A program made the position numbers and the translations under genes. A stretch of DNA of 64,000 nucleotides from Pedobacter psychrophilus (GTDB lineage: Bacteria > Bacteroidota > Bacteroidia > Sphingobacteriales > Sphingobacteriaceae). The stretch is taken from the NCBI RefSeq assembly GCF_001652725.1, contig NZ_LWHJ01000022.1, forward strand, positions 558,001 through 622,000, read 5' to 3'. Position 1 is the first letter of the stretch. Each line of letters opens with the position of its first letter. Under the pieces are notes generated by a model. The model searched no databases. It was not told the origin of the DNA and was given only the letters and a program-made list of their open reading frames with translations. Below, piece after piece: positions 1 to 64,000 of the stretch.

Positions 1-351
1 AAAATGAAACATTACTTCGTCTTCATGCTGTTGCTTTAACGATTTATAAATCATCTCATTCATAAACATCACAATTGCACTTTTAGAAATATGATATGGA
101 ATACTTTGTAAAACAGGTTCGGTACGGGCATCAGAAATTCGCTGAATATTTCCATTTGGTTTATGATAAACCACCAAATCTAATAAGTGCAAAGGCTGCA
201 ACATATTCATTCTAATTTTTGCCTTAGGCTTTTTAACTCCGTTAATCAGATAGGATTGTAAACCAAACTTAGCTGTGTAAATTTTGGCAACTACACTGTT
301 TTCAGAATAATCTGTCACTTTTAAAACTATTCCACGGGTTTTGTGCAGCAT
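1..351 (-). CDS. recO: DNA repair protein RecO, N-terminal part (cut by window edge)
   Basis: The minus strand from the ATG at 351-349 is open to the window edge and gives about 117 residues starting MLHKTRGIVLKVTDYSENS. This is the typical start of RecO, the recombination mediator that works with RecR and RecF to load RecA on gapped DNA. The visible part corresponds to the N-terminal OB-fold; the C-terminal zinc-binding and helical part lies outside the window. The start codon directly abuts the stop codon of the upstream porZ gene with no gap, so the two are probably co-transcribed. The recO-porZ adjacency is common in Bacteroidota. Identification rests on N-terminal similarity and context. 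Confidence 0.88.
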   Translation of the reverse strand, partial: MLHKTRGIVLKVTDYSENSVVAKIYTAKFGLQSYLINGVKKPKAKIRMNMLQPLHLLDLVVYHKPNGNIQRISDARTEPVLQSIPYHISKSAIVMFMNEMIYKSLKQQHEDEVMFHF

Positions 352-2610
352 TTATCTAATAATTAATATTTTAGAAACTGCCGTATCGCTACCGTCATTA
401 TTAACCACTAAAATCAAATAAACACCAGAGGACGCCACTTCTCCACTAAAATTTTTTCCATTCCAAGTTGCTGTACCTCCGTTTGCGGTGGTTTCATAAA
501 CTAAATTTCCATTGATGTCGGTAATTTTAACTGATGCATTATCTGCTAAACCTTTTATCCCAATTGTTCCGTTGTAACCCGGTCTTACTGGATTTGGATA
601 GGCTATTACTTTGCTCATTTTAACAGTTGGCTCGGTTGCATCTCCTCGATAAGAAATAATTCCGCTGGCTGTTCCCATAAAAACTTCTCCAGTTTCATCG
701 TTAATTGCAATACTTAAAACTGCATTATTTAGCAATGGAGAGTTATTGATATTAAAATTTAAAATCTGCTTTGAGCCATCTTTATTAAAAAGCCAAACTC
801 CATTATTAGTTCCAATCCATTTCCGATTTGCGCCATCTACAGTAATACAATTGATATTTTCATTTGCTAGTAAAGGCCTTAAAAACTGACCTTCAATTAG
901 GTTTGGGATTTCCACTTTTTGTCCACTAAAAGCATCTTGGGGATTATACACTACGGCCACACCTTGGTCAGTTCCTAACCAAACTGCGCCCTCTTTATCT
1001 AGCGTAAGCGAATTTACATTTGAACCTGGAATAGCACCGTTATTAATAGAAAAACCTAATTTTTTAGAAATACTTCCATTAAAAATTACTAATCCATCAT
1101 TTCTAATGCTTAACCATTTATTATCTTCCTGATCAATCAATAAATTGGTAATTGCTGCAAAAGGATTAGGAATTTCATTTGGGAAGCCGTAAGAAGTCCA
1201 TTGGTTACTTTCTGTTTTAACCGATAAAGGTTTTGCCACACCGTATTGTGAAACCCAAAGTTTACCATCACTATCATAAGCTAAACCGCTAATGCGGATG
1301 TTGGTCGGGTCGCCAATAGTGGTTTGTAAACTGCTATTGGTTTGGTTATAAATTTTTAAAGAAAGATTATCAGGATTAAAATCTAAAACCCCATTTAAAA
1401 ACGACCCTAAAAAAATGTTTTTTGATGTTGAGGAAGACGCTGATATTACAATATCTCTAATTGGCGAAAAGGCAGGTGTGTTTAAGGAACTGAAACTTTT
1501 CCATGTTTCATTTTCAAAAATAGAGAAGCCATCGTTATTAAAACCTGGAGAAAAATTTTGTGAAATTGTACCAGGCGACAAAATAATCTGACCATTTTTG
1601 TAAGCTAAATTCTGAACGCTTGAAGTATTTGGTCCGTTTGGTAAAATGAAATTAAAAGAATTTCCGTTGCTGGTTTTTACTAAACCTTTATTACCATCGG
1701 CAATCAAAAACTCATTTTGTTGATTAATAATTGCATCGTTAGCATTAGAAAAATTGCTTGTATTCTGAATATTTTTTATGATATTTTCATTGATATCATA
1801 ACTGATGATTCGGAATGGAGCAATGGTTAACAATTGATTATTGCTTGTCTTAACCTTTTTTACATCTGGTGCAAAAATACCAGTAAGTTGCCAATTGTTA
1901 TTTTTGAATTTATAAATGCCATTGTCAAAAACTCCATAAATAAATCCGTTAAATAAGGTAATAGATTTAGATATTCCTCCCGGATAATTTTGCAAAACAC
2001 CTTGTTTTGTCCATGAATTTGCATCAGCAATTGCAGGATTGTTTAATGTGTTACTGTAAATTCCATCTGCGGTAGCGGCGTAAATATTTTGATTTTCTAT
2101 TACGATTTCATAAATCTCTAAATTGCTAGAATTTGTTCCAATAAAGTAGGTGTCCTTAACTTCTTTTCGTTCTAAATCATAAACTACAATTCCAAACCCG
2201 CAGCTTAAATAAGCAAACTGATTATTAAAAGTTACAGCATTTATTGTTTTATTACCCAAACCTTTTTTGTCAAAAATCTCATTCAAATGGATAATTTCAT
2301 TGTTTTTTAAAATATCGATTTTACTATTTTGATAAGTGATAAGCGTTTGTTGAGTAGTAGAATTATAGGCCACCAAAGTAGAACGAACATCGGCTAAACC
2401 ATCAATAGTTGAAAGTTTATTGAGCTCTCCAGTATTTTTATCGATAGTGAAAACTCCACCATTTGTGGCGCAATAAGTTTGATTTGTACTTTCAGCGATG
2501 CTTAATACTTGGTTATAGGGTAAATGTGTTCTCCATTGCCCCAACGGAACTTGTTGCGCTTTAGAAATTAAGGCAAATAGCAACAAAAAGAAGATTAAAT
2601 TTTTTTTCAT
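352..2610 (-). CDS. porZ: PorZ-like type IX secretion protein, beta-propeller with T9SS sorting domain
   Basis: A 752-residue secreted protein. Residues 1-18 form a signal peptide ending in SKA before QQVPLGQWRTHLPY, a start typical of PorZ. The middle (about 20-650) is rich in two-component-regulator-type propeller repeats, for example KLWVSQYGVA and VWLGTDQGVAVVYNP. The last 85 or so residues, from YPNPVRPGYNG to the end VSKILIIR, are a type A T9SS C-terminal sorting domain. In Porphyromonas PorZ is a surface component of the T9SS attachment complex, involved in presenting A-LPS to the sortase PorU. It lies directly upstream of recO. The family is clear from the start, propeller and CTD; the exact attachment role here is inferred. 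Confidence 0.85.
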   Translation of the reverse strand: MKKNLIFFLLLFALISKAQQVPLGQWRTHLPYNQVLSIAESTNQTYCATNGGVFTIDKNTGELNKLSTIDGLADVRSTLVAYNSTTQQTLITYQNSKIDILKNNEIIHLNEIFDKKGLGNKTINAVTFNNQFAYLSCGFGIVVYDLERKEVKDTYFIGTNSSNLEIYEIVIENQNIYAATADGIYSNTLNNPAIADANSWTKQGVLQNYPGGISKSITLFNGFIYGVFDNGIYKFKNNNWQLTGIFAPDVKKVKTSNNQLLTIAPFRIISYDINENIIKNIQNTSNFSNANDAIINQQNEFLIADGNKGLVKTSNGNSFNFILPNGPNTSSVQNLAYKNGQIILSPGTISQNFSPGFNNDGFSIFENETWKSFSSLNTPAFSPIRDIVISASSSTSKNIFLGSFLNGVLDFNPDNLSLKIYNQTNSSLQTTIGDPTNIRISGLAYDSDGKLWVSQYGVAKPLSVKTESNQWTSYGFPNEIPNPFAAITNLLIDQEDNKWLSIRNDGLVIFNGSISKKLGFSINNGAIPGSNVNSLTLDKEGAVWLGTDQGVAVVYNPQDAFSGQKVEIPNLIEGQFLRPLLANENINCITVDGANRKWIGTNNGVWLFNKDGSKQILNFNINNSPLLNNAVLSIAINDETGEVFMGTASGIISYRGDATEPTVKMSKVIAYPNPVRPGYNGTIGIKGLADNASVKITDINGNLVYETTANGGTATWNGKNFSGEVASSGVYLILVVNNDGSDTAVSKILIIR

Positions 2611-2663
2611 CTATCGCCAACTAAAATACGTAATTCATTTACAAAGCACATCAAGCAAATTAG

Positions 2664-2671
2664 TAGTTTTG
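2664..2671 (+). promoter_or_regulatory. Bacteroidota-type -7 element (TAnnTTTG)
   Basis: TAGTTTTG matches the Bacteroidota -7 consensus TAnnTTTG and ends 21 nt before the ATG of the MMPL exporter at 2693. No good TTTG -33 element is visible upstream, so it is a candidate only. It lies in the 82-nt gap between this gene and the divergent porZ. Confidence 0.45.
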
Positions 2672-2692
2672 GTTTTATCTAGAAAATAATTT

Positions 2693-4984
2693 ATGTGGAC
2701 CAATTTGGCCAAGTTTATACTCTCAAAAAAGAAATTTATTTTAACAATTTTTATACTCATCACCTTATTTTTTGGATATAAAGCAAGTCAAGTAAAATTA
2801 GCATTTAACCCAGGTAAAATTTTACCAACAACGGATACCACTTATTTAGATTATCAAAAATTTAAAGAAAAATTTGGCGAAGATGGAAATGCCATGATTT
2901 TAGGAGTGCAAAGTCCAAACCTATTTAAGAAAGATTTTTTTAATAATTGGGATAAACTCACCAATCAACTACAAAAAGTAAAAGGAATTAAAAAAGTATT
3001 ATCAATTAGCAATTTGCCGCTTTTAGAAAAAGATACTGTTAATAAAAAGTTTGTTTTTAATCCGATAATTTCTAAACCATTACAAACTCAACTACAGTTA
3101 GATAGCATTAAAAATCTCTTGAAGAATCAGCCTTTTTACGAGGGACTGATTTTCAATATCAGTAAAAATGCCACCATTATGGCGATTACTTTTGATGATG
3201 GCGTTATGCTAACTGCTGCAAGAAATCCACTAATAAAAAAAATCCAACAGTTAGCTCAAGATTTTGAAAAGAAGGAAAATGTAAAAGTACATTTGTCTGG
3301 TTTGCCTTATATTAAAACAGTTTTAAGCGCTTTAGTAGCCAAAGAATTTGTTTTGTTTTTAGGATTAACTGTTTTGATTTCTGCTATTATATTGTTTTTA
3401 TTTTATCGCTTTGTATTATTAGTATTATTTCCGATTCTATTAGTGCTAATTGGCGTAATATGGAGCGTTGGCTTAATGGCAACTTTAGGTTTTGAAATCA
3501 CCTTACTTACCGGAATTATTGCTCCTTTGATGGTGATAATTGGAGTTCCAAATAGTATTTTAATAATTAATAAATACAAAATCGAGCTTCAAAATGGGAA
3601 TGATAAACTGAAATCTTTACAAATAACTATAGAGAAAATTTCATTAACAACGTTCATTGCAAACTTGACGACTGCAATTGGATTTGGAGTGCTTTATTTT
3701 ACAAATAGTAATGTGCTTAAGGAATTTGGAATAACAGCAGCGATAGGAGTAATGCTTACTTGGTTAATATTTTTGATGATGTTGCCCATTATTTTATCTT
3801 TTATAAAACCAATCAAAATTGATGAATCAAATTTAGATAAATCAAATATTTTTGATGGCTTTTTAAATAAGATTATTGATTTAGTTCAGAGTAAACGTAA
3901 GTTAATCTACAGCTCTGTTTTACTATTAATAGTATTTGGCGCTTTTGGGGTTTCTAAATTAAGCACCAATGGTTTTGTAGTTGACGATTTGCCAAAAAAT
4001 GATCCTGTTTATCGAGATTTAAAGTTTTTTGAGAACACCTTTAATGGAGTTTTGCCTTTAGAATTTAGCATTGATTCAAAAAAGAAAAATGGAATTCTCA
4101 AGCTAAACAATCTAAAGAAAATCGAAAAACTGGATGAATTAATTCATCAATATCCAGCATTTGGTAAATCATTTTCTATCAATAATGTTCTAAAATACAC
4201 CTCTCAAACTTTTTATAATGGTAATTCTCAATTTTATAGGTTACCAAATGAAATGGAGAAAAATTTCATTTTACTATACGCCGCAAATACTGGGAAGCAA
4301 GGGAATTTGATGAATAACTTTTTAGATGAAGATAAGCAAACTACAAGGTTAACTTTCCAAATGAAGGATATTGGCTCAGAAAAAGTGAATCAATTATTAG
4401 AAGATTTAAAACCTAAGGTCGATGCTATTTTTAATCCTGATAGATATGATGTAAAAATTACTGGACCTGTGATCATGTATGTTAAAGGGACAAATTATCT
4501 GATTAAAAATTTAAGGGAAAGTCTGCTTTTGGCTATATTCTTAATTGCAGTGATTATGTTTTTGTTATTTAGGAGCTTTAAAATGATTGTTATTTCTTTA
4601 ATCCCGAATTTAATTCCATTGTTTATAACAGCGGGTTTAATGGGATATTTTGGCTTAGCTTTAAAACCATCAACAGTTTTAATATTTAGTATTGCTTTAG
4701 GAATCGCATCAGACCAGACCATTTATTTTTTAACACGTTATCAACAAGAATTTTTAAAAGGAGATGTTTCTAAAATGGAAATCATATCAAAAACTATTAA
4801 AGAAACAGGTTTAAGCATGATTTACACTGCGATAATATTATTTTTTGGTTTTGGAGTTTTTGCTTTCTCAACCTTTGGAGGAACTGTAGCTTTGGGCGTT
4901 TTATTGGCTATTACACTTGTATTTTCTATGTTATTTAATCTGATATTTTTACCAGCTTTATTATATAGCTTCAAAAAAGAATAA
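2693..4984 (+). CDS. MMPL/RND family transporter
   Basis: A 763-residue inner-membrane protein with the duplicated RND/MMPL architecture. One transmembrane helix lies near residues 13-31, followed by a periplasmic domain (about 35-210) and a block of helices from about 215 to 370 (segments such as LVLFPILLVLIGVIWSVG and IIGVPNSILIINKY). A further helix near 405-420 is followed by a second periplasmic domain and a second helix block (about 610-760, including IALGIASDQTIYFLTRYQ). The Asp in the last motif and the Asn/Pro in the first half correspond to the region carrying proton-relay residues in this superfamily. Family members export lipids, polyketides or hydrophobic compounds. The substrate is unknown, and no adaptor or outer-membrane channel is adjacent. 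The gene converges on a small membrane protein gene 6 nt away. Confidence 0.85.
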   Translation: MWTNLAKFILSKKKFILTIFILITLFFGYKASQVKLAFNPGKILPTTDTTYLDYQKFKEKFGEDGNAMILGVQSPNLFKKDFFNNWDKLTNQLQKVKGIKKVLSISNLPLLEKDTVNKKFVFNPIISKPLQTQLQLDSIKNLLKNQPFYEGLIFNISKNATIMAITFDDGVMLTAARNPLIKKIQQLAQDFEKKENVKVHLSGLPYIKTVLSALVAKEFVLFLGLTVLISAIILFLFYRFVLLVLFPILLVLIGVIWSVGLMATLGFEITLLTGIIAPLMVIIGVPNSILIINKYKIELQNGNDKLKSLQITIEKISLTTFIANLTTAIGFGVLYFTNSNVLKEFGITAAIGVMLTWLIFLMMLPIILSFIKPIKIDESNLDKSNIFDGFLNKIIDLVQSKRKLIYSSVLLLIVFGAFGVSKLSTNGFVVDDLPKNDPVYRDLKFFENTFNGVLPLEFSIDSKKKNGILKLNNLKKIEKLDELIHQYPAFGKSFSINNVLKYTSQTFYNGNSQFYRLPNEMEKNFILLYAANTGKQGNLMNNFLDEDKQTTRLTFQMKDIGSEKVNQLLEDLKPKVDAIFNPDRYDVKITGPVIMYVKGTNYLIKNLRESLLLAIFLIAVIMFLLFRSFKMIVISLIPNLIPLFITAGLMGYFGLALKPSTVLIFSIALGIASDQTIYFLTRYQQEFLKGDVSKMEIISKTIKETGLSMIYTAIILFFGFGVFAFSTFGGTVALGVLLAITLVFSMLFNLIFLPALLYSFKKE

Positions 4985-4990
4985 ATTTAT

Positions 4991-5182
4991 TTAAGTAGAT
5001 TTTTTCTTTTCTCCATATCTTCTAAACATAAAGAACATATAAAGTATCATGGCAATTGCGATTGTAAACATGCCGATTCCCATTATAAACTTACCATAAT
5101 CATCATTAAAGAAATAGAGCGCTAAGCCAATTGCAGTAATAATTAATCCAATTTTAAATGTGGGAATAGATTTACGTAACAT
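4991..5182 (-). CDS. Small two-helix membrane protein, unknown function
   Basis: A 63-residue protein with two predicted transmembrane segments (about 10-27, IGLIITAIGLALYFF, and 31-53, FIMGIGMFTIAIAMILYMFF) and a positively charged C-terminus (RRYGEKKKST). I do not recognise a named family. The length, clean start and position downstream of the frameshifted gene at 5227-6482 (44 nt gap, same strand) support a real gene. Its 3' end converges on the MMPL exporter gene with only 6 nt between the stops. Confidence 0.6.
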   Translation of the reverse strand: MLRKSIPTFKIGLIITAIGLALYFFNDDYGKFIMGIGMFTIAIAMILYMFFMFRRYGEKKKST

Positions 5183-5226
5183 AATTTATTTATATAACTG
5201 ATAGCAAAATCTTTACCAAAAAATTT

Positions 5227-6482
5227 TTAAGTTTTTTGTTTCTTTTTCTTAGCAGCAGGAAATAAAATATTATTCAAGATTAAACGGTAGCCAGGTGAAT
5301 TTGGATAAAGATTTAAATCTGTAGGAGGATCGCCAACCATGTGCTGATAATCTTCAGGGTCATGTCCGCCATAAAAAGTCCAGGAACCTTTACCAATATC
5401 ACCATGAATATATCTTGCCTCACCCGCAGATTTTAATTCTCCTAAAACCAACACATCTGGCTTAATAAACGACTTTTTAAATGCAGTTGTTTGTCCCATA
5501 AAACCTTTAATTACTTTTTCATGATCTTGCGTAAGCATAGTTGGTACCACGTCCCATTTGGCAGAAAAATCGAATAACGTAAAATAATCCCTTGTTCTAT
5601 CAATTTGCCTGTTGTTTGTAACATCAATATCAGAGAACTCATAGTTCATTGGGTTCATGTCTAACTTAAAATCTTGGAAAGCAAATGTTTGGCTAAAATC
5701 AAGTTTAGAGGGTGCATTTGGCGTAACCCCATCCCCATCAAACATACGTTCGCAAATATCAATTCCTGATGCAGAAAGCGCAATATCAAAACTATCGGTT
5801 CCAGAACACATGGCAAATAAAAATCCGCCGCCGCTACAAAAAGCTTTTATTTTCTCGGCAACAGCCAACTTCATTTGCGAAACTTTAGTGAATCCCAATT
5901 TCTTAGCCATTGCTTCCTGGTTTCTGACATCGTCCTGATACCAACTTACACCACGATAGTTTGCCCAAAATCGCCCATATTGCCCTGTAAAATCCTCGTG
6001 ATGTAAATGCAACCAATCATATTCTGGTAACTTCCCACCTACAACTTCCTCATCATAAATTACATCATAAGGTATTTCTGCATATTTTAAAACCATGGTC
6101 ACAGCGTCATCCCAAGGCAACTTACTTTTTGGAGAATAAACCGCAATTTTTGGGACTTTCTCCAGTTTTACGATATCCATATTCACTTCCGGATTACCTA
6201 TTTCCGTTAAAATTGCTGTAACTTTGCATCAGCAATCACATTATAGCTTACACCCCTAATCTTCAGTTCGTTTTCTATATTTTGATTATATTCAATTAGG
6301 AAGCTGCCTCCTTTATAATTCAAAAGCCAATCAACCGTTATACCTTTTTGTAAAGCATAAAATGCAATTCCATAAGCCTTTAAATGGTTTCGTTGCTCTT
6401 CATCCATATTAATTAAAATAGATGCTGCAAAGCTTTTAAAGCATAAAAAAAGAATGATAACGAGTAAAGATGTTTTTTTCAT
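5227..6482 (-). pseudogene. 'Asparagine synthetase B' family protein of Bacteroidota, split by a -1 frameshift
   Basis: Two adjacent minus-strand frames make one protein. 6482-6207 gives 91 residues: a signal peptide MKKTSLLVIILFLCFKSFA, then a conserved block ending VSYNVIADAKLQQF and a stop. The next frame continues from about 6222 with AILTEIGNPEVN and runs to 5227 with KKKKQKT. One missing base near 6213-6224 would fuse them into about 418 residues, close to the usual family length as I recall it. These proteins carry the database name asparagine synthetase B but show no glutaminase or ATP-pyrophosphatase motifs here. GGGFLFAMCSGTDSFD looks like a glutamine-amidotransferase-like nucleophile elbow, an inference. 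Both halves look fully conserved, so the break is recent or a sequencing error. An internal start (MDIVKLEKV) could give a 317-319-residue product without the signal peptide. Confidence 0.75.
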
Positions 6483-6537
6483 TTCCTCTAATTTAAGGAT
6501 AAAGCATTAAAACGTTTAGCATCACTAAAAATTTTGT

Positions 6538-6545
6538 TAATTTTG
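6538..6545 (+). promoter_or_regulatory. -7 element of the cyclophilin promoter
   Basis: TAATTTTG matches TAnnTTTG, with a weak -33 candidate (TTTA at 6514-6517) about 20 nt upstream. The predicted transcript start near 6550 leaves a short leader before the ATG at 6567. This argues that the ATG at 6567, not an upstream start at 6534, is the real one. Confidence 0.5.
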
Positions 6546-6566
6546 CACCTTCAAAAAGATAAAGAC

Positions 6567-7028
6567 ATGAGTAAAGCGATAATAAAAACTGCCAAAGGCG
6601 ATATGACCGTAGAATTTTACGATAATGACGCTCCTAAAACAGTAGAGAATTTTAAAAAATTAGCAAAAGAAGGATTTTATAACGGATTAACTTTCCATAG
6701 AGTGCTTCCAGATTTTGTAATACAAGGTGGTTGCCCATTTTCTAAAGATGATGCAACAGCACACAAAGCAGGTTCTGGTGGACCAGGTTACCATATTGAT
6801 TGCGAATTAAGCGGAGAAAACCAATACCATGATAGAGGAGTTTTATCTATGGCACATGCTGGTAGAAACACTGGAGGTTCTCAGTTTTTTGTTTGCCATA
6901 GTCGTAACAATACTGCACATTTAGACCGCAACCATACTTGTTTTGGTAAAGTGATTGAAAATGTTGATGTTGTCGATGCTATTAAACAAGGTGATAGAAT
7001 TGTTTCGATCGACCTTATAGAAGATTAA
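6567..7028 (+). CDS. Peptidyl-prolyl cis-trans isomerase, cyclophilin type
   Basis: A 153-residue single-domain cyclophilin without signal peptide, so cytoplasmic, speeding proline isomerisation during folding. The hallmark blocks are present: [13 protein letters not shown] (catalytic Arg and Phe region), NTGGSQFFV (Gln-Phe-Phe) and [13 protein letters not shown] with the active-site His. The usual Trp of cyclophilin A is not needed for activity and is absent here (HLDRNHTCF). The start at 6567 is chosen because the promoter-like TAATTTTG lies between the alternative start at 6534 and this ATG. The DUF5606 gene follows after 10 nt, so the two form an operon. Confidence 0.92.
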
Positions 7029-7038
7029 TAAAAAATAT

Positions 7039-7587
7039 ATGAATTTAGCAGGTTTAGTTGCCGTTTCTGGCAAGCCAGGATTGTACAAATTAGTTGGTCA
7101 GAACAAATCTGGCTATATTTTAGAAAGTTTAGACGATGTAAAATCTAAAACTATCGTCAACATATCTACGGCTAAATTAGCTTCGCTAGATGATATTACC
7201 GTTTATGGCAATGACGAGGATTTAAGATTGAAAGATGTTTTCGAGAAAATGAAAGCATCAACCAATGTTCCTGATGCAAAAGCCGATGGTAAAGTTTTAA
7301 GGACTTTCTTTTTTGAAGTGGCCGCAGAGCATGATGAAGAAAGAGTTTACTCTTCTGATATTAAAAAGATTGTTTCCTGGTTTCACATATTAAAGGATAT
7401 GCCTTTGTTTTCTGAAGAAGAAGCAAAACCATCAGAAGGAGCGGAAGATTCTGATAATAAAGAAGCTAAAAAAGAAATTAAATTAGAAAAACCAAAAGCA
7501 GGAACAACAGCTAAGCCAAAAAATCAAAAGGTAGCTAATACAAAAAGTGCTGCTGTTAAGAAAACTGGAGGAAGTAAAAACCCATAG
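7039..7587 (+). CDS. DUF5606 domain protein
   Basis: A 182-residue cytoplasmic protein. The N-terminal 130 residues, starting NLAGLVAVSGKPGLYKLVGQ, match the Bacteroidota-specific DUF5606 family. After about residue 135 a low-complexity tail rich in Lys, Ala and Glu follows (KKEIKLEKPKAGTTAKPKN), probably disordered. The function is unknown. It sits 10 nt after the cyclophilin gene and is followed by a hairpin terminator at 7611-7638, which closes the two-gene operon. Confidence 0.85.
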   Translation: MNLAGLVAVSGKPGLYKLVGQNKSGYILESLDDVKSKTIVNISTAKLASLDDITVYGNDEDLRLKDVFEKMKASTNVPDAKADGKVLRTFFFEVAAEHDEERVYSSDIKKIVSWFHILKDMPLFSEEEAKPSEGAEDSDNKEAKKEIKLEKPKAGTTAKPKNQKVANTKSAAVKKTGGSKNP

Positions 7588-7610
7588 TTTATAATTATAA
7601 CATTTTAAAG

Positions 7611-7638
7611 AAACGCTTTCAATTTATTGGGAGCGTTT
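7611..7638. terminator. Hairpin terminator between convergent genes
   Basis: AAACGCT (7611-7617) and AGCGTTT (7632-7638) form a 7-bp stem with a 14-nt loop followed by a T run on the plus strand. It terminates the cyclophilin-DUF5606 operon. The run of A before the left arm on the plus strand is short, so activity for the convergent pbpC is less certain. The T run overlaps the pbpC stop codon. Confidence 0.7.
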
Positions 7639-10029
7639 TTATTTTACAGACTTTTTGATTTTATCCAAAACTGTAAATATCTGCACTAATCTATTCCCTT
7701 CATCATCAACTAAAGTTAAAGTGTGTTTTCCAGCCTTTGGCGAAACTGCTATTTGATGAAAATCTTGTGTGGTGGTTATGTACTCATTATCTATCGACCA
7801 ATATATTTTACTTTTTTGGTTGCGATGCGCTGCGTTAAAAATTACTTTTCCTCTTTGTCCATCTATTTCTAATGGGATATAAACTAATGCATTATTTTTT
7901 GGATAAATGAGTTCCATGGTTCTTAAATTATCACTTTCGTTAATACAATTTGGGCTTATTGGCGGCAAAGTTTGATAATCTCTATTACGGACTTTGTAAT
8001 AATATTCCATGGAGGGCGGCAATACAAACCAACTTTTATGCACCATTAATTCTGGAGATTCACAAGCGGAAGTTACCTGATATTTTTGAGAATGGTCCAG
8101 ATGGATGAGTTGATGGTAGGGGCAAATTTCTGTTTTTAAAGCAGTCAAAGGCATATAAGTTGTCTTCTTTTTACAATATTCACCAGCTCTAAATCCGCTG
8201 ATTTTGCAAACATCAGTTTTTACCAAATTTTTATAGGGGATAGTAAATTCTCGTTTTTCAGGCAATAAATCAAAAATGTCAAAGAGGATAGGAGCGGCAG
8301 TTTGGATGCCCGTTAAATTTGGTCTTCCTTCACCATCGGCATTGCCTACCCAAACACAAACTACAAAATCTGGTGTTAAACCAATTGCCCAACCATCTCT
8401 AAATCCAAAACTAGTCCCAGTTTTCCAAGCTATTTTTTTGGAAGATGAAAATTGTTCCCACAGCAATTCCTCTCCTGGTCGCATTACTTCTTGCATTGCT
8501 ATAAAAGTGTAATACAAAGAGCCATAATCTGCCACTGATGATTTTTCTAAATTCTCCTTTTTTTGAATCTTTTGTTTGATGTAATTTGGTTCGTGATAAT
8601 CGGCTGGGTCATATTGATTTGGATGCTGCGAATAATGATTTAAAGAACGAGCAATACTCGCGTACGCACCTGCTAATTCCCATATAGAAACTTCACAACC
8701 TCCTAAAATTATGGATAATCCATAAAAATCTGGTGGGTTAGTTAAACTATGGATGCCTACTTTTTTTAGTTGAGAATAAAACCTTTCGTACTTATATTTC
8801 TGCAACATTTTTACTGCTGGTATATTTAGAGAACGGCTTAAAGCTTTTGATGCAGGAACAGCACCATCATAACCTAAATCATAATTTTGAGGAGTGTAAC
8901 CTCCAATTTGTGTAGGAACATCTGCAATTAAAGTATTTGGCAAAAGAAAGCCATCGGTCATCATGCTGGCATAAAGCAATGGTTTTAAAGTACTTCCCGG
9001 ACTTCTTAATGCACCAATCATATCTACGTGACTTTCCATTTCTGGGTCGGAAGGTTCATAAACATTCCCTACATAAGCCAGAGTATTTCCAGTTTTAACA
9101 TCTAAAACCAAAGCGGCCGCATTGTTAATTCCGTTTGCTTTAAATTGTTGATGATACCTTTTTAAAATAGAAGAAACATTGAGTTGTAAGTTGGCTTTTA
9201 AGGTTGTTTTTATTCTGGTACTTTTAAAATCCTTGTCGTTAAAATCTGCTTTAAAGCGATTTAAAAGATGCGGAGCGTTGGTTGGTAAACTAACGGGTTC
9301 TAAGGGAATAGGTTCTAATTCCGCTAAATCTTTGGTGTTTTTATCAATGATTTTTTCTTGAAATAACTTCTCCAATAATGAATTCCTTTTACTAAGAAGT
9401 ATTTCTCTGTTTTTTCCGGGATGTACTAAAGAAGGAGCATTTGGCAAAACGGCAAGAGTTGCCGTTTCTGCCCATGATAATTGTTTGGCATTTCTACCAA
9501 AATATCGCCAAGCTGCTGCATCTAAACCTACAACGTTACTCCCGAAAGGTGCATTAGCAGCATAAAGAGAAAGGATTTCTTTCTTAGAAAAAGTAAGTTC
9601 TAAGCGAAAAGCCAAAATTATTTCTATTACCTTTTGATAAAATGTTCTTTTCTTATTTCTGCTTAACCTGATGACTTGCATCGTAAGCGTACTTCCACCA
9701 CTTACTACTTTCTTGTTTTTGATATTTTGAATTACTGCTCTTGTAAAAGAAAAAGGATCTACACCGGGATGATAGAAGAACCTTTTATCCTCAAATGTGG
9801 TGATGCATTTTATAAATTTATCCGGAACGGTATCGTTTAAAGGAAATCTCCATTGTCCGTCTTTTGCAATGGAGGCGCTTAATAACTCACCATTATCAGC
9901 TTCGATAACGTAAGATGTTGGAGATTTAAAAAGTGGTTTAGGTAAAGAAAACCAAAACCACATCAGCAAGAATGAAAAAATAGCAAGGAAGATAATTTTT
10001 CTTTTTTTACTGATTTTATTGAATTGCAT
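7639..10029 (-). CDS. pbpC: Penicillin-binding protein 1C
   Basis: A 796-residue bifunctional class A penicillin-binding protein that polymerises and crosslinks peptidoglycan at the inner membrane. A membrane anchor at about 11-30 is followed by the glycosyltransferase (GT51) domain with catalytic TFEDKRFFYHPG (Glu80) and GGSTLTMQVIRL (111 onward). The transpeptidase domain has nucleophile Ser346 in SPGSTLKP, then SLN, and KTGTS from Lys536. The last 90 or so residues form the PBP1C-specific C-terminal domain. The usual partner, an alpha-2-macroglobulin-like protein gene, is not present upstream. The 290-nt upstream gap holds repeat sequence instead. Confidence 0.93.
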   Translation of the reverse strand: MQFNKISKKRKIIFLAIFSFLLMWFWFSLPKPLFKSPTSYVIEADNGELLSASIAKDGQWRFPLNDTVPDKFIKCITTFEDKRFFYHPGVDPFSFTRAVIQNIKNKKVVSGGSTLTMQVIRLSRNKKRTFYQKVIEIILAFRLELTFSKKEILSLYAANAPFGSNVVGLDAAAWRYFGRNAKQLSWAETATLAVLPNAPSLVHPGKNREILLSKRNSLLEKLFQEKIIDKNTKDLAELEPIPLEPVSLPTNAPHLLNRFKADFNDKDFKSTRIKTTLKANLQLNVSSILKRYHQQFKANGINNAAALVLDVKTGNTLAYVGNVYEPSDPEMESHVDMIGALRSPGSTLKPLLYASMMTDGFLLPNTLIADVPTQIGGYTPQNYDLGYDGAVPASKALSRSLNIPAVKMLQKYKYERFYSQLKKVGIHSLTNPPDFYGLSIILGGCEVSIWELAGAYASIARSLNHYSQHPNQYDPADYHEPNYIKQKIQKKENLEKSSVADYGSLYYTFIAMQEVMRPGEELLWEQFSSSKKIAWKTGTSFGFRDGWAIGLTPDFVVCVWVGNADGEGRPNLTGIQTAAPILFDIFDLLPEKREFTIPYKNLVKTDVCKISGFRAGEYCKKKTTYMPLTALKTEICPYHQLIHLDHSQKYQVTSACESPELMVHKSWFVLPPSMEYYYKVRNRDYQTLPPISPNCINESDNLRTMELIYPKNNALVYIPLEIDGQRGKVIFNAAHRNQKSKIYWSIDNEYITTTQDFHQIAVSPKAGKHTLTLVDDEGNRLVQIFTVLDKIKKSVK

Positions 10030-10318
10030 TTTGAGTTTCTACGGCAAATGTTTTTGGATTCTCAAATGTAAAATTAAGAAAACTAAATTTTGGACTTTGT
10101 TCGGTAAATTTTAATCGTGAAGGGCGCCAAGTCCACAGAGTTGGGTGTGTTTTTGCCACTAATTTCACTAATGAAAACTAATCTGAATATGTATAAATTT
10201 CATAATTTGAGATAGGTGGCATAATCCTCTGTTAAGTGAATGAAATTCTTATTAAGAATAATCTATAATTAAAGACAAGTTAGCTTTAGGATTTTTAATT
10301 TTTCTATTTGATAACGAA
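10030..10318. other. Intergenic region with one dispersed repeat
   Basis: This 289-nt gap separates pbpC from an unknown membrane-associated gene. It contains a 31-nt repeat (10155-10185, ending in ACTAATCTG) also found at 14502-14532, and a small palindrome ATTCTTATTAAGAAT near 10245. An open frame of about 55 codons runs into the pbpC start on the minus strand but has no start codon support. No gene, RNA or clear promoter with both elements was found. Confidence 0.5.
10155..10185. repeat. 31-nt dispersed repeat (copy 1; copy 2 at 14502-14532)
   Basis: The segment starts GCCACTAATTTCACTAATG and ends ACTAATCTG. The second copy at 14502-14532 is of equal length and orientation, starts GCCACTAATTACACTAATA and differs at only a few positions. 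Both lie in gaps upstream of minus-strand genes (pbpC and pyrC). The unit itself contains CACTAA repeated three times at about 10-nt spacing. Confidence 0.6.
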
Positions 10319-10960
10319 TTAATATTTTTTAAAATATCCAAATCCAAAACTTAAGCTTAAACCAGCATAAGAGTTTCTGGATATATTACCAAATGCTTTT
10401 AAACCAAAACCATTACCTAATGCAGTTGGTTTTCCGATGGGTATAAAGCCGTATAAACGAATTCGTCTTTTTCTTTTATTAAAAAATTGAATATTTGCTT
10501 CAAATGGAAATCCTATATAAAAATCTCTTTTGTATGGATTATTTCCACCGTCTCCATAAAATGTATATTTATTTCTAGATAAACCGCCGCTTAAACTAAA
10601 TGAATGACCATCTTTGATTTTTCTATAGCCATATAAAAGAGAAAATTCTTCAGCTGTTGATCGGGCTTCCAAATCTGGAATTGGAATAAATGGACTAATA
10701 AAACCATTATTATCAATTTTAGAATTTCCAATATATCTGGCAGATAAGAGATTATTTTTGAATTGATAACTCGTTTCTAAGCCAATGCCTATTCCACCGG
10801 CTCTTCCTCCCGAATACCCAAAAGATAAATCTGCGAAAACTATAGGATTACTTTTTATAATACTGTCTTGTGTAGAAGCCAATATGTTTTTGACACTAAT
10901 AGAAAAAAAAAGAATCAACAAAATATATTTTGGTAATTTATTTTGATTTATCAAAAGCAT
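10319..10960 (-). CDS. Hypothetical outer-membrane beta-barrel-like protein
   Basis: A 213-residue protein I cannot assign to a named family. A signal peptide is likely near residues 10-29 (YILLILFFSISVKNILA). The rest alternates hydrophobic and polar residues with many aromatic and glycine residues (LSFGYSGGRAGGIGIGLETSYQF, split in two strands) and ends FGFGYFKKY, the pattern of a small outer-membrane beta-barrel. It stands alone, with gaps of about 250-290 nt on each side containing dispersed repeats. A monocistronic accessory gene is likely. Confidence 0.6.
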   Translation of the reverse strand: MLLINQNKLPKYILLILFFSISVKNILASTQDSIIKSNPIVFADLSFGYSGGRAGGIGIGLETSYQFKNNLLSARYIGNSKIDNNGFISPFIPIPDLEARSTAEEFSLLYGYRKIKDGHSFSLSGGLSRNKYTFYGDGGNNPYKRDFYIGFPFEANIQFFNKRKRRIRLYGFIPIGKPTALGNGFGLKAFGNISRNSYAGLSLSFGFGYFKKY

Positions 10961-11039
10961 AGCTATTTAATCATTTGTAGATGCTTAAAACTATGAAATA
11001 AAATTTATTTAATGTGTTTTCGAAAAGTTTAATTCGGAT

Positions 11040-11073
11040 AATCCTAAAATCTTGTAAATCAAGATTCAGACAA
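11040..11073. repeat. 34-nt dispersed repeat (copy 1; copy 2 at 14581-14614)
   Basis: The copy starts AATCCTAAAATCTTG and ends AAGATTCAGACAA. The copy at 14581-14614 has the same length and orientation and differs by only two bases. Both are in gaps and near the other repeats listed here. Confidence 0.65.
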
Positions 11074-11094
11074 TTTAATTATTAAAATTTTTAT

Positions 11095-11196
11095 TCCACT
11101 TTACAGGTGCGTTAACGATGGAAGTGGCATCCTTTTTTGCCTCTCGCCATTACGCAAGTGGCAAAAAAGATATAACGGACAGCGTGTTAAAACGCC
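11095..11196 (-). repeat. About 100-bp dispersed element, inverted copy (partner at 20561-20652)
   Basis: Read on the minus strand it begins GGCGTTTTAACACGC, continues through TTATATCTTTTTT, then AAAAAAGGATGCCACTTC and ATCGTTAACGCAC. The plus-strand copy at 20561-20652 has the same blocks in the same order, with a shorter central part. The ATCTTTTTT and AAAAAAGGAT blocks are complementary and can form a stem. It begins 13 nt beyond the hscA stop codon, so it may affect transcript ends. Similar elements are, as I recall, widespread in Sphingobacteriaceae; I could not check this. Confidence 0.75.
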
Positions 11197-11208
11197 CAAA
11201 AGTTTATT

Positions 11209-13047
11209 CTAAATATTTTTCCCTTTCATCGCTTGCGAAACCGCTGCATCCATTAATCTTTCTGCAAAAGGTCTGGTATAATCGTTTAAGGCATCGATAG
11301 CATTTAAAATAGCATCTTTATTTGCTTCAAAAACTTTGGTTTTTAGATTGGTAATGAGTTCTATTGTTTGGATTTTTTCTTCTTCGTTTAAGAAATCACC
11401 ATTTTTGTTGATGAACCTTTCTGTGGTATAAATCATTTGTTCGCCTTCAGTTTTGGCTTCTACAATCATACGTTGGGCCACATCATCTTTTGCGTGAGTA
11501 ACGGCATCCAATAACATTTGCTCCACTTCATCGTCTTTTAAACCGTAAGTTGGCTTCACTTCTATGTGTTGTTTTACTCCAGAACGCAACTCAATCGCTT
11601 GGATGGTGAGGATTCCATCAGCATTAAGCAAAAAATTTATATCCACTTTTGGTAAGCCAGCAGGCATGGAAGGAATGCCTTTTAAATCAAATTCCGCTAG
11701 TTTTCTATTCTCTTTTACCAAATCTCGTTCGCCTTGGTAAACCGCAATCTTCATATTTACCTGACCATCAATAGAAGTAGAATACTGTCGGCCGGCTTTT
11801 GTGGGCACTTTAGAATTTCTTGGGATAATAATATCCATTAAACCGCCCATAGTTTCTATGCCTAATGAAAGCGGCGTAACATCCAACAATAAAATATCTT
11901 TTCTATTTCCAGATAAAACATCGGCTTGTAAAGCTGCGCCTAAAGCAACAACTTCATCAGGATTGATGGTGTCATTCACTGGTTTCCCAAAAAATTCAGA
12001 AACCTTTTTCTTCACTAAATCGGTGCGAGTAGAACCACCAACCATAATTACTTCATCAATTTCTGAAATATTAATAGCAGCATCGGTTAAAGCATTTTGA
12101 CAGGCATTTATGGTTTCTTGTACTTTTTCTGATATCAGATTTTCAAAAGTTTGTTTATCAATAGTGCAGAAAATTTCTCCAATTTTTTCATTGAATAAAT
12201 TCTGATGACTCAATGCAATTTTAGCTTCTTCGGCTTTTAAACGCAATTCTTGCATTGGAATATTGGTTTCCAATTTGTTTTGCGCAATCCAATAATCAAC
12301 AATTGCTCTGTCAAAATCATCGCCACCTAAAAAGGTATTTCCGTTGGTTGCTAAAACCTCAAAAATCCCATTCTGGATTTTTAAAATGGAAACATCAAAA
12401 GTTCCTCCACCTAAATCGTAAACAGCAATAGTTTTTTCTTCTTCAGGGTTTAACCCGATACCGTAAGCTAAGGAAGCGGCAGTTGGTTCGTTAACAATAC
12501 GTAAAACATCTAAGCCGGCTAACTTTCCTGCATCACGTGTTGCTTGTCGCTGAGAATCATTAAAATAAGCAGGAACGGTTATGACTGCTTTTGAAACTGT
12601 AGTTTTTAAAGCGTGTTCTACCCTGGTTTTTAATTCTTTTAAAATGAGTGCTGATAAATCTATTGGTGTATAAAAACTTTCTCCAACTTTAATCTTGACC
12701 AAACTTTCATCGTTTTCATCATCGATAATTTTGTAAGAAAAATAATCTTGGTGTTTTTGAACATCTTGATAGGAGCGACCTAATAATCTTTTTACCGAAA
12801 AAATTGTGTTTTGAGGATCTGTTACTAGAAAATCTTTGGCTTCGTTACCAACAAGAACACTTCCAGATTTATCAAAATGGATGACAGAAGGTACTAAAAC
12901 ACCTTTACCAGTATCGTTTATCACTTTTGCGTTTCCATCCGGATTGATGAAAGCAACCAAAGAATTTGTTGTTCCTAAATCTATCCCAACAATGATATCT
13001 TCCTTTTGTATTGAGCCTGTAGCTATGTTTATTGAAACTTTTGCCAT
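11209..13047 (-). CDS. hscA: Hsp70-type chaperone, HscA-like
   Basis: A 612-residue Hsp70 family protein. The nucleotide-binding domain starts with [15 protein letters not shown] and contains [26 protein letters not shown] and [19 protein letters not shown]. The substrate-binding domain follows from about residue 390 ([17 protein letters not shown]) with a shortened helical lid. The N-terminal extension before the first motif ([17 protein letters not shown]), the length near 610 and the lack of a DnaK-type GGMP-rich tail fit HscA, the chaperone that helps transfer Fe-S clusters from IscU. No hscB, iscU or fdx genes are nearby, so the assignment rests on family features alone. DnaK-like is the alternative. 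Confidence 0.85.
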
Positions 13048-13062
13048 AATTTTTTAAAAAGC

Positions 13063-13070
13063 CAAAGTTA
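13063..13070 (-). promoter_or_regulatory. -7 element of the hscA promoter
   Basis: On the minus strand TAACTTTG fits TAnnTTTG and ends 15 nt before the hscA ATG. No convincing -33 element is visible. Confidence 0.45.
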
Positions 13071-13123
13071 ATATGTTTTAAAGGATTGCTTGTTAATAAA
13101 ATGTAATAGGTTTGATTTTGATT

Positions 13124-14458
13124 TTACCTATCAAACTTCAAACGCTCTCCCAAAATACTTTCGTCAAACTCACTATCGGCATAAGCCAAATGCCCGCTAA
13201 CAAACGTATGCGTGATTTTAGAATTAAATGTTTGCCCTTCAAATGGCGACCAGCCGCATTTTGCTAAAATGTTGGCTTTATTTACTTCGTATGATGCATT
13301 TAAATCTATTAAAACTAAATCTGCATAATAGCCTTCGCGAATAAAACCCCGGTCTTTAATTTGAAAACAGATGGCCAGATTATGTGCGGTTTTTTCGGCA
13401 ATTTTCTCTAAACTGATTTTTCCTTGATGATACATTTCAAATAAGGCATTAAATGCATGTTGAACTAAAGGTCCGCCGGATGGCGCATTTGAATAATTTT
13501 GAGCTTTTTCTTCGATGGTATGTGGAGCGTGATCTGTCGCAATAACATCTATGTGATCATCCAAAACAGCTTTCAAAATTTGATTTTTATCTGATGAGGT
13601 TTTTACGGCTGGGTTCCATTTTATTAAATTGCCTTTTGTTTTATAATCTACATCAGAAAACCAAAGATGGTGAATACAAGCTTCAGCAGTGATTCTTTTA
13701 TCCTTTAATGGAGTTTTATTATCAAATAAAAAAGTCTCTTTACCTGTCGAAATATGAAGAATATGCAATCTAGTATTGTGCTTTTTAGCTAAATCAACAG
13801 CAAATGAGGATGATAAATAACAAGCTTCTTCACTTCTAATTAAAGGATGCATTTCAATGGTTAAATCTTCACCATATTTTTCTTTAAAAATTTCTAGATT
13901 TCTTCTGATTGTGGTTTCATCTTCGCAATGCGTGGACACCAAAGTTGGAGCATTTTTAAAAATGCCTTCTAAAGTTTTTTCATTATCAACTAACATATTA
14001 CCTGTTGATGAACCCATAAAAACCTTAATTCCACAAACATTCTTAACGTCGGTTTTTAAAACTTCTTCTAAATTATCATTAGAGGCACCCATGAAAAAAG
14101 AATAATTGGCTAATGATTTTTTAGCACCAATAGCATATTTATCGGCTAATAATTCTTGGGTTAATGTATTGGGCACAGTATTTGGCATTTCCATAAAAGA
14201 GGTAATTCCTCCGGCAACAGCAGCTCTTGATTCGGTATAAATTTCTGCTTTATGTGTTAATCCTGGCTCACGAAAATGTACTTGGTCATCAATAAAACCA
14301 GGAAAAATATATTTGCCTTCCGCATTAATTTCTTTTACGCCATTAACAGAAAGTCCAGTTCCAATTTTTTCTATTCTTTGATTTTTGATATATATATCAC
14401 CAACAAATTGTTTGCCTTCGTTAACTATCGTTGCGTTTTTTATAAGATATTGTGCCAT
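13124..14458 (-). CDS. pyrC: Dihydroorotase
   Basis: A 444-residue amidohydrolase that cyclises carbamoyl aspartate to dihydroorotate in pyrimidine synthesis. Metal-site motifs are FPGFIDDQVHFREPG, the lysine of CGIKVFMGSSTGNML, THCEDE, LHILHISTG and DVIATDHAPH with the catalytic Asp. In the first motif the usual His-x-His is Gln-Val-His. I recall the same form from other Bacteroidota dihydroorotases, so it is probably not a defect. The start ATG at 14458 (MAQYLIKNATIVNEG) is preferred over a GTG at 14506, which lies inside a dispersed repeat and adds a non-conserved stretch. Confidence 0.9.
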   Translation of the reverse strand: MAQYLIKNATIVNEGKQFVGDIYIKNQRIEKIGTGLSVNGVKEINAEGKYIFPGFIDDQVHFREPGLTHKAEIYTESRAAVAGGITSFMEMPNTVPNTLTQELLADKYAIGAKKSLANYSFFMGASNDNLEEVLKTDVKNVCGIKVFMGSSTGNMLVDNEKTLEGIFKNAPTLVSTHCEDETTIRRNLEIFKEKYGEDLTIEMHPLIRSEEACYLSSSFAVDLAKKHNTRLHILHISTGKETFLFDNKTPLKDKRITAEACIHHLWFSDVDYKTKGNLIKWNPAVKTSSDKNQILKAVLDDHIDVIATDHAPHTIEEKAQNYSNAPSGGPLVQHAFNALFEMYHQGKISLEKIAEKTAHNLAICFQIKDRGFIREGYYADLVLIDLNASYEVNKANILAKCGWSPFEGQTFNSKITHTFVSGHLAYADSEFDESILGERLKFDR

Positions 14459-14501
14459 AAAGCAAAGTAAAGATATAAAGTAGAAATACTGATAATTTTT
14501 A

Positions 14502-14532
14502 GCCACTAATTACACTAATAATCACTAATCTG
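14502..14532. repeat. 31-nt dispersed repeat (copy 2; copy 1 at 10155-10185)
   Basis: Begins GCCACTAATTACACTAATA and ends CACTAATCTG, in the same orientation as the copy at 10155-10185. It overlaps the alternative upstream pyrC start, which supports the downstream start for pyrC. Confidence 0.6.
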
Positions 14533-14580
14533 GGTTTAATAAATATATTGCAAATCTGCATTTAAAAGGCTAATCCTGAC

Positions 14581-14614
14581 AATCCTAAAATCCTGAAAAT
14601 CAAGATTCAGACAA
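14581..14614. repeat. 34-nt dispersed repeat (copy 2; copy 1 at 11040-11073)
   Basis: Begins AATCCTAAAATCCTG and ends AAGATTCAGACAA. It differs from the copy at 11040-11073 by two bases. It lies 49 nt downstream of the 31-nt repeat, so the two repeat families are linked here. Confidence 0.65.
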
Positions 14615-14675
14615 ATATGCTTTACTTCAAAACTCATTCCTTCTATCCTTCCCTCATTAATTAATTTTACAATCG

Positions 14676-14683
14676 TATCTTTG
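14676..14683 (+). promoter_or_regulatory. -7 element abutting the helicase start codon
   Basis: TATCTTTG is an exact TAnnTTTG match. Only four bases separate it from the ATG at 14688, so transcription would begin at or next to the start codon and the mRNA may be leaderless. No clear -33 TTTG is seen. Confidence 0.5.
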
Positions 14684-14687
14684 CGCC

Positions 14688-16019
14688 ATGTCCAAAAATT
14701 TCGAGGATTTCGGTTTTAATAAACAGGTTTTAAATGCCATTGCAGATGCTGGTTATGAAGAAGCGACTCCTATTCAGCAAAAAGCAATTCCCCCTATTTT
14801 AAATGGACAAGATGTTTTAGGCATTGCACAAACAGGTACGGGTAAAACCGCAGCTTTTGTTTTACCGATGATTATGAAGCTGAAATATGCTCAGGGAAAT
14901 GATATCCGAGGATTAATTGTTGCGCCAACTCGTGAATTGGCTATGCAAATTGCTGAAAATGTAAAAACATATTCAAAATATACCGATTTACGCTCTACTG
15001 TAATTTATGGGGGCTTAGGTCCAAAAACTCAAATAGAAATCTTAAAAAAAGGATTAGATATCTTAATTACCACTCCCGGTAGATTTATGGATTTATATCT
15101 GGAAGGCCATATCGTAACTAAAAAATTAGAGGTTTTAGTTCTAGACGAAGCTGATAAGATGATGGATATGGGCTTTATGCCACAGATAAATAAAATCTTA
15201 GAAGTTGTTCCTCGCAAAAGGCAAAATATGTTGTTTTCTGCCACCATGAATCAAAGGGTAGAAACTCTTGCAGAAAACTTTTTACTTTGGCCAACTAAAA
15301 TTGAAGTGACTCCGCAAGCAACGCCTGCAACAACGGTTACTCAAGTTTTATATCACGTTCCAAATTTTAAGACAAAAATAAATTTGCTTAAAATATTTGT
15401 TGAGGATGATCCCGAGGTAAAAAAAGCCATCATTTTTTGCAGAAGTAGGGCAAATGCAGAAAACGTTTACAAATTTATTTTAAGACGTTTTAACGCTAAA
15501 CATGTAAAAGTTTTACATGCCAATAAAGGACAAAATACCCGTATAAATTCTATTAACGCATTTAAAAATGATGAGGTTAGGATTTTGGTTGCCACCGATG
15601 TAGCTGCCCGTGGTATTGATGTTTCTGAAGTTACACATGTAATAAATTTTGATGTCCCTATTATTTACGAAGATTACGTTCACCGTATAGGTAGAACTGG
15701 GAGGGCAAATAAGTTAGGAAACGCCATTACTTTTTGTAACCCAGCAGAGCAACATTACATCAACAAAATAGAAAGTTTAATTAGGCAACAAATACCAGTT
15801 TTAAATATCCCTGAAAAGGTTTTTATTGAAGAAACGGATTATGAAGAAAAACAATTGCTAGCCAAACAGATTGATGAGCAAAAGAGGAAAGACGATCCGG
15901 ATTTTAAGGGTGCTTTTCATGAGAAAAAAACGCTTAACCAAAAACTGAAATTTAAAGCAAAAAGAGCTAAAGCAGGTGGAGTAAAAATGAGTGCCGCCCA
16001 AAAGAAAAAGTATAAATAG
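14688..16019 (+). CDS. DEAD-box ATP-dependent RNA helicase, RhlE-like
   Basis: A 443-residue RNA helicase. Motifs run in order: Q motif (GYEEATPIQQKAIP), I (AQTGTGKT), Ia (PTRELA), II (DEAD in LVLDEADKMMDMGF), III (SAT), IV (IIFCRSRANAENV), V (ATDVAARGIDV) and VI (HRIGRTGR). The C-terminal tail (about 390-443) is lysine-rich (KLKFKAKRAKAGGVK), as in RhlE-type proteins that act in ribosome assembly or RNA turnover. A small membrane protein gene follows after 4 nt. The promoter-like element at 14676-14683 touches the start region, suggesting a leaderless transcript. Confidence 0.92.
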   Translation: MSKNFEDFGFNKQVLNAIADAGYEEATPIQQKAIPPILNGQDVLGIAQTGTGKTAAFVLPMIMKLKYAQGNDIRGLIVAPTRELAMQIAENVKTYSKYTDLRSTVIYGGLGPKTQIEILKKGLDILITTPGRFMDLYLEGHIVTKKLEVLVLDEADKMMDMGFMPQINKILEVVPRKRQNMLFSATMNQRVETLAENFLLWPTKIEVTPQATPATTVTQVLYHVPNFKTKINLLKIFVEDDPEVKKAIIFCRSRANAENVYKFILRRFNAKHVKVLHANKGQNTRINSINAFKNDEVRILVATDVAARGIDVSEVTHVINFDVPIIYEDYVHRIGRTGRANKLGNAITFCNPAEQHYINKIESLIRQQIPVLNIPEKVFIEETDYEEKQLLAKQIDEQKRKDDPDFKGAFHEKKTLNQKLKFKAKRAKAGGVKMSAAQKKKYK

Positions 16020-16023
16020 AAGA

Positions 16024-16290
16024 ATGCCTAAAATCAAATTTACTCCTTTAAATATTGTCGTTGCGCTATGTTTGGCGTATGCATTTTATTGTTTGCTAGG
16101 TTTTGATAGAGGTAATTCTGCAATTAGTACAACCGCAAAAGTGGGTTATTCTTTAGCGCTTACGTTGATACTTTTTTTAACCGATATTTTATTTAGAAGA
16201 TTTATAAAAGACACTAAATGGCTTTGGTTAATACAAGGCTCGTTTGTGTTGTTGATTATAGTGATGATGATAATTGCACAAAAATTATGA
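16024..16290 (+). CDS. Small three-helix membrane protein, unknown function
   Basis: An 88-residue protein starting MPKIKFTPLNIVVALC, with three hydrophobic segments (about 8-25, 38-56 and 66-85). I do not recognise a named family. The ATG at 16024 is 4 nt after the helicase stop. An upstream start inside the helicase gene would add 11 basic residues and is less likely. It is probably co-transcribed with the helicase gene. Confidence 0.65.
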   Translation: MPKIKFTPLNIVVALCLAYAFYCLLGFDRGNSAISTTAKVGYSLALTLILFLTDILFRRFIKDTKWLWLIQGSFVLLIIVMMIIAQKL

Positions 16291-16333
16291 AGACCATCAT
16301 GATTGCTTCATAACAAAAAACATATTAAAATAA

Positions 16334-16666
16334 ATGAAAAAAGCAGAAATTAAATTGACCATTGAATTAGATGACAATAATGTTCCTGAAAATATTACTT
16401 GGGAATCAACAGATAATGAGAACAAAGAAGCAATTGCCGTAAAATCTATGATGTTGGCACTTTGGGACCATAACTTTAAAAATAGTTTGCGCATTGATTT
16501 ATGGACTAAAGATATGCCAGTAGATGAAATGAAGCGCTTTTTTTACGAAACATTGCAAACCATGGCCGATAGCTTTTTAAGAGCTACCGGAGAGACTAAT
16601 ATTGTAGAAGATTTAAGAGATTATTGCGCCCATTTTGCCGAGAAAATGGAAATTGAACAGAAATAA
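16334..16666 (+). CDS. gldC: Gliding motility protein GldC
   Basis: A 110-residue cytoplasmic protein starting MKKAEIKLTIELDDNNVPENITW, the standard GldC opening, with the typical RIDLWTKDMPVDEMKRFFYETL block. In Flavobacterium, gldC is linked to gliding motility and is found across Bacteroidota with and without gliding. It follows the small membrane protein gene after 43 nt. The RAYT unit begins about 30 nt downstream. Confidence 0.92.
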   Translation: MKKAEIKLTIELDDNNVPENITWESTDNENKEAIAVKSMMLALWDHNFKNSLRIDLWTKDMPVDEMKRFFYETLQTMADSFLRATGETNIVEDLRDYCAHFAEKMEIEQK

Positions 16667-16696
16667 ATGGTTAAAGTTAAAAAACAAACTTTGTTA

Positions 16697-16729
16697 AGAC
16701 TTACGAAGTTTTAAAAACTTCGTAAGTCT
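16697..16729. repeat. REP palindrome, left copy of the RAYT unit
   Basis: AGACTTACGAAGTTTT (16697-16712), a central A, and its perfect complement AAAACTTCGTAAGTCT (16714-16729): 16-bp arms, 33 nt in all. It is the exact reverse complement of the copy at 17269-17301, which has a central T. It lies 25 nt upstream of the transposase ATG. Confidence 0.9.
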
Positions 16730-16754
16730 GTTGTAAGGCAAAGATTAAATTTCA

Positions 16755-17297
16755 ATGAAATATTTTAACGATTGTTATTATCATATTTATAATAGAGGAA
16801 ATAATAAAGAGAATGTTTTTTTTGAGGAAGAGAATTATATTTATTTTTTAAATCAATTTAAAAAATATGTAACCCCATCTTTAGATGTTTTGGCTTATTG
16901 CTTAATGCCGAATCACTTTCATTTTTTTGTTAAAATTACTAATGAGCAATCGTTCGATAAGAACATCAAAAATTTTTTCATTTCATATTCTAAATCAATA
17001 AATAAGAAATACAATCGAGTAGGAAGCTTATTTCAAGGTAGGTTTAAAAGTAAAGAAATTGAAAAGGAATCTTATTATACACGGATTATAACTTACATTC
17101 ATCAAAATCCAATTGAAGCTTTTGGTATCGATAATTTACAGGATTATCGTTTTTCATCTTACACTGCATATTTATCAAACAACATTACATTATTTAAAAA
17201 AGAGGAAATGCTAAAATGGTTTGGTGGAATTGAAGGATTTAAAAATTCTCATAAAATAATAGAAGATAAGACTTACGAAGTTTTTAAAACTTCGTAA
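16755..17297 (+). CDS. REP-associated tyrosine transposase (RAYT, Y1/IS200-like family)
   Basis: A 180-residue HUH single-strand transposase. The start MKYFNDCYYHIYNRGNNKEN gives the beta-strand typical of Y1_Tnp proteins. The HUH metal motif is HFH in CLMPNHFHFFVK. The catalytic Tyr is probably in the FISYSKSINKKYNRVGSLFQ helix, followed by GRFKSKEI and YIHQNPIEA, both typical of RAYTs. These domesticated transposases cut and join DNA at REP palindromes. Here perfect 33-nt palindromes sit on each side. The C-terminus (KTYEVFKTS) and the stop codon are encoded inside the right palindrome. It lies between gldC and ccmB, so it was probably inserted there as a unit. Confidence 0.92.
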   Translation: MKYFNDCYYHIYNRGNNKENVFFEEENYIYFLNQFKKYVTPSLDVLAYCLMPNHFHFFVKITNEQSFDKNIKNFFISYSKSINKKYNRVGSLFQGRFKSKEIEKESYYTRIITYIHQNPIEAFGIDNLQDYRFSSYTAYLSNNITLFKKEEMLKWFGGIEGFKNSHKIIEDKTYEVFKTS

Positions 17298-17301
17298 GTC
17301 T
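17269..17301. repeat. REP palindrome, right copy, overlapping the RAYT 3' end
   Basis: AGACTTACGAAGTTTT, a central T, then AAAACTTCGTAAGTCT: perfect 16-bp arms. The TAA stop of the transposase lies inside the right arm, so coding and repeat sequence are shared. It is the exact reverse complement of the left copy. Confidence 0.9.
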
Positions 17302-17334
17302 GAAATTGGTTTTAAAAACTTTGTAAGTGCAAAT

Positions 17335-17994
17335 ATGAACCTCATCACTCAAATAAAATATCTCTTAAAAAAGGAAATCCTTTTAGAATGGCGCTCTAAA
17401 TATGCGCTGAATGGTATTTTATTGTATGTGGTTTCCACAGTTTTTGTTTGCTATTTATCCTTTAGAGTTGTACCTCCGTTAGTTTGGAACGCTCTTTTTT
17501 GGATAATTTTACTTTTTGCAGCAATTAACGCCATTGCAAAAAGTTTCATGCAAGAAAGTAAAGGGAGGTTATTATATTACTATCAAATTGCAAGTCCGCA
17601 AGCAATTATCATTGCAAAAATCATTTACAATATTTTATTGATGATTTTAATGGCAACCATTGCCTTAGTGTTTTATAGCGTAGTTTTTAAAAATAATATT
17701 GGCGATGTTTGGTTATATTATTTAGCAGTATTAATAGGCGCAATCAGCTTTTCTACAGTCTTTACAATGATATCTGCAATTGCTTCTAAAGCAAATAATA
17801 ACGGTACATTAATGGCTATATTAAGCTTTCCTGTTATTATCCCATTGTTGATGCTGATTATTAAATTATCAAAAAACGCAATGGACGGTTTAGACAGGTC
17901 GGTTTCTTTGAATGAAATTGGAGTATTATGTGCAATTAACGCTATTGTAATCGTTATTTCTTTATTACTATTTCCTTACCTTTGGCGAGATTAA
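17335..17994 (+). CDS. ccmB: Heme exporter subunit CcmB
   Basis: A 219-residue integral membrane protein with six hydrophobic segments, starting MNLITQIKYLLKKEILLEWRSKYA, typical for CcmB of Bacteroidota. With CcmA it forms the ABC part of the system I cytochrome c maturation pathway, which releases holo-CcmE from CcmC in the inner membrane. ccmC follows after 10 nt and ccmD overlaps that gene by one base. No ccmA or ccmE is in the window. It lies just after the RAYT unit, which may have separated it from its earlier upstream neighbour. Confidence 0.88.
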   Translation: MNLITQIKYLLKKEILLEWRSKYALNGILLYVVSTVFVCYLSFRVVPPLVWNALFWIILLFAAINAIAKSFMQESKGRLLYYYQIASPQAIIIAKIIYNILLMILMATIALVFYSVVFKNNIGDVWLYYLAVLIGAISFSTVFTMISAIASKANNNGTLMAILSFPVIIPLLMLIIKLSKNAMDGLDRSVSLNEIGVLCAINAIVIVISLLLFPYLWRD

Positions 17995-18004
17995 ATTTTA
18001 GACC

Positions 18005-18673
18005 ATGATGTATAAAAGCTGGTGGAAAATACTAGCATCCGTATTAGTTCTTTACACCGTTGTTGGTGGCTTATTGATTAAAGTACCAGCACTTCCGATA
18101 TTACACGAAAGTATAAGAACAGTTTATTTTCATGTACCGATGTGGATCGGTATGTTCATAGCCTATTTGGTCTCCGTAATTTATAGTGTAAAATATCTTA
18201 AGAGCAACAATATCAACCATGACCTTATGGCTATAGAGGCTGTTAATACAGGTTTAGTCTTTGCATTAGTTGGATTTGCATCTGGCATGACTTGGGCAAA
18301 TTTTACTTGGGGAGATTATTGGCCAAATGACCCAAAATTAAATAGCTCCGCAATTGCTACTTTAATTTATCTAGCTTATGTGGTTTTGAGAGGTTCTTTA
18401 GAAGAAGAACAAAAGCGGGCTAAAATTTCAGCAGTATACAATATTTTTGCATTTCCAATAATGGTTGTGCTCATATTTATTCTACCTCGATTGACAGATT
18501 CATTACATCCAGGAAATGGCGGTAATCCAGCTTTTGGGACTTATGACTTAGATAGCAATATGAAACTTGTATTATATCCAGCAATGATTGGATGGGCTTT
18601 AATATCTACTTGGTTAATGACTATTAGATATAGGATTAGAATTTTAGAGAATAAAAATAATCAAATCAATTAA
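18005..18673 (+). CDS. ccmC: Cytochrome c maturation protein CcmC (heme handling)
   Basis: A 222-residue CcmC/CcsA-type protein with six transmembrane segments. Histidines thought to hold heme appear in TVYFHVPMWIGMF (early) and DSLHPGNGG (late). The tryptophan-rich region is present as ANFTWGDYWPNDPKLNSS. It is shorter in tryptophan than the classical WWD motif but in the expected place. CcmC passes heme to CcmE at the outer face of the inner membrane. It sits between ccmB (10 nt) and ccmD (one-base overlap of stop and start). Confidence 0.87.
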   Translation: MMYKSWWKILASVLVLYTVVGGLLIKVPALPILHESIRTVYFHVPMWIGMFIAYLVSVIYSVKYLKSNNINHDLMAIEAVNTGLVFALVGFASGMTWANFTWGDYWPNDPKLNSSAIATLIYLAYVVLRGSLEEEQKRAKISAVYNIFAFPIMVVLIFILPRLTDSLHPGNGGNPAFGTYDLDSNMKLVLYPAMIGWALISTWLMTIRYRIRILENKNNQIN

Positions 18674-18879
18674 TGAAAAAGTTTATTTCGTTTTTAAGTA
18701 TGATGTTTATTTCTGCAATACTTTTTGCACAAGATAGCAAAATTGAAATGGCAGATGAGTTAAGAAACTCTGGTAAGATTTATGTAGTGGTGACCGTAAT
18801 GTTATTGCTTTTTTTAGCATTTATTATCTATCTTTTCACTATCGATAAAAGATTAAAAAAAATCGAAAAAGGAAAATAG
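18673..18879 (+). CDS. CcmD-like small membrane protein
   Basis: A 68-residue protein with a hydrophobic N-terminus (about 4-18, possible signal), a single strong transmembrane helix (about 38-56) and a basic C-terminus (KRLKKIEKGK). Its place directly after ccmC, with the start codon sharing a base with the ccmC stop, and its shape match CcmD, which helps release holo-CcmE. Sequence similarity to classical CcmD is weak, so the call depends on context. Confidence 0.75.
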   Translation: MKKFISFLSMMFISAILFAQDSKIEMADELRNSGKIYVVVTVMLLLFLAFIIYLFTIDKRLKKIEKGK

Positions 18880-19033
18880 TCTAAAAACAATGTTTAAATT
18901 ATTTAGAGCTGTTTTTTTAACAATATAATGGTGGTGTATACAACACACTATCATTTTTTGATTTGTTTTATTGATTTTTTTTATGTCAAATTTGCAATAA
19001 AATGAAATCCGTATAATTAAAATATTAAGCGTT

Positions 19034-20470
19034 ATGGCCAATAATAATCAGATTGCTTTTAGTGAAGAACCCCATTTTTACGATGATGTATGCCAATATG
19101 TAGATCAGGCAGCAAAATATACAAACCACGATAAAGGTTTATTAAACCAGATAAAAGCTTGTAATAGTGTTTATCGTTTTCAATTTCCTATCAGAAGAGG
19201 TAATAGTTTCGAAATTATTCATGCTTGGAGAGTTGAACATTCTCATCATATGTCTCCAACAAAAGGTGGTATCCGCTATAGCGAAATGGTTAATGAGGAT
19301 GAAGTGATGGCTTTGGCAGCTTTAATGACTTATAAATGTGCTATCGTAAACGTTCCTTTTGGAGGCGCAAAAGGTGGTATCAAAATTAATCCTAAAGATT
19401 ATACATTAGCCGAGTTGGAGACTATTACTCGTAGATATACTGTAGAATTAATCAAGAAAAATTTTATTGGCCCTGGTATAGATGTTCCTGCTCCAGATTA
19501 TGGATCTGGCGAAAGAGAAATGTCATGGATTGCAGATACTTATTTAACTATGAATCCAGGTTCTTTAGATGCATTGGCTTGCGTAACCGGTAAACCAATC
19601 GCATTACATGGTATTGCAGGTAGAAAAGAAGCAACCGGACGAGGTGTTGCCTATGCAATAAGAGAGTGCGTTTCAGTAGCTGATGATATGAAGGCGCTTG
19701 GACTTTCATCAGGTTTAGATGGAAAAAGAGTAATTGTACAAGGTTTAGGAAATGTTGGTTATCATTCAGCAAAATATTTAATAGAATTTGGAGCAATCAT
19801 TGTTGGTTTCTGCGAGTTTGAAGGTGCTATATACAGTAAGAATGGATTTGATTTAGATGAAGTTTTTAATCATAGAAAACAGACAGGATCTATTTTAGGC
19901 TTTAGCAAATCGCAAATGGATTTTAATAATTCTGCAGAAGGTTTAGAGCAAGAATGCGATATTTTGGTACCCGCTGCATTAGAGAATCAAATTACAGAAA
20001 AAAATATTGGTAGAATTAAAGCAAAAATTATAGCTGAAGGAGCAAATGGTCCTACTACTCCAGCTGCCGCTTCTGCATTTATTGAAAATGGTGGAATTAT
20101 TATTCCAGATATGTATGCCAATGCTGGCGGTGTTACAGTTTCTTATTTTGAGTGGTTAAAGAATCTTTCTCATGTAGCTTTTGGACGTATTGGACGCAGA
20201 TATGACGAAAATGAGAATATCAATATCATGAACCTTATTGAAAAAACAACCGGAACCACACTCACTAACGAACAACGATTAATGGTTTCTAAAGGGGCAT
20301 CAGAATTAGAATTGGTAAATTCTGGATTAGAAGATACCATGATTCGTTCTTATCATGAAATTAGGGAAATAAAATTAAAGAAGAATACGGGTAGCTTAAG
20401 AACGGCTGCATTTGTTGGCGCAGTAGATAAAATTGCTGTTTCTTATATGAATATGGGGATTTGGCCATAG
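19034..20470 (+). CDS. Glu/Leu/Phe/Val dehydrogenase (glutamate dehydrogenase)
   Basis: A 478-residue dehydrogenase. The substrate domain has the catalytic lysine region [15 protein letters not shown] and the proton-relay region [18 protein letters not shown]. The dinucleotide-binding domain follows with [17 protein letters not shown]. Enzymes of this family interconvert glutamate and 2-oxoglutarate, linking nitrogen and carbon metabolism. Glutamate is the most likely substrate in Bacteroidota, but a branched-chain specificity cannot be excluded. The gene stands alone after a 154-nt gap and ends in a strong hairpin terminator. Confidence 0.9.
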
Positions 20471-20495
20471 TTTTCAGCCTGATCAATATTAATTT

Positions 20496-20528
20496 AAAAG
20501 AGAGAATACAATTTGTATTCTCTCTTTT
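20496..20528 (+). terminator. Hairpin terminator after glutamate dehydrogenase
   Basis: AAAAGAGAGAATACAA and TTGTATTCTCTCTTTT are perfectly complementary around one base, and a T run follows. The stem is long and symmetric, so it may work in both directions. It lies 26 nt after the stop codon. Confidence 0.88.
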
Positions 20529-20560
20529 TGTTAAACGATGTATTTCCAAATTTAAATTAT

Positions 20561-20652
20561 GGCGTTTTAACACGCTTTCCGCTATATCTTTTTTTCGGAA
20601 AAAGAAAAAAAGGATGTCGCTTCAATCGTTAATGCACTCAAATGGTGGAAAC
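20561..20652 (+). repeat. About 100-bp dispersed element, direct copy (partner at 11095-11196)
   Basis: Begins GGCGTTTTAACACGC, followed by TTCCGCTATATCTTTTTTT, a short centre, AAAAAAAGGATGTCGCTTC and ATCGTTAATGCAC. The order of blocks is the same as in the inverted copy at 11095-11196; the centre is 10-15 nt shorter. It follows the dehydrogenase terminator, as the other copy follows hscA. Confidence 0.75.
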
Positions 20653-20774
20653 TGATTTTTAGAAGCAAAAATCAGCATTATAAAAAACCAAATTCAATTC
20701 TACTAATCTCAAGCTTTTAGCTATTTTTAGCCAATTTTTAAAAACAGTATAAAAAGACTTAATATTAATCAAAA

Positions 20775-22088
20775 ATGAAGGTTTTAAAATTTGGCGGTAC
20801 ATCAGTTGGTAGTCCGGAGCGGATGAAAAAACTGTTGGACATTGTGAACGCCAACGAGAGGCAGATTGTAGTTTTATCAGCGGTTTCTGGTACTACTAAT
20901 AATTTAGTGGAAATTGGACATGCCTATTTAGCGTCTGATAAACCAAAGGCTACCCTTTTAATAAAAGCTTTGAAGGATAAATATGAAGTTTTTATTAGCG
21001 AACTTTTTGCCAAAGCAGAATATTTAGACCAGGCAAAAGAAGTGATTAATTATCATTTCGATTTACTTTATGCTTTCGCCAACGATTTATTTACCCAAAT
21101 TGAAGATAAAGTAATTGTTGCTCAAGGCGAGTTACTTTCCACTACTTTATATCATGTTTATTTGAAAGAAATTGGTGTTCCATCAGTACTATTGCCAGCA
21201 TTAGATTTCATGAAAATTGATGCTGATAATGAGCCAATTGTAGATTATATTACCGAACAATTAACTCCATTATTAGAAGCTTCGCCAAAAAATAATTTGT
21301 TTATTACCCAAGGTTATATTTGTAGAAATTCTTTCGGCGAGATTGATAATTTACGTCGTGGAGGTAGTGATTATACTGCTTCATTAATTGGTGCGGGGAT
21401 AAAAGCAGAAGAAGTTCAAATCTGGACGGATATTGATGGAATGCACAATAACGACCCTCGTATAGTTAAAGGAACAAAACCTATTTCTCACCTTTCATTT
21501 GATGAGGCTGCGGAGTTAGCCTATTTTGGAGCTAAAATTTTGCATCCACAATCGGTTTTCCCTGCTCAAAAATATAAAATCCCAGTAAGGTTGCTAAATA
21601 CAATGGAACCTTCTGCATTCGGTACTTTAATATCGAGCGAAAGCGAAACAGGAAAAATTAAATCTATTGCAGCAAAAGATGGTATCACAGCAATTAAAAT
21701 TCAAAGTAGCCGAATGTTATTGGCTTATGGGTTTTTACGTCGGGTTTTTGAAGTTTTTGAAAGGTATAAAACACCAATTGATATGATTACCACATCAGAA
21801 GTTGCTGTTTCCGTGACCATTGATGACACCAAATATTTAGGTGAAATCACTAAAGATTTAAGCGATTTTGGAATTGTAGAAGTTGATGTTAACCAAACCA
21901 TTGTTTGCGTGGTTGGCGATTTGTCTGCAAGTTCACACGGTTTTGGTTCACGTATTTTAGAGTCTATAAAGCATATTCCTTTAAGGATGATTTCTTACGG
22001 AGGCAGTGAGCATAATCTTTCTTTTTTGATTAAAGGTGATGACAAAACGGAGACGTTGAGAAGTTTACATAACCGTTTATTTGATTAG
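20775..22088 (+). CDS. lysC: Aspartate kinase
   Basis: A 437-residue monofunctional aspartokinase. The start MKVLKFGGTSVGSPERM is the nucleotide-binding signature of the amino-acid kinase fold, and the aspartate-binding region is RRGGSDYTASLIGAG. Two ACT domains (about residues 300-437, with SVTIDD and CVVGDLSASSHG) would sense lysine or threonine. It makes aspartyl phosphate, the first step to lysine, threonine and methionine. It is followed by lysA after 3 nt, so this copy serves the diaminopimelate branch. Confidence 0.92.
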   Translation: MKVLKFGGTSVGSPERMKKLLDIVNANERQIVVLSAVSGTTNNLVEIGHAYLASDKPKATLLIKALKDKYEVFISELFAKAEYLDQAKEVINYHFDLLYAFANDLFTQIEDKVIVAQGELLSTTLYHVYLKEIGVPSVLLPALDFMKIDADNEPIVDYITEQLTPLLEASPKNNLFITQGYICRNSFGEIDNLRRGGSDYTASLIGAGIKAEEVQIWTDIDGMHNNDPRIVKGTKPISHLSFDEAAELAYFGAKILHPQSVFPAQKYKIPVRLLNTMEPSAFGTLISSESETGKIKSIAAKDGITAIKIQSSRMLLAYGFLRRVFEVFERYKTPIDMITTSEVAVSVTIDDTKYLGEITKDLSDFGIVEVDVNQTIVCVVGDLSASSHGFGSRILESIKHIPLRMISYGGSEHNLSFLIKGDDKTETLRSLHNRLFD

Positions 22089-22091
22089 GAG

Positions 22092-23303
22092 ATGGGAAAA
22101 ATGTTTAATGAGCGTGTTGTTTCCACTTTTGATAATAAAGAAACGCCATTTTATTATTACGATTTAAAGCTTTTAAATCAAACTTTAAGTGAATGTAAAT
22201 TAGCTGCGGATGAGCATCATTTTTATGTTCATTTTGCTTTAAAATCTAATTTTAATGACAAAGTTTTATCAGCTGTTAAAGCCAAGGGTTTTGGTGCTGA
22301 TTGTGTAAGTGGGGGAGAAGTGAAAAAAGCGATTGAGGTTGGTTTTGATAAAAATCAAATTGTTTTTGCTGGAGTTGGAAAATCTGATGCGGAAATAAAC
22401 TTTGCTTTGGATAACGATATTTTCGCCTTTAATGTAGAATCCGTTCAAGAATTGGAAGTTATTGATGAGTTGGCTGGTGCAAAAAGTAAAAAAGCCTCGG
22501 TTGCCATTCGGATTAATCCAAATGTTGATGCGCATACGCACCATTACATTACCACCGGTTTAGATGAAAATAAATTTGGAATCAATTCTTGGGATTTACC
22601 TCTAGTTTCTGAAACCTTAAAAAAATGTAAGAATTTAGAATTTTTGGGTATTCATTTTCATGTGGGTTCTCAAATTATGGATATGAACGTTTTTAAAAGT
22701 CTTTGCATTAAAGTAAACGAAATGCAACAATGGTTTGAAGAGCGTGGAATGCCGGTTAAGATTTTGAATGTTGGTGGTGGTTTAGGTGTTGATTATCAGA
22801 ACCCAGATGAAAATGCCATTCCAGATTTTAAAAGTTACTTTAAGATTTTTGCCGATTTCTTAAACATCAAAACTCATCAAGAAGTTCATTTTGAGTTGGG
22901 AAGAGCGTTGGTTGCGCAATGCAGTAGTTTAATTTCTAAAGTTTTATACATCAAAAACGGAATTAAAAAGAATTTTGTGATTATTGATGCCGGTATGACT
23001 GAGTTGATGAGACCTGCTTTATATCAAGCTTATCATCAGATTGAAAATATTTCTAAGTTAAAAGTAGAAAGTCAAAAGTCAAAAGATGCAGAGTCTCACA
23101 TCTCACATCTCAATTCTCCCATATCTTATGACGTAGTTGGCCCAATTTGTGAATCTTCTGATTGTTTTGGGAAAGAAATTGAAATGCCAGAAACAAAACG
23201 TGGAGATTTAATAGCTTTGCGTACAGCAGGTGCCTATGGCGAAGTTATGGCATCGGCTTATAATTTAAGGCCAGCAATCCGACATGTTTATTCAGAAGAC
23301 TAA
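22092..23303 (+). CDS. lysA: Diaminopimelate decarboxylase with an unusual internal insert
   Basis: A 403-residue PLP enzyme (fold type III) that makes lysine from meso-diaminopimelate. Visible motifs are HFALKSNFNDKVL with the PLP lysine, CVSGGEVKKAI, LGIHFHVGSQI, NVGGGLGVDY and VGPICESSDCFGKE. Between the alanine-racemase-like barrel and the last motif, residues about 323-345 (KVESQKSKDAESHISHLNS) are encoded by repetitive DNA (23061-23128) of a type otherwise seen between genes. The frame is kept. The start at 22092 is 3 nt after lysC, and the end overlaps the glycosyltransferase gene by 20 nt. Confidence 0.9.
   Translation: MGKMFNERVVSTFDNKETPFYYYDLKLLNQTLSECKLAADEHHFYVHFALKSNFNDKVLSAVKAKGFGADCVSGGEVKKAIEVGFDKNQIVFAGVGKSDAEINFALDNDIFAFNVESVQELEVIDELAGAKSKKASVAIRINPNVDAHTHHYITTGLDENKFGINSWDLPLVSETLKKCKNLEFLGIHFHVGSQIMDMNVFKSLCIKVNEMQQWFEERGMPVKILNVGGGLGVDYQNPDENAIPDFKSYFKIFADFLNIKTHQEVHFELGRALVAQCSSLISKVLYIKNGIKKNFVIIDAGMTELMRPALYQAYHQIENISKLKVESQKSKDAESHISHLNSPISYDVVGPICESSDCFGKEIEMPETKRGDLIALRTAGAYGEVMASAYNLRPAIRHVYSED
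23061..23128 (+). repeat. In-frame repeat-like insertion in lysA
   Basis: The segment contains GTAGAAAGTCAAAAGTCAAA followed by CTCACATCTCACATCTCAA. These are short tandem units of the kind that form intergenic repeats in this genome (compare AAAAAGTAAAAAGTAAAAAT near 25292 and the TGAGTATTG units near 62235). It adds about 20 residues in a loop position without breaking the gene. Confidence 0.65.
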
Positions 23304-24288
23304 AAAGCTTCATATATTAATCGTTTTACCAGCAAAAATTCCAGCTTTACTTTACGGTGGAACTGAGCGGGTAATTTGGGATTTAGGCAAGTGCTTATAT
23401 GATTTAGGTCATCAAATAACTTATTTAGTCTCAGAAGGTTCTGTTTGCCCGTTTGCCAATGTTCTTTTTTATGATTCCCAAAAAAGTTTAAATACTCAAA
23501 TTCCAGAAGATGTAGATTTAGTTCATCTTCAATTTTCTCCAAATGAGGAAATAAAAAAGCCTTATCTAGTAACTATTCATGGCAATATTCCTTTTGGGAT
23601 GAAATTGGATAAGCAATGCGTTTTTGTAAGTAAAAATCACGCTGAAAGACATGGTTCTCAGGTGTTTGTTTACAACGGATTAGATTGGAGCAATTATCCA
23701 ACTATTGATTTAAAATCTAAAAGAAATAGTTTTCATTTTTTGGCTAATGCAGCGTGGAAAGTTAAAAATTTAAAGGGTGCTTTAGAATTAACAAAGGAAG
23801 CAAATCAAAAATTAGTCGTTTTAGGCGGACATCGTTTTAATTTTAGAATGGGTTGGCGTTTTACTTTTGATACCCATGTGCGCTTTGAAGGAATGGTAAA
23901 CAATCAAAAAAAAGCTAAATTTTTGAATGAGTCCAAAGGTTTAATTTTTCCTGTTTTATGGGACGAGCCTTTTGGATTAGCTGTAATTGAAAGTTTATAT
24001 TTTGGTTGTCCTGTGTTTGCAACTCCTTATGGTGCGCTTCCAGAATTGGTAAATAATAATGTTGGTGTTTTATCTAACCAAAAATCTGTTTTGATTGAGG
24101 CTTTAAAAACCTCAGATTCTTTTGATAAAAAAGCTTGTCATGAATATGCTCAGGAGCAATTCTCAGCCATAAAAATGACAAAAGAATATCTAAAAATTTA
24201 TGAGAAAGTGATGAATGGAGAAGTTTTAAATGATCATCAACCTACTTTATTGAATAAACAAGAAGAGAAGTATTTGCCTTTTAAATGA
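23284..24288 (+). CDS. Glycosyltransferase family 4 protein
   Basis: A 334-residue GT-B glycosyltransferase. The N-terminal domain has the acceptor-loop pattern LPAKIPALLYGGTERVIWDL. The C-terminal domain has FEGMVNNQKKAKFLNESKG and the nucleotide-sugar E-x7-E motif in EPFGLAVIESLYFGCPVFA. There is no signal peptide or membrane segment, so it acts in the cytoplasm or at the inner membrane. Acceptor and sugar are unknown. Its start overlaps the end of lysA by 20 nt, so it is probably translated in the same operon. Confidence 0.85.
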   Translation: MFIQKTKKLHILIVLPAKIPALLYGGTERVIWDLGKCLYDLGHQITYLVSEGSVCPFANVLFYDSQKSLNTQIPEDVDLVHLQFSPNEEIKKPYLVTIHGNIPFGMKLDKQCVFVSKNHAERHGSQVFVYNGLDWSNYPTIDLKSKRNSFHFLANAAWKVKNLKGALELTKEANQKLVVLGGHRFNFRMGWRFTFDTHVRFEGMVNNQKKAKFLNESKGLIFPVLWDEPFGLAVIESLYFGCPVFATPYGALPELVNNNVGVLSNQKSVLIEALKTSDSFDKKACHEYAQEQFSAIKMTKEYLKIYEKVMNGEVLNDHQPTLLNKQEEKYLPFK

Positions 24289-24293
24289 TAAAA

Positions 24294-24590
24294 CTAATAA
24301 GGTTTAATTATAATAGGATCTTGACTAGAATCGAAGATTCTTAACACAATTAATTGTTCAGATTCAATTTTGTAAAAAATCGAATAATTACTTATAAACT
24401 TTATATGAATATTTTTATAATCTGTTTCTAATCCGATTTTAGGAAAACTAGCCAATAAATTTATTTTTTGTTCAAATAATAGCGCTAATTTTTTACTGAA
24501 GGTTTTACTTTTATTACGTTTAGTCCAAAACTTATAAATCTTATAATTATCCTTCAAAGCAGTTTCGGTCCAAACTACTCTTTTAACCAT
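24294..24590 (-). CDS. RelE/ParE family toxin
   Basis: A 98-residue protein starting MVKRVVWTETALKDNYKIYKFW, the ParE/RelE fold, with FPKIGLETDYKNIHIKFISNYSIFYKI and an Arg-containing end (VLRIFDSSQDP). ParE members poison gyrase and RelE members cleave mRNA. The sequence pattern fits the ParE-like branch better, an inference. The start overlaps the antitoxin gene by 16 nt, the classic arrangement of a type II pair. It converges on the glycosyltransferase gene 5 nt away. Confidence 0.85.
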   Translation of the reverse strand: MVKRVVWTETALKDNYKIYKFWTKRNKSKTFSKKLALLFEQKINLLASFPKIGLETDYKNIHIKFISNYSIFYKIESEQLIVLRIFDSSQDPIIIKPY

Positions 24591-24811
24591 TTTTTCATTA
24601 TATCTTTTGCTTCACTATCAGAATACATTTTTCCATCTTTAACATCTTGCAAAGCAAGATCAAGATTTAATTTTTCTGCAGTTGATAATTTGTAGGTAGG
24701 TTTAATTTCTTCTCCCATCTTAATTAAATTTAGTACATCAGATAAAAGTGAATCGTCTTCAATTCTGTTAAGATTAGATATAATTTGTTCTTTTAACTCT
24801 GCTACCGACAT
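24575..24811 (-). CDS. Antitoxin of the ParE-type toxin
   Basis: A 78-residue, mostly helical protein: MSVAELKEQIISNLNRIEDD, then LSTAEKLNLDLALQDVKDGK and EAKDIMKKWLKE at the end. No clear DNA-binding domain can be named. Its size, its position upstream of the toxin gene and the 16-nt overlap identify it as the antitoxin. No operator is obvious in the 82-nt gap upstream. Confidence 0.8.
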   Translation of the reverse strand: MSVAELKEQIISNLNRIEDDSLLSDVLNLIKMGEEIKPTYKLSTAEKLNLDLALQDVKDGKMYSDSEAKDIMKKWLKE

Positions 24812-24893
24812 AATTATGTTTTATTAAAAGTAACTAAATAATTTGTTTTATAAAATAGATAAGAATCATTTCAAAAGGGTAATTAAGATGTTA

Positions 24894-25283
24894 TTACTCC
24901 CCATCAAAAAATTCATACAATTCTCCAAAATAACTAGTATTCCATCCATCCACAAATTCTTCATAAACATCATCAGGGATATTTGTATGTTGTAATTCTA
25001 CGGAAGAAGAAGTTTTACTTTTGCCTTCATGAATTTTTATAGTTACTATAGATGGCTCATCCTGACCTTCAAAATACCATTGTTGAACTATTTTTTTCCC
25101 TTCTACAAACTCTAAATTTTTACCAACCACATCACCATCAAATAAAGAAAATTCTGATTCTGCCTCAGTACTCATTTCTGCCTCTGCACCACTCCATAAT
25201 TTAATACTTAAAGGATTTGTCAATGCCAGATAAACCTCCTCTGTAGGAGCTAGAATGGTATAGTATTTTTTAAAGTCTTTCAT
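24894..25283 (-). CDS. SRPBCC (AHSA1-like) domain protein
   Basis: A 129-residue protein of the START/Bet v 1-like superfamily. TEEVYLALTNPLSIKLWSG is the usual first helix and strand, and FEGQDEPSIVTIKIHEG with a C-terminal long helix (VYEEFVDGWNTSYFGELYEFF) completes the fold. Such proteins bind hydrophobic ligands or act as Hsp90-activator-like factors; the role here is unknown. It is separated by 83 nt from the toxin-antitoxin pair and by repeat-bearing DNA upstream. Confidence 0.82.
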   Translation of the reverse strand: MKDFKKYYTILAPTEEVYLALTNPLSIKLWSGAEAEMSTEAESEFSLFDGDVVGKNLEFVEGKKIVQQWYFEGQDEPSIVTIKIHEGKSKTSSSVELQHTNIPDDVYEEFVDGWNTSYFGELYEFFDGE

Positions 25284-25468
25284 TTTGTTATGTAAAAAGT
25301 AAAAAGTAAAAATTTTGGAAGTATTAAAATAAAAAAAGCATCCAAAAATTAATTTGAATGCTCAAAATTACATTTATTTAAGCTGAAGGCAAAAAGCAAA
25401 AAGCTGAGTGCTACATTTTAAATCAGAATTATGTGCGTTAGCATTTAGCTTTCCGCATTAAGCTTTTT
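25284..25468. repeat. Repeat-rich gap with short tandem units and a terminator
   Basis: It contains the tandem unit AAAAAGTAAAAAGTAAAAAT (from about 25293), a terminator hairpin at 25338-25361, and from about 25380 AAGCTGAAGGCAAAAAGC. A later GCATTTAGCTTTCCGCATTA can pair partly with that last block. The pattern resembles the short repeat families seen elsewhere in this window. No gene is present. Confidence 0.5.
25338..25361 (-). terminator. Terminator of the DUF3185-like gene
   Basis: On the minus strand GCATTCAAA and TTTGGATGC pair with one G-U, loop TTAATT, and are followed by TTTTTTT. It lies about 108 nt past the stop of the gene at 25469-25681. Confidence 0.75.
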
Positions 25469-25681
25469 TTAGCTTTTCTTAGCAGTTACTAATACAACTA
25501 CACCAGCTACTAAAATTATTCCGCCAACATAAGGGGGCCAATTAACAGACTCTTTCTTATCTGCGGAGATTTGTATTGGACCAGCATCTACTACTTTTTC
25601 TTTCTTAGTGTAGGAGAAACCTCCCCATACCAACATTGCTATTCCCACAACGATTAAAATAATTCCTACTGTCTTGTTCAT
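25469..25681 (-). CDS. DUF3185-like small membrane protein
   Basis: A 70-residue protein with two transmembrane segments (MNKTVGIILIVVGIAMLVWG and YVGGIILVAGVVVLVT) joined by a short polar loop. This is the shape of DUF3185 proteins, of unknown function. The ATG at 25681 is chosen over one at 25750, because the latter adds a non-conserved basic leader (MIIRLFKWYKVCLFK). A terminator follows at 25338-25361. Confidence 0.7.
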   Translation of the reverse strand: MNKTVGIILIVVGIAMLVWGGFSYTKKEKVVDAGPIQISADKKESVNWPPYVGGIILVAGVVVLVTAKKS

Positions 25682-25763
25682 GATATATTTTTTTAGTTTA
25701 ACTATTTTGAAGAGGCAAACTTTGTACCATTTAAATAGCCTGATAATCAAACTTTTTAAAATT

Positions 25764-26573
25764 TTAAAAAGAATAACCCAAACCTGCTTTTAAACTTGTA
25801 TTGATTTCAGAGCCCAATTGCACATTTGCAAATATCCTTTTAACCTTAAAATAAGTACTCACATTAATAGCAAATTTATTATCTGTTTCTTCCATTGCTC
25901 CATTATTAATTCTCTTAAAAGTGTTTTTTAAGTTTGGTGTAAACCCAACAAATAACCTTAAACCAAACTGGGAGTTATTTTCATTAAAAGCATTATTACA
26001 TATTATTTCTGTTGATAAACCAGTTGTATATAAAACTTTTTCCTTAGAAACAGCAATGTTTTGATTACCTCTCATGTTTGGTCCATCAAAAAGTATTTTA
26101 CGATAATTTGCATATTCTCCCTTTTCCGTTGAAAAAGCGTTTTCCCAATTTATATATCTAAATGTGAAATCTTTTCTAACATAATGAAGACCAATTGTAC
26201 TTCTTAATCCAAAACCGTAAAATGATTTATTAAAATTTTCAATCGTTCGGGATTCACCTCTTTCAAGAGTAGTTGTGTCTTGATAATTTGCATCTCCAAA
26301 AAAACCAAAGACTCCATAGGCAAAGTTTAGATTTTTTAAAGAATGTCCTCTACTCAAACTAATTAAACCTGATTTCATTTCTAAATCCCCTTTTGGTGCA
26401 CTATAATTATATTCCCCAGAAACGTATATTTTTGATTTTTTCTCTTCTGCATTTACTGGTCTGGGTAAATAACCAATATTATTATCACCAGTCATGTTTG
26501 GAGTAAGGTAGCTAGAACAAGATGATGTATAAATTGCAAGGATAATTAAAAATAATGAATTTGAATTTTTCAT
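25764..26573 (-). CDS. Hypothetical lipoprotein with barrel-like C-terminus
   Basis: A 269-residue secreted protein, not assigned to a family. The N-terminus has a lipoprotein signal peptide with Cys near residue 19 (LAIYTSSCSSYL). The rest is rich in alternating strands with aromatic residues (YGFGLRSTIGLHYVRKDFTF, split by turns) and ends LGSEINTSLKAGLGYSF, typical of outer-membrane beta-barrels with a terminal Phe. The combination of lipid anchor and barrel-like end is unusual. It lies downstream of the glutaryl-CoA dehydrogenase gene (21 nt gap), but the two are probably unrelated in function. Confidence 0.6.
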   Translation of the reverse strand: MKNSNSLFLIILAIYTSSCSSYLTPNMTGDNNIGYLPRPVNAEEKKSKIYVSGEYNYSAPKGDLEMKSGLISLSRGHSLKNLNFAYGVFGFFGDANYQDTTTLERGESRTIENFNKSFYGFGLRSTIGLHYVRKDFTFRYINWENAFSTEKGEYANYRKILFDGPNMRGNQNIAVSKEKVLYTTGLSTEIICNNAFNENNSQFGLRLFVGFTPNLKNTFKRINNGAMEETDNKFAINVSTYFKVKRIFANVQLGSEINTSLKAGLGYSF

Positions 26574-26594
26574 AAGTTAAATTCTATGGTATGT

Positions 26595-27800
26595 TTAATT
26601 AAAAGCATTTTCCCCAGTAATATCCATTCCTGTTATTAGCAAATGAATATCATGTGTGCCTTCATACGTAATGACAGATTCTAAATTCATCATGTGGCGC
26701 ATAATTGGATATTCTCCTGTAATGCCCATTCCACCAAGCATTTGCCTTGCTTCTCTGGCAATTTTTATTGCGGTTTCTACCGAGTTTCTTTTTGCCATAG
26801 ATATTTGTGCAGGAGTTGCTCTATCTTCATTTTTTAAGATTCCTAATCGCCAAGCCAATAATTGTCCTTTGGTGATTTCGGTAATCATTTCTGCCAATTT
26901 TTTTTGTTGCAATTGAAAGGCTGCAATGGGTTTTCCAAATTGTTCCCGCTCTTTGGTGTAACGCAATGCCGTATCATAACAATCCATCGCTGCACCCAAA
27001 GCGCCCCAAGCAATCCCAAATCTTGCTTGGTTTAAACAACTCAGAGGACCTTTTAATCCTTTAACATTGGGTAAAATATTTTCTTTAGGGATTTTAACGT
27101 TATCAAAAACCAATTCGCCGGTTGCTGATGCTCTTAGCGACCATTTATTGTGAGTTTCTGGCGTGGTAAAACCTTCCATCCCTCTTTCAACAATAACACC
27201 TCTCACAATTCCTTCTTCATCTTTTGCCCAAGCTACTGCAATATCTGCAAGAGGAGAATTTGAAATCCACATTTTTGCTCCGTTTAAAATAAAATCATCT
27301 CCATCTTTTTTGATATTGGTGGTCATGCCAGCAGGATCAGAACCATGATTAGGTTCTGTTAAACCAAAACAACCCATCAATTCTCCGGTTGCTAATTTTG
27401 GCAGATATTTTATTCTTTGCTCTTCAGAACCAAAAGCATAAATTGGATACATCACTAAAGAACCTTGTACAGAAGCCGTAGAACGAATCCCAGAATCGCC
27501 ACGTTCTATTTCTTGCATAATGATGCCGTAAGAAATATAGTCTAAACCGGCACCCCCATATTTTGTAGGAATAGTTGGACCGAAAGCACCAACTTCTCCT
27601 AATCCTTTTATCAAGTGTTTTGGGAATTCGGCATTTTGAGCGTAACTTTCAATAACAGGTGAAATTTCTGCCTTAACCCAATCCCTAACAGATTTTCTAA
27701 TCAGTTTTTGTTCTTCAGATAATAATTCATCCATTAAATAATAATCCGGATGTTGATATAAATCTTTTTTATTGGATTTCTGAATTGGTTTTTGCTCCAT
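26595..27800 (-). CDS. Glutaryl-CoA dehydrogenase-like acyl-CoA dehydrogenase
   Basis: A 401-residue FAD enzyme of the acyl-CoA dehydrogenase family. FGLTEPNHGSDPAGM and WISNSPLADIAVAWAKD are the FAD-binding blocks, and RFGIAWGALGAAMDCYDTAL and LGGMGITGEYPI lie in the C-terminal helical domain. The catalytic Glu is in VITYEGTHDIHLLITG, the position found in glutaryl-CoA dehydrogenase. That enzyme converts glutaryl-CoA to crotonyl-CoA in lysine and tryptophan degradation. Strong GCDH-like motifs support the call, but substrate is not proven. Its promoter region contains a solo REP palindrome and a 12-bp inverted repeat. Confidence 0.87.
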   Translation of the reverse strand: MEQKPIQKSNKKDLYQHPDYYLMDELLSEEQKLIRKSVRDWVKAEISPVIESYAQNAEFPKHLIKGLGEVGAFGPTIPTKYGGAGLDYISYGIIMQEIERGDSGIRSTASVQGSLVMYPIYAFGSEEQRIKYLPKLATGELMGCFGLTEPNHGSDPAGMTTNIKKDGDDFILNGAKMWISNSPLADIAVAWAKDEEGIVRGVIVERGMEGFTTPETHNKWSLRASATGELVFDNVKIPKENILPNVKGLKGPLSCLNQARFGIAWGALGAAMDCYDTALRYTKEREQFGKPIAAFQLQQKKLAEMITEITKGQLLAWRLGILKNEDRATPAQISMAKRNSVETAIKIAREARQMLGGMGITGEYPIMRHMMNLESVITYEGTHDIHLLITGMDITGENAFN

Positions 27801-27891
27801 AGAAGTTATAAGTAATTTCTGTTCTAACTAAATATAGGCTAAATAATCATAATCAAATGAAAATAATTTGAACGTTTCCTTTCGTTAAGCA

Positions 27892-27924
27892 ATACTTACG
27901 ATTTTTTTAAAACTTCGTAAGTCT
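27892..27924. repeat. Solo REP palindrome (RAYT family)
   Basis: It is 33 nt long like the copies flanking the RAYT gene, with the right arm AAAACTTCGTAAGTCT intact and three mismatches in the left half (ATACTTACGATTTTTT). It lies upstream of the glutaryl-CoA dehydrogenase gene, more than 10 kb from the transposase gene. This shows the palindrome is dispersed independently of the gene. Confidence 0.85.
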
Positions 27925-27934
27925 GATTAAAAAA

Positions 27935-27990
27935 CTTATTTGTGATCTAAATTAAAATATCAAGAATTTAAAGTTTCAATCACAAATAAG
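27935..27990. repeat. 12-bp perfect inverted repeat next to the solo REP
   Basis: CTTATTTGTGAT (27935-27946) and ATCACAAATAAG (27979-27990) are exact complements with 32 nt between them. It begins 10 nt after the solo REP, between divergent genes. It could be part of a composite element or a regulatory hairpin. Confidence 0.6.
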
Positions 27991-28049
27991 CCTTCAAATT
28001 ATAATGCAATTATTCTTCAAATAATTCAACAAAAACAAAATCCTTTATT

Positions 28050-28079
28050 TTGATTTACATTCAATTACCATCATATTTG
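28050..28079 (+). promoter_or_regulatory. Promoter of folB
   Basis: TTG at 28050-28052 (in TTTTG) and CATATTTG at 28072-28079 are 19 nt apart, the usual Bacteroidota spacing. The -7 element deviates at one base from TAnnTTTG. It ends 4 nt before the folB ATG, so the transcript may be leaderless. Confidence 0.5.
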
Positions 28080-28083
28080 GATA

Positions 28084-28449
28084 ATGGGTAAAACGATTAG
28101 GAAAATTGGTTTAGAAGGTGTAAAATTTAACGCTGCAATTGGCTATTTTAAAGAAGAACGTATTTTTAAAAACAATTTTTTAGTAGATGTTTTTGTTTCT
28201 TTTGAGGATAAAGCTAGTATTGATGATGATTTGAAAAACACCATCAATTATGTGTCGCTTTATGAAATTTGTGCTTTATCATTTGAAAAAGAAACTAATT
28301 TAATTGAAACTGTTGCTCAAGAAATTTTAGAGAACATCAAAAACAAATTTCCTGTTTTGGAGCAAATCAACATCAAAATAAAAAAATTAAACCCGCCAAT
28401 AAAAGCCCAAATACAAAACTCTTTTGTAGAGTTAAATTATTTTAAATAA
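28084..28449 (+). CDS. folB: Dihydroneopterin aldolase
   Basis: A 121-residue protein of the FolB/FolX family, starting MGKTIRKIGLEGVKFNAAIGYFKEER, which matches the first strands with the usual Glu (KEER). Later are NYVSLYEICALSFEKETNLIETVAQEI and a final strand IKIKKLNPPI with the typical lysine. The enzyme splits dihydroneopterin in tetrahydrofolate synthesis. folP is in the same window but 21 kb away. The His seen in many members (AYHG) is replaced (AAIG), as in the FolX-type branch, so epimerase activity is possible. Confidence 0.85.
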   Translation: MGKTIRKIGLEGVKFNAAIGYFKEERIFKNNFLVDVFVSFEDKASIDDDLKNTINYVSLYEICALSFEKETNLIETVAQEILENIKNKFPVLEQINIKIKKLNPPIKAQIQNSFVELNYFK

Positions 28450-28616
28450 AATATCTATCAAGGTTTTAAAGTGAATTGTGTCAAAATATCTTCTTGCTTT
28501 TAATAACCCAATTTTTTAAATTCTCATGATAATAAGCGCATTTCTGTAAAAAATTTATCAACAAATACTTGTTTTTTATTCGATTTTTTGCATCTTTAAA
28601 ATCTAACTATTAAGAT

Positions 28617-28967
28617 ATGAAATTGATAATCAGTTGTTTGTTTTTAATAAGTTCATTATTTACATCAGAAATTGTCACTAAAACTGGTAGGGCAACCTAT
28701 TATGCAAGTAAATTTAATGGCAGGAAAACTACTAGTGGCGAAGTTTACAGGCATACAAAATTTACTTGTGCCCATAAAACTTTACCTTTTGGCACCCAAG
28801 TAAAAGTTACCAATTTGGATAATGATAAATCTGTTATTGTAATTGTTAATGACCGTGGTCCGTATGGAAAAAATATGCTGATAGATTTATCACAATCTGC
28901 TGCTAAAGAAATAGGATTATATAAAAAAGGTGTTGTTGATTGTAAAATTGAATACGAGTTACAATAA
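28617..28967 (+). CDS. RlpA-like septal ring lytic transglycosylase
   Basis: A 116-residue secreted protein. A signal peptide (residues 1-18, LIISCLFLISSLFTS) is followed by a double-psi beta-barrel: GRATYYASKFNGRKTTSGE, FTCAHKTLPFGTQVKVTN and VIVNDRGPYGKNMLIDLS. The catalytic Asp is in NDRGPY. There is no SPOR domain and no lipobox Cys, so it is a minimal periplasmic version. RlpA cleaves denuded glycan strands. The gene stands alone, 47 nt upstream of msrB. Confidence 0.87.
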   Translation: MKLIISCLFLISSLFTSEIVTKTGRATYYASKFNGRKTTSGEVYRHTKFTCAHKTLPFGTQVKVTNLDNDKSVIVIVNDRGPYGKNMLIDLSQSAAKEIGLYKKGVVDCKIEYELQ

Positions 28968-29014
28968 AATTTGTCCCTACATAAACTTTCTACGAAATAA
29001 TTCGTTTTTAATAT

Positions 29015-29380
29015 ATGAAATTGAATGAATTAACCCCCGAAGAAGCATACGTTATCAAAAATAAAGGTACTGAAAGACCTTTTACAGGCGAATATACCAG
29101 TTTAAAAGAAGCCGGAACTTATGTTTGCCGCCAATGCGATACCCCACTTTATAAATCTGATGATAAATTTGAATCACATTGTGGATGGCCAAGTTTTGAT
29201 GATGAAATCCCAGGAGCGGTTAAAAGAGTTGCCGATGCAGATGGAAGACGGGTTGAAATAGTTTGCGCTAATTGCGGCGGACATTTAGGTCATGTTTTTG
29301 AAGGCGAAAGATTAACAGAAAAAAACACCAGACATTGTGTAAATTCTTTAAGCATGAAGTTTATCCCGAAAGAAGGCTAG
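29015..29380 (+). CDS. msrB: Peptide methionine (R)-S-oxide reductase MsrB
   Basis: A 121-residue MsrB. It starts with [23 protein letters not shown], has the zinc-binding pairs CRQC and CANC and the conserved [11 protein letters not shown]. The catalytic Cys is in [12 protein letters not shown]. It repairs the R-isomer of oxidised methionine and has no signal peptide, so it works in the cytoplasm. Its stop codon lies in a perfect palindrome shared with the convergent VOC gene. Confidence 0.93.
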
Positions 29381-29399
29381 AAGATTTTTAATCTTCTAG
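29377..29399. terminator. 23-bp palindrome covering both convergent stop codons
   Basis: CTAGAAGATT, TTT, AATCTTCTAG is a perfect inverted repeat. The msrB stop (29378-29380) and the VOC gene stop (29388-29390) are both inside it. It probably acts as a bidirectional terminator, although no T run of more than five follows. Confidence 0.55.
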
Positions 29400-29882
29400 T
29401 TCCATCAATAAATCTTCTAAATCAAGAGCTTTGGTAAACATGGTTAAAGAGCCATCAATATCTGTTGACCAAAGTTCTTTTGCTTTATCCCAATAAAGTT
29501 CTACTCCATTTCCATCAGGATCATCTAAATATAATGCTTCTGAAACTCCATGGTCGCTTGCGCCAGTCAATGGGTATTTTGCATTGTGAATACGCCAAAA
29601 AATTGCTGCTAAATCTTTTCTTGTGGGATATAAAATTGCCGTGTGATATAAGCCAACACTGTTAACAGGTGCAGGTGGTAAACCTTTACTATGCCAGGTA
29701 TTTAAACCAATATGATGATGATAACCACCAGCAGAAATAAAAGCCGCTTGATTTCCATATAACATCGTCACCTCAAAACCCAATAAATCTCTATAAAACT
29801 CCAGAGATTTTTCCAAATCGCCAACTTTCAAATGAACATGACCTATTCTTGTTTGGGAGGGAATTTTATAAATGTTATCCAT
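29388..29882 (-). CDS. VOC family (glyoxalase/dioxygenase-fold) protein
   Basis: A 164-residue single-module vicinal-oxygen-chelate protein. The first motif is RIGHVHLKVGDLEKSLEFYR with a metal His; a later block is GLYHTAILYPTRKDLAAIF and then DDPDGNGVELYWDK with the metal Glu. It resembles the N-terminal half of catechol 2,3-dioxygenase CatE-type proteins, which are about twice as long. The substrate is unknown. Its end overlaps the palindrome shared with msrB. Confidence 0.85.
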   Translation of the reverse strand: MDNIYKIPSQTRIGHVHLKVGDLEKSLEFYRDLLGFEVTMLYGNQAAFISAGGYHHHIGLNTWHSKGLPPAPVNSVGLYHTAILYPTRKDLAAIFWRIHNAKYPLTGASDHGVSEALYLDDPDGNGVELYWDKAKELWSTDIDGSLTMFTKALDLEDLLMELED

Positions 29883-30004
29883 TTGGAGTTCTGTTATGGT
29901 ATAGAAAGTTAATAATATTGGATGTAGTTGACGTGTTTTAAATAAAGACTAATTTCTTAAATTTTTTGTTAGATACGAAACACAAAGCTTCAAACTGCCA
30001 TTTA

Positions 30005-30019
30005 GGTGCTATTAGCGCC
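30005..30019. repeat. Short palindrome at one end of the lipoprotein gene
   Basis: GGTGCTATTAGCGCC is a near-perfect palindrome with one G-T mismatch. A related sequence in inverted orientation, GGCGCATTAATAGCC, lies at 31012-31026 beyond the other end of the gene at 30022-30972. Confidence 0.4.
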
Positions 30020-30021
30020 AA

Positions 30022-30972
30022 TTAAAATCTTCGCTTAAAGCTGAATGCCACTTTTGTATTGTTATCCTGTGTCGGAAACCCGTAAATGTTCCATGTTGTT
30101 AATTTGTCTTTTGGTTTACGGTTAGTAATTAAATTCCAAGCACTCAAAATCATGGTTGTTGTCCCAAGTCCAATGTTTACCATTGAAAGTGTTTTCTGAC
30201 TTTCGTTTGTGTAGTTTGTCCCCCAATTATTCATATCTTTTGGAAACGATGCAGAGCCAAGTGCAATTTGTCCAGCACCAGTAATAAGGCCAATAATCGG
30301 AACTGTTTTGTTGGTTGTGCCTTTTCCAATTTGTATTCCGTTTACTGTATTAAGCGAAAGATTTAGTCCGCCAATTATGGAAGATGAAATACCATAAGCT
30401 GGTGAAATATAATTGTATGAATTAACTGGTGTTGGTCCGTAAGTCGGCTGAATCATTGCACACTCTTCTTTCGTTAATCCGCTTGTCAAAACCCAATTGT
30501 CAACCGTTTGATTATTAATAGCTAATAATTCATCATATTTATGTTTGCTATTGATGTCGTTTGCAGCTTGTCTGCTTGTAGTTTGCTCGACCAAATAGCC
30601 AACGGCGCAAATAGTTCCATCCTTGTCAATGAAACATGGTTTTCTTTGGTTAGTATAGTCATAATTTTTAGGAAATAATCCTTTCGTCCAATAGTCGTGA
30701 AGTAAGCCTAAAAGTTGTTTACGTTTTGTTTGAAGGTCAGTCGAAAGTTCAGAAACATCTTTATTTCGTAGTAAATTTTCTACATACTCAAGATGCGTTT
30801 TAATTCTAAGTTCGTTGTTAGTTTTTGCGTCTGGCTTGTGTCCAAATTTGCTTTCATAACTGATGTCGCCAAGTATTGGATTGACCAATTGGCTTTTGTC
30901 AACGGATGATTTATTACAGCCAAAAAATACTGTCGCAACCGTGAGTGTGAAGATGATTGTTAGATTTTTCAT
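30022..30972 (-). CDS. Hypothetical lipoprotein with CFIDKDGTICAVGYLVE motif
   Basis: A 316-residue protein with a lipoprotein signal (Cys near residue 19, VATVFFGCNKSS). The middle has the conserved-looking CFIDKDGTICAVGYLVEQ, which I recall from unannotated Bacteroidota proteins, followed by a helical block (DELLAINNQTVDNWVLTSGL). A C-terminal region is rich in Gly/Ser with two hydrophobic stretches and ends KVAFSFKRRF, like a beta-strand. The function is unknown. The DNA looks less AT-rich than its neighbours by eye, and short inverted sequences lie at both ends. Possible acquired gene. Confidence 0.6.
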   Translation of the reverse strand: MKNLTIIFTLTVATVFFGCNKSSVDKSQLVNPILGDISYESKFGHKPDAKTNNELRIKTHLEYVENLLRNKDVSELSTDLQTKRKQLLGLLHDYWTKGLFPKNYDYTNQRKPCFIDKDGTICAVGYLVEQTTSRQAANDINSKHKYDELLAINNQTVDNWVLTSGLTKEECAMIQPTYGPTPVNSYNYISPAYGISSSIIGGLNLSLNTVNGIQIGKGTTNKTVPIIGLITGAGQIALGSASFPKDMNNWGTNYTNESQKTLSMVNIGLGTTTMILSAWNLITNRKPKDKLTTWNIYGFPTQDNNTKVAFSFKRRF

Positions 30973-31053
30973 TATGTCAAATTTATTTTAATGTATCTGT
31001 CATTGTAGTCAGGCGCATTAATAGCCGCTAACTTAATATATTATAAAGTTATC

Positions 31054-32820
31054 CTACAAACTCAACCACTTCTCCATAACAGCTTTTTGTGCTTCAGTAG
31101 CATTTTCAATTTCTTGTATCACCATGCTTTTGCTGGTAGAAGGTTTAAATTTCACCATTAACTTTATCACATTTCCATCTCGGCCTACCAAAAATTCGGC
31201 TACTTTATTTGGGTCTAAATTGGCAACATCTTTTAAAACATCTGTTGTGCTTACACCATTAATGCTTATAACTAAATCTTTAACATTTAAACCGCTATCC
31301 CAGGCGCTGCTATTTCTAGAAACTGTTGCAATTTCTGTTTTATTAGTTCTGCTTATGGTTGCTCCCAAATAAGGTTGTTTTGCAATTGCAGTTCTATCAA
31401 CCAATTTTAAACCAGCGTAATTTAAATATTTATTGATGTCTAAACTTTTTGTGCCATTAATATAATCTGCATAAAATTGATTTAAGTTTTCTCCAACATA
31501 ATTTTCAAAAACCAATTTCATCTCTGCATCAGTATAGCCTCTGCCTTTCTTTTTATAAAAATCGTTATAAGCAAATCTCATGGCATCATCTAAAGATTGC
31601 TTTCCTCCAGATTTATGAATAATCGCTAAATCTAACATTAAGGCAATAAGAGATCCTTTGTTATAATAAGAAACCGTTGTATTCCCACTATTCTCATTCG
31701 GACGGTAATATTTTATCCAGGCATCAAAACTAGCATCGCTTAAAGATTGCACTTTTCCACCTTGAGAATTATCAATGGCATTAATATCAGCTTGTATTAT
31801 ATTTAGATACTCATCAACACTAATTATTTTTGTACGCTGAGTAATTAAATTATCGTAATAAGCTGTAAAACCTTCCGCAATCCATAAGTTGGTGGTATAA
31901 TTTTCTTGATCATAATTAAACGGACCCAAAGCAATTGGTCTTAATCTTTTCACATTCCAAAGGTGAAAATGTTCATGTGCAACTAATCCTAAGAAAGATT
32001 TATAGATTTTTTCATTTTGATAACCATCTCTGGTTGCTCCTAAAACTGTAGAATTTAAATGCTCTAAACCACCTCCGCCAGAAAAGTAATTATGGACAAT
32101 AAAAAGATAGTGCTTATTAGGATTTTCACCAAAAACAGCAGTTTCTTTTTCTATAACATTCGTCATATCAGTTTTTAAACGCTCTTTATCATAATTCCCG
32201 CCGCCAACCATGGCAACTTCGTATTTAACGCCAACAGCATCAAAACCAAATACATCCTGGTTGCCAACTTCTATCGGAGAATCAAATAACCAATCAAAAT
32301 TTTTGGCGTAATAAGTGAATTTCTTATCTGCAACAGGTTCTAAACCTGTTGATACTTTTGTCCATCCATTATATGGAATAATGCTGACAGTTGAAGGTTG
32401 GTCTAGCTTTCCATCAACATATAAGAATATGCCTGTTGGCGATAAAAAGGCATGTGTATTATCAACAAGGCTTGTTCTTACAGAAACCTCAAAACAGTAA
32501 ACCCTATAATTTACGGTAACTGATTTTTTTCCTTTTGTATTCAGTTTCCAGGTGTTTTTAGTAATCTTTTCAAATGAAGTATTAGCGGTAAACGATTCTA
32601 CGTTTTTAGAAAACTCCCTTACTAAATAAGATCCTGGTGCCCAAACTGGCATTTTAACCAATAAATCGTTTTTATTGATATTGTTGATAGTCATTTTTAC
32701 ATCTGCGTAATGTGCTTGTGGTTCTGTAAAAGACACTTCGAAATTAATATCGGCCGTTGTTTGTGCTTTTAATGCGATACTCATAAATAAGAAAGAGAAT
32801 AGTATAAAAAATTTAGTCAT
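31054..32820 (-). CDS. M61 family metallopeptidase (glycyl aminopeptidase type)
   Basis: A 588-residue secreted protease. A signal peptide (1-19, ending ALKA) is followed by the M61 N-terminal beta domain. The catalytic thermolysin-like domain has HEHFH at His282-Glu283-His286 (VAHEHFHLWNVKRLRP) and the third ligand in NLWIAEGFTAYYDNL. A PDZ domain lies near the end (PYLGATISRTNK to DLVISINGVS). Family members are aminopeptidases with preference for Gly/Ala in the periplasm. It stands alone and divergent from the marR-RND operon. Confidence 0.9.
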   Translation of the reverse strand: MTKFFILFSFLFMSIALKAQTTADINFEVSFTEPQAHYADVKMTINNINKNDLLVKMPVWAPGSYLVREFSKNVESFTANTSFEKITKNTWKLNTKGKKSVTVNYRVYCFEVSVRTSLVDNTHAFLSPTGIFLYVDGKLDQPSTVSIIPYNGWTKVSTGLEPVADKKFTYYAKNFDWLFDSPIEVGNQDVFGFDAVGVKYEVAMVGGGNYDKERLKTDMTNVIEKETAVFGENPNKHYLFIVHNYFSGGGGLEHLNSTVLGATRDGYQNEKIYKSFLGLVAHEHFHLWNVKRLRPIALGPFNYDQENYTTNLWIAEGFTAYYDNLITQRTKIISVDEYLNIIQADINAIDNSQGGKVQSLSDASFDAWIKYYRPNENSGNTTVSYYNKGSLIALMLDLAIIHKSGGKQSLDDAMRFAYNDFYKKKGRGYTDAEMKLVFENYVGENLNQFYADYINGTKSLDINKYLNYAGLKLVDRTAIAKQPYLGATISRTNKTEIATVSRNSSAWDSGLNVKDLVISINGVSTTDVLKDVANLDPNKVAEFLVGRDGNVIKLMVKFKPSTSKSMVIQEIENATEAQKAVMEKWLSL

Positions 32821-32889
32821 AATATGGATTTGGAAAACAAAGTTAAAATATTAACCATATTTTAATACAGCAACTTTTCTTTAAAATGT

Positions 32890-32916
32890 AATATAGTTGA
32901 TACTATCAACTATATT
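32890..32916. promoter_or_regulatory. 27-bp palindromic MarR operator
   Basis: AATATAGTTGATA, a central C, and TATCAACTATATT are exactly complementary: 13-bp arms. It sits 14 nt upstream of the -7 element TATTTTTG (32930-32937), over the expected -33 region, so a bound dimer would block RNA polymerase. The product of the next gene, a MarR protein, is the likely binder. Confidence 0.75.
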
Positions 32917-32929
32917 TAAAACTATCTGA

Positions 32930-32937
32930 TATTTTTG
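32930..32937 (+). promoter_or_regulatory. -7 element of the MarR-RND operon
   Basis: TATTTTTG matches TAnnTTTG. The ATG at 32943 follows after 5 nt, so the mRNA may start at the codon. Confidence 0.55.
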
Positions 32938-32942
32938 TGTTA

Positions 32943-33428
32943 ATGATTATAGTTAATAAATATGAAGAGCCTTTAGCTCATCAGCTCATACAAGTAACTA
33001 AAAAATATTTAGGCGAATTTGCACAGCAATCAAAACATATTTCATTAGAAAGGTATCATTATACACTTTTATTGATCCATGAAAATAATGAATTGCTCAC
33101 ACAAAAAGATTTAGCCGATTTATTACAGGTTGATAAATCATTCATGGTAAACATGATTGATTATTTAGAAAAAAACGGATTTGTAAATAGATTGACAAAT
33201 AATAAAGACAGAAGACAACATTTAATTAGACTTACTGATAAAGCGAAAAATATTTTGTTACCTATTAATAATATTTTTAGTGCTATTAATAAAGAAGCTT
33301 TAAATGGTTTACCTCAGGATAAAATTGACTGTTTTTATGAAGTTCTAAACACTTTACAACAAAACCTAAGTGGTGCAAATATCAACGACATTACATTAAA
33401 TTATAAAAATTTGAAATCTGATATATGA
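32943..33428 (+). CDS. MarR family transcriptional regulator of the RND operon
   Basis: A 161-residue winged-helix regulator. The helix-turn-helix and wing are LTQKDLADLLQVDKSFMVNM, then IDYLEKNGFVNRLTNNKDRR and QHLIRLTDKAK, the last two with the typical wing arginines. A C-terminal dimer helix is present. The ATG at 32943 is preferred over a GTG at 32937, which overlaps the -7 element. The gene overlaps the adaptor gene by 4 nt (ATGA). The perfect palindrome upstream suggests autorepression, relieved by a ligand that the pump probably exports. Confidence 0.88.
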   Translation: MIIVNKYEEPLAHQLIQVTKKYLGEFAQQSKHISLERYHYTLLLIHENNELLTQKDLADLLQVDKSFMVNMIDYLEKNGFVNRLTNNKDRRQHLIRLTDKAKNILLPINNIFSAINKEALNGLPQDKIDCFYEVLNTLQQNLSGANINDITLNYKNLKSDI

Positions 33429-34498
33429 AACTGAAACATATAATTTACATAATTATAGCTTTATTACTTTGTTATTTGGTCTATAATAGAATCACAAAAA
33501 GTAGTTCGTCTAAAGGCGCTGAGGGTAAAGGAGTCAAGTCTGGTGCAGACCAAGCTATTTCTGTAAAAGGAATGATTGTTAAAACCCAAACATTTACTAA
33601 TGATATTGCCGTTTCGGGAAGTATAGATGCTAATGAGCAAGTGCAAATAAGAAGTGAAGTTTCTGGCTTGGTAAGAAAAATAAACTTCAGCGAAGGAAGC
33701 AATGTAAGTAAAGGCAGTTTATTGATTAAGATTGATGATAGTGAGTTGCAGGCACAATTGGTGCAAGCCTTAACTAAAGAGAAATTAGCAAGCGAAACAG
33801 AAAATAGGGCTCAAAAATTATTAAAAGCAGAAGCTATTAGTCAGGAAGAGTATGACGCTACTTTAGCAGAGTTTAAATCTTTAAAAGCACAAAGTCAGTT
33901 AATAAGGGCTCAACTTGCAAGAACAGAAATTAGAGCGCCTTTTTCTGGAAAAATAGGATTAAGAAATATATCTGATGGTGCTTACATAACGCCAACAACA
34001 GAAATCACAAATTTAGTATCTATCAACCCTATTAAAATTACTTTTTCTGTTCCTGAAAAATATGCGCAAAGAGTACAAGTAGGTGCCGCTATAACTTTTA
34101 CGGTAGCAGGTAACAGTAAAAAATACACCGCCAAGGTTTATGCAAAAGAACCCGGAATTTCAGTAGATACAAGATCTTTAGTGATTAGGGCTAAAGCCGA
34201 TAATAATGGAGATTTATTACCTGGCACTTTCGCTAACATAAATCTTCCTCTAGAAGAAATAAAGGATGCAATATTAATTCCTTCAGAGGCTGTTATCCCA
34301 ATATTAAAGGGTAAGCAAATTTATCTTAGTAAAGACGGAAAGGCAAAAACAATTGTAGTAAATTCTGATATAAGAACCGACCAGGACATCCTTGTTACAG
34401 ACGGACTTTCAGTTGGCGATACTGTTATCATATCTGGAATTATGGCCCTTAAAGAAGGTGCAAAAGTTAAAGTAAATATTTTAAAATCTAAAAATTAG
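33425..34498 (+). CDS. RND efflux periplasmic adaptor (membrane fusion protein)
   Basis: A 357-residue HlyD/AcrA-type adaptor anchored by an N-terminal hydrophobic segment (residues about 5-22) instead of a lipobox. In order it has a lipoyl half (VRKINFSEGSNVSKGSLLIKI), a short coiled hairpin (residues about 105-155), the second lipoyl half (ARTEIRAPFSGKIGLRNIS), a beta-barrel domain (ITFSVPEKYAQRV) and a membrane-proximal domain (AILIPSEAVIP). It links the RND pump to the outer-membrane channel. It overlaps the MarR gene by 4 nt, and the pump follows after 2 nt. Confidence 0.92.
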   Translation: MKLKHIIYIIIALLLCYLVYNRITKSSSSKGAEGKGVKSGADQAISVKGMIVKTQTFTNDIAVSGSIDANEQVQIRSEVSGLVRKINFSEGSNVSKGSLLIKIDDSELQAQLVQALTKEKLASETENRAQKLLKAEAISQEEYDATLAEFKSLKAQSQLIRAQLARTEIRAPFSGKIGLRNISDGAYITPTTEITNLVSINPIKITFSVPEKYAQRVQVGAAITFTVAGNSKKYTAKVYAKEPGISVDTRSLVIRAKADNNGDLLPGTFANINLPLEEIKDAILIPSEAVIPILKGKQIYLSKDGKAKTIVVNSDIRTDQDILVTDGLSVGDTVIISGIMALKEGAKVKVNILKSKN

Positions 34499-34500
34499 GA

Positions 34501-37500
34501 TTGATGAGTATATCTACCATTAGCATCAAAAGACCTGTTTTAGCCATAGTTATCAATTTAATTTTATTATTATTTGGAATTATTGGCTACACTTTCTTAG
34601 GTATTCGAGAATATCCATCAATTGACCCTACTGTTGTTTCAGTACGTACAAGTTATCCTGGAGCAAACTCTGATATTGTTGAATCTCAAATTACAGAACC
34701 TTTAGAAAAGTATATCAATCAAATAGATGGTATAAAAAATATTTCATCTTCTAGTAACCAAGGCTCTAGCTCTATTAACATCGAGTTTGAATTGGGTAAA
34801 AATTTAGAAGAAGCAGCAAATGATGTGAGGGATAAAGTTTCTCAAGCATCAAGGACATTGCCAAAAGATATTGATGGATTGCCAGTTGTTTCTAAAGCCG
34901 ATGCAAACTCCGAGTCTATAATTTCTATGACTATCCAAAGCGATAAAAGAAGCATTTTGGAAGTAAGTGATTATGCCGAAAATGTTATCTCACAAAGATT
35001 GCAAACCATTCCTGGAGTTTCTGCAGTGCAAATTTGGGGAGAAAAAAGATTTGCCATGCGTTTGTGGTTAGATCCAGATAAACTTGCATCATATAAATTA
35101 ACTCCATTAGATATTAGAGATGCTCTTGTTGAGCAAAATGTAGAATTACCATCAGGAAAAATATCAGGAACTAAAACAGAATTAACAGTTAATACTGCGG
35201 GAAATTTATCCACTGTTGATCAGTTTAATAATTTGATCATAAAAAATGATGGTACAAATATTATAAGATTAAAAGATATTGGTTATGCCGATTTAGGCCC
35301 GGAAAATGAAGAAACTGCCTTAAGATCAGAAGGTAATCCGATGGTGGCTACTGCAATTGTACCACAACCAGGCGCAAATTATTTAGAGATTGCTAAAGAG
35401 TTTTACAAAAGATATGAAGCCTTAAAAAAGGAACTCCCAGCAGATTATAAATTGAATATCGTATTAGATAATACGGTATTTATCAAAAAATCAGTTACAG
35501 AGGTTGCTGAAACATTAGGAATCTCTATCTTATTGGTAATCATAATTATATATCTCTTTTTCAGAGATTGGAGCATCGCTTTTAGACCTTTAATTGACAT
35601 TCCTGTTTCTTTGGTGGCTACGTTTTTCATCATGTATTTATTAGGTTTTTCAGTCAATGTGTTAACCTTATTGGCCATAGTTTTAGCAACAGGTTTAGTG
35701 GTTGATGATGGAATTGTAGTTACGGAAAACATCTATAAAAAAGTGGAAGAAGGGATGTCCCCTTTTGAAGCAGCCATTAAGGGTGCAAATGAAATATTCT
35801 TTGCGGTGATATCTATATCCATTACGTTAGCAGCAGTTTTTTTACCAGTTATTTTCTTAGAAGGCTTTGTGGGAAGGTTATTTAGGGAATTTGGGATCGT
35901 AATTGGTGCAGCGGTTTTAATTTCGGCATTTGTTTCTTTAACGCTTACGCCGATGTTGAATGCTTACTTGATGAAGAACACTAAAAAATCTAAGTTTTAT
36001 GATAAAACTGAACCATTTTTTGTAAAAATGAATCAAAGCTATCACGAGTCTTTAGAATCGTTTCTTAAAAGAAGGTGGTTGGCATTTCCAATTGTAGTGA
36101 TATGTGTTGGTTTAATATTTCTTTTCTGGAATTTGTTGCCTAAAGAAACGGCACCTTTAGATGACAGAAGTGTACTGTCCTTAAATGTAACTGCACCAGA
36201 AGGTGCATCGTTCCAATACACCGATGATTACATTTCTAACGTTGGAGATTTAATCAGAGATTCTGTTCCTGAAGTGATTGCAAGTCTTTCTTTAACTGCT
36301 CCAGGTTATTCTGGTTCCGGCGCTGCAAACACAGGTTTTTATCGATTAAGATTATCAGACGCAGGTGATAGAGTAAGATCTCAAGATGAAATAGCAAATA
36401 GCTTAACACGTGAATTGAAAAAAATGAATGAGGCAAAAGGCTTCGTATTGCAACAACCCACAATTGCAGTGGGGCGTACTAGAGGATTACCCGTTCAATT
36501 TATTATACAAGCACCAAATTTTGAAAAATTAAGAGAGAAGGTTCCTCTCTTTATGGATGAAATTTCGAAAGATCCTACTTTTGCAAATACAGATGTTAAC
36601 CTAAAATTTAACAAACCAGAGCTCAATGTCACCATTGATAGAAATAAATCTCAGGATTTAGGAGTATCTATTTTGGATGTTGCTCAAACTTTGCAGCTTT
36701 CTTTAGCCGCTCAAAGGTTTGCTTATTTCACCATGAATGGTAACCAATATCAAGTAATTGGACAGTTTAATAAAGAAAAAAGAAATGATCCTTATGATTT
36801 AAGCTCCATTTTTGTAAGAAATGATGCAGGCTCTCTTATTCAATTAGACAATTTAGTAAAAGTAGAAGAGAGAAGTAGTCCGCCGCAATTATATAGAAAT
36901 AATCGTTTTTCTTCCGCAACAATTTCTGCCTCATTAACTGAGGGAAAAACCATTGGTGATGGTATTGAAGCTATGGAAAGAGCAAAAGCCAAAATTTTAG
37001 ATGATAGTTTTACAACGGATTTAGCAGGAGAATCTCGAGATTTTAGCGAGAGTAACTCTAATACTATTTTTGCTTTTGGTTTGGCTTTATTATTAGTCTA
37101 TTTAATATTAGCAGCACAATTTGAAAGTTTTATAGATCCGGTTATCATCATTATTACTGTACCCATGGCTGTTGCAGGAGCATTTTTATCTTTATGGCTA
37201 CTAGGGCAAAGCTGGAATATTTTTAGTCAGATAGGAACGATTATGTTAATTGGATTGGTAACAAAAAATGGAATTCTTATAGTAGAGTTTGCTAATCAAT
37301 TAAAGGAAAAGGGTATGCCCGTTGCGGAAGCAATCAGAGAAGCATCAGTATCTAGATTAAGACCCATTTTAATGACAAGTTTAGCCATAGCATTAGGCGC
37401 ACTACCAATTGCAATGGCATTTGGTGCAGCATCTAAAAGTAGGATGAGTATGGGAACCGTTATTATTGGTGGTACATTATTTTCTTTACTACTTACTTTA

Positions 37501-37602
37501 TTTGTAATACCATCGGTTTATTCTTATTGGTCTAAAGAATATAAAGAAAGTGAAGCTGCTAAGGCAGAAAAAGAATTAATAAAAGAAGGGGTGGAGGTTT
37601 AA
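34501..37602 (+). CDS. RND efflux transporter permease (HAE1/AcrB type)
   Basis: A 1033-residue inner-membrane proton antiporter. The start SISTISIKRPVLAIVINLIL and the two groups of transmembrane helices with large periplasmic loops are typical. The proton-relay Asp pair is in TLLAIVLATGLVVDDGIVVTE, and the second-half block GLVTKNGILIVEFANQL gives the lysine-containing helix. The hydrophobic-amphiphilic exporters expel drugs, detergents or metabolites. The start may be the second Met at 34504. It is the central gene of the operon marR-adaptor-permease-tolC. Confidence 0.94.
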   Translation: MMSISTISIKRPVLAIVINLILLLFGIIGYTFLGIREYPSIDPTVVSVRTSYPGANSDIVESQITEPLEKYINQIDGIKNISSSSNQGSSSINIEFELGKNLEEAANDVRDKVSQASRTLPKDIDGLPVVSKADANSESIISMTIQSDKRSILEVSDYAENVISQRLQTIPGVSAVQIWGEKRFAMRLWLDPDKLASYKLTPLDIRDALVEQNVELPSGKISGTKTELTVNTAGNLSTVDQFNNLIIKNDGTNIIRLKDIGYADLGPENEETALRSEGNPMVATAIVPQPGANYLEIAKEFYKRYEALKKELPADYKLNIVLDNTVFIKKSVTEVAETLGISILLVIIIIYLFFRDWSIAFRPLIDIPVSLVATFFIMYLLGFSVNVLTLLAIVLATGLVVDDGIVVTENIYKKVEEGMSPFEAAIKGANEIFFAVISISITLAAVFLPVIFLEGFVGRLFREFGIVIGAAVLISAFVSLTLTPMLNAYLMKNTKKSKFYDKTEPFFVKMNQSYHESLESFLKRRWLAFPIVVICVGLIFLFWNLLPKETAPLDDRSVLSLNVTAPEGASFQYTDDYISNVGDLIRDSVPEVIASLSLTAPGYSGSGAANTGFYRLRLSDAGDRVRSQDEIANSLTRELKKMNEAKGFVLQQPTIAVGRTRGLPVQFIIQAPNFEKLREKVPLFMDEISKDPTFANTDVNLKFNKPELNVTIDRNKSQDLGVSILDVAQTLQLSLAAQRFAYFTMNGNQYQVIGQFNKEKRNDPYDLSSIFVRNDAGSLIQLDNLVKVEERSSPPQLYRNNRFSSATISASLTEGKTIGDGIEAMERAKAKILDDSFTTDLAGESRDFSESNSNTIFAFGLALLLVYLILAAQFESFIDPVIIIITVPMAVAGAFLSLWLLGQSWNIFSQIGTIMLIGLVTKNGILIVEFANQLKEKGMPVAEAIREASVSRLRPILMTSLAIALGALPIAMAFGAASKSRMSMGTVIIGGTLFSLLLTLFVIPSVYSYWSKEYKESEAAKAEKELIKEGVEV

Positions 37603-37604
37603 TC

Positions 37605-38915
37605 ATGAATAATTATCTTAAATACTTTTTAATCCTATTCTTAATTTCATCGTTGGGTGTGGATGCTCAGGAGAAATTGAGTCTGCAACAGGCCATAACA
37701 ATTGCTCTTGAAAATAACTACAGTATAAAAATTAGTAAAACTCAAAAAGAGATCAGTACTAATGATGTAAGCTTTGGTAACGCAGGAATTTTACCTTCTG
37801 TAACTGGAGATTTAATTCAAAATAATAATATTCAAACCAGTACGGTTGATTTAGCATCTGGAGATACAAGAAATGCAAATAATGCAAAGTCAAATAATCT
37901 TAGTTACGGAGTAGGTTTAAATTGGAGGGTTTTTGATGGTTTTACGATGTTTGCAAATTATGATCGTTTAAAAGAACTTGAAAAACTTGGTGAACTTAAC
38001 GCACAACTTGTAGTGCAAACTACGATAGCTAATGTGATTGATACTTATTATAATCTAATTAGTCAATATAAACAATTAGAATCTACCAAAACTGCTTTAG
38101 AAGTATCTCAGGTAAGATTGAAAAATGCAAATAGCAGATATACTTTAGGCAGAGGTTCAAAATTAGAACTATTAGCAGCAAAAGTTGATTTGAATACTGA
38201 TACTACCCTGCTTTTGCGTCAACAAGATTTAATCAAAAATATTAAAGTAGAATTAAATCAGCTTTTAGCTAGAGATTTGAATATAGATTTTGATATTGAA
38301 AAGCAAATTGAGATTGATAAATCTCTAGTGTATGAAAATTTGAAACCAATGGTTGATACCAATAGCCCGGATGTTCAAACTGCAAATGTTAATCAAAAAA
38401 TTGTAGAATTATACATCAGACAAATAAAAGGAGCTCGATATCCTACATTAGCATTAACCTCTGGATATAATTTCTCAAAAAATACTTCTCCTCCAACTAG
38501 TTTCTCATTAAGATCAAATACCAGGGGATTTAATTATGGTTTAACAGCATCAATAAATATTTTTAATGGTTTTCAGCAAGGGAGATTAGAAAAAAACGCA
38601 AAACTAGAATTGCAAAATGCCAATTATGATTTAGAAAGAATTAAGCAAGATGTAAATGCAAGTTTGTTAACAGCTTATCAAAACTATCAAACAAATCTAA
38701 AATTATTGATGTTAGAAGAGTCTAATATTGATGTTGCAAAAGAAAATTTAGACATCACACTAGAGAAGTATAGACTAGGCAGTATTGTTCCCTTAGAATT
38801 AAGAGAGGCGCAAAGAAATTATATTGACGCCAATGCCAGATATGCCAATGCACTTTATAAAACTAAAATCTCTGAAGTTAGTATAAAAGAATTAACAGGT
38901 ACTTTAAGCTTTTAG
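37605..38915 (+). CDS. TolC family outer-membrane efflux protein
   Basis: A 436-residue outer-membrane protein. A signal peptide (residues 1-21, ending GVDA) precedes QEKLSLQQAITIALENNYSI, the typical TolC N-terminus. Two repeats of long coiled helices follow, for example QVRLKNANSRYTLGRGSKLE and the related NLDITLEKYRLGSIVPLELR in the second half. It follows the permease gene after 2 nt and forms the outer-membrane exit of the pump. Trimer formation is inferred from the family. Confidence 0.93.
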   Translation: MNNYLKYFLILFLISSLGVDAQEKLSLQQAITIALENNYSIKISKTQKEISTNDVSFGNAGILPSVTGDLIQNNNIQTSTVDLASGDTRNANNAKSNNLSYGVGLNWRVFDGFTMFANYDRLKELEKLGELNAQLVVQTTIANVIDTYYNLISQYKQLESTKTALEVSQVRLKNANSRYTLGRGSKLELLAAKVDLNTDTTLLLRQQDLIKNIKVELNQLLARDLNIDFDIEKQIEIDKSLVYENLKPMVDTNSPDVQTANVNQKIVELYIRQIKGARYPTLALTSGYNFSKNTSPPTSFSLRSNTRGFNYGLTASINIFNGFQQGRLEKNAKLELQNANYDLERIKQDVNASLLTAYQNYQTNLKLLMLEESNIDVAKENLDITLEKYRLGSIVPLELREAQRNYIDANARYANALYKTKISEVSIKELTGTLSF

Positions 38916-38945
38916 CTATGTAAAATTATTTTTACAATCTTTTTA

Positions 38946-38953
38946 TATATTTG
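38946..38953 (+). promoter_or_regulatory. -7 element before the response regulator gene
   Basis: TATATTTG matches TAnnTTTG, 21 nt before the ATG at 38975. It suggests that the two-gene unit after the tolC gene has its own promoter. No -33 element is evident. Confidence 0.4.
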
Positions 38954-38974
38954 TTTAAAGTATAGATAATCAGG

Positions 38975-39367
38975 ATGCAATCATTCAAATACAAAAAGGC
39001 ACTTTTAATTGATGATAATTTCATTGATAATATGATTAATGAAAAAATTTTAAAAGCTAATAATTTTGCTGAGGAAATTGTTATTAAGTTATCTTGTGAA
39101 ACTGCTATAAGTTATCTTCAACAACTGGAAAAAAATAACGAGGAGTTACCTGAGGTTATTTTTTTAGATATTAGAATGCCTGTTAAAACAGGATTTGATT
39201 TTCTTGTAGAATTTCAAGACCTTCAATCTTTTAATAAGGAGGCCATAAAAATTGTTATGCTTTCATCTTCCTTAGATCCTACAGACCATAAAAAAGTAAT
39301 AGAATTTAATAACGTTACTGATTTTTTGGGTAAACCCTTAACTACCGCTTTGATAAAATCAATTTAA
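38975..39367 (+). CDS. Single-domain response regulator
   Basis: A 130-residue receiver domain without output domain. The acidic pocket is LLIDDNFIDN and the phosphorylated Asp is in VIFLDIRMPVKTG, followed by the Ser switch in VMLSSSLDP and the Lys in DFLGKPLT. The start MQSFKYKKA is the only good one. No kinase gene is adjacent. The stop overlaps the start of the next gene by one base (TAATG), so translation is coupled. Confidence 0.9.
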   Translation: MQSFKYKKALLIDDNFIDNMINEKILKANNFAEEIVIKLSCETAISYLQQLEKNNEELPEVIFLDIRMPVKTGFDFLVEFQDLQSFNKEAIKIVMLSSSLDPTDHKKVIEFNNVTDFLGKPLTTALIKSI

Positions 39368-40218
39368 TGTTACTTGTAGCGGATGGCGGATCTTCAAAAA
39401 CCGATTGGATTTTATTACACGAAGATCAATCAATAGAAAAATTTCATACAGGTGGATTAAATCCTTTTTTCACTTCAGAAAAAGAAATCGTTAAAAGTTT
39501 GCATCATTTTGCTCCTTTTAAAATTATCGCGGATAAAATATCAGAATTACACTTTTTTGGTGCAGGTTGCAATAGTCCAGATAGGAGAGAAGTAATCTCT
39601 AATGCGCTTACAGTTTTATTTAAAAATGCATTTATAAGTGTAGAAAGCGATACGCTAGGCTCTGCAATTGCCTCTTGTAAAAATAAGCCGGGTTTCAGCT
39701 GTGTTTTAGGAACAGAATCTAATATCTCCTTTTATGATGGTGAAAATGTGTTTCCAAGTAATTTAGGATTAGGATATATTTTAGGAGAGGAAGGTTCTGG
39801 AACTTATTTCGGCAAAATATTAATTACAGATTTTTTATATGAAAATGCCCCACAAGAAATTTTAGTGTCATTTGAAGAGACTTATAAACTAAATAAAGAA
39901 GTTGTAATTAAAAATTTATATCAAAAACCTTTTCCAAATTATTTTATTGCTTCTTTTACTAATTTCATGAGTAATCACCTAGATCATCCTTATATCCAAA
40001 ATTTACTAAAAAAAGGATTTGATGATTTTATAATCACTCATATAAAATCATACCCAAATTATAAAGATTATTATGCTCATTTTGTGGGATCTATAGCTTA
40101 TCATTTTAAAGATGCTTTAAAACAACGTTGCCAAATTCATCAAGTAAATGTTGGCAATATCTTAGAAAAACCAATTGATGAACTTTTTGCCTGGATTAAA
40201 AACAGAGAAGAATTATAA
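39367..40218 (+). CDS. BadF/BcrD-type ATPase, N-acetylglucosamine kinase-like
   Basis: A 283-residue sugar-kinase-fold protein (ASKHA superfamily). The phosphate-1 motif is LLVADGGSSKTDWILL, followed by FFGAGCNSPDRR, the phosphate-2 region CVLGTESNISFYDG and LGYILGEEGSGTYFGK. The family includes N-acetylglucosamine kinases, which recycle cell-wall sugars. It is coupled to the response regulator gene by a one-base overlap, an association I cannot explain. The substrate is inferred. Confidence 0.82.
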   Translation: MLLVADGGSSKTDWILLHEDQSIEKFHTGGLNPFFTSEKEIVKSLHHFAPFKIIADKISELHFFGAGCNSPDRREVISNALTVLFKNAFISVESDTLGSAIASCKNKPGFSCVLGTESNISFYDGENVFPSNLGLGYILGEEGSGTYFGKILITDFLYENAPQEILVSFEETYKLNKEVVIKNLYQKPFPNYFIASFTNFMSNHLDHPYIQNLLKKGFDDFIITHIKSYPNYKDYYAHFVGSIAYHFKDALKQRCQIHQVNVGNILEKPIDELFAWIKNREEL

Positions 40219-40325
40219 ATTTTAAGATTTATGTATTGTTTTCTGAATAAAAATTCTCATTTTTAATCTTGCTAAAAACCTAAATACTTAATTTTTAGTA
40301 AATTGATTAAGGTTAATTCTTAAAA

Positions 40326-43300
40326 ATGACTAAAAAGTATCTACTCGCCTATTTATTAGTATTCAGTTTTTCTTTTTCTTTTGCTCAAGAAGGGAATAAA
40401 TTAGTTAGCGAGATACAATTTCAAAAATTACAAATTCTTTCCTCTCAATTTAGAGAAACATCAGATGAAAATCGAAACAGGGCTTTTGCATTAGCAGCTA
40501 AAAATAATTGGGTAACTTTTAGGGTTCAAAAAGACGGTACAATTATTTCGTTACAAGGTGTTGACGATTTAGGTTTACCCTTGTATCTTAAGACTGAAAA
40601 TAATATTATAGCATCAGGCACAACAAGGACGAATAGTTTTTATGATGGAGGAAGCTTGGGATTAACATTAAATGGTTCTAGTGATAATTTAGTGGGAAAA
40701 ATTGGAATTTGGGATGGAGGAATAATTTTACCAGAACATCAGGAATTTCAAGGTGCTGACGGAAGTAGGATAGTTCAAATAGATAATCCAAATAATGGAA
40801 GTCAACATGCTACACATGTTGCCGGTACCATGATTGCTACAGGTATTAATCCAATTGCCAGAGGGATGGCATGGGGATTAAAAAAATTATATGCTTATGA
40901 TTTTAATTCGGATGTTTCAGAGATGACCACTGCAGCTTCTCAGAATATGATAATATCCAATCATTCTTATGGATATATTTCTGGATGGAATTATAATACT
41001 AGCACAAATCCGGCAAGGTGGGAATGGTATGGTGCACCTAATACAACAGAAGATTATAAATTTGGGTTTTACGATGACAGTGCAAGAGACTGGGATAAAA
41101 TTTGCTATAATGCACCCTACTATTTACCAATAAAATCTGCAGGTAATAATAGAAGCGAGAATGGCCCATCAGTTGGAACAGAATATTATGGATTTAATAC
41201 TGGCTCTAGCAATTTAGTAAATAAAGGTCCTAGGCCATCAAGTATCAGTAGTAATGATAGCTATGATATAGTTTCAACAACGGGTACTGCAAAAAATATT
41301 TTAACGGTTGGGGCCATTAATGGTCTCCCTTTTGGTTCAAATTCTACCAACGATATTAACATATCTTCATTTAGTAGTTGGGGTCCAACTGATGATGGAA
41401 GAATAAAACCGGATTTGGTTGCAGACGGAGTTCAGCTTACATCAACAAGTAACGAAAGTTCAAAAGCGTATGCAACACTTTCTGGTACGTCTATGTCATC
41501 GCCAAATATTAGTGGATCACTGATCTTATTGCAAGAATATTATTCTAAATTAAACAATGGGGCTTTTATGCGTTCTGCAAGTTTAAAAGGTTTAGCAATT
41601 GAAACTTCAGATGAGGCTGGAGTAACATTGGGTCCAGATTATATTTATGGATGGGGATTATTAAACGTTGAAAGAGCAGGTGAATTAATAAAGCTAAATG
41701 GAACCAAAAGTTTAATTGCAGAAAGGACTTTAACTCAAGGGGAGATTTATAATTTACAAGTCACTACCTCTGGCTATGGGCCTTTAAAAGTTACCATCTG
41801 TTGGACAGATCCTGAAGGAGCACCAGGAGTTACTGGTACATTAAATAGTCGTACGCCAAAATTGGTGAATGATTTAGATTTAAGAATTATTAAGGATGCC
41901 AACACATTTTTCCCTTGGAAATTAGACCCAAATAATCCCGCAAATGCAGCAGTTCAGACAGATAATATTGTTGACAATGTTGAACAGATTACAGTTCCAA
42001 ATTCAGTGCCTGGTCAAATTTATACTATTAGAATTTCTCATAAAGGTACACTAACCAAAGGTCCACAAGCTTATTCAATCATTGCATCGGGTATTGGCGG
42101 AAATGTTTATTGCATTTCTGCTCCAACAAATTCTACAGATTCAAGAATAGATAAGGTTGTGTTGAACACAATTAATAATACTTTGCCCAACACCTGCAGG
42201 ACATATTCTGATTTTAAATCAATTACAACCAGTTTAGAAGCAGGTAAAACTAATCCCTTTACAGTGAGTTTAGGTTCATGTGGAACAACTCAAAATAAAT
42301 TTGCTAAGATATTTATAGATTGGAATGGAGATGGGGATTTTGATGATTTAGGAGAAATTGCTGCAACATCAGGCTTAATTACTAGTAATTCAGATTTTTT
42401 AGGAACTATCACTGTTCCGACTAATGTAGTTATAAATAATACTACAGTAATAAGAATTGTAACCAGTGAAGTCAATAGCTCAGATTTAATTTTAGCTTGT
42501 GGCTCTTATACAAAAGGAGAAACTCAAGACTATACTATTAATTTTATAAAGCCGTCTAATGATGTTGGAATTATAGCTTTTAATAATTTCGAGGACAACA
42601 TTTGCGAAACGAATGGATTAAATTTTTCAGTGAAGATTAAGAATTTTGGCAATAATGTGATATCTAACATTCCAATAACCATTACATTGAGTAATAATAC
42701 TACTATTATAAAAACAATTACTCAAAATTATACGGGTATCATAAACCCCAATTTTGAGGCTGATTTGAAAATTAATGCTGATTTTGTAGTTGTAAAAGGT
42801 CAAACTTATTCAGCAAATGCAAAAACAGAATTAATTGGTGATGCAATTTCAAATAACAATGCTATTAGTAAGAGTTTTAGTGTAATTGTTCCTCAGGGAA
42901 TTAAAAATGCAATAATTGCAGAGTGCGACAATGCTAAAGGAAATTATCAACTTAGTGGAGAAGCAGATGGAAACATATTTTGGTATACAAATGCTAATGA
43001 TGCACTTCCAATAACAACAGGGAATATTTTAGTGAGTTCGCTTCCAGCTAATAATACACTATTTGCAGGTTTAAATGATTTCAAATCCTATTTTGGTGCT
43101 GCAAATAAAAAAGTTTATAGTGGTGGAAATTATTCAGGTAATTTTGGGCCAAAACCAATTTTTACTGTAAAATCTCCAATGGTTTTAGATAGTGCTTTAC
43201 TTTACGTAAGTCAAACAGGGCAACTTATTTTTACTGTTGAAACATCTAGTGGAGAAGTTTTAAGTTCGTCTACAGTAAATGTAACAAGAACTAAAACTAC

Positions 43301-44087
43301 TACAGATGTAATTACTAATAATTTAATTGACGATGATTTAAATGATCCTGGGAAAGTTTATAAAATTGGTTTAATTTTTCCTTCGGCTGGAACATATTAT
43401 GTTGGCATACAGTTTAACGGTGCTACAATTTTTAGGAGTAATGCAGGGGTTAATAACATACCTATAAAACTCGGAACCGATTTAATATCATTAAATGGAG
43501 CTTATTCATCTACGACTGGTATCATTACTACTTCTTATTACTATTTTTATAACATGCTTTTTAAGTCGTTAGGCTGTACAAATGGTGTAAGAATACCAGT
43601 TATTTTAAGCAAACCAACAATTACACAAAGTGGTACTTCTTTAGTTTCTAGTTACGGGTTAAAATATCAATGGTTTGTAAATGGAGTTATTGATCCTAGT
43701 AATACAACAAATACTTACAATCCTACGACGTCTGGAGTTTATAGAGTAGAAATTGTTAGCCCTTCTGGATGTGTAACCACATCTACAGATTTTAACTACG
43801 TATTGTCTGCTATTAAACCATCAGATGCCGCAGAAATTGGTTTAAACATTTATCCAATACCTACAAAAGGAGTTTTAAATCTTTCTTTTGATGTACTTAA
43901 AAAGGAAAATTTAGAAATAAAAGTGAATAACATTGTTGGTCAAGAAATGTTTAATAGAACATTTAATAATTTTTCGGGTAAATTTAATCAAGCTTTAGAT
44001 TTAAAAACCTTAAATGATGGAACTTATGTTTTATCATTAAAAATTGGATCTAAATATTATACTCAAAAATTTATATTGGAAAAATAG
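40326..44087 (+). CDS. Secreted S8 (subtilisin) peptidase with GEVED domain and T9SS sorting signal
   Basis: A 1253-residue secreted protease. A signal peptide (1-20, FSFSFAQ) is followed by the S8 domain with Asp130 (KIGIWDGG), His161 (QHATHVAGTM), the oxyanion Asn in SAGNN and Ser389 (LSGTSMSSPN). A GEVED domain follows (about 595-740, IFIDWNGDGDFDDLGEI), then CARDB-like and immunoglobulin-like segments (NFGNNVISNIPITI). The last 75 residues (IYPIPTKGVLNLSF to the end QKFILEK) form a type A T9SS sorting domain, so it is delivered to the cell surface by the T9SS. The gene ends in a terminator and stands alone. Confidence 0.92.
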   Translation: MTKKYLLAYLLVFSFSFSFAQEGNKLVSEIQFQKLQILSSQFRETSDENRNRAFALAAKNNWVTFRVQKDGTIISLQGVDDLGLPLYLKTENNIIASGTTRTNSFYDGGSLGLTLNGSSDNLVGKIGIWDGGIILPEHQEFQGADGSRIVQIDNPNNGSQHATHVAGTMIATGINPIARGMAWGLKKLYAYDFNSDVSEMTTAASQNMIISNHSYGYISGWNYNTSTNPARWEWYGAPNTTEDYKFGFYDDSARDWDKICYNAPYYLPIKSAGNNRSENGPSVGTEYYGFNTGSSNLVNKGPRPSSISSNDSYDIVSTTGTAKNILTVGAINGLPFGSNSTNDINISSFSSWGPTDDGRIKPDLVADGVQLTSTSNESSKAYATLSGTSMSSPNISGSLILLQEYYSKLNNGAFMRSASLKGLAIETSDEAGVTLGPDYIYGWGLLNVERAGELIKLNGTKSLIAERTLTQGEIYNLQVTTSGYGPLKVTICWTDPEGAPGVTGTLNSRTPKLVNDLDLRIIKDANTFFPWKLDPNNPANAAVQTDNIVDNVEQITVPNSVPGQIYTIRISHKGTLTKGPQAYSIIASGIGGNVYCISAPTNSTDSRIDKVVLNTINNTLPNTCRTYSDFKSITTSLEAGKTNPFTVSLGSCGTTQNKFAKIFIDWNGDGDFDDLGEIAATSGLITSNSDFLGTITVPTNVVINNTTVIRIVTSEVNSSDLILACGSYTKGETQDYTINFIKPSNDVGIIAFNNFEDNICETNGLNFSVKIKNFGNNVISNIPITITLSNNTTIIKTITQNYTGIINPNFEADLKINADFVVVKGQTYSANAKTELIGDAISNNNAISKSFSVIVPQGIKNAIIAECDNAKGNYQLSGEADGNIFWYTNANDALPITTGNILVSSLPANNTLFAGLNDFKSYFGAANKKVYSGGNYSGNFGPKPIFTVKSPMVLDSALLYVSQTGQLIFTVETSSGEVLSSSTVNVTRTKTTTDVITNNLIDDDLNDPGKVYKIGLIFPSAGTYYVGIQFNGATIFRSNAGVNNIPIKLGTDLISLNGAYSSTTGIITTSYYYFYNMLFKSLGCTNGVRIPVILSKPTITQSGTSLVSSYGLKYQWFVNGVIDPSNTTNTYNPTTSGVYRVEIVSPSGCVTTSTDFNYVLSAIKPSDAAEIGLNIYPIPTKGVLNLSFDVLKKENLEIKVNNIVGQEMFNRTFNNFSGKFNQALDLKTLNDGTYVLSLKIGSKYYTQKFILEK

Positions 44088-44108
44088 AAAATTAGATTTT
44101 GATGTATT

Positions 44109-44136
44109 GCGAGTAGATTTTAATTAATCTATTCGC
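44109..44136 (+). terminator. Terminator of the S8 peptidase gene
   Basis: GCGAGTAGATT and AATCTATTCGC pair with one G-U around a 6-nt loop and are followed by eight Ts. It lies 21 nt after the stop. Confidence 0.85.
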
Positions 44137-44229
44137 ATTTTTTTTATTAAAACAATTTACTTTTGAGAAAGATTCAGTTTTTTCTAAAATAAGAATAGTT
44201 AATTTTAGCATTGAAATTTTCGTACAATT

Positions 44230-44739
44230 ATGACGGCAAAAAAAGTATTAATATTAGACCACCAGCAAATACAGCAAAAAATCAACCGTATTGCTCATCA
44301 AATTTTAGAAGATAATTTTGACGAAAAAGAAATAATTTTAGCTGGTGTTGTTATTAGAGGATATAAACTAGCTTTAAGATTAGAGAAAGTGTTGAAAGAG
44401 ATTGCCGATTTTAAAATAACAATTGTAAAGTTAGAATTAGAAAAAGACAGTTCTAAATTAGAATCTAAGATTGATATCCCTTTAAAAGAATGTGAGAATA
44501 AGGTTATAATTTTAGTTGATGATGTTTTAAATAGTGGCAGGACTTTAGCCTACGGTTTAGGTGTTTTTTTAAACATCCCTCTTAAAAAATTAAGGTCAGT
44601 AGTTCTAATTGATAGAAGTCATAAAAATTTTCCGGTATCTCCAGATTTTGTTGGACTAGAACTTTCAACAATATTAAAAGAACATGTTTCTGTTATCTTA
44701 GATGAGGAACGAGAAGATGATGAGGTTTATTTAAAATAG
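44230..44739 (+). CDS. Phosphoribosyltransferase, PyrR-like
   Basis: A 169-residue type I phosphoribosyltransferase. The PRPP-binding loop is VIILVDDVLNSGRTLAYG, the typical DD-x-x-x-x-G-R-T signature. The N-terminus (LILDHQQIQQKINRIAHQI) matches PyrR or a hypoxanthine-type enzyme. PyrR controls pyrimidine genes and can act as a uracil phosphoribosyltransferase. No RNA-binding or attenuator context can be shown here. It stands alone, convergent with aroK. Confidence 0.82.
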   Translation: MTAKKVLILDHQQIQQKINRIAHQILEDNFDEKEIILAGVVIRGYKLALRLEKVLKEIADFKITIVKLELEKDSSKLESKIDIPLKECENKVIILVDDVLNSGRTLAYGLGVFLNIPLKKLRSVVLIDRSHKNFPVSPDFVGLELSTILKEHVSVILDEEREDDEVYLK

Positions 44740-44783
44740 CTTTCAAAAGCTATTTGAATAGTATAAATATTGTTTAAAATCCT

Positions 44784-45308
44784 TTAAATATTCTCTAATG
44801 CTTCAACAATCGTTTCCACATTTAAATCAACACCTTTTAAAATAATTTGAGCTTTATTATAGAAGGGCTTTCTTTCAGATAGTTTCATTTCAATAAATGT
44901 TGTTAATTCTTCATAGCTTTTACCTTTCACTAAGGGTCTTTCTACTCGGGCATTAATTAATCTATCTGCTAAAACTTTAACAGGTGTATCAATAAAAATA
45001 GTCAGTCCATTGTTGTTCATCCAATCCATATTTTCAAAAAAACAAGGTGCTCCACCGCCTGTTGCAATAACAACATCTTCCGCAAAAGCAGACTGCTGCA
45101 ATACTCCTTTTTCTTTTTCTCTAAATCCGTTTTCTCCAAAATTTGCAAACATCTCTGGAATACTCATTTGGTTTTTTAGAACTATTAAATCATCTAAATC
45201 AATAAATGTTTTGTTTAATTTGGATGCTAAGGCTTTGCCCATTTTGCTTTTTCCACAACCCATAAAACCTACTAAAAATATCTTTTTATTGATGTTTATC
45301 TCGTTCAT
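44784..45308 (-). CDS. aroK: Shikimate kinase
   Basis: A 174-residue P-loop kinase. The Walker A is FLVGFMGCGKSKMGKAL, the shikimate-binding Asp-Arg positions are in DLDDLIVLK and NGFREKEKGVL, and GGGAPCF is the third conserved block. The lid arginine is in ARVERPLVKGK. It phosphorylates shikimate in aromatic amino acid synthesis. It is 45 nt downstream of the cryptochrome gene on the same strand, in an unrelated pathway. Confidence 0.92.
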   Translation of the reverse strand: MNEININKKIFLVGFMGCGKSKMGKALASKLNKTFIDLDDLIVLKNQMSIPEMFANFGENGFREKEKGVLQQSAFAEDVVIATGGGAPCFFENMDWMNNNGLTIFIDTPVKVLADRLINARVERPLVKGKSYEELTTFIEMKLSERKPFYNKAQIILKGVDLNVETIVEALENI

Positions 45309-45353
45309 TATTAATGATGTTCTCGTTTCAACGAATATTAGAATTTTTAATAA

Positions 45354-46742
45354 TTAATCCAATATTTTCTTGATAAGATTGATGGCTCTATTCCACTTTG
45401 GATAAACTTCAATAGGTTTTGGATAATCAGAAACTTCATATTCCCACGGAATTAAAACTTCAATATCATTCTTGTCGTTTAATTCAGGAATCCATTTCCT
45501 TATATAATCTTGAGCTTTATATTTATTAGATTGATGTACTGGGTTTGTATAATAAATTTCAAAAGCCTGCATGTGCCAGTTCATCCAATTACTACTTACA
45601 TCATAATCTATTAATTGACTTTCAAAATATGCAGCACCCCAAGTCCAATCAATATTCAAATCAAAAACAAAATAACTAGCACAATTTACTCGACCTCTAT
45701 TGCTAATGTAACCAGTTTCATTCAATTGCCGCATGTGCGCATCAATGAAAGGAATTCCTGTAGTTCCTTTACACCATCTTTTAAATTTATCAATGTCATT
45801 TTCGAAAACAATTTTTTTATTTTTATAACCTTCAGTTTTAAAGATTTTATCTCCAAACCTCATTCCTTTAAATGTGAAATAATCTCTCCAAACCAATTCA
45901 AAAACTAACCACCAAGTACTTTGGTTTTTTTTGATTTGTTGTTCATATTCTTTTACGGTTTCGTAAATAGTTCTCGGAGAAATGCAACCCAAAGCCAAAT
46001 ATGGGGAAAATTTAGAGCTGTAATCCAACCCATCAGATTTATTTCTGCTCCATCTATAACCTGTCAAAAGCTCAGATTTAAAAGTATAATATTGCAGCCT
46101 CTCTAATGCTAAAGATTCGCCACCCATTAATAATGGATTTGTATTTTTATATTCTTCCTCTGTAAAACCATATTTTTTATAAGAAGGAAACGGAGTACTT
46201 TTCGCCTCTTTAAAACCTGCCAATTTTTTAGGTAATCCTAATGTTTTTCTGGGTTCTGATTCTTTTGATGCTGGAATTCTGTAAGCTTTGCTAGTTAAAG
46301 GAATACTGGATATTTCAAATGGGATATCATCTTTATGATAAAGCGTCTTACCCCAATAAAAATGAAAGTTAATTTTTGTTAAAACTTTTTGTACATCGCC
46401 GACTAATTTTATTTCTTCGCTTGCATATTCTTCTTCTGCATAAATATCGGTAATTTTAAAATCTTCAACTATTTTGGATAGTGTTTCAATTGCAGATTTA
46501 TCGCTAATAATCAAATGCCCACCAATATTTTCTAAGTTTTTTTTTAAATCTAAAACAGATTGTTCTAAAAATTTAAATCTATTTATATCTGCTTTTTTAA
46601 ACCCTAAATCCAGCTCTCTAAAATGATTTCTTTCTAAACAATAGCAAAATATTAATTCATCACATTGTTCAATTGCCCTTACTAAGGATTCATTATCATT
46701 TAATCTTAAATCGTTTTTGAACCAAACTAATCCTCGCTTCAT
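45354..46742 (-). CDS. DASH family cryptochrome / photolyase
   Basis: A 462-residue flavoprotein. The N-terminal antenna domain starts KRGLVWFKNDLRLNDNESLV. The FAD domain contains GYRWSRNKSDGLDYSS, FSPYLALGCISPRTI, ELVWRDYFTFKGMRFG and ASYFVFDLNIDWTWGAAYFE, with the WMNWHMQAFEIYYTNPVHQS block. The last two carry the electron-transfer tryptophans. DASH proteins repair cyclobutane dimers in single-stranded DNA or sense light. The gene is 62 nt downstream of the DppB-like permease and is probably separately controlled. Confidence 0.92.
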   Translation of the reverse strand: MKRGLVWFKNDLRLNDNESLVRAIEQCDELIFCYCLERNHFRELDLGFKKADINRFKFLEQSVLDLKKNLENIGGHLIISDKSAIETLSKIVEDFKITDIYAEEEYASEEIKLVGDVQKVLTKINFHFYWGKTLYHKDDIPFEISSIPLTSKAYRIPASKESEPRKTLGLPKKLAGFKEAKSTPFPSYKKYGFTEEEYKNTNPLLMGGESLALERLQYYTFKSELLTGYRWSRNKSDGLDYSSKFSPYLALGCISPRTIYETVKEYEQQIKKNQSTWWLVFELVWRDYFTFKGMRFGDKIFKTEGYKNKKIVFENDIDKFKRWCKGTTGIPFIDAHMRQLNETGYISNRGRVNCASYFVFDLNIDWTWGAAYFESQLIDYDVSSNWMNWHMQAFEIYYTNPVHQSNKYKAQDYIRKWIPELNDKNDIEVLIPWEYEVSDYPKPIEVYPKWNRAINLIKKILD

Positions 46743-46803
46743 AAATTAGGTTTTAAAGAATTTGTGAAGACTTATTTACAAAAACAATTCCACTAAATTA
46801 ATT

Positions 46804-47859
46804 CTACAGTTTAACTCTTGGGTCTAAAACAACGTAAAGTAAATCAGCTAAAATATTAATGATTACAAACATAAAAGCAATAAACAGAATTGCGCCCATC
46901 ACTACAGGTAAGTCTGCCATTTCTAAAGCATCAACGGTTGCTTTACCCAAACCGTTATAACCGAAAATATATTCTACAAAGAAAGAACCTGCTAATAAAG
47001 AAGCAAACCATCCCGAAACTGCTGTTACAACAGGATTTAAAGCATTTCTTAAAGCATGTTTTATAATGATTTGATAATTATTTAAACCTTTTGCTTTTGC
47101 AGTTCGGATAAAATCTTGCCCCAAAACATCTAACATAGAACTTCTTGTTAATTGCATAATAATTGCCAAAGGTCTCAATCCTAAAGTGAACATGGGTAAA
47201 ATCAAGTTTTTCCAAACAATAACTTGTCCGTTAAATGGATCATAATCATATAAACTACCCGACATTTTTAAATCTGTATAATCGCTTAAAAGAAAGCCGA
47301 ATAGCCAAGCTATAATTATCCCGGCAAAAAAAGATGGAGCAGAAATTCCTAAAATTGAAACTGCAATTGCACTCTGATCAACCCAAGTATCTTTATAAAC
47401 AGCAGCCAAAACGCCTAATCCAATTCCTAAAATTGTGGCAAAAATCATTGCTGAAATTGCTAAAACCAATGTGTTTGGAACGGTTTCGTATAAAATTGAA
47501 GTAACTTCTCTTTTTGTTTGATAAGAGCGCCTCAGGTATGGAAATTTTATAACCAAAGCTTTTTGGTTGCCAATGGTAAAAAGTTTTTGATAATGATATT
47601 TATTTTGGGAAAGAGAATCAGCATCATGAATTGCCAAAGGCGATAAATCATTAATATAATATAGAAATTGGATATGAATAGGTTTATCCAAACCAAACTC
47701 TTTTCTTACGGCTTCTAAGGATTGTACATCAGAACGTTGACCCTGTGTCATCCTTGCTGGATCAGCGGGTAAAATGTTAAATAGAAAAAAAATGACAATC
47801 ACTACTCCAAGCAAAACGGCTAATCCGTAACCAATTTTTTGAAGTAGGTATTTTAACAT
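46804..47859 (-). CDS. ABC transporter permease, DppB family
   Basis: A 351-residue permease with six transmembrane segments and the EAA-type loop of binding-protein-dependent importers (DFIRTAKAKGLNNYQIIIKHALRN). The first segment precedes a long periplasmic part (about 30-130). DppB members carry dipeptides or nickel as heterodimers with a DppC partner. No DppC, ATPase or binding protein gene is nearby, so a subunit must be elsewhere or the protein has another job. The start overlaps the DoxX stop by one base, so the genes DUF1599-doxX-dppB form an operon. Confidence 0.87.
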   Translation of the reverse strand: MLKYLLQKIGYGLAVLLGVVIVIFFLFNILPADPARMTQGQRSDVQSLEAVRKEFGLDKPIHIQFLYYINDLSPLAIHDADSLSQNKYHYQKLFTIGNQKALVIKFPYLRRSYQTKREVTSILYETVPNTLVLAISAMIFATILGIGLGVLAAVYKDTWVDQSAIAVSILGISAPSFFAGIIIAWLFGFLLSDYTDLKMSGSLYDYDPFNGQVIVWKNLILPMFTLGLRPLAIIMQLTRSSMLDVLGQDFIRTAKAKGLNNYQIIIKHALRNALNPVVTAVSGWFASLLAGSFFVEYIFGYNGLGKATVDALEMADLPVVMGAILFIAFMFVIINILADLLYVVLDPRVKL

Positions 47860-49028
47860 TATTGTTTGCTGAAGTATTTATCTGCTAATTCGTTATAGGT
47901 TGGTAAAGATGAAGATGGCCATTTATTAATAATAACACCATCTTTTAACAAAATCAAACCAGGATTAGAGCGAACCATACTTTTTAAAGGAACAGCATCA
48001 GCATAAAATATCTCTGTTAATAAATTAAGTTTTTTTGATAAACGGCTGGCATCTTGTGCAGAATTTGATGTTAAAAATACTGTTCTAATATTAAAATTAT
48101 CGACAGCATTGATGGCAATTGCATTAATATCACCTAAAGATTTTTCGTTTATATCTGACAGTTTCCAGCCAACGGCAACTAAATTATAATACGGATTTTC
48201 AAAAATTTCTTTGGTATAACCAACGCCTTGAGAGTCGAAAACATTTAAGTCTTTAATTTTAGGTTGATAACCAGCTTTAATCAATTTAGGATCAGATGAT
48301 GAAACCAATTCCCAATCTTTATTTTCGTAAATCTTAGTGGATAGGTATTCTTTGTCACTCATCTTTTTGTCTTCACCAGTTTTTTTATTTTTCAGAGTAT
48401 AAGTTATTTCAAATTCATCCTGCGGCGCACCTTCTGGAATCTTCATCGATTCATTAATATTTGAACCTATTTTGTAAGGCAAAAAATCTATTATCGGTAA
48501 AAATGTATAAGTGTATAAACCAAAAATTAAAGGAAAACCCACAATAAATAAACTGGCAATTCTTCTATTGCTTTGATTATTTGTAATTGGTTTTAAATTC
48601 TGTTTTTTTATAAATAGAAATACAATTAGAATTAATAAAACTAAATCTTTAGAAAATGATTGCCATGGAGTTAATGGAATAGCATCACCAAAGCAACCAC
48701 AAGTTTTAACGACATCAAAAAAAGCGGAATAAAATGTTAAAAAAGTGAAAAATACAATGAGGAGGAGTAAGCCCCAAATTACTTTTTTAGCGTAGAATCC
48801 TGTTAAAAGAAAAAAACCTAAAATTACTTCTAGGGCACATAAAAATATTGAAGCAAAAACAGAAATAGGATTTAAAAAAGTGATATGAAAAACTTCAAAA
48901 TATTCTTCTAGTTTATAAGAAAACCCTAAAGGATCATTCAGTTTTATTAAACCCGAAAATATAAATAACAAGCCAACTAAAACTTTTGCAATAGTTATTA
49001 CGATGTTTTTCTTATTCATGCTATGCAA
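47859..49028 (-). CDS. DoxX family protein (BT_3928 type) with C-terminal thioredoxin-like domain
   Basis: A 389-residue membrane protein. The N-terminal part has four transmembrane helices of the DoxX fold (LFIFSGLIKLNDPLGFSYKL; FLLTGFYAKKVIWG) with the Cys pair KTCGCFGDAI near residue 110, as in MauE/DoxX proteins. After a fifth helix (about 160-178), the C-terminal part has a thioredoxin-like look (VFLTSNSAQDASRLSKKLNL; NPGLILLKDGVIINKWP) but lacks a C-x-x-C. A redox or sulfur-related job is likely but not shown. The start may be the Met at 49019. It overlaps DUF1599 by 8 nt. Confidence 0.8.
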   Translation of the reverse strand: MHSMNKKNIVITIAKVLVGLLFIFSGLIKLNDPLGFSYKLEEYFEVFHITFLNPISVFASIFLCALEVILGFFLLTGFYAKKVIWGLLLLIVFFTFLTFYSAFFDVVKTCGCFGDAIPLTPWQSFSKDLVLLILIVFLFIKKQNLKPITNNQSNRRIASLFIVGFPLIFGLYTYTFLPIIDFLPYKIGSNINESMKIPEGAPQDEFEITYTLKNKKTGEDKKMSDKEYLSTKIYENKDWELVSSSDPKLIKAGYQPKIKDLNVFDSQGVGYTKEIFENPYYNLVAVGWKLSDINEKSLGDINAIAINAVDNFNIRTVFLTSNSAQDASRLSKKLNLLTEIFYADAVPLKSMVRSNPGLILLKDGVIINKWPSSSLPTYNELADKYFSKQ

Positions 49029-49563
49029 CTCCTAATTTTATCAAAGCAAAAATGGCATAATTAACCATGTCTTGATAATTTGCTTTTACACCTTCAGATG
49101 CTAAGGTTTTACCATCATTATCCTCAATTTGTTTAACTCTTAAAATCTTCATCAAAATTAAATCAGTTAAAGAACTTACCCTCATATCTCGCCAAACTTC
49201 TCCATAATCGTGATTTTTATCTAACATCAAATCTTTAGTTTCTCTAACTTTTTGACTAAAAGTAATTTCTACATCATCTGGATTTAACTCCTGAGGAGCA
49301 TCAGCAGTTAGTTCTAATTGCATAATCGCAATGATGCAATAATTGATGATGCCAACGTATTCTCCAATAATATCATCGCCAACTTTATTGATTTTTTTAT
49401 CCTCTATGGTGCGGATACGTTGTGCTTTAATAAAAATTTGGTCTGTAATAGAAGATGGTCTTAATATTCGCCATGCAGTACCATAATCCCTGGTTTTTTT
49501 AATAAAAAGTTCTTTACAAATCTTAACGATAGCGTCGTACTCTGAGGAAGTGTTATGTGCCAA
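49021..49563 (-). CDS. DUF1599 protein with two internal repeats
   Basis: A 180-residue cytoplasmic protein of the DUF1599 family. It has two copies of one module: KKTRDYGTAWRILRPSSITD and later KNHDYGEVWRDMRVSSLTDL. The function is unknown. The repeated D-Y-G-x-x-W-R and S-S-x-T-D residues suggest a ligand-binding or dimeric fold. It is the first gene of the minus-strand operon with DoxX and DppB and divergent from folP (55-nt gap), a common Bacteroidota arrangement. Confidence 0.87.
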   Translation of the reverse strand: MAHNTSSEYDAIVKICKELFIKKTRDYGTAWRILRPSSITDQIFIKAQRIRTIEDKKINKVGDDIIGEYVGIINYCIIAIMQLELTADAPQELNPDDVEITFSQKVRETKDLMLDKNHDYGEVWRDMRVSSLTDLILMKILRVKQIEDNDGKTLASEGVKANYQDMVNYAIFALIKLGVA

Positions 49564-49618
49564 ATCTTTTTTTATTGTTTTGTAATACTGATAAATTAAT
49601 CCCTAATTTGTCGGTTAA

Positions 49619-50476
49619 ATGACGGCTAAAGATACATTTTTTAAAATAAACACCACCTTGAATGCAGGCGGAAAACTGCTTGATTTAACTTCACCAATTG
49701 TAATGGGTGTGTTAAATATAACTCCGGATTCTTTTTTTGAAGGAAGTAGGACTCAAACTGAAAAAGCTATTATTCTCCAAGCCGAAAAGATGCTTTCAGA
49801 AGGAGCAGATATTTTAGATTTAGGTGCATATTCTTCTCGTCCGGATGCGGATGACATTTCTGAAGAAGAAGAGGAAGGAAGATTATTACTGGCCTTGAAC
49901 GCAATAGTTAGAAAATTTCCTGATGCTATAATTTCTGTAGATACGTTTAGGGCAAGCATCGCCGAAAAGGCAATTGAAAACGGAGCTCATATCATCAATG
50001 ATATTTCTGGCGGTAATTTAGATAATAAAATGTTTGAAACTGTTGGTAAGTTAAAAGTACCATACATTTTGATGCACATGAAAGGTACACCACAAACCAT
50101 GAAAAATTTAAATCAATATGATGATATGCTTCAAGAAATCTGTTATTATTTTTCAGAAAAGATTGCAGCCTTAAAGAAAGCTGGAGTAAAAGATATTATT
50201 CTTGATCCAGGATTCGGTTTTGCAAAAAACATAGAACAAAACTTTGAATTGCTTAATAAATTATCAGACTTTAAAATTTTTGAATTGCCAATTTTAGCGG
50301 GTTTATCGAGAAAATCAATGGTTTGGAAAACCTTAAAAATTAAACCCGAAGAAGCCTTGAATGGTAGCTCTATTTTAAATACGATTGCGATACTTAATGG
50401 TGCCAACATTTTAAGAGTTCATGATGTAAAGGAAGCAAGGGAAGTTATAAGCTTATTAAATCATTTAAAACAATAA
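49619..50476 (+). CDS. folP: Dihydropteroate synthase
   Basis: A 285-residue TIM-barrel enzyme that joins p-aminobenzoate to dihydropterin pyrophosphate. Conserved pieces are VMGVLNITPDSFFEGSR, LDLGAYSSRPDADD with the loop Ser-Arg, DTFRASIAEKAIENGAHIIND, LMHMKGTPQTM and DPGFGFAKN, and AGLSRKSM near the end. It has no accessory domain. Sulfonamides bind the same site; no resistance insertion is visible. cdaA follows after 35 nt, so they may share a transcript. Confidence 0.93.
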   Translation: MTAKDTFFKINTTLNAGGKLLDLTSPIVMGVLNITPDSFFEGSRTQTEKAIILQAEKMLSEGADILDLGAYSSRPDADDISEEEEEGRLLLALNAIVRKFPDAIISVDTFRASIAEKAIENGAHIINDISGGNLDNKMFETVGKLKVPYILMHMKGTPQTMKNLNQYDDMLQEICYYFSEKIAALKKAGVKDIILDPGFGFAKNIEQNFELLNKLSDFKIFELPILAGLSRKSMVWKTLKIKPEEALNGSSILNTIAILNGANILRVHDVKEAREVISLLNHLKQ

Positions 50477-50511
50477 TCCGTTTGTTAACAACATTTTCAT
50501 TATTTTGCTAG

Positions 50512-51303
50512 ATGGATTTTTTAGATTTTAGTTTCCTTAAGTTAACAGTATTAGATGTTATTGATATTGTTTTGGTTGCCTTCATCGTCTATTATATCTA
50601 TAATTTAATTAGAGGTACTATTGCAGTCAATATTTTTATAGGTTTTTTATTGATTTATGTGCTCTATTTTTTGACTGACGCTTTAAATATGAAGCTTCTG
50701 TCAGGAATACTAGGAAGCTTTGTGAGTGTAGGATTTATTGCTTTGATTGTAGTTTTTCAGCAGGAAATTAGACGTTTTTTATTAACTATCGGTAAAAACA
50801 TCTCTCTTAAAAATAGAACCTGGCTAAAGTTTATCTTTAAAAAAGAAGAATTAGAAAAAGATAATATGGCGAAGATTAAACCTATTGTTGATGCCTGTAA
50901 AACTATGAAAAAAACAAGAACTGGGGCGCTCATTGTATTTGCAAAATACTTTGATCAGGATGCTTTTGTTAACAGCGGTGAAATGATGGATGCAAAAATA
51001 TCTAAAAGACTATTAGAGAGTATATTTCAAAAACACAGTCCGTTGCATGATGGGGCTGTTATTATCTCAGAAAATAAAATTAAATCTGCCAGTTGTATTT
51101 TACCTTTAACAGAAAATGACAAACTGCCTCCACAGTTTGGTTTAAGGCATAGGGCAGGGATTGGAGTTACAGAATCTAGTGATGCAACTGCACTAATTGT
51201 ATCTGAAGAGACTGGGGAAATTTCATATGCACAACAAGGTAGAGTTAAAATGAACATCAGTTTTACCGATTTAGAAAGGTTACTGAATAAAGATTTTAAC
51301 TAA
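50512..51303 (+). CDS. cdaA: Diadenylate cyclase CdaA
   Basis: A 263-residue membrane enzyme that makes c-di-AMP. Three transmembrane helices (about 18-32, 36-52, 62-80) precede the DAC domain. The motifs DGA (SPLHDGAVIISENKIKSA) and RHR (FGLRHRAGIGVTESSDA) bind and condense two ATP. No CdaR or GlmM gene, the usual Firmicutes neighbours, is nearby. The gene follows folP, a common Bacteroidota order. Confidence 0.93.
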   Translation: MDFLDFSFLKLTVLDVIDIVLVAFIVYYIYNLIRGTIAVNIFIGFLLIYVLYFLTDALNMKLLSGILGSFVSVGFIALIVVFQQEIRRFLLTIGKNISLKNRTWLKFIFKKEELEKDNMAKIKPIVDACKTMKKTRTGALIVFAKYFDQDAFVNSGEMMDAKISKRLLESIFQKHSPLHDGAVIISENKIKSASCILPLTENDKLPPQFGLRHRAGIGVTESSDATALIVSEETGEISYAQQGRVKMNISFTDLERLLNKDFN

Positions 51304-51357
51304 ATCTAAAAACTGGAATATTTTTTGGTTGCCCTAAAGAAAACATTTTAAATTTCT

Positions 51358-52026
51358 ATGAAGGATTATTTTGTTATTGGTGATGTGCATGGCTGCTTTT
51401 ACACTTTAAAGGCTTTATTAAAAAATTGGAATCAAGAAGAGCAACAATTGATTTTTGTTGGTGATATTATTGACCATGGAAATCACAGTCCACAAGTTGC
51501 AACATTAATTAATGATATTCAGAATGAAAATCCAGATACTATAATCCTTCGTGGAAATCACGAACAATTATTAATAAATCATTGCTTAAATGAATATAAC
51601 GATGATTGGTTTCAAAAATCTGGAGAGAAAACATTTAGCCAATATTTAGCAGAAGGCAGAAACATCTCTGATGATGCAAAATGGTTTGCCACATTTCCTG
51701 TTCATTTTAGCGATGAGACTATTTTTGTATCACATGCAGGAATGCCAAAGGCAGAAAACCCATTTGATGCTAATAATATTGATGGCATAGTTTGGCATAG
51801 AAATGAAATTCAAAATTTACCTCAAATTCAAGTTTATGGACATACGCCAAAATCAGAGGCACTATTTGATGCAACCTATAATGCAATTAATATTGATACA
51901 GGAGCATATAAATGCAATAAATTAACAGGAGTACTAATAAATAAATTAGGGGAAATTAAAGACTTGATCAGTATTGAAACTCAAGAGAAAGATTTGCCTA
52001 AATCACAAGAAGAATGCTTAATCTAG
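51358..52026 (+). CDS. Metallophosphoesterase (serine/threonine phosphatase-like)
   Basis: A 222-residue calcineurin-type phosphoesterase. The metal-binding motifs are in order FVIGDVHGCFYTL (D-x-H-G), IFVGDIIDHGNHS (G-D-x-x-D; here DIIDHG), ILRGNHEQLLI (G-N-H-E), SHAGMP and YGHTPKSE. Relatives are bacteriophage lambda-type or bis(5'-nucleosyl)tetraphosphatase (ApaH-like) enzymes, so the substrate is open. The stop overlaps the stop of the convergent response regulator gene by four bases. Confidence 0.87.
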   Translation: MKDYFVIGDVHGCFYTLKALLKNWNQEEQQLIFVGDIIDHGNHSPQVATLINDIQNENPDTIILRGNHEQLLINHCLNEYNDDWFQKSGEKTFSQYLAEGRNISDDAKWFATFPVHFSDETIFVSHAGMPKAENPFDANNIDGIVWHRNEIQNLPQIQVYGHTPKSEALFDATYNAINIDTGAYKCNKLTGVLINKLGEIKDLISIETQEKDLPKSQEECLI

Positions 52027-52385
52027 CCCTTTAAAACACTTTTCATCATGTTTTCTAGCTCATCTAAATCAAAAGGTTTTGCCAAATGAGCATCGGCACC
52101 AGCCAATTCTGCTAAAGATTTAATATCATTATTAGCTGAAAAATAAATAACTGGAATATGTCTAAAATCAAGATTGTTTTTTAATAATCGGGTAGCTTCT
52201 ATACCACCAATATCCGGAATCCAATTATCCATCAAAATAGCATCAGGCTTTATCAATTCAACTTTTTCGATGATATCATGAGAAGTTTCTGAGGTTTCAA
52301 CTTCATACCCACATTCTATTAAAATTAAAGAACATAATTCTAAAATATTTATGTCATCATCAAAAATGAGTACCTTTTTTTTCAA
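52023..52385 (-). CDS. Single-domain response regulator at the end of the signalling operon
   Basis: A 120-residue receiver domain. The acidic pair is LIFDDDINIL, the phosphorylated Asp is in AILMDNWIPDIGGIE and the Lys is in AHLAKPFDLDE; the switch Ser is in VIYFSANND. It has no output domain, so it signals by contact with another protein. It follows cheB after 12 nt and is the last gene of the six-gene minus-strand operon. Its stop overlaps that of the phosphoesterase gene. Confidence 0.9.
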   Translation of the reverse strand: MKKKVLIFDDDINILELCSLILIECGYEVETSETSHDIIEKVELIKPDAILMDNWIPDIGGIEATRLLKNNLDFRHIPVIYFSANNDIKSLAELAGADAHLAKPFDLDELENMMKSVLKG

Positions 52386-52397
52386 TTTAGAGCGTGT

Positions 52398-52976
52398 TTA
52401 CAAACTGTTAATTAATTTTATAATTTCTTTGAACCCTAAAATATAATTTGGTTCAAAAATTTTCAGAGCTTCATTAGGCATAGTACTAATCTCAGCTTCA
52501 TTAGGGTCTTGAACAATAGTTGTTCCATAATTTTGGGAAATATATTTTAAACCATTAGCACCATCTCTATTAGCACCTGATAGTAACACAGCTAGAGTTT
52601 TTTCTTTAAAAACATCTGATGCGGATTTAAAAGTAATATCAATTGCTGGTCTGGAATAGTTCTCTTTTTCAGAATAATCTAAACTCACTGTCCTATCTTT
52701 TTCAATTAGTAAATGATAATCTGCTGGAGCAAAATAGATGTTACCAGGTACAAGACTATCCTTATCCTCGCACTCATAAACAGGTATACTTGTTTTATTT
52801 CCAAATAAATCTGCAATAGATGTATTAGAGTTATGTTTTCTATGTAAAACAACTAATACAACAAAATCAATATCGAATTTTATCTTAGGTAAAATTTGCA
52901 ATAACACTTCAAAAGAACCTGCAGAACCTCCAATAACTAAAATTTCTATTTTAGGATTTATCTTGTTTTTTTCCAA
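52398..52976 (-). CDS. CheB-like methylesterase domain protein without receiver
   Basis: A 192-residue protein with only the CheB methylesterase domain. The catalytic triad is Ser in IGGSAGSFEVL, His in VVLHRKHNSNTS and Asp in LLSGANRDGANGL. The usual N-terminal receiver is absent, so activity may be controlled by other proteins of the operon. It overlaps the cheR gene by 19 nt. No chemoreceptor or cheA/W gene is in the window, so it is probably part of a signalling pathway other than classical chemotaxis. Confidence 0.88.
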   Translation of the reverse strand: MEKNKINPKIEILVIGGSAGSFEVLLQILPKIKFDIDFVVLVVLHRKHNSNTSIADLFGNKTSIPVYECEDKDSLVPGNIYFAPADYHLLIEKDRTVSLDYSEKENYSRPAIDITFKSASDVFKEKTLAVLLSGANRDGANGLKYISQNYGTTIVQDPNEAEISTMPNEALKIFEPNYILGFKEIIKLINSL

Positions 52977-53782
52977 ATCTTCTCCTTATTTATTTGTTTA
53001 TAGGTTAGATTTAAATCAGAAAACCTTATGGTTTCTTTTGAACCCAAAGCTAAATAACCTAGTGACTCTAAACTCCCATCAAATAGATTAAAAACTTTAT
53101 CCTGTAAAATCTTATCAAAATAAATTAAAACATTTCTGCAAATCACTAATTGAAACTCATTAAATGATCTATCTGAAACTAAATTATGGGTAGAAAAAAT
53201 AACATTTTTTCTTAGATACTCTTTAAACTTAACATGATCGTAATTGGCAGAATAATAAGTGCTAAAATCTTCTGTTCCATTACTATTTTGATAGTTTTCT
53301 GTGTAAAGTTTCATCTGACTTATAGGATAAATCCCCTTTTTTGCTGTTTCTAAAACAGTTGGGTTAATATCTGTGGCGTAGATAATGGCTTTATGTGCCA
53401 ATTTAGCTTCATGAAGTAAAATAGAAATTGAATACACCTCTTCACCTGTAGAGCAACCTGCTATCCAAACTTTTATAAATGAATTAACACCCAACTGTGG
53501 GATAATTTTTTCTTTTAAAGTTTTGTAAAATGTAGGATCCCTAAACATCTCTGTTACGTTTACCGTAACCTCTTCTATAAATCTACTTAGGTAAGATTGG
53601 TCGTTTAAAATTTTGTAGCGTAATTCTGTAAAACTTTTGTGCTTATCTATTAAGCAAATTCTATTAATTCTTCGTTTTATAGAGGCTTTACTATAATCGG
53701 TAAAATCATATCCATAAACACTAGCAACCTCTTCTAATAAAAGCTCCAAATCCTCATCACCTACAATATCTATCGCTATCAT
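52958..53782 (-). CDS. CheR-like methyltransferase
   Basis: A 274-residue protein with the CheR N-terminal helical domain (DLELLLEEVASVYGYDFTDY) and the SAM-binding domain: IKVWIAGCSTGEEVYSISIL, then IIYATDINPTVLETA and FQLVICRNVLIYFD. It would methylate glutamates of a receptor. The ATG at 53782 overlaps the TGA stop of the restored response regulator frame (ATGA), which supports the restoration. The cheB gene overlaps its end. Confidence 0.9.
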   Translation of the reverse strand: MIAIDIVGDEDLELLLEEVASVYGYDFTDYSKASIKRRINRICLIDKHKSFTELRYKILNDQSYLSRFIEEVTVNVTEMFRDPTFYKTLKEKIIPQLGVNSFIKVWIAGCSTGEEVYSISILLHEAKLAHKAIIYATDINPTVLETAKKGIYPISQMKLYTENYQNSNGTEDFSTYYSANYDHVKFKEYLRKNVIFSTHNLVSDRSFNEFQLVICRNVLIYFDKILQDKVFNLFDGSLESLGYLALGSKETIRFSDLNLTYKQINKEKIWKKTR

Positions 53783-54155
53783 TTCAATAAAAACTTATCG
53801 GTAAATACCAATAAATGATCAATATTTATCGGTTTAGATACATATCCATCTGCACCGGCTTCTAAACATTTCTCTTTATCACAATCATTGCTTGTGCTGT
53901 TACGGCAATAATTGGTAAATTTTTAAATTCTTCTGATGATTTTAATTTTGAGATAGATTCGTACCCGTCTATATCTGGCATCATCATATCCATCAAAACC
54001 AATTTAACATTGTGGTTTGATATCAATATTTTATGCGCATCCTCAAAGTTAGTAGCAGTTTCACAATCAAATCCTCTAGCTTTTAAAACCATTTTTAAGG
54101 CAAAAATATTTCGAGGATCGTCATCGACAATTAATATGGCGTTTTTTTGATTCAT
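53779..54155 (-). pseudogene. Response regulator broken by a single-base deletion
   Basis: From the ATG at 54155 (MNQKNAILIVDDDPRN) the receiver reads through the phosphorylated Asp (LVLMDMMMPDIDGYES) to AVTAQAM. A shift then leads to the stop at 53862. In the other frame it continues as DKEKCLEAGADGYVSKPINI, then DHLLVFTDKFLLK, and a TGA at 53779 overlapping the cheR ATG. The paralogous receiver in the kinase upstream reads AVTAKAMTGDREKCMQVGAS. This shows that one base is missing near 53880-53886. Without the tail the conserved lysine is lost. Mutation or sequencing error. Confidence 0.85.
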
Positions 54156-54157
54156 AA

Positions 54158-57100
54158 TTATCCTTGATAAAGCCAAACTCTTAGTAAAGATAATAATTGA
54201 TCAATATCAACTGGTTTTGAGATGTAATCTGACGCACCAACCTGCATACATTTCTCTCTATCACCAGTCATCGCTTTTGCGGTAACTGCAATAATTGGCA
54301 AATTTTTATATTTAGCTTGTTTTCTAATTTCTTTGATGGTATCGTAACCATCCATTTCAGGCATCATGATATCCATTAAAACTACATCTATGTTTGGATT
54401 TTCATTTAATTTATGTAATGCCTCTTTTCCATCAATAGCACTAACTACTTTCATTTGATGATTTTCTAAGGCTTTTGATAAGGAGAAAATATTCCTTACA
54501 TCATCATCAGCAATCAAAACTGTTTTATTTTTGATTACTTCTGTAAGTTGTCCTAGTTTTTTGAACGAACTGATTGGCTTCTCAATTTTATCATCATTAA
54601 CCAAATGCAAAAATAACCCAACTTCGTCTAAAACTCTTTGATATGAATGGGCCGTTTTTACGATAATAGAATCTGCATATTTTTTAATCTTTAGCTCTTC
54701 TACTTTAGAAATGTTTTTACCAGTAAAAATGATGATGGGTAAATCTTCTAAACCTGGGGTTTGTCTAATGGCTTCTAATGTTTCATAACCATTTTCATAA
54801 GGTACACCCATGTCTAAAATAACACAATCAACATCATTATTTTGAAGTGTAGCGGTACTATCTTCTACGCTGTTTTTTATTTCAGTAGAAATTTTAAAAT
54901 TACTTAAGAAGTAAGACAAAGCATTGGCGTGTTTTGCATTTTCTTCTACAATTAAAACTTTTTTTGGATATTTATTTAGTGCACTTTCTATCTTTTGGAA
55001 TATTCCATTCATATTCTCAATAGCAAAAGGTTTATTGATAAAATCTACTGCTCCTTTTAACATGCTTTCCTTTTTAGCTTGTAAAGAAGACATGATGTGT
55101 ACAGGAATATGCTTTGTCTGCGAATTTGTTTTTAAAGCATCCATAATCATCCAACCATTTATAACAGGGAGCTGAATGTCTAATAAAATAGCCCAAGGCT
55201 TAAATTCTATCGCTGCAGGTACTGCTAAATCACCACGCACAACAACAATAGTTTTAAAATTCTGCTTTTGTGCATAATTTCTTAATGTTTTCGCAAATAT
55301 GGTATCATCCTCAACAATTAAAATAACCTTATCACCTTTTTGGATATTATTTCTATCATCCTCAATAGGTTCTGGAATTTTTTCGCTTAAAAAACTGGAT
55401 GAGTTTTCTTCTAATTTTTCATCAATAATTTCTTCTTTATCTAAGCTTTCTTGCTTTTCAAAACTTTCGGCAAGAGGGTTTTGAGGTAATATTAGGGTAA
55501 ATTTACTTCCTTTTCCGGTTTCGCTTTCTAGCTCAATTTTTCCGCCTAATAATTTTGCTAACTCTCTACTAATTGATAAACCTAAACCGGTGCCCCCAAA
55601 TTTTCGTTTTGTGGATCCATCTTCTTGTTGAAAAGCTTCAAAAATTAATTTTTGTTTGTCTTTTGAAATGCCTATTCCTGTATCCTTAACTTCAAAAATA
55701 AAATGATCAGCTCTTTTGAAAATGCTTAAAGTTACATTTCCGTTAGAAGTAAACTTAATCGCATTAGAGAGAAGATTTTTTAGAATTTGACCAATACGCA
55801 GGTAATCGGTTTCAATTTCATTAGCATCATTATCTATATTAAATTTAAGTTCAATTCCTTTTTGGGTAACTACCGGCTTAAATAAATTTTGAAGCTCAGT
55901 TTTTAATACTTTAACAGCTACTTTTTCATTATCAATTTCCATTTTACCAGCCTCAATTTTAGAAAGATCTAAAATTTCATCTATTAAGGAAAGCAAACCA
56001 TTACCAGAGCTTTGAATTACTTTTGCAGATTCTACCTGTTCTTCGGTTAAATTTCCTTCAAGATTTTCTGCAGATAGTCTTGATAGTAAGAGGATGGAAT
56101 TTAAAGGTGTACGCAATTCATGAGACATGTTTGCTAAAAACTCCGATTTGTATTTTGTGCTTAATGCAAGTTCTTCTGCCTTTTGTTGGATCTCTAAATT
56201 TCTATCGGTTATTAAATGATTCTTTTCCTCCAGTAACTTAGAGCGTTCTTCTAATTCTTGGTTAGATTGTAATAATTCTTCTTGTTGCACCTTTAACTCT
56301 TCTTCTGAAGCTTGCAGCTTATGTGTTTGTGCTTCTAATTCTGCATTTAGGTTTTCTAACTCGTTATGTTGTGCTTGTAATTCTTCTGTTTGTGTTTGCG
56401 TTTCTTCTAACAAGTTTTGGATGCTCCTTCTAAACTGTGAACTTGCTAAGGCAGAACCAATGCTTAATCCACTAGATTGATGATATAAAATATCTATATC
56501 TGTAAATTTTACAGTACATCCTAATTCGATAATACCTATGGTTAAGTTGTCATTTTTAATAGGAATCAATAACAAATGGTTTAATTTGATTTTTCCACTA
56601 GCAGTTGTGATAAAATAATCCGGACCTAAATCATCAATATATTTTAAATTCCCGTCTTTAAATACCTGTCCAATTAAACCTTCGCCCTCATTAAAAGATG
56701 TTTTTATAAACGCTTCTTTATTGTAGGTACTTTTTAATGAAATTATACCATCTTCTAAAATATAAAGACTACCTAATTGGCATTGTCCATAATTTATTAA
56801 TTCTTTTAAAGACTCCTCACAAATCTGATTCACCGTTTTATTCCCTAATAAATTCTCATTAAGCGATGCAATCCCTTTTTGCAACCATTCTTCATCATTT
56901 AGTTTACCAAAAGATATTTCTAAAGATTCTGCCATGGAATTTAAAGAATTACTAATCTTGCTTAATAAACCAAAATCATCGGCATCTACTCTTGTACTAA
57001 AATCTCCTAAAGAAATTTGATGTGCAATTTCTGCTATTTTAATGATGCTTTCTATAGTGTCTTTATCTTTTTGTATCAGCTGATTTTTAAGTTCTTCTCG

Positions 57101-57721
57101 CTGTTTAAAATCAGATCTAATCCTAAAATAAAATACTAAAGTTATCAATAGAGAAAGTAAAGATGTAATTACCAAAAGAACAGGAGTTGTACCCGCAGAT
57201 TGGGTGCTGATATCGTTTCTTTTTTTCAAAAGCAAACGCTCTAAGTTTTTCATCCTATTAATGATGGATTGAATAACTTCAGTTTGCAATCTGCCGTTTT
57301 CCATTGTAGAGAATGAAACTGGGTTTCCATTATCTATTATGGACATTATATTTTGCGTAATTGCAAAATATTGTTTAGTTGCCCGTTTTAATTCTTCAGC
57401 ATTTTTAACTTGATACGGATTATCGGTTACTAAAACCTCAAGATTGGAAATTAAAGAATCACCAGGTAAAAGACTGCTATAATAAGATTTAGAATATCTA
57501 TTGTCTTTAGATAATAATTTACCTCTAACCCCAATGATTTTATCTTTTACATTAATATTGATATTATCTAATGTGTTTAAGACTTTTAAGGTATGCTCTA
57601 CCCATTTTTGGTTATCCCTAAACTTCTTTATCGACAAAAATGAAGCTGTGGAACTGATAATCAATAAAACAAAAGAAATTGAGAAACCAATTTGAAGATT
57701 TCTTAAAAAGTTAGATTTCAT
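54158..57721 (-). CDS. Hybrid histidine kinase with GAF domain and three receivers
   Basis: A 1187-residue inner-membrane sensor. Helices at about 10-30 and 178-198 enclose a periplasmic domain with features of CHASE3 (about 35-175). A HAMP-like segment (about 215-270), a GAF domain (about 285-425) and a long coiled coil rich in Glu and Leu (about 430-520) follow. His534 lies in MSHELRTPLNS, and the ATPase has NLLSNAIKFTSNG, VKDTGIGI and GTGLGLSIS. Three receivers end it, with Asp in LLDIQLPVING, VILDMGVPYENG and VLMDIMMPEMDG. It begins 16 nt after the other kinase and is part of the CheB/CheR operon. Confidence 0.92.
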   Translation of the reverse strand: MKSNFLRNLQIGFSISFVLLIISSTASFLSIKKFRDNQKWVEHTLKVLNTLDNININVKDKIIGVRGKLLSKDNRYSKSYYSSLLPGDSLISNLEVLVTDNPYQVKNAEELKRATKQYFAITQNIMSIIDNGNPVSFSTMENGRLQTEVIQSIINRMKNLERLLLKKRNDISTQSAGTTPVLLVITSLLSLLITLVFYFRIRSDFKQREELKNQLIQKDKDTIESIIKIAEIAHQISLGDFSTRVDADDFGLLSKISNSLNSMAESLEISFGKLNDEEWLQKGIASLNENLLGNKTVNQICEESLKELINYGQCQLGSLYILEDGIISLKSTYNKEAFIKTSFNEGEGLIGQVFKDGNLKYIDDLGPDYFITTASGKIKLNHLLLIPIKNDNLTIGIIELGCTVKFTDIDILYHQSSGLSIGSALASSQFRRSIQNLLEETQTQTEELQAQHNELENLNAELEAQTHKLQASEEELKVQQEELLQSNQELEERSKLLEEKNHLITDRNLEIQQKAEELALSTKYKSEFLANMSHELRTPLNSILLLSRLSAENLEGNLTEEQVESAKVIQSSGNGLLSLIDEILDLSKIEAGKMEIDNEKVAVKVLKTELQNLFKPVVTQKGIELKFNIDNDANEIETDYLRIGQILKNLLSNAIKFTSNGNVTLSIFKRADHFIFEVKDTGIGISKDKQKLIFEAFQQEDGSTKRKFGGTGLGLSISRELAKLLGGKIELESETGKGSKFTLILPQNPLAESFEKQESLDKEEIIDEKLEENSSSFLSEKIPEPIEDDRNNIQKGDKVILIVEDDTIFAKTLRNYAQKQNFKTIVVVRGDLAVPAAIEFKPWAILLDIQLPVINGWMIMDALKTNSQTKHIPVHIMSSLQAKKESMLKGAVDFINKPFAIENMNGIFQKIESALNKYPKKVLIVEENAKHANALSYFLSNFKISTEIKNSVEDSTATLQNNDVDCVILDMGVPYENGYETLEAIRQTPGLEDLPIIIFTGKNISKVEELKIKKYADSIIVKTAHSYQRVLDEVGLFLHLVNDDKIEKPISSFKKLGQLTEVIKNKTVLIADDDVRNIFSLSKALENHQMKVVSAIDGKEALHKLNENPNIDVVLMDIMMPEMDGYDTIKEIRKQAKYKNLPIIAVTAKAMTGDREKCMQVGASDYISKPVDIDQLLSLLRVWLYQG

Positions 57722-57737
57722 TTATTTAGTTATTGTC

Positions 57738-59204
57738 TTAATTATGATAAGGTAAGCTGAAATAAAATGCTGATCCTTTATTTGGTTCGCTTTTAACCCC
57801 ATACCTACCATGATGTTTTTTGATGATATCCGCACAAATATATAATCCAATGCCCAATCCTTGAAATTTCAAAGATGTTTCTTCTACCCTGTAAAACTTA
57901 CTAAAAACTTTTTGTTGTTTCTCTTCCGGGATCCCAATTCCGTTATCCTTAACTTTTATCAACAGTTCGTTTTCTAAATCTTCCCTAATAATAGTTATTG
58001 TTTGATTGTTGGGGGAATATTTTAAGGCATTAGTAAGATAATTAAGTAAAACTTGTTCAATTCTGTGCTCATCAATATTTAATAATCTTGAATTTAAATT
58101 ACCCAAAACTTTAATATTTGCAGAAGAATGAGTCTGATGAATAGTATCTACACAACTCTTTATGATGTCTTTTATATCAGTATCTTTTTTGTTGAGTTTT
58201 AATTCTCCACTCTCAATTTTAGAAATATCTAAAAGGTCTGCTATCAATTCGCTTAACTTTCCGACTTGTAAATAGGCTTTTTCTATATAGGTTTTAATTT
58301 GAACAGATTCATGATTTTTCAAACTCCTTGATAAAAGCTGAATGTATGCTTTAATGCTAGTTAAAGGGGTTTTAAGCTCATGGCTAGCTATGCTTAAAAA
58401 ATCATCTTTCTTTTTCTCGATTTGTTTATGCGCATCAATATCTGTAAATGTCCCAATCCACTTATTTTGAATACCGTTTTCTTTTATAGGTATAGCTTTA
58501 AATAAATGATAGCAATATTCTTGAGAATCTAATTTTTGCAGTCTTATTTCCATTTCAAGCTTTTTGTTTTGGATAACTGTATTTATAAATTCTACTTCAA
58601 TATTTTTATCATCAGGATGAGATTTCGGAAAAACATGCTCACTATCAGAAAACAGCATCCATTTTTGATTAACAAAATCAATTTTTCCGTTCTCATCTGC
58701 TGTAAAAGCAACTAAAGGGAGGGCTTCTAAAGTATAATGTAATTGTTCTACTTTTTCCTTTAACTCTATTTGTACCCTTTTACGAATGTCAATTTCTGCC
58801 CTTAAGGCATTTTGTATTTCCTTTAACTCTGTATTCTGTTTATAAAGCTTTAAAAATGTATTAACTTTTAAGAGTAAAATATCCGGATCTACGGGTTTAG
58901 TTACGTAATCAATACCACCAGAGGCATATCCTTTAGCTATAAATTGTTTGTCGGTATTTACTGCAGATAAAAAAATAATTGGAATGTCTTTTGTTTTATT
59001 GAAGCCTGCAAGTGTTTCTGCAACTTCAAAACCATCCATGATAGGCATTTGCACATCCAGGATAATCAGGGCGTAATCATTATTTAAAACTTTTTTTAAT
59101 GCTTCTTCACCAGATAATGCACTATCCACTAAAAAGTCTTTTGATTCTAGCAATTTCTTGAGAGAATAAATGTTCTCTTCTTTATCGTCTACAACTAAAA
59201 TCAT
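57738..59204 (-). CDS. Receiver-PAS-histidine kinase
   Basis: A 488-residue cytoplasmic hybrid kinase. An N-terminal receiver (1-120) has Asp in LIILDVQMPIMDGF and Lys in YVTKPVDPD. A coiled linker and PAS domain (about 150-270) follow, then the phosphoacceptor His275 in SIASHELKTPLTS. The ATPase has NYLTNALKYSPNN, VKDNGIGIPEE and GLGIGLYICADI. There are no transmembrane segments. It is the first gene of the six-gene operon and lies divergent from the fad operon regulator. The promoter could not be identified. Confidence 0.92.
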   Translation of the reverse strand: MILVVDDKEENIYSLKKLLESKDFLVDSALSGEEALKKVLNNDYALIILDVQMPIMDGFEVAETLAGFNKTKDIPIIFLSAVNTDKQFIAKGYASGGIDYVTKPVDPDILLLKVNTFLKLYKQNTELKEIQNALRAEIDIRKRVQIELKEKVEQLHYTLEALPLVAFTADENGKIDFVNQKWMLFSDSEHVFPKSHPDDKNIEVEFINTVIQNKKLEMEIRLQKLDSQEYCYHLFKAIPIKENGIQNKWIGTFTDIDAHKQIEKKKDDFLSIASHELKTPLTSIKAYIQLLSRSLKNHESVQIKTYIEKAYLQVGKLSELIADLLDISKIESGELKLNKKDTDIKDIIKSCVDTIHQTHSSANIKVLGNLNSRLLNIDEHRIEQVLLNYLTNALKYSPNNQTITIIREDLENELLIKVKDNGIGIPEEKQQKVFSKFYRVEETSLKFQGLGIGLYICADIIKKHHGRYGVKSEPNKGSAFYFSLPYHN

Positions 59205-59305
59205 TAATAAAGTTTATTCATTCTTATAAGTTTCGGTGGTTTTTTTTGCCTTTTTTTATTAGCAAAAATTAATCCAAAAAATTTACAAATAAATTAATTT
59301 TATTA

Positions 59306-59333
59306 AAATTTATTATGCTTGCATAATAAATTT
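59306..59333. promoter_or_regulatory. 28-bp palindromic MarR operator of the fad operon
   Basis: AAATTTATTATGC, TT, GCATAATAAATTT: perfect 13-bp arms. Its centre contains TTG (59319-59321), the likely -33 element, 20 nt before the -7 element TACATTTG. The operator therefore covers the promoter, fitting repression by the MarR protein encoded downstream. Confidence 0.78.
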
Positions 59334-59341
59334 GAGTTACT

Positions 59342-59349
59342 TACATTTG
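59342..59349 (+). promoter_or_regulatory. -7 element of the fad operon
   Basis: TACATTTG is an exact TAnnTTTG match with TTG 20 nt upstream, inside the operator palindrome. The ATG is at 59374. Confidence 0.65.
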
Positions 59350-59373
59350 AAACACCTAATTAAACTTTTATAA

Positions 59374-59805
59374 ATGAAACATCAAGAAACCATTGATTAT
59401 TTCTTAAAAATCACGTGGCAAAATATTGCAAATAGATACAATCAGCTTGCATCGGAGTTTGGCATAACTCAATCTGTTGGTTATTTATTGATAAATATTG
59501 ATGAAATTAATGGAACTACTGTTTCTGAAGTTGCTGCATTATTAGGTTTAAAATCAACTAGTTTAAGCAGAATGTTAAATAATTTAGAACATGATGGTTT
59601 AATTTATAGAGAAAGTCATTTAACTGATAAACGATCTGTAAAGCTTTATTTAACAGATTTAGGAAAAGAAAAACGTCATTTGGCTAGGGTAGTTGTAAGA
59701 AAATTTAATGACCATTTAGATGCTCACTTATCAACTGAGCAAAGAGAACAGCTTATCCAGTCTTTAAAAAATATTAATGAATTAACTACCAACTACAAAC
59801 CATAG
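59374..59805 (+). CDS. MarR family regulator of the fatty acid degradation operon
   Basis: A 143-residue winged-helix regulator. The helix-turn-helix is TVSEVAALLGLKSTSLSRML, the wing is DKRSVKLYLTDLGKEKR, and the dimer helices lie at both ends. It precedes the fadN-like gene by 14 nt and a perfect palindrome lies over its promoter, so autoregulation and fatty-acid-responsive control are likely. A ligand (acyl-CoA) is inference. Confidence 0.88.
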   Translation: MKHQETIDYFLKITWQNIANRYNQLASEFGITQSVGYLLINIDEINGTTVSEVAALLGLKSTSLSRMLNNLEHDGLIYRESHLTDKRSVKLYLTDLGKEKRHLARVVVRKFNDHLDAHLSTEQREQLIQSLKNINELTTNYKP

Positions 59806-59819
59806 TTAAATACAATTTT

Positions 59820-62225
59820 ATGAAAAGAACAATCAGAAAAGTGACAGTTTTAGGTTCAGGAATTATGGGTTCTCGTATTGCCTGCCACTTTGCAAATATT
59901 GGTTTAGAGGTATTGCTTTTGGATATCGTTCCAAAAGAATTGAATGATAAAGAACAGGCGAAAGGTTTAACATTATCAAGCCCTTTAGTTAGAAATAGAA
60001 TCGTAAATGATGCTTTGGCTTTTGCAGCAAAATCTAATCCTTCTCCTGTTTACAATAAAGCGGTTTTAAACAAAATTAAAACTGGTAATTTTGAAGATAA
60101 CATGGCAGAAATTGCCACTTGCGATTGGACAATTGAAGTAGTAGTTGAAAACCTCAAAATCAAAAAAATAGTATATGATCAAGTAGAGCAGTTTAGAAAA
60201 CCCGGCACATTAATTACTTCTAATACATCTGGAATTCCAATTCACATGATGGCGGAAGGACGTTCAGAAGATTTTAAAAAACATTTCTGTGGAACACACT
60301 TCTTTAATCCACCAAGATATTTACGATTATTAGAGATTATCCCCACTCCAGAAACTGATAAAGAAGTTATAGGTTTCTTGATGCATTATGGAGATAAATT
60401 TTTAGGTAAAACCACTGTTTTATGTAAAGATACACCAGCATTCATCGCAAATCGAGTTGGAGTTTATTCTATCATGGCACTGTTGCACTTGGTAGAGAAA
60501 ATGGATTTAACGGTAGAAGAAGTTGATAAATTTACTGGTCCGGCTTTAGGGCGACCAAAATCTGCAACTTTCCGTACTACTGATGTGGTAGGTTTAGACA
60601 CCATGATTAACGTAGCTAACGGTTTAGCAGAAAACGTACCTAACGATGAGCAAAAAGAAGCGTTTGTTTTGCCTGATTACGTTAAAAAAATGCAAGAGAA
60701 TAAGTGGCTAGGCGATAAAACTGCACAGGGTTTCTATAAAAAAACAAAGGATAAAGATGGTAAAACGGAGATTTTAGCTTTAGACCTTAAAACGCTAGAA
60801 TATCGTACTCAAAATAAAGTAAAATCGGCAACGTTGGATGCCACAAAACCTATCGAAAACTTAAAAGATAGAATGAAAGTTTATGCTGCCGGAAAAGATA
60901 AAGCAGCCGAGTTTTTCAGAATTTCATTTTCAGGATTATTTGAATATGTGTCGAATCGAATACCAGAGATCTCAGATGAGCTTTATAGAATTGATGATGC
61001 CATGAGGGCTGGTTTTGGTTGGGAGCTTGGACCATTTGAAGTTTGGGATGCTTTGGATGTGAAAGAAGGCGTGGAGATGATGAAAGCAAGCGGAAAAACT
61101 CCTGCAAAATGGGTAACTGAAATGCTAGAAGCCGAAAATCAATCTTTTTATAAAATTGAAAACGGTAATAAAACTTATTACGATATTCCATCAAAATCTT
61201 ACAAAGCAATTCCAGGTCAGGATGCGTTTATTGTTTTAGATAACATTAGAGCTAATAAAACCATTTGGAAAAATGCAGGAACTACATTAACAGATTTAGG
61301 TGATGGCATTTTGAATTTAGAATTCCACACCAAAATGAACACCATTGGTGGCGAAGTTTTAGCTGGAATTAACAAAGCCATTGATATTGCCGAAAAAGAT
61401 TATAGAGGTTTAGTAATTGGAAATGATGGTGCAAATTTCTCTGCCGGCGCAAACGTTGGGATGATTTTTATGATGGCGGTTGAGCAAGAATGGGATGAAG
61501 TGAACTTGGCGATTAAAATGTTCCAAAATACATCCATGCGTTTACGTTATTCATCTATTCCGGTAGTTGTTGCTCCACATAACCTTACTTTGGGTGGCGG
61601 TTGCGAGTTTGCTTTACATGCCGATCACGTACAACTAAGTGCCGAAACTTATATGGGTTTAGTTGAGTTTGGAGTCGGTTTAATTCCCGGTGGTGGTGGG
61701 ACAAAGGAAATGACTTTAAGAGCATCTGATGAATTTGGTAATGAGCAAATTGAACAAAATGTATTAAAGGAGAAATTTCTGACCATCGGAATGGCAAAAG
61801 TTTCCACTTCCGGTTTAGAAGCTTATGATTTAGGTTATTTATTGAAAGATAAATTCTCCATTTCGATGAATAAAAGCAGGCTTATCGCTGATGCTAAAGA
61901 AAAAGCTTTAGAATTAGCCGACGCCGGATATACCCAGCCTGTAAGAAGAACAGATATCAAAGTATTGGGAAAATATGGTTTAGGAATGGTTTACGCCGGA
62001 GCTAATACCATGCGTTCTGGAAATTACATTTCAGACCATGATCAAAAAATATCTCAAAAATTAGGTTATGTAATGTGTGGTGGCGATTTATCTGCTCCAA
62101 CTTTGGTAACCGAACAATATTTATTGGATTTAGAAAGAGAGGCTTTTTTGAGTTTGTGTGGTGAGAAGAAGACGTTAGAGAGAATTCAGAGCATCATTAC
62201 TAAAGGGAAACCGTTGCGTAATTAG
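59820..62225 (+). CDS. 3-hydroxyacyl-CoA dehydrogenase / enoyl-CoA hydratase, FadN-like
   Basis: An 801-residue bifunctional beta-oxidation enzyme. The N-terminal NAD domain has VTVLGSGIMGSRIACHFANI and GTHFFNPPRYLRLLEIIP. The dehydrogenase C-terminal domains follow (about 200-470). The crotonase domain is at the C-terminal end (about 485-710, LTLGGGCEFALHADHVQLS and EFGVGLIPGGGGTKEM, with the Glu pair for hydration). This order is as in Bacillus FadN, the reverse of E. coli FadB. It hydrates and oxidises enoyl-CoA. A thiolase gene follows after an inserted repeat-flanked gene. Confidence 0.92.
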   Translation: MKRTIRKVTVLGSGIMGSRIACHFANIGLEVLLLDIVPKELNDKEQAKGLTLSSPLVRNRIVNDALAFAAKSNPSPVYNKAVLNKIKTGNFEDNMAEIATCDWTIEVVVENLKIKKIVYDQVEQFRKPGTLITSNTSGIPIHMMAEGRSEDFKKHFCGTHFFNPPRYLRLLEIIPTPETDKEVIGFLMHYGDKFLGKTTVLCKDTPAFIANRVGVYSIMALLHLVEKMDLTVEEVDKFTGPALGRPKSATFRTTDVVGLDTMINVANGLAENVPNDEQKEAFVLPDYVKKMQENKWLGDKTAQGFYKKTKDKDGKTEILALDLKTLEYRTQNKVKSATLDATKPIENLKDRMKVYAAGKDKAAEFFRISFSGLFEYVSNRIPEISDELYRIDDAMRAGFGWELGPFEVWDALDVKEGVEMMKASGKTPAKWVTEMLEAENQSFYKIENGNKTYYDIPSKSYKAIPGQDAFIVLDNIRANKTIWKNAGTTLTDLGDGILNLEFHTKMNTIGGEVLAGINKAIDIAEKDYRGLVIGNDGANFSAGANVGMIFMMAVEQEWDEVNLAIKMFQNTSMRLRYSSIPVVVAPHNLTLGGGCEFALHADHVQLSAETYMGLVEFGVGLIPGGGGTKEMTLRASDEFGNEQIEQNVLKEKFLTIGMAKVSTSGLEAYDLGYLLKDKFSISMNKSRLIADAKEKALELADAGYTQPVRRTDIKVLGKYGLGMVYAGANTMRSGNYISDHDQKISQKLGYVMCGGDLSAPTLVTEQYLLDLEREAFLSLCGEKKTLERIQSIITKGKPLRN

Positions 62226-62265
62226 TATTGCGATATGAGTATTGGGTATTGAGAGCTTTTCAAAC
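62224..62265. repeat. 42-nt direct repeat, left of the four-helix gene
   Basis: Starts AGTATTGCGATATGAG and ends AGCTTTTCAAAC. The right copy at 62649-62690 agrees in 35 of 42 positions by my count, in the same direction. The left copy begins inside the fadN-like stop codon region (stop at 62223-62225). Confidence 0.7.
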
Positions 62266-62288
62266 TTGATAAAAACAAGAATAAAAAT

Positions 62289-62642
62289 ATGCATAACGTC
62301 AAAGAACTAAAAATTTGGAATAAAGCAATGGATTTAGCAGTTCAAGTTTATCAACTATCTTCAAAATTTCCACCAGATGAAAGGTTTAACTTAATTTCTC
62401 AGGTAAGAAGATGTGCTGTTTCTATTCCTTCTAATATTTCAGAAGGAGCAGGGAGAAATACAAAAGGAGAATTTAAACAATTCCTTGGAATAGCCAATGG
62501 TTCATCTTATGAATTGCAAACTCAAATTATTATTGCAAATAAATTAAATTTTATTGATGAGAAATCTACAAATGAGATTTTAGAGGTCATCGATGAAATT
62601 CAAAAAATGAATTATAAACTTCAATTATCATTAAGTAAATAA
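62289..62642 (+). CDS. Four-helix bundle protein (S23/IVP, TIGR02436 type) in a repeat cassette
   Basis: A 117-residue helical protein starting MHNVKELKIWNKAMDLAVQVY. It has the family block RFNLISQVRRCAVSIPSNIS followed by EGAGRNTKGEFKQFLGIANG. It belongs to the four-helix-bundle family first met in 23S rRNA intervening sequences and related to the Avd accessory protein of diversity-generating retroelements. The cellular role is unknown. It lies between fadN-like and thiolase genes, flanked by 42-nt direct repeats and followed by inverted repeats, and probably entered the operon as a unit. No reverse transcriptase or rRNA is nearby. Confidence 0.85.
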   Translation: MHNVKELKIWNKAMDLAVQVYQLSSKFPPDERFNLISQVRRCAVSIPSNISEGAGRNTKGEFKQFLGIANGSSYELQTQIIIANKLNFIDEKSTNEILEVIDEIQKMNYKLQLSLSK

Positions 62643-62648
62643 ATTGAT

Positions 62649-62690
62649 AGTATTTAGATGTGAGTATTGCGTATTGAGAACTTATAAAAC
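62649..62690. repeat. 42-nt direct repeat, right of the four-helix gene
   Basis: Starts AGTATTTAGATGTGAG and ends ACTTATAAAAC. Contains GCGTATTGAG (62669-62678), whose complement CTCAATACGC recurs at 62730-62739 and 62817-62826. Confidence 0.7.
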
Positions 62691-62723
62691 GTTTGAAAAT
62701 AATTTCAAATGCAATAAATCATC

Positions 62724-62845
62724 TCATTACTCAATACGCCCTACTCAATACTAAAATAAAACCCTACTCAATACTAAAATAAAATTAAATAAGGACGTAA
62801 GCAAGTCATCTCAATACTCAATACGCCCTACTCAATACTAATAAG
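62724..62845. repeat. Array of inverted copies of the same repeat
   Basis: The unit CTCAATACGCCCTACTCAAT (followed by ACTAA) occurs at about 62730 and 62817, and a partial copy CTACTCAATACTAAAATAAA at about 62764. They are in inverted orientation to the direct repeats flanking the four-helix gene. The array ends 3 nt before the thiolase start, so the thiolase ribosome-binding region is built from repeat DNA. Confidence 0.65.
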
Positions 62846-62848
62846 AAT

Positions 62849-64000
62849 ATGGAAGCATACATCATAGCAGGATACAGAACAGCAGTTGGAAAAGCTCCAC
62901 GCGGAGTATTTCGTTTTACCAGAGCAGATGATTTGGCTGCAGAAGTAATTCGTGAATTGGTTGCGTCAGTTCCAAATTTGGATAAAGAGCAAATAGACGA
63001 TGTGATTGTCGGAAACGCTACACCAGAAGCGGAACAAGGTTTAAACATTGCCCGAATGGTTTCTTTAATGGGATTGGATACTGATAAAGTCCCAGGTGTT
63101 ACGGTAAATCGTTATTGTGCTTCAGGATTAGAAACCATCGCTACAGCAGTAGCAAAAATCAAAGCCGGTATGGCAGATTGCATTATTGCCGGTGGGGTAG
63201 AAGTAATGAGCGGAATGCCTTTTGGAGGATGGAAAATTGTTCCCAACCCAGAGGTGGCGATTAAAAATCCAGATTGGTATTGGGGCATGGGTTTAACTGC
63301 CGAAGCTGTTTCAAAAGAATATAATGTTAATCGAGAGGATCAAGATGAGTTTGCATTAAAATCTCATAAAAAAGCGATTGAAGCCATTAAAAATGGTCAT
63401 CTAAAAGATGGTGTTTTACCAATCACCGTTAAGGAAAATTACCTTGACGAGAACATGAAAAAGAAAACTCGCGAATATGTAGTTGATACAGATGAAGGTC
63501 CTAGAGCAGATACTTCAATATCGGCATTAGCCAAATTAAAACCTGTGTTTGCTGCTGACGGCTCTGTTACGGCAGGAAATTCTTCTCAAACATCAGACGG
63601 TGCAGCATTCGTTTTAGTAGTTTCAGAAAAAATGCTGAAGCAATTAAATGTGGAGCCAATTGCAAGATTAGTAAGCTATTCAGTTGCTGGCGTTCCACCA
63701 AGAATTATGGGAATTGGTCCAATCGAAGCAATTCCAAAAGCTTTAAAACAAGCCGATTTGAAATTGGAACAAATCGATTTGATTGAGCTAAATGAAGCTT
63801 TTGCATCACAATCTTTAGCAGTGATCAGAAAATTAGGTCTAGATACCGATAAAGTGAATGTAAACGGAGGTGCAATTGCACTTGGACATCCATTGGGTTG
63901 TACAGGAGCAAAACTTTCTGTTCAAATATTCAATGAATTAAAACGAAGAGATAAAAAATATGGCATGGTAACCATGTGCGTAGGCAGCGGACAAGGTGCA
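62849..64000 (+). CDS. Acetyl-CoA acyltransferase (thiolase), 3' end outside the window
   Basis: 384 residues are visible, with only a few missing at the C-terminus. The nucleophile Cys90 is in NRYCASGLETIATAV, and the C-terminal catalytic motifs GGAIALGHPLGCTGA and CVGSGQG are reached. This is a fatty-acid thiolase that cleaves 3-ketoacyl-CoA, the last step of beta-oxidation, and fits FadA next to the FadN-like protein. The ATG at 62849 is preferred, and its upstream 120 nt are repeat array, so its expression may differ from that of the fadN-like gene. Confidence 0.92.
   Translation, partial: MEAYIIAGYRTAVGKAPRGVFRFTRADDLAAEVIRELVASVPNLDKEQIDDVIVGNATPEAEQGLNIARMVSLMGLDTDKVPGVTVNRYCASGLETIATAVAKIKAGMADCIIAGGVEVMSGMPFGGWKIVPNPEVAIKNPDWYWGMGLTAEAVSKEYNVNREDQDEFALKSHKKAIEAIKNGHLKDGVLPITVKENYLDENMKKKTREYVVDTDEGPRADTSISALAKLKPVFAADGSVTAGNSSQTSDGAAFVLVVSEKMLKQLNVEPIARLVSYSVAGVPPRIMGIGPIEAIPKALKQADLKLEQIDLIELNEAFASQSLAVIRKLGLDTDKVNVNGGAIALGHPLGCTGAKLSVQIFNELKRRDKKYGMVTMCVGSGQGA

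Follow-up and report, generated by a model that had tools for sequence, protein, structure and literature searches.

What kind of genetic element is a short transposase-like gene that stands, with a palindrome at either end, between two host genes of Pedobacter psychrophilus (assembly GCF_001652725.1)? We analyzed the surrounding stretch of 64,000 nucleotides (contig NZ_LWHJ01000022.1, positions 558,001 to 622,000, hereafter the window). The left flank of the gene is gldC (16334..16666, + strand; Pfam and NCBIfam, GldC profile score 163.7 bits against a cut-off of 102), and its right flank is a ccmB-like gene (17335..17994, + strand), which scores 47.1 bits with Pfam CcmB (cut-off 24.9) and 24.1 bits with NCBIfam ccmB, below the cut-off of 156.2. 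The predicted location between gldC and the ccm genes is thus borne out.

Direct reading of the sequence places a 33-nt palindrome with 16-bp arms, AGACTTACGAAGTTTT-A-AAAACTTCGTAAGTCT, at 16697..16729, and a second one at 17269..17301, also with 16-bp arms and identical to the first except for a central T; neither is assigned to a strand, and both are supported by DNA folding. The gene between them (16755..17297, + strand) encodes a RAYT/TnpA-REP-like HUH Y1 protein of 180 aa, as assigned from Pfam, NCBIfam, an alignment and an AlphaFold model. Its NHFH motif and its match to Y1_Tnp, together with the sequence as read, confirm the original prediction of an HFH-type tyrosine HUH gene between two perfect 33-nt palindromes with 16-bp arms. 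The gene had also been described as exactly enclosed. Palindromes do stand at both ends, the left one stopping 25 bp upstream of the start codon, but the last eight codons (TYEVFKTS) and the stop codon (17295-17297) occupy 17271-17297, within the right palindrome. A Pedobacter relative (L074) has a nearly identical C-terminal end (...TYEVLKTS). Similarly, the two palindromes had been called mirror images, and their centres do differ as A versus T; however, for an odd-centred palindrome, two reverse complements that differ in the centre are simply one palindrome read from either strand, and the relation is incidental. As a functional sign it was rejected: among 13 relatives with both copies, the centres were A/T in two, the same base in six and A/G in five. 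Directly downstream of the right palindrome lies a degenerate extra half, ACTTACAAAGTTTT (17315..17328, - strand, one mismatch), and a third copy of the palindrome is found in the window at 27894..27922 (no strand assigned; 29-nt core, two mismatches), with divergent genes on either side by crude ORF calls (L186).

The window RAYT scores 43 bits with Pfam Y1_Tnp (cut-off 23) and 60.2 bits with NCBIfam NF047646 (REP_Tyr_transpos), below the curated cut-off of 80. Its motifs are NHFH, FQ and YIHQNP, and residues H54, H56 and Y114 are invariant in all 20 aligned sequences. The best PDB match of its AlphaFold model (mean pLDDT 82.9) is 4er8, a RAYT bound to a REP hairpin (E 9e-8), with which the modelled protein would share fold and catalytic residues at 14% identity in the structural alignment; IS200, IS608 and ISDra2 transposases match the model less well (1e-4 and worse). 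A sequence search of solved structures returned alkanal monooxygenase (E 0.0034), a match that we judged to be due to chance, and 4er8 (0.094), and a PHROGs search returned one unnamed family (3e-4). What broadly marks a RAYT or TnpA-REP is present here: an HUH motif and a catalytic Tyr in a predicted Y1 fold, and flanking palindromes that recur in the genome.

Among described groups, TnpA-Y1 subclass 2.6, which takes in RAYT group 5, consists mostly of Bacteroidetes proteins with a median length of 179 aa and the Y motif YIH[QN]NP; atypical structures that recur in the genome flank its members, whose GTAG-reading region is not conserved (PMC6006769, 2018). The window RAYT is alike in length, phylum, Y motif (YIHQNP) and flanks, but it has NHFH and FQ where NH[LIV]H and WQ are listed, one of the three key motifs being exact (PMC6006769). 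By its sequence it appears most like this subclass. Such units, which had been thought little described in the phylum, are accordingly known in Bacteroidetes, in general terms, from the text of that paper. TIRYTs likewise place a Y1 protein between inverted repeats, but their repeats carry GGGGWSAS motifs (PMC3733652, 2013), of which direct reading finds none in the window palindromes; 20 of 26 TIRYTs belong to subclass 2.1 (PMC6006769). By the criteria of Nunvar 2010, RAYTs were found only in gammaproteobacteria (PMC2817692), and RepRanger counts REP-like sequences in Bacteroidota including Flavobacterium, with RAYT absent from its main text (PMC12306157).

We next considered the palindromes themselves. 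Folded as single-stranded DNA, each reaches -14.1 kcal/mol, which none of 200 shuffles equalled. Each half of the 33-mer is in turn a small inverted repeat with a 3-nt loop (e.g. AAACTT-ACG-AAGTTT or AAACCT-CAT-AGGTTT), and the left palindrome is parsed as 15 + 3 + 15, with a mini-REP at 16697-16711, a spacer at 16712-16714 and an inverted mini-REP at 16715-16729. This two-level symmetry was measured on 52 RAYT-flanking palindromes from other loci, the window's own being outside the set. In nine clusters, which were represented by one palindrome each and may share ancestry, the inner Watson-Crick pairs averaged 4.67 of 6, against 1.61 when the arm was shuffled and the long palindrome kept, and none of 2000 shuffled sets reached the observed value. 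Palindromes entered the set if they had an odd centre and 13 or more of the 15 arm pairs, and eight duplicate loci as well as L037, L039, L040, L041, L046 and L131 (fragments or poor matches) were omitted. The inner symmetry was not clear in the clusters L049 and L084 (3 and 2 pairs).

In the own genome (3,999,136 bases, 33 contigs), 21 palindrome sites were found with at most three mismatches over the 29-nt core, with none in the control, and one further site with a one-base-longer centre brings the total to 22. By crude ORF calls (at least 60 aa), eight of them lie between convergent, 12 between tandem and two between divergent genes. None is wholly within a gene, the right-hand copy overlapping the end of the RAYT gene itself, and none of the 20 sites outside the RAYT unit falls inside a crude ORF, compared with 3642 of 4000 random 33-bp positions around them. 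These results agree with the predicted dispersal and intergenic bias, and the absence of further copies that would have told against it did not occur. Since the flanks share no sequence by eye beyond the 33 nt, the 33-mer itself is the dispersed unit. Exact halves are balanced (17 forward, 19 reverse). Across 21 sites, changes matched on both sides number 5 and one-sided changes 20; the innermost pair accounts for many of the one-sided ones, and covariation is seen at the second outer pair (AG..CT or AA..TT). The GT[AG]G foot of classical REPs occurs at one of the 42 edges of 21 sites (L189 left out) and a G directly outside the 33-mer at none of the 42, the latter being an observation made after the fact in a single genome.

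A dispersed entity of two inverted REP units, with copies, inner symmetry and balanced halves, is thus present in the own genome. For REPINs, Bertels and Rainey (2011) proposed two states, of which the two-hairpin 'clover' is recognised and the long hairpin probably is not (PMC3116915). In view of this proposal and of the inner symmetry of the halves, the 33-mer is best read as a collapsed REPIN, that is, two inverted 15-nt mini-REPs 3 nt apart, rather than as one REP. An isolated half folds at only -0.9 kcal/mol, against the value above for the long hairpin, and given these energies the two-hairpin state of the window 33-mer would be transient. With Pseudomonas REPINs the element has in common two inverted repeats, a proposed one-hairpin or clover fold, a place between genes and a tie to a RAYT; it differs in its length of 33 nt, its 3-nt spacer, its halves lacking a GTAG-type foot, and the longer spacer used in related genomes (PMC3116915). 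The E. coli REP, unlike the 33-mer, carries GTAG and a bulged stem (PMC8266576).

Relatives of the window RAYT were then compared. A protein search of 60 genomes, the own included, gave a match in 18; among same-genus genomes 8 of 17 had one, the best near-full-length match being 46% and shorter segments reaching 54%. A scan of one genome per species yielded 81 relatives, and 80 loci were retained. Those with the highest identity (25 loci, L054-L078, 54-67%) come from Mucilaginibacter, Pedobacter, Daejeonella and two MAGs labelled only Bacteroidetes. One protein, glutamate dehydrogenase, stands at 76-79% to Mucilaginibacter, Pedobacter and Daejeonella and at 31-42% to three other families; across own family and genus relatives (G001, G018-G021, G029, G031) the range is 70-82%. 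Judged by this single protein, the window and those three genera belong to one family, Sphingobacteriaceae. For the tree, synteny and flank counts 24 of the 25 were used (L059 is the same protein as L057), and for palindrome and spaced-pair searches 23 (L059 and L065 left out). The core palindrome stands beside the RAYT at 14 of 24 loci and on both sides at 13, with no right-hand copy adjoining the gene at L073.

Among the 23 genomes with a 54-67% relative, the 13 with a RAYT-flanking palindrome hold 17-107 copies, while the remaining 10 have no contiguous copy genome-wide. Around the RAYT of these 10, however, the same halves, ACTTACGAAGTT and AACTTCGTAAGT, or variants of them, occur with a spacer between (8 of 10 by eye), and exact spaced pairs number 1-5 in each of eight genomes, with none in any control. 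The apparently palindrome-free relatives were therefore rejected as a refutation of the pairing between gene and palindrome. The two Daejeonella genomes have no exact spaced pairs, but an AATTT variant is seen by eye. The 10-nt cores are separated by 19-27 nt, variable in sequence, in the eight spaced-form genomes and by 7 nt in the 33-mer. Exact spaced pairs were also found in 3 of the 13 collapsed-form genomes (8, 2 and 1), several of them being a 33-mer with an extra half, and there were none in the own genome. In the spaced-form genomes G070 (4 forward, 2 reverse) and G081 (5 and 8), most exact halves are listed without an exact partner nearby, and the pairs there are thus worn or looser. 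In Mucilaginibacter dorajii (G074), exact halves are 78 forward and 78 reverse, as expected for inverted pairs, at least 5 of the 100 halves listed lacking an exact partner; the 20 sites examined there were chosen by exact core match, so their perfect pairing is selected. One of these 20 lies inside a crude ORF, as does none of 14 sites in G001. The RAYT tree, in which many forks are weak, implies at least two changes between the collapsed and the spaced form.

At lower identity, many RAYTs within the same genus and class have different palindromes, about 33 nt long, on their flanks, and for some the search found none. At one distant RAYT (L085, 2387-2453 and 3094-3148) three or four mini-units, namely AACCCGCGAGGTTT and its reverse complement, are arrayed in the flanks, where they build longer hairpins. 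In one Pedobacter relative (L068, 2501-2881) the RAYT frame ends at 126 aa, with a stop soon after the catalytic Tyr, while close relatives are longer. In M. dorajii many 33-mers (L202-L221) lie within a longer shared repeat, whose outer portions resemble GGTGGGAATGACAAAGCGACGA and GGGATCTACAACATGTCATGGGT; this gives the impression of a palindrome embedded in a different repeat family.

From these results we consider it likely that the locus is a REP/RAYT system of a Bacteroidota type, with a RAYT that was probably domesticated, judging from sequence comparisons, 33-nt palindromes at the gene ends that would be its cognate substrate, and dispersed copies that would form a small population of the same element, a collapsed REPIN. 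The predicted compact REP/RAYT unit is upheld by the RAYT-type HUH protein and its palindromes, and is refined from a single REP to a REPIN.

The gene and both palindromes might instead move together as a 605-bp autonomous IS200-like insertion sequence, with the solitary palindromes as footprints, and the history of the site bears on this alternative. GldC is present in 12 of 12 same-genus genomes examined, and in G001, G010 and G012 the stretch read also contains ccmB, at distances of 52, 216 and 22 bp, respectively; in the other nine, ccmB was not found in the stretch read beyond gldC. The three junctions contain neither a RAYT nor a palindrome copy, and therefore the unit at this position is private to the own genome among those compared. 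This supports the predicted unshared insertion site, and conservation of the unit at this site throughout the family, which would have weighed against the prediction, is not seen. The G010 junction (L146) holds an unrelated repeat-like sequence, TGTCATTCTGAGCGGAG..., so this junction may be a spot that tolerates inserts.

The absence of the unit from three congeners fits an insertion sequence, as does the finding that no close relative of the gene occurs in the same-genus genomes (distant ones in 8 of 17, at best 46% near full length). The window RAYT also has the HUH/Y1 catalytic core in common with IS200/IS605 insertion sequences. Unlike these, however, it has a single match in its own genome, although several gene-bearing copies are not required of every insertion sequence, and its ends are symmetrical. 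Moreover, the positions of the relatives are fixed within clades: of 25 RAYT loci compared (the window and 24 relatives), 20 fall into three syntenic groups, one of 10 behind a gene of 454-456 aa in Mucilaginibacter and the two MAGs, one of 7 in Pedobacter between genes of 641 and 386-394 aa, and one of 3 in Pedobacter between genes of 400 and 702-703 aa. Outside these groups are L055, L056, L072, L076 and the window RAYT, whose site is unique. The relatives are under purifying selection (dN/dS 0.03-0.13 in six related pairs, of which three have dS > 2; window versus L074 is saturated), and the structure that best matches the predicted fold belongs to a RAYT, not to an IS200 transposase. We therefore regard an IS200-like element as unlikely.

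The palindrome sites have a history of their own. Eight own-genome sites were queried in eight congeners, and all but L009 were aligned. The L002 site is shared with G012, as a worn orthologous palindrome, and the L008 site with G010, with inner changes, though not with G012 or G007; given these orthologous copies, the palindromes of the own genome are in part older. Only one of the eight sites, L184, looks empty in a congener (G012). At L003, L011, L012 and L015 no palindrome was present in the aligned relatives, where the intergenic DNA was too different to place the joint. With poor intergenic alignments, the seven aligned sites yielded no exact insertion junction or target rule.

Palindromes also occur in genomes without a close RAYT. 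Sites with at most three mismatches were found in 6 of 59 related genomes (G001 16, G031 15, G029 5, G010 3, G006 2, G043 1); there was no match to the window RAYT in G001, G029, G031 and G010, and only distant relatives in G006 and G043. Matches to Y1_Tnp number 4, 7, 10, 1 and 2 in G001, G029, G031, G010 and G006, respectively, all of them distant. Therefore, the palindromes can outlive the RAYT gene or be served by another enzyme. Among the 14 of 16 G001 sites that were fetched, 14 two-sided and 12 one-sided changes were counted, and loci L137, L142 and L190-L201 of this genome show matched arm changes at the loop base (ACTTACG, ACTTGCG, ACTTCCG), with no close RAYT. The G001 palindromes either form an orphan population or depend on a different enzyme. 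The own genome has eight Y1_Tnp genes including the window RAYT, and since the other seven are distant from it, another of its enzymes could serve the palindromes there as well. One of these genes (locus L021, C31:213939-217205) is bracketed by two copies of another long palindrome, AAAAGCTCAGAATTT... (at 967-1001 and 2143-2178), with copies of a third repeat, GTTCGACATG..., inside, and is possibly a second RAYT-like unit.

That G001, G029 and G031 have palindromes but not this gene would also fit a host that kept them as transcription-end or RNA-stability hairpins, the RAYT gene having merely landed among them. The intergenic placement and the gene orientations (8 convergent, 12 tandem, 2 divergent by the crude ORF calls) are in keeping with such a use, and the right palindrome scores terminator-like on the minus strand, but the left one does not in the same scan. 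However, of 23 related genomes, 13 have the palindrome beside the gene, and the other 10 lack it throughout. Host use and a RAYT origin are also compatible, so this alternative denies only the pairing, and in that form we find it quite improbable. It is hardly credible that the 33-mer, instead of being a single-strand substrate, is bound in double-stranded form by a dimeric regulator, e.g. in RAYT autoregulation. It does have near-perfect two-fold symmetry at both levels, with one copy 25 bp before the start codon and the other at the gene's end, but those proteins of this fold that have been studied act on hairpins of single-stranded DNA (PMC8266576), and a rigid dimer site would not allow the spaced form, with 19-27 nt between its 10-nt cores.

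For the REP/RAYT system, a mechanism can be drawn by analogy with studied RAYTs (PMC8266576; PMC8049555), for which single-strand recognition, a Tyr nick, strand transfer and rare copying are described; the only biochemical comparison of RAYTs that we found covers groups 2 and 3 rather than this branch (PMC8266576). When a site becomes single-stranded, e.g. on the lagging-strand template, the palindrome would fold, the RAYT would recognise a folded half by its stem and loop and nick it via Tyr114, and a 33-nt copy would rarely be pasted into another single-stranded intergenic site. Since the 33-mer is its own reverse complement except at the centre, either strand would serve, and its near-complete symmetry suggests that both strands may be substrates.

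In the article passages covered by our literature search, we found no account of the palindrome or of its two-level symmetry for this family. Within that scope, the parsing as 15+3+15 appears to be new, as do the occurrence of one half-site in a collapsed and a spaced form and the near-exclusive way in which these two forms are distributed among genomes, although the 15+3+15 plan may already be drawn in Fig. 7 of PMC6006769.

We tentatively propose, as a possibility that we hold to be less than even, that the 33-mer is a minimal, strand-neutral REPIN in which each strand has one correctly oriented REP, so that the RAYT could use it on either replication arm, and that long-spacer and collapsed REPINs are alternative states between which related RAYTs have switched. 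If this is true, spacer length would, besides stem sequence, be a specificity trait of the enzyme. The 25 related enzymes, of which most share one half-site laid out in collapsed or spaced form, together with relatives that have quite different palindromes, form a panel that can serve to find what a RAYT reads, whether stem, loop or spacing, and that also bears on the question why bacteria retain RAYTs for so long.
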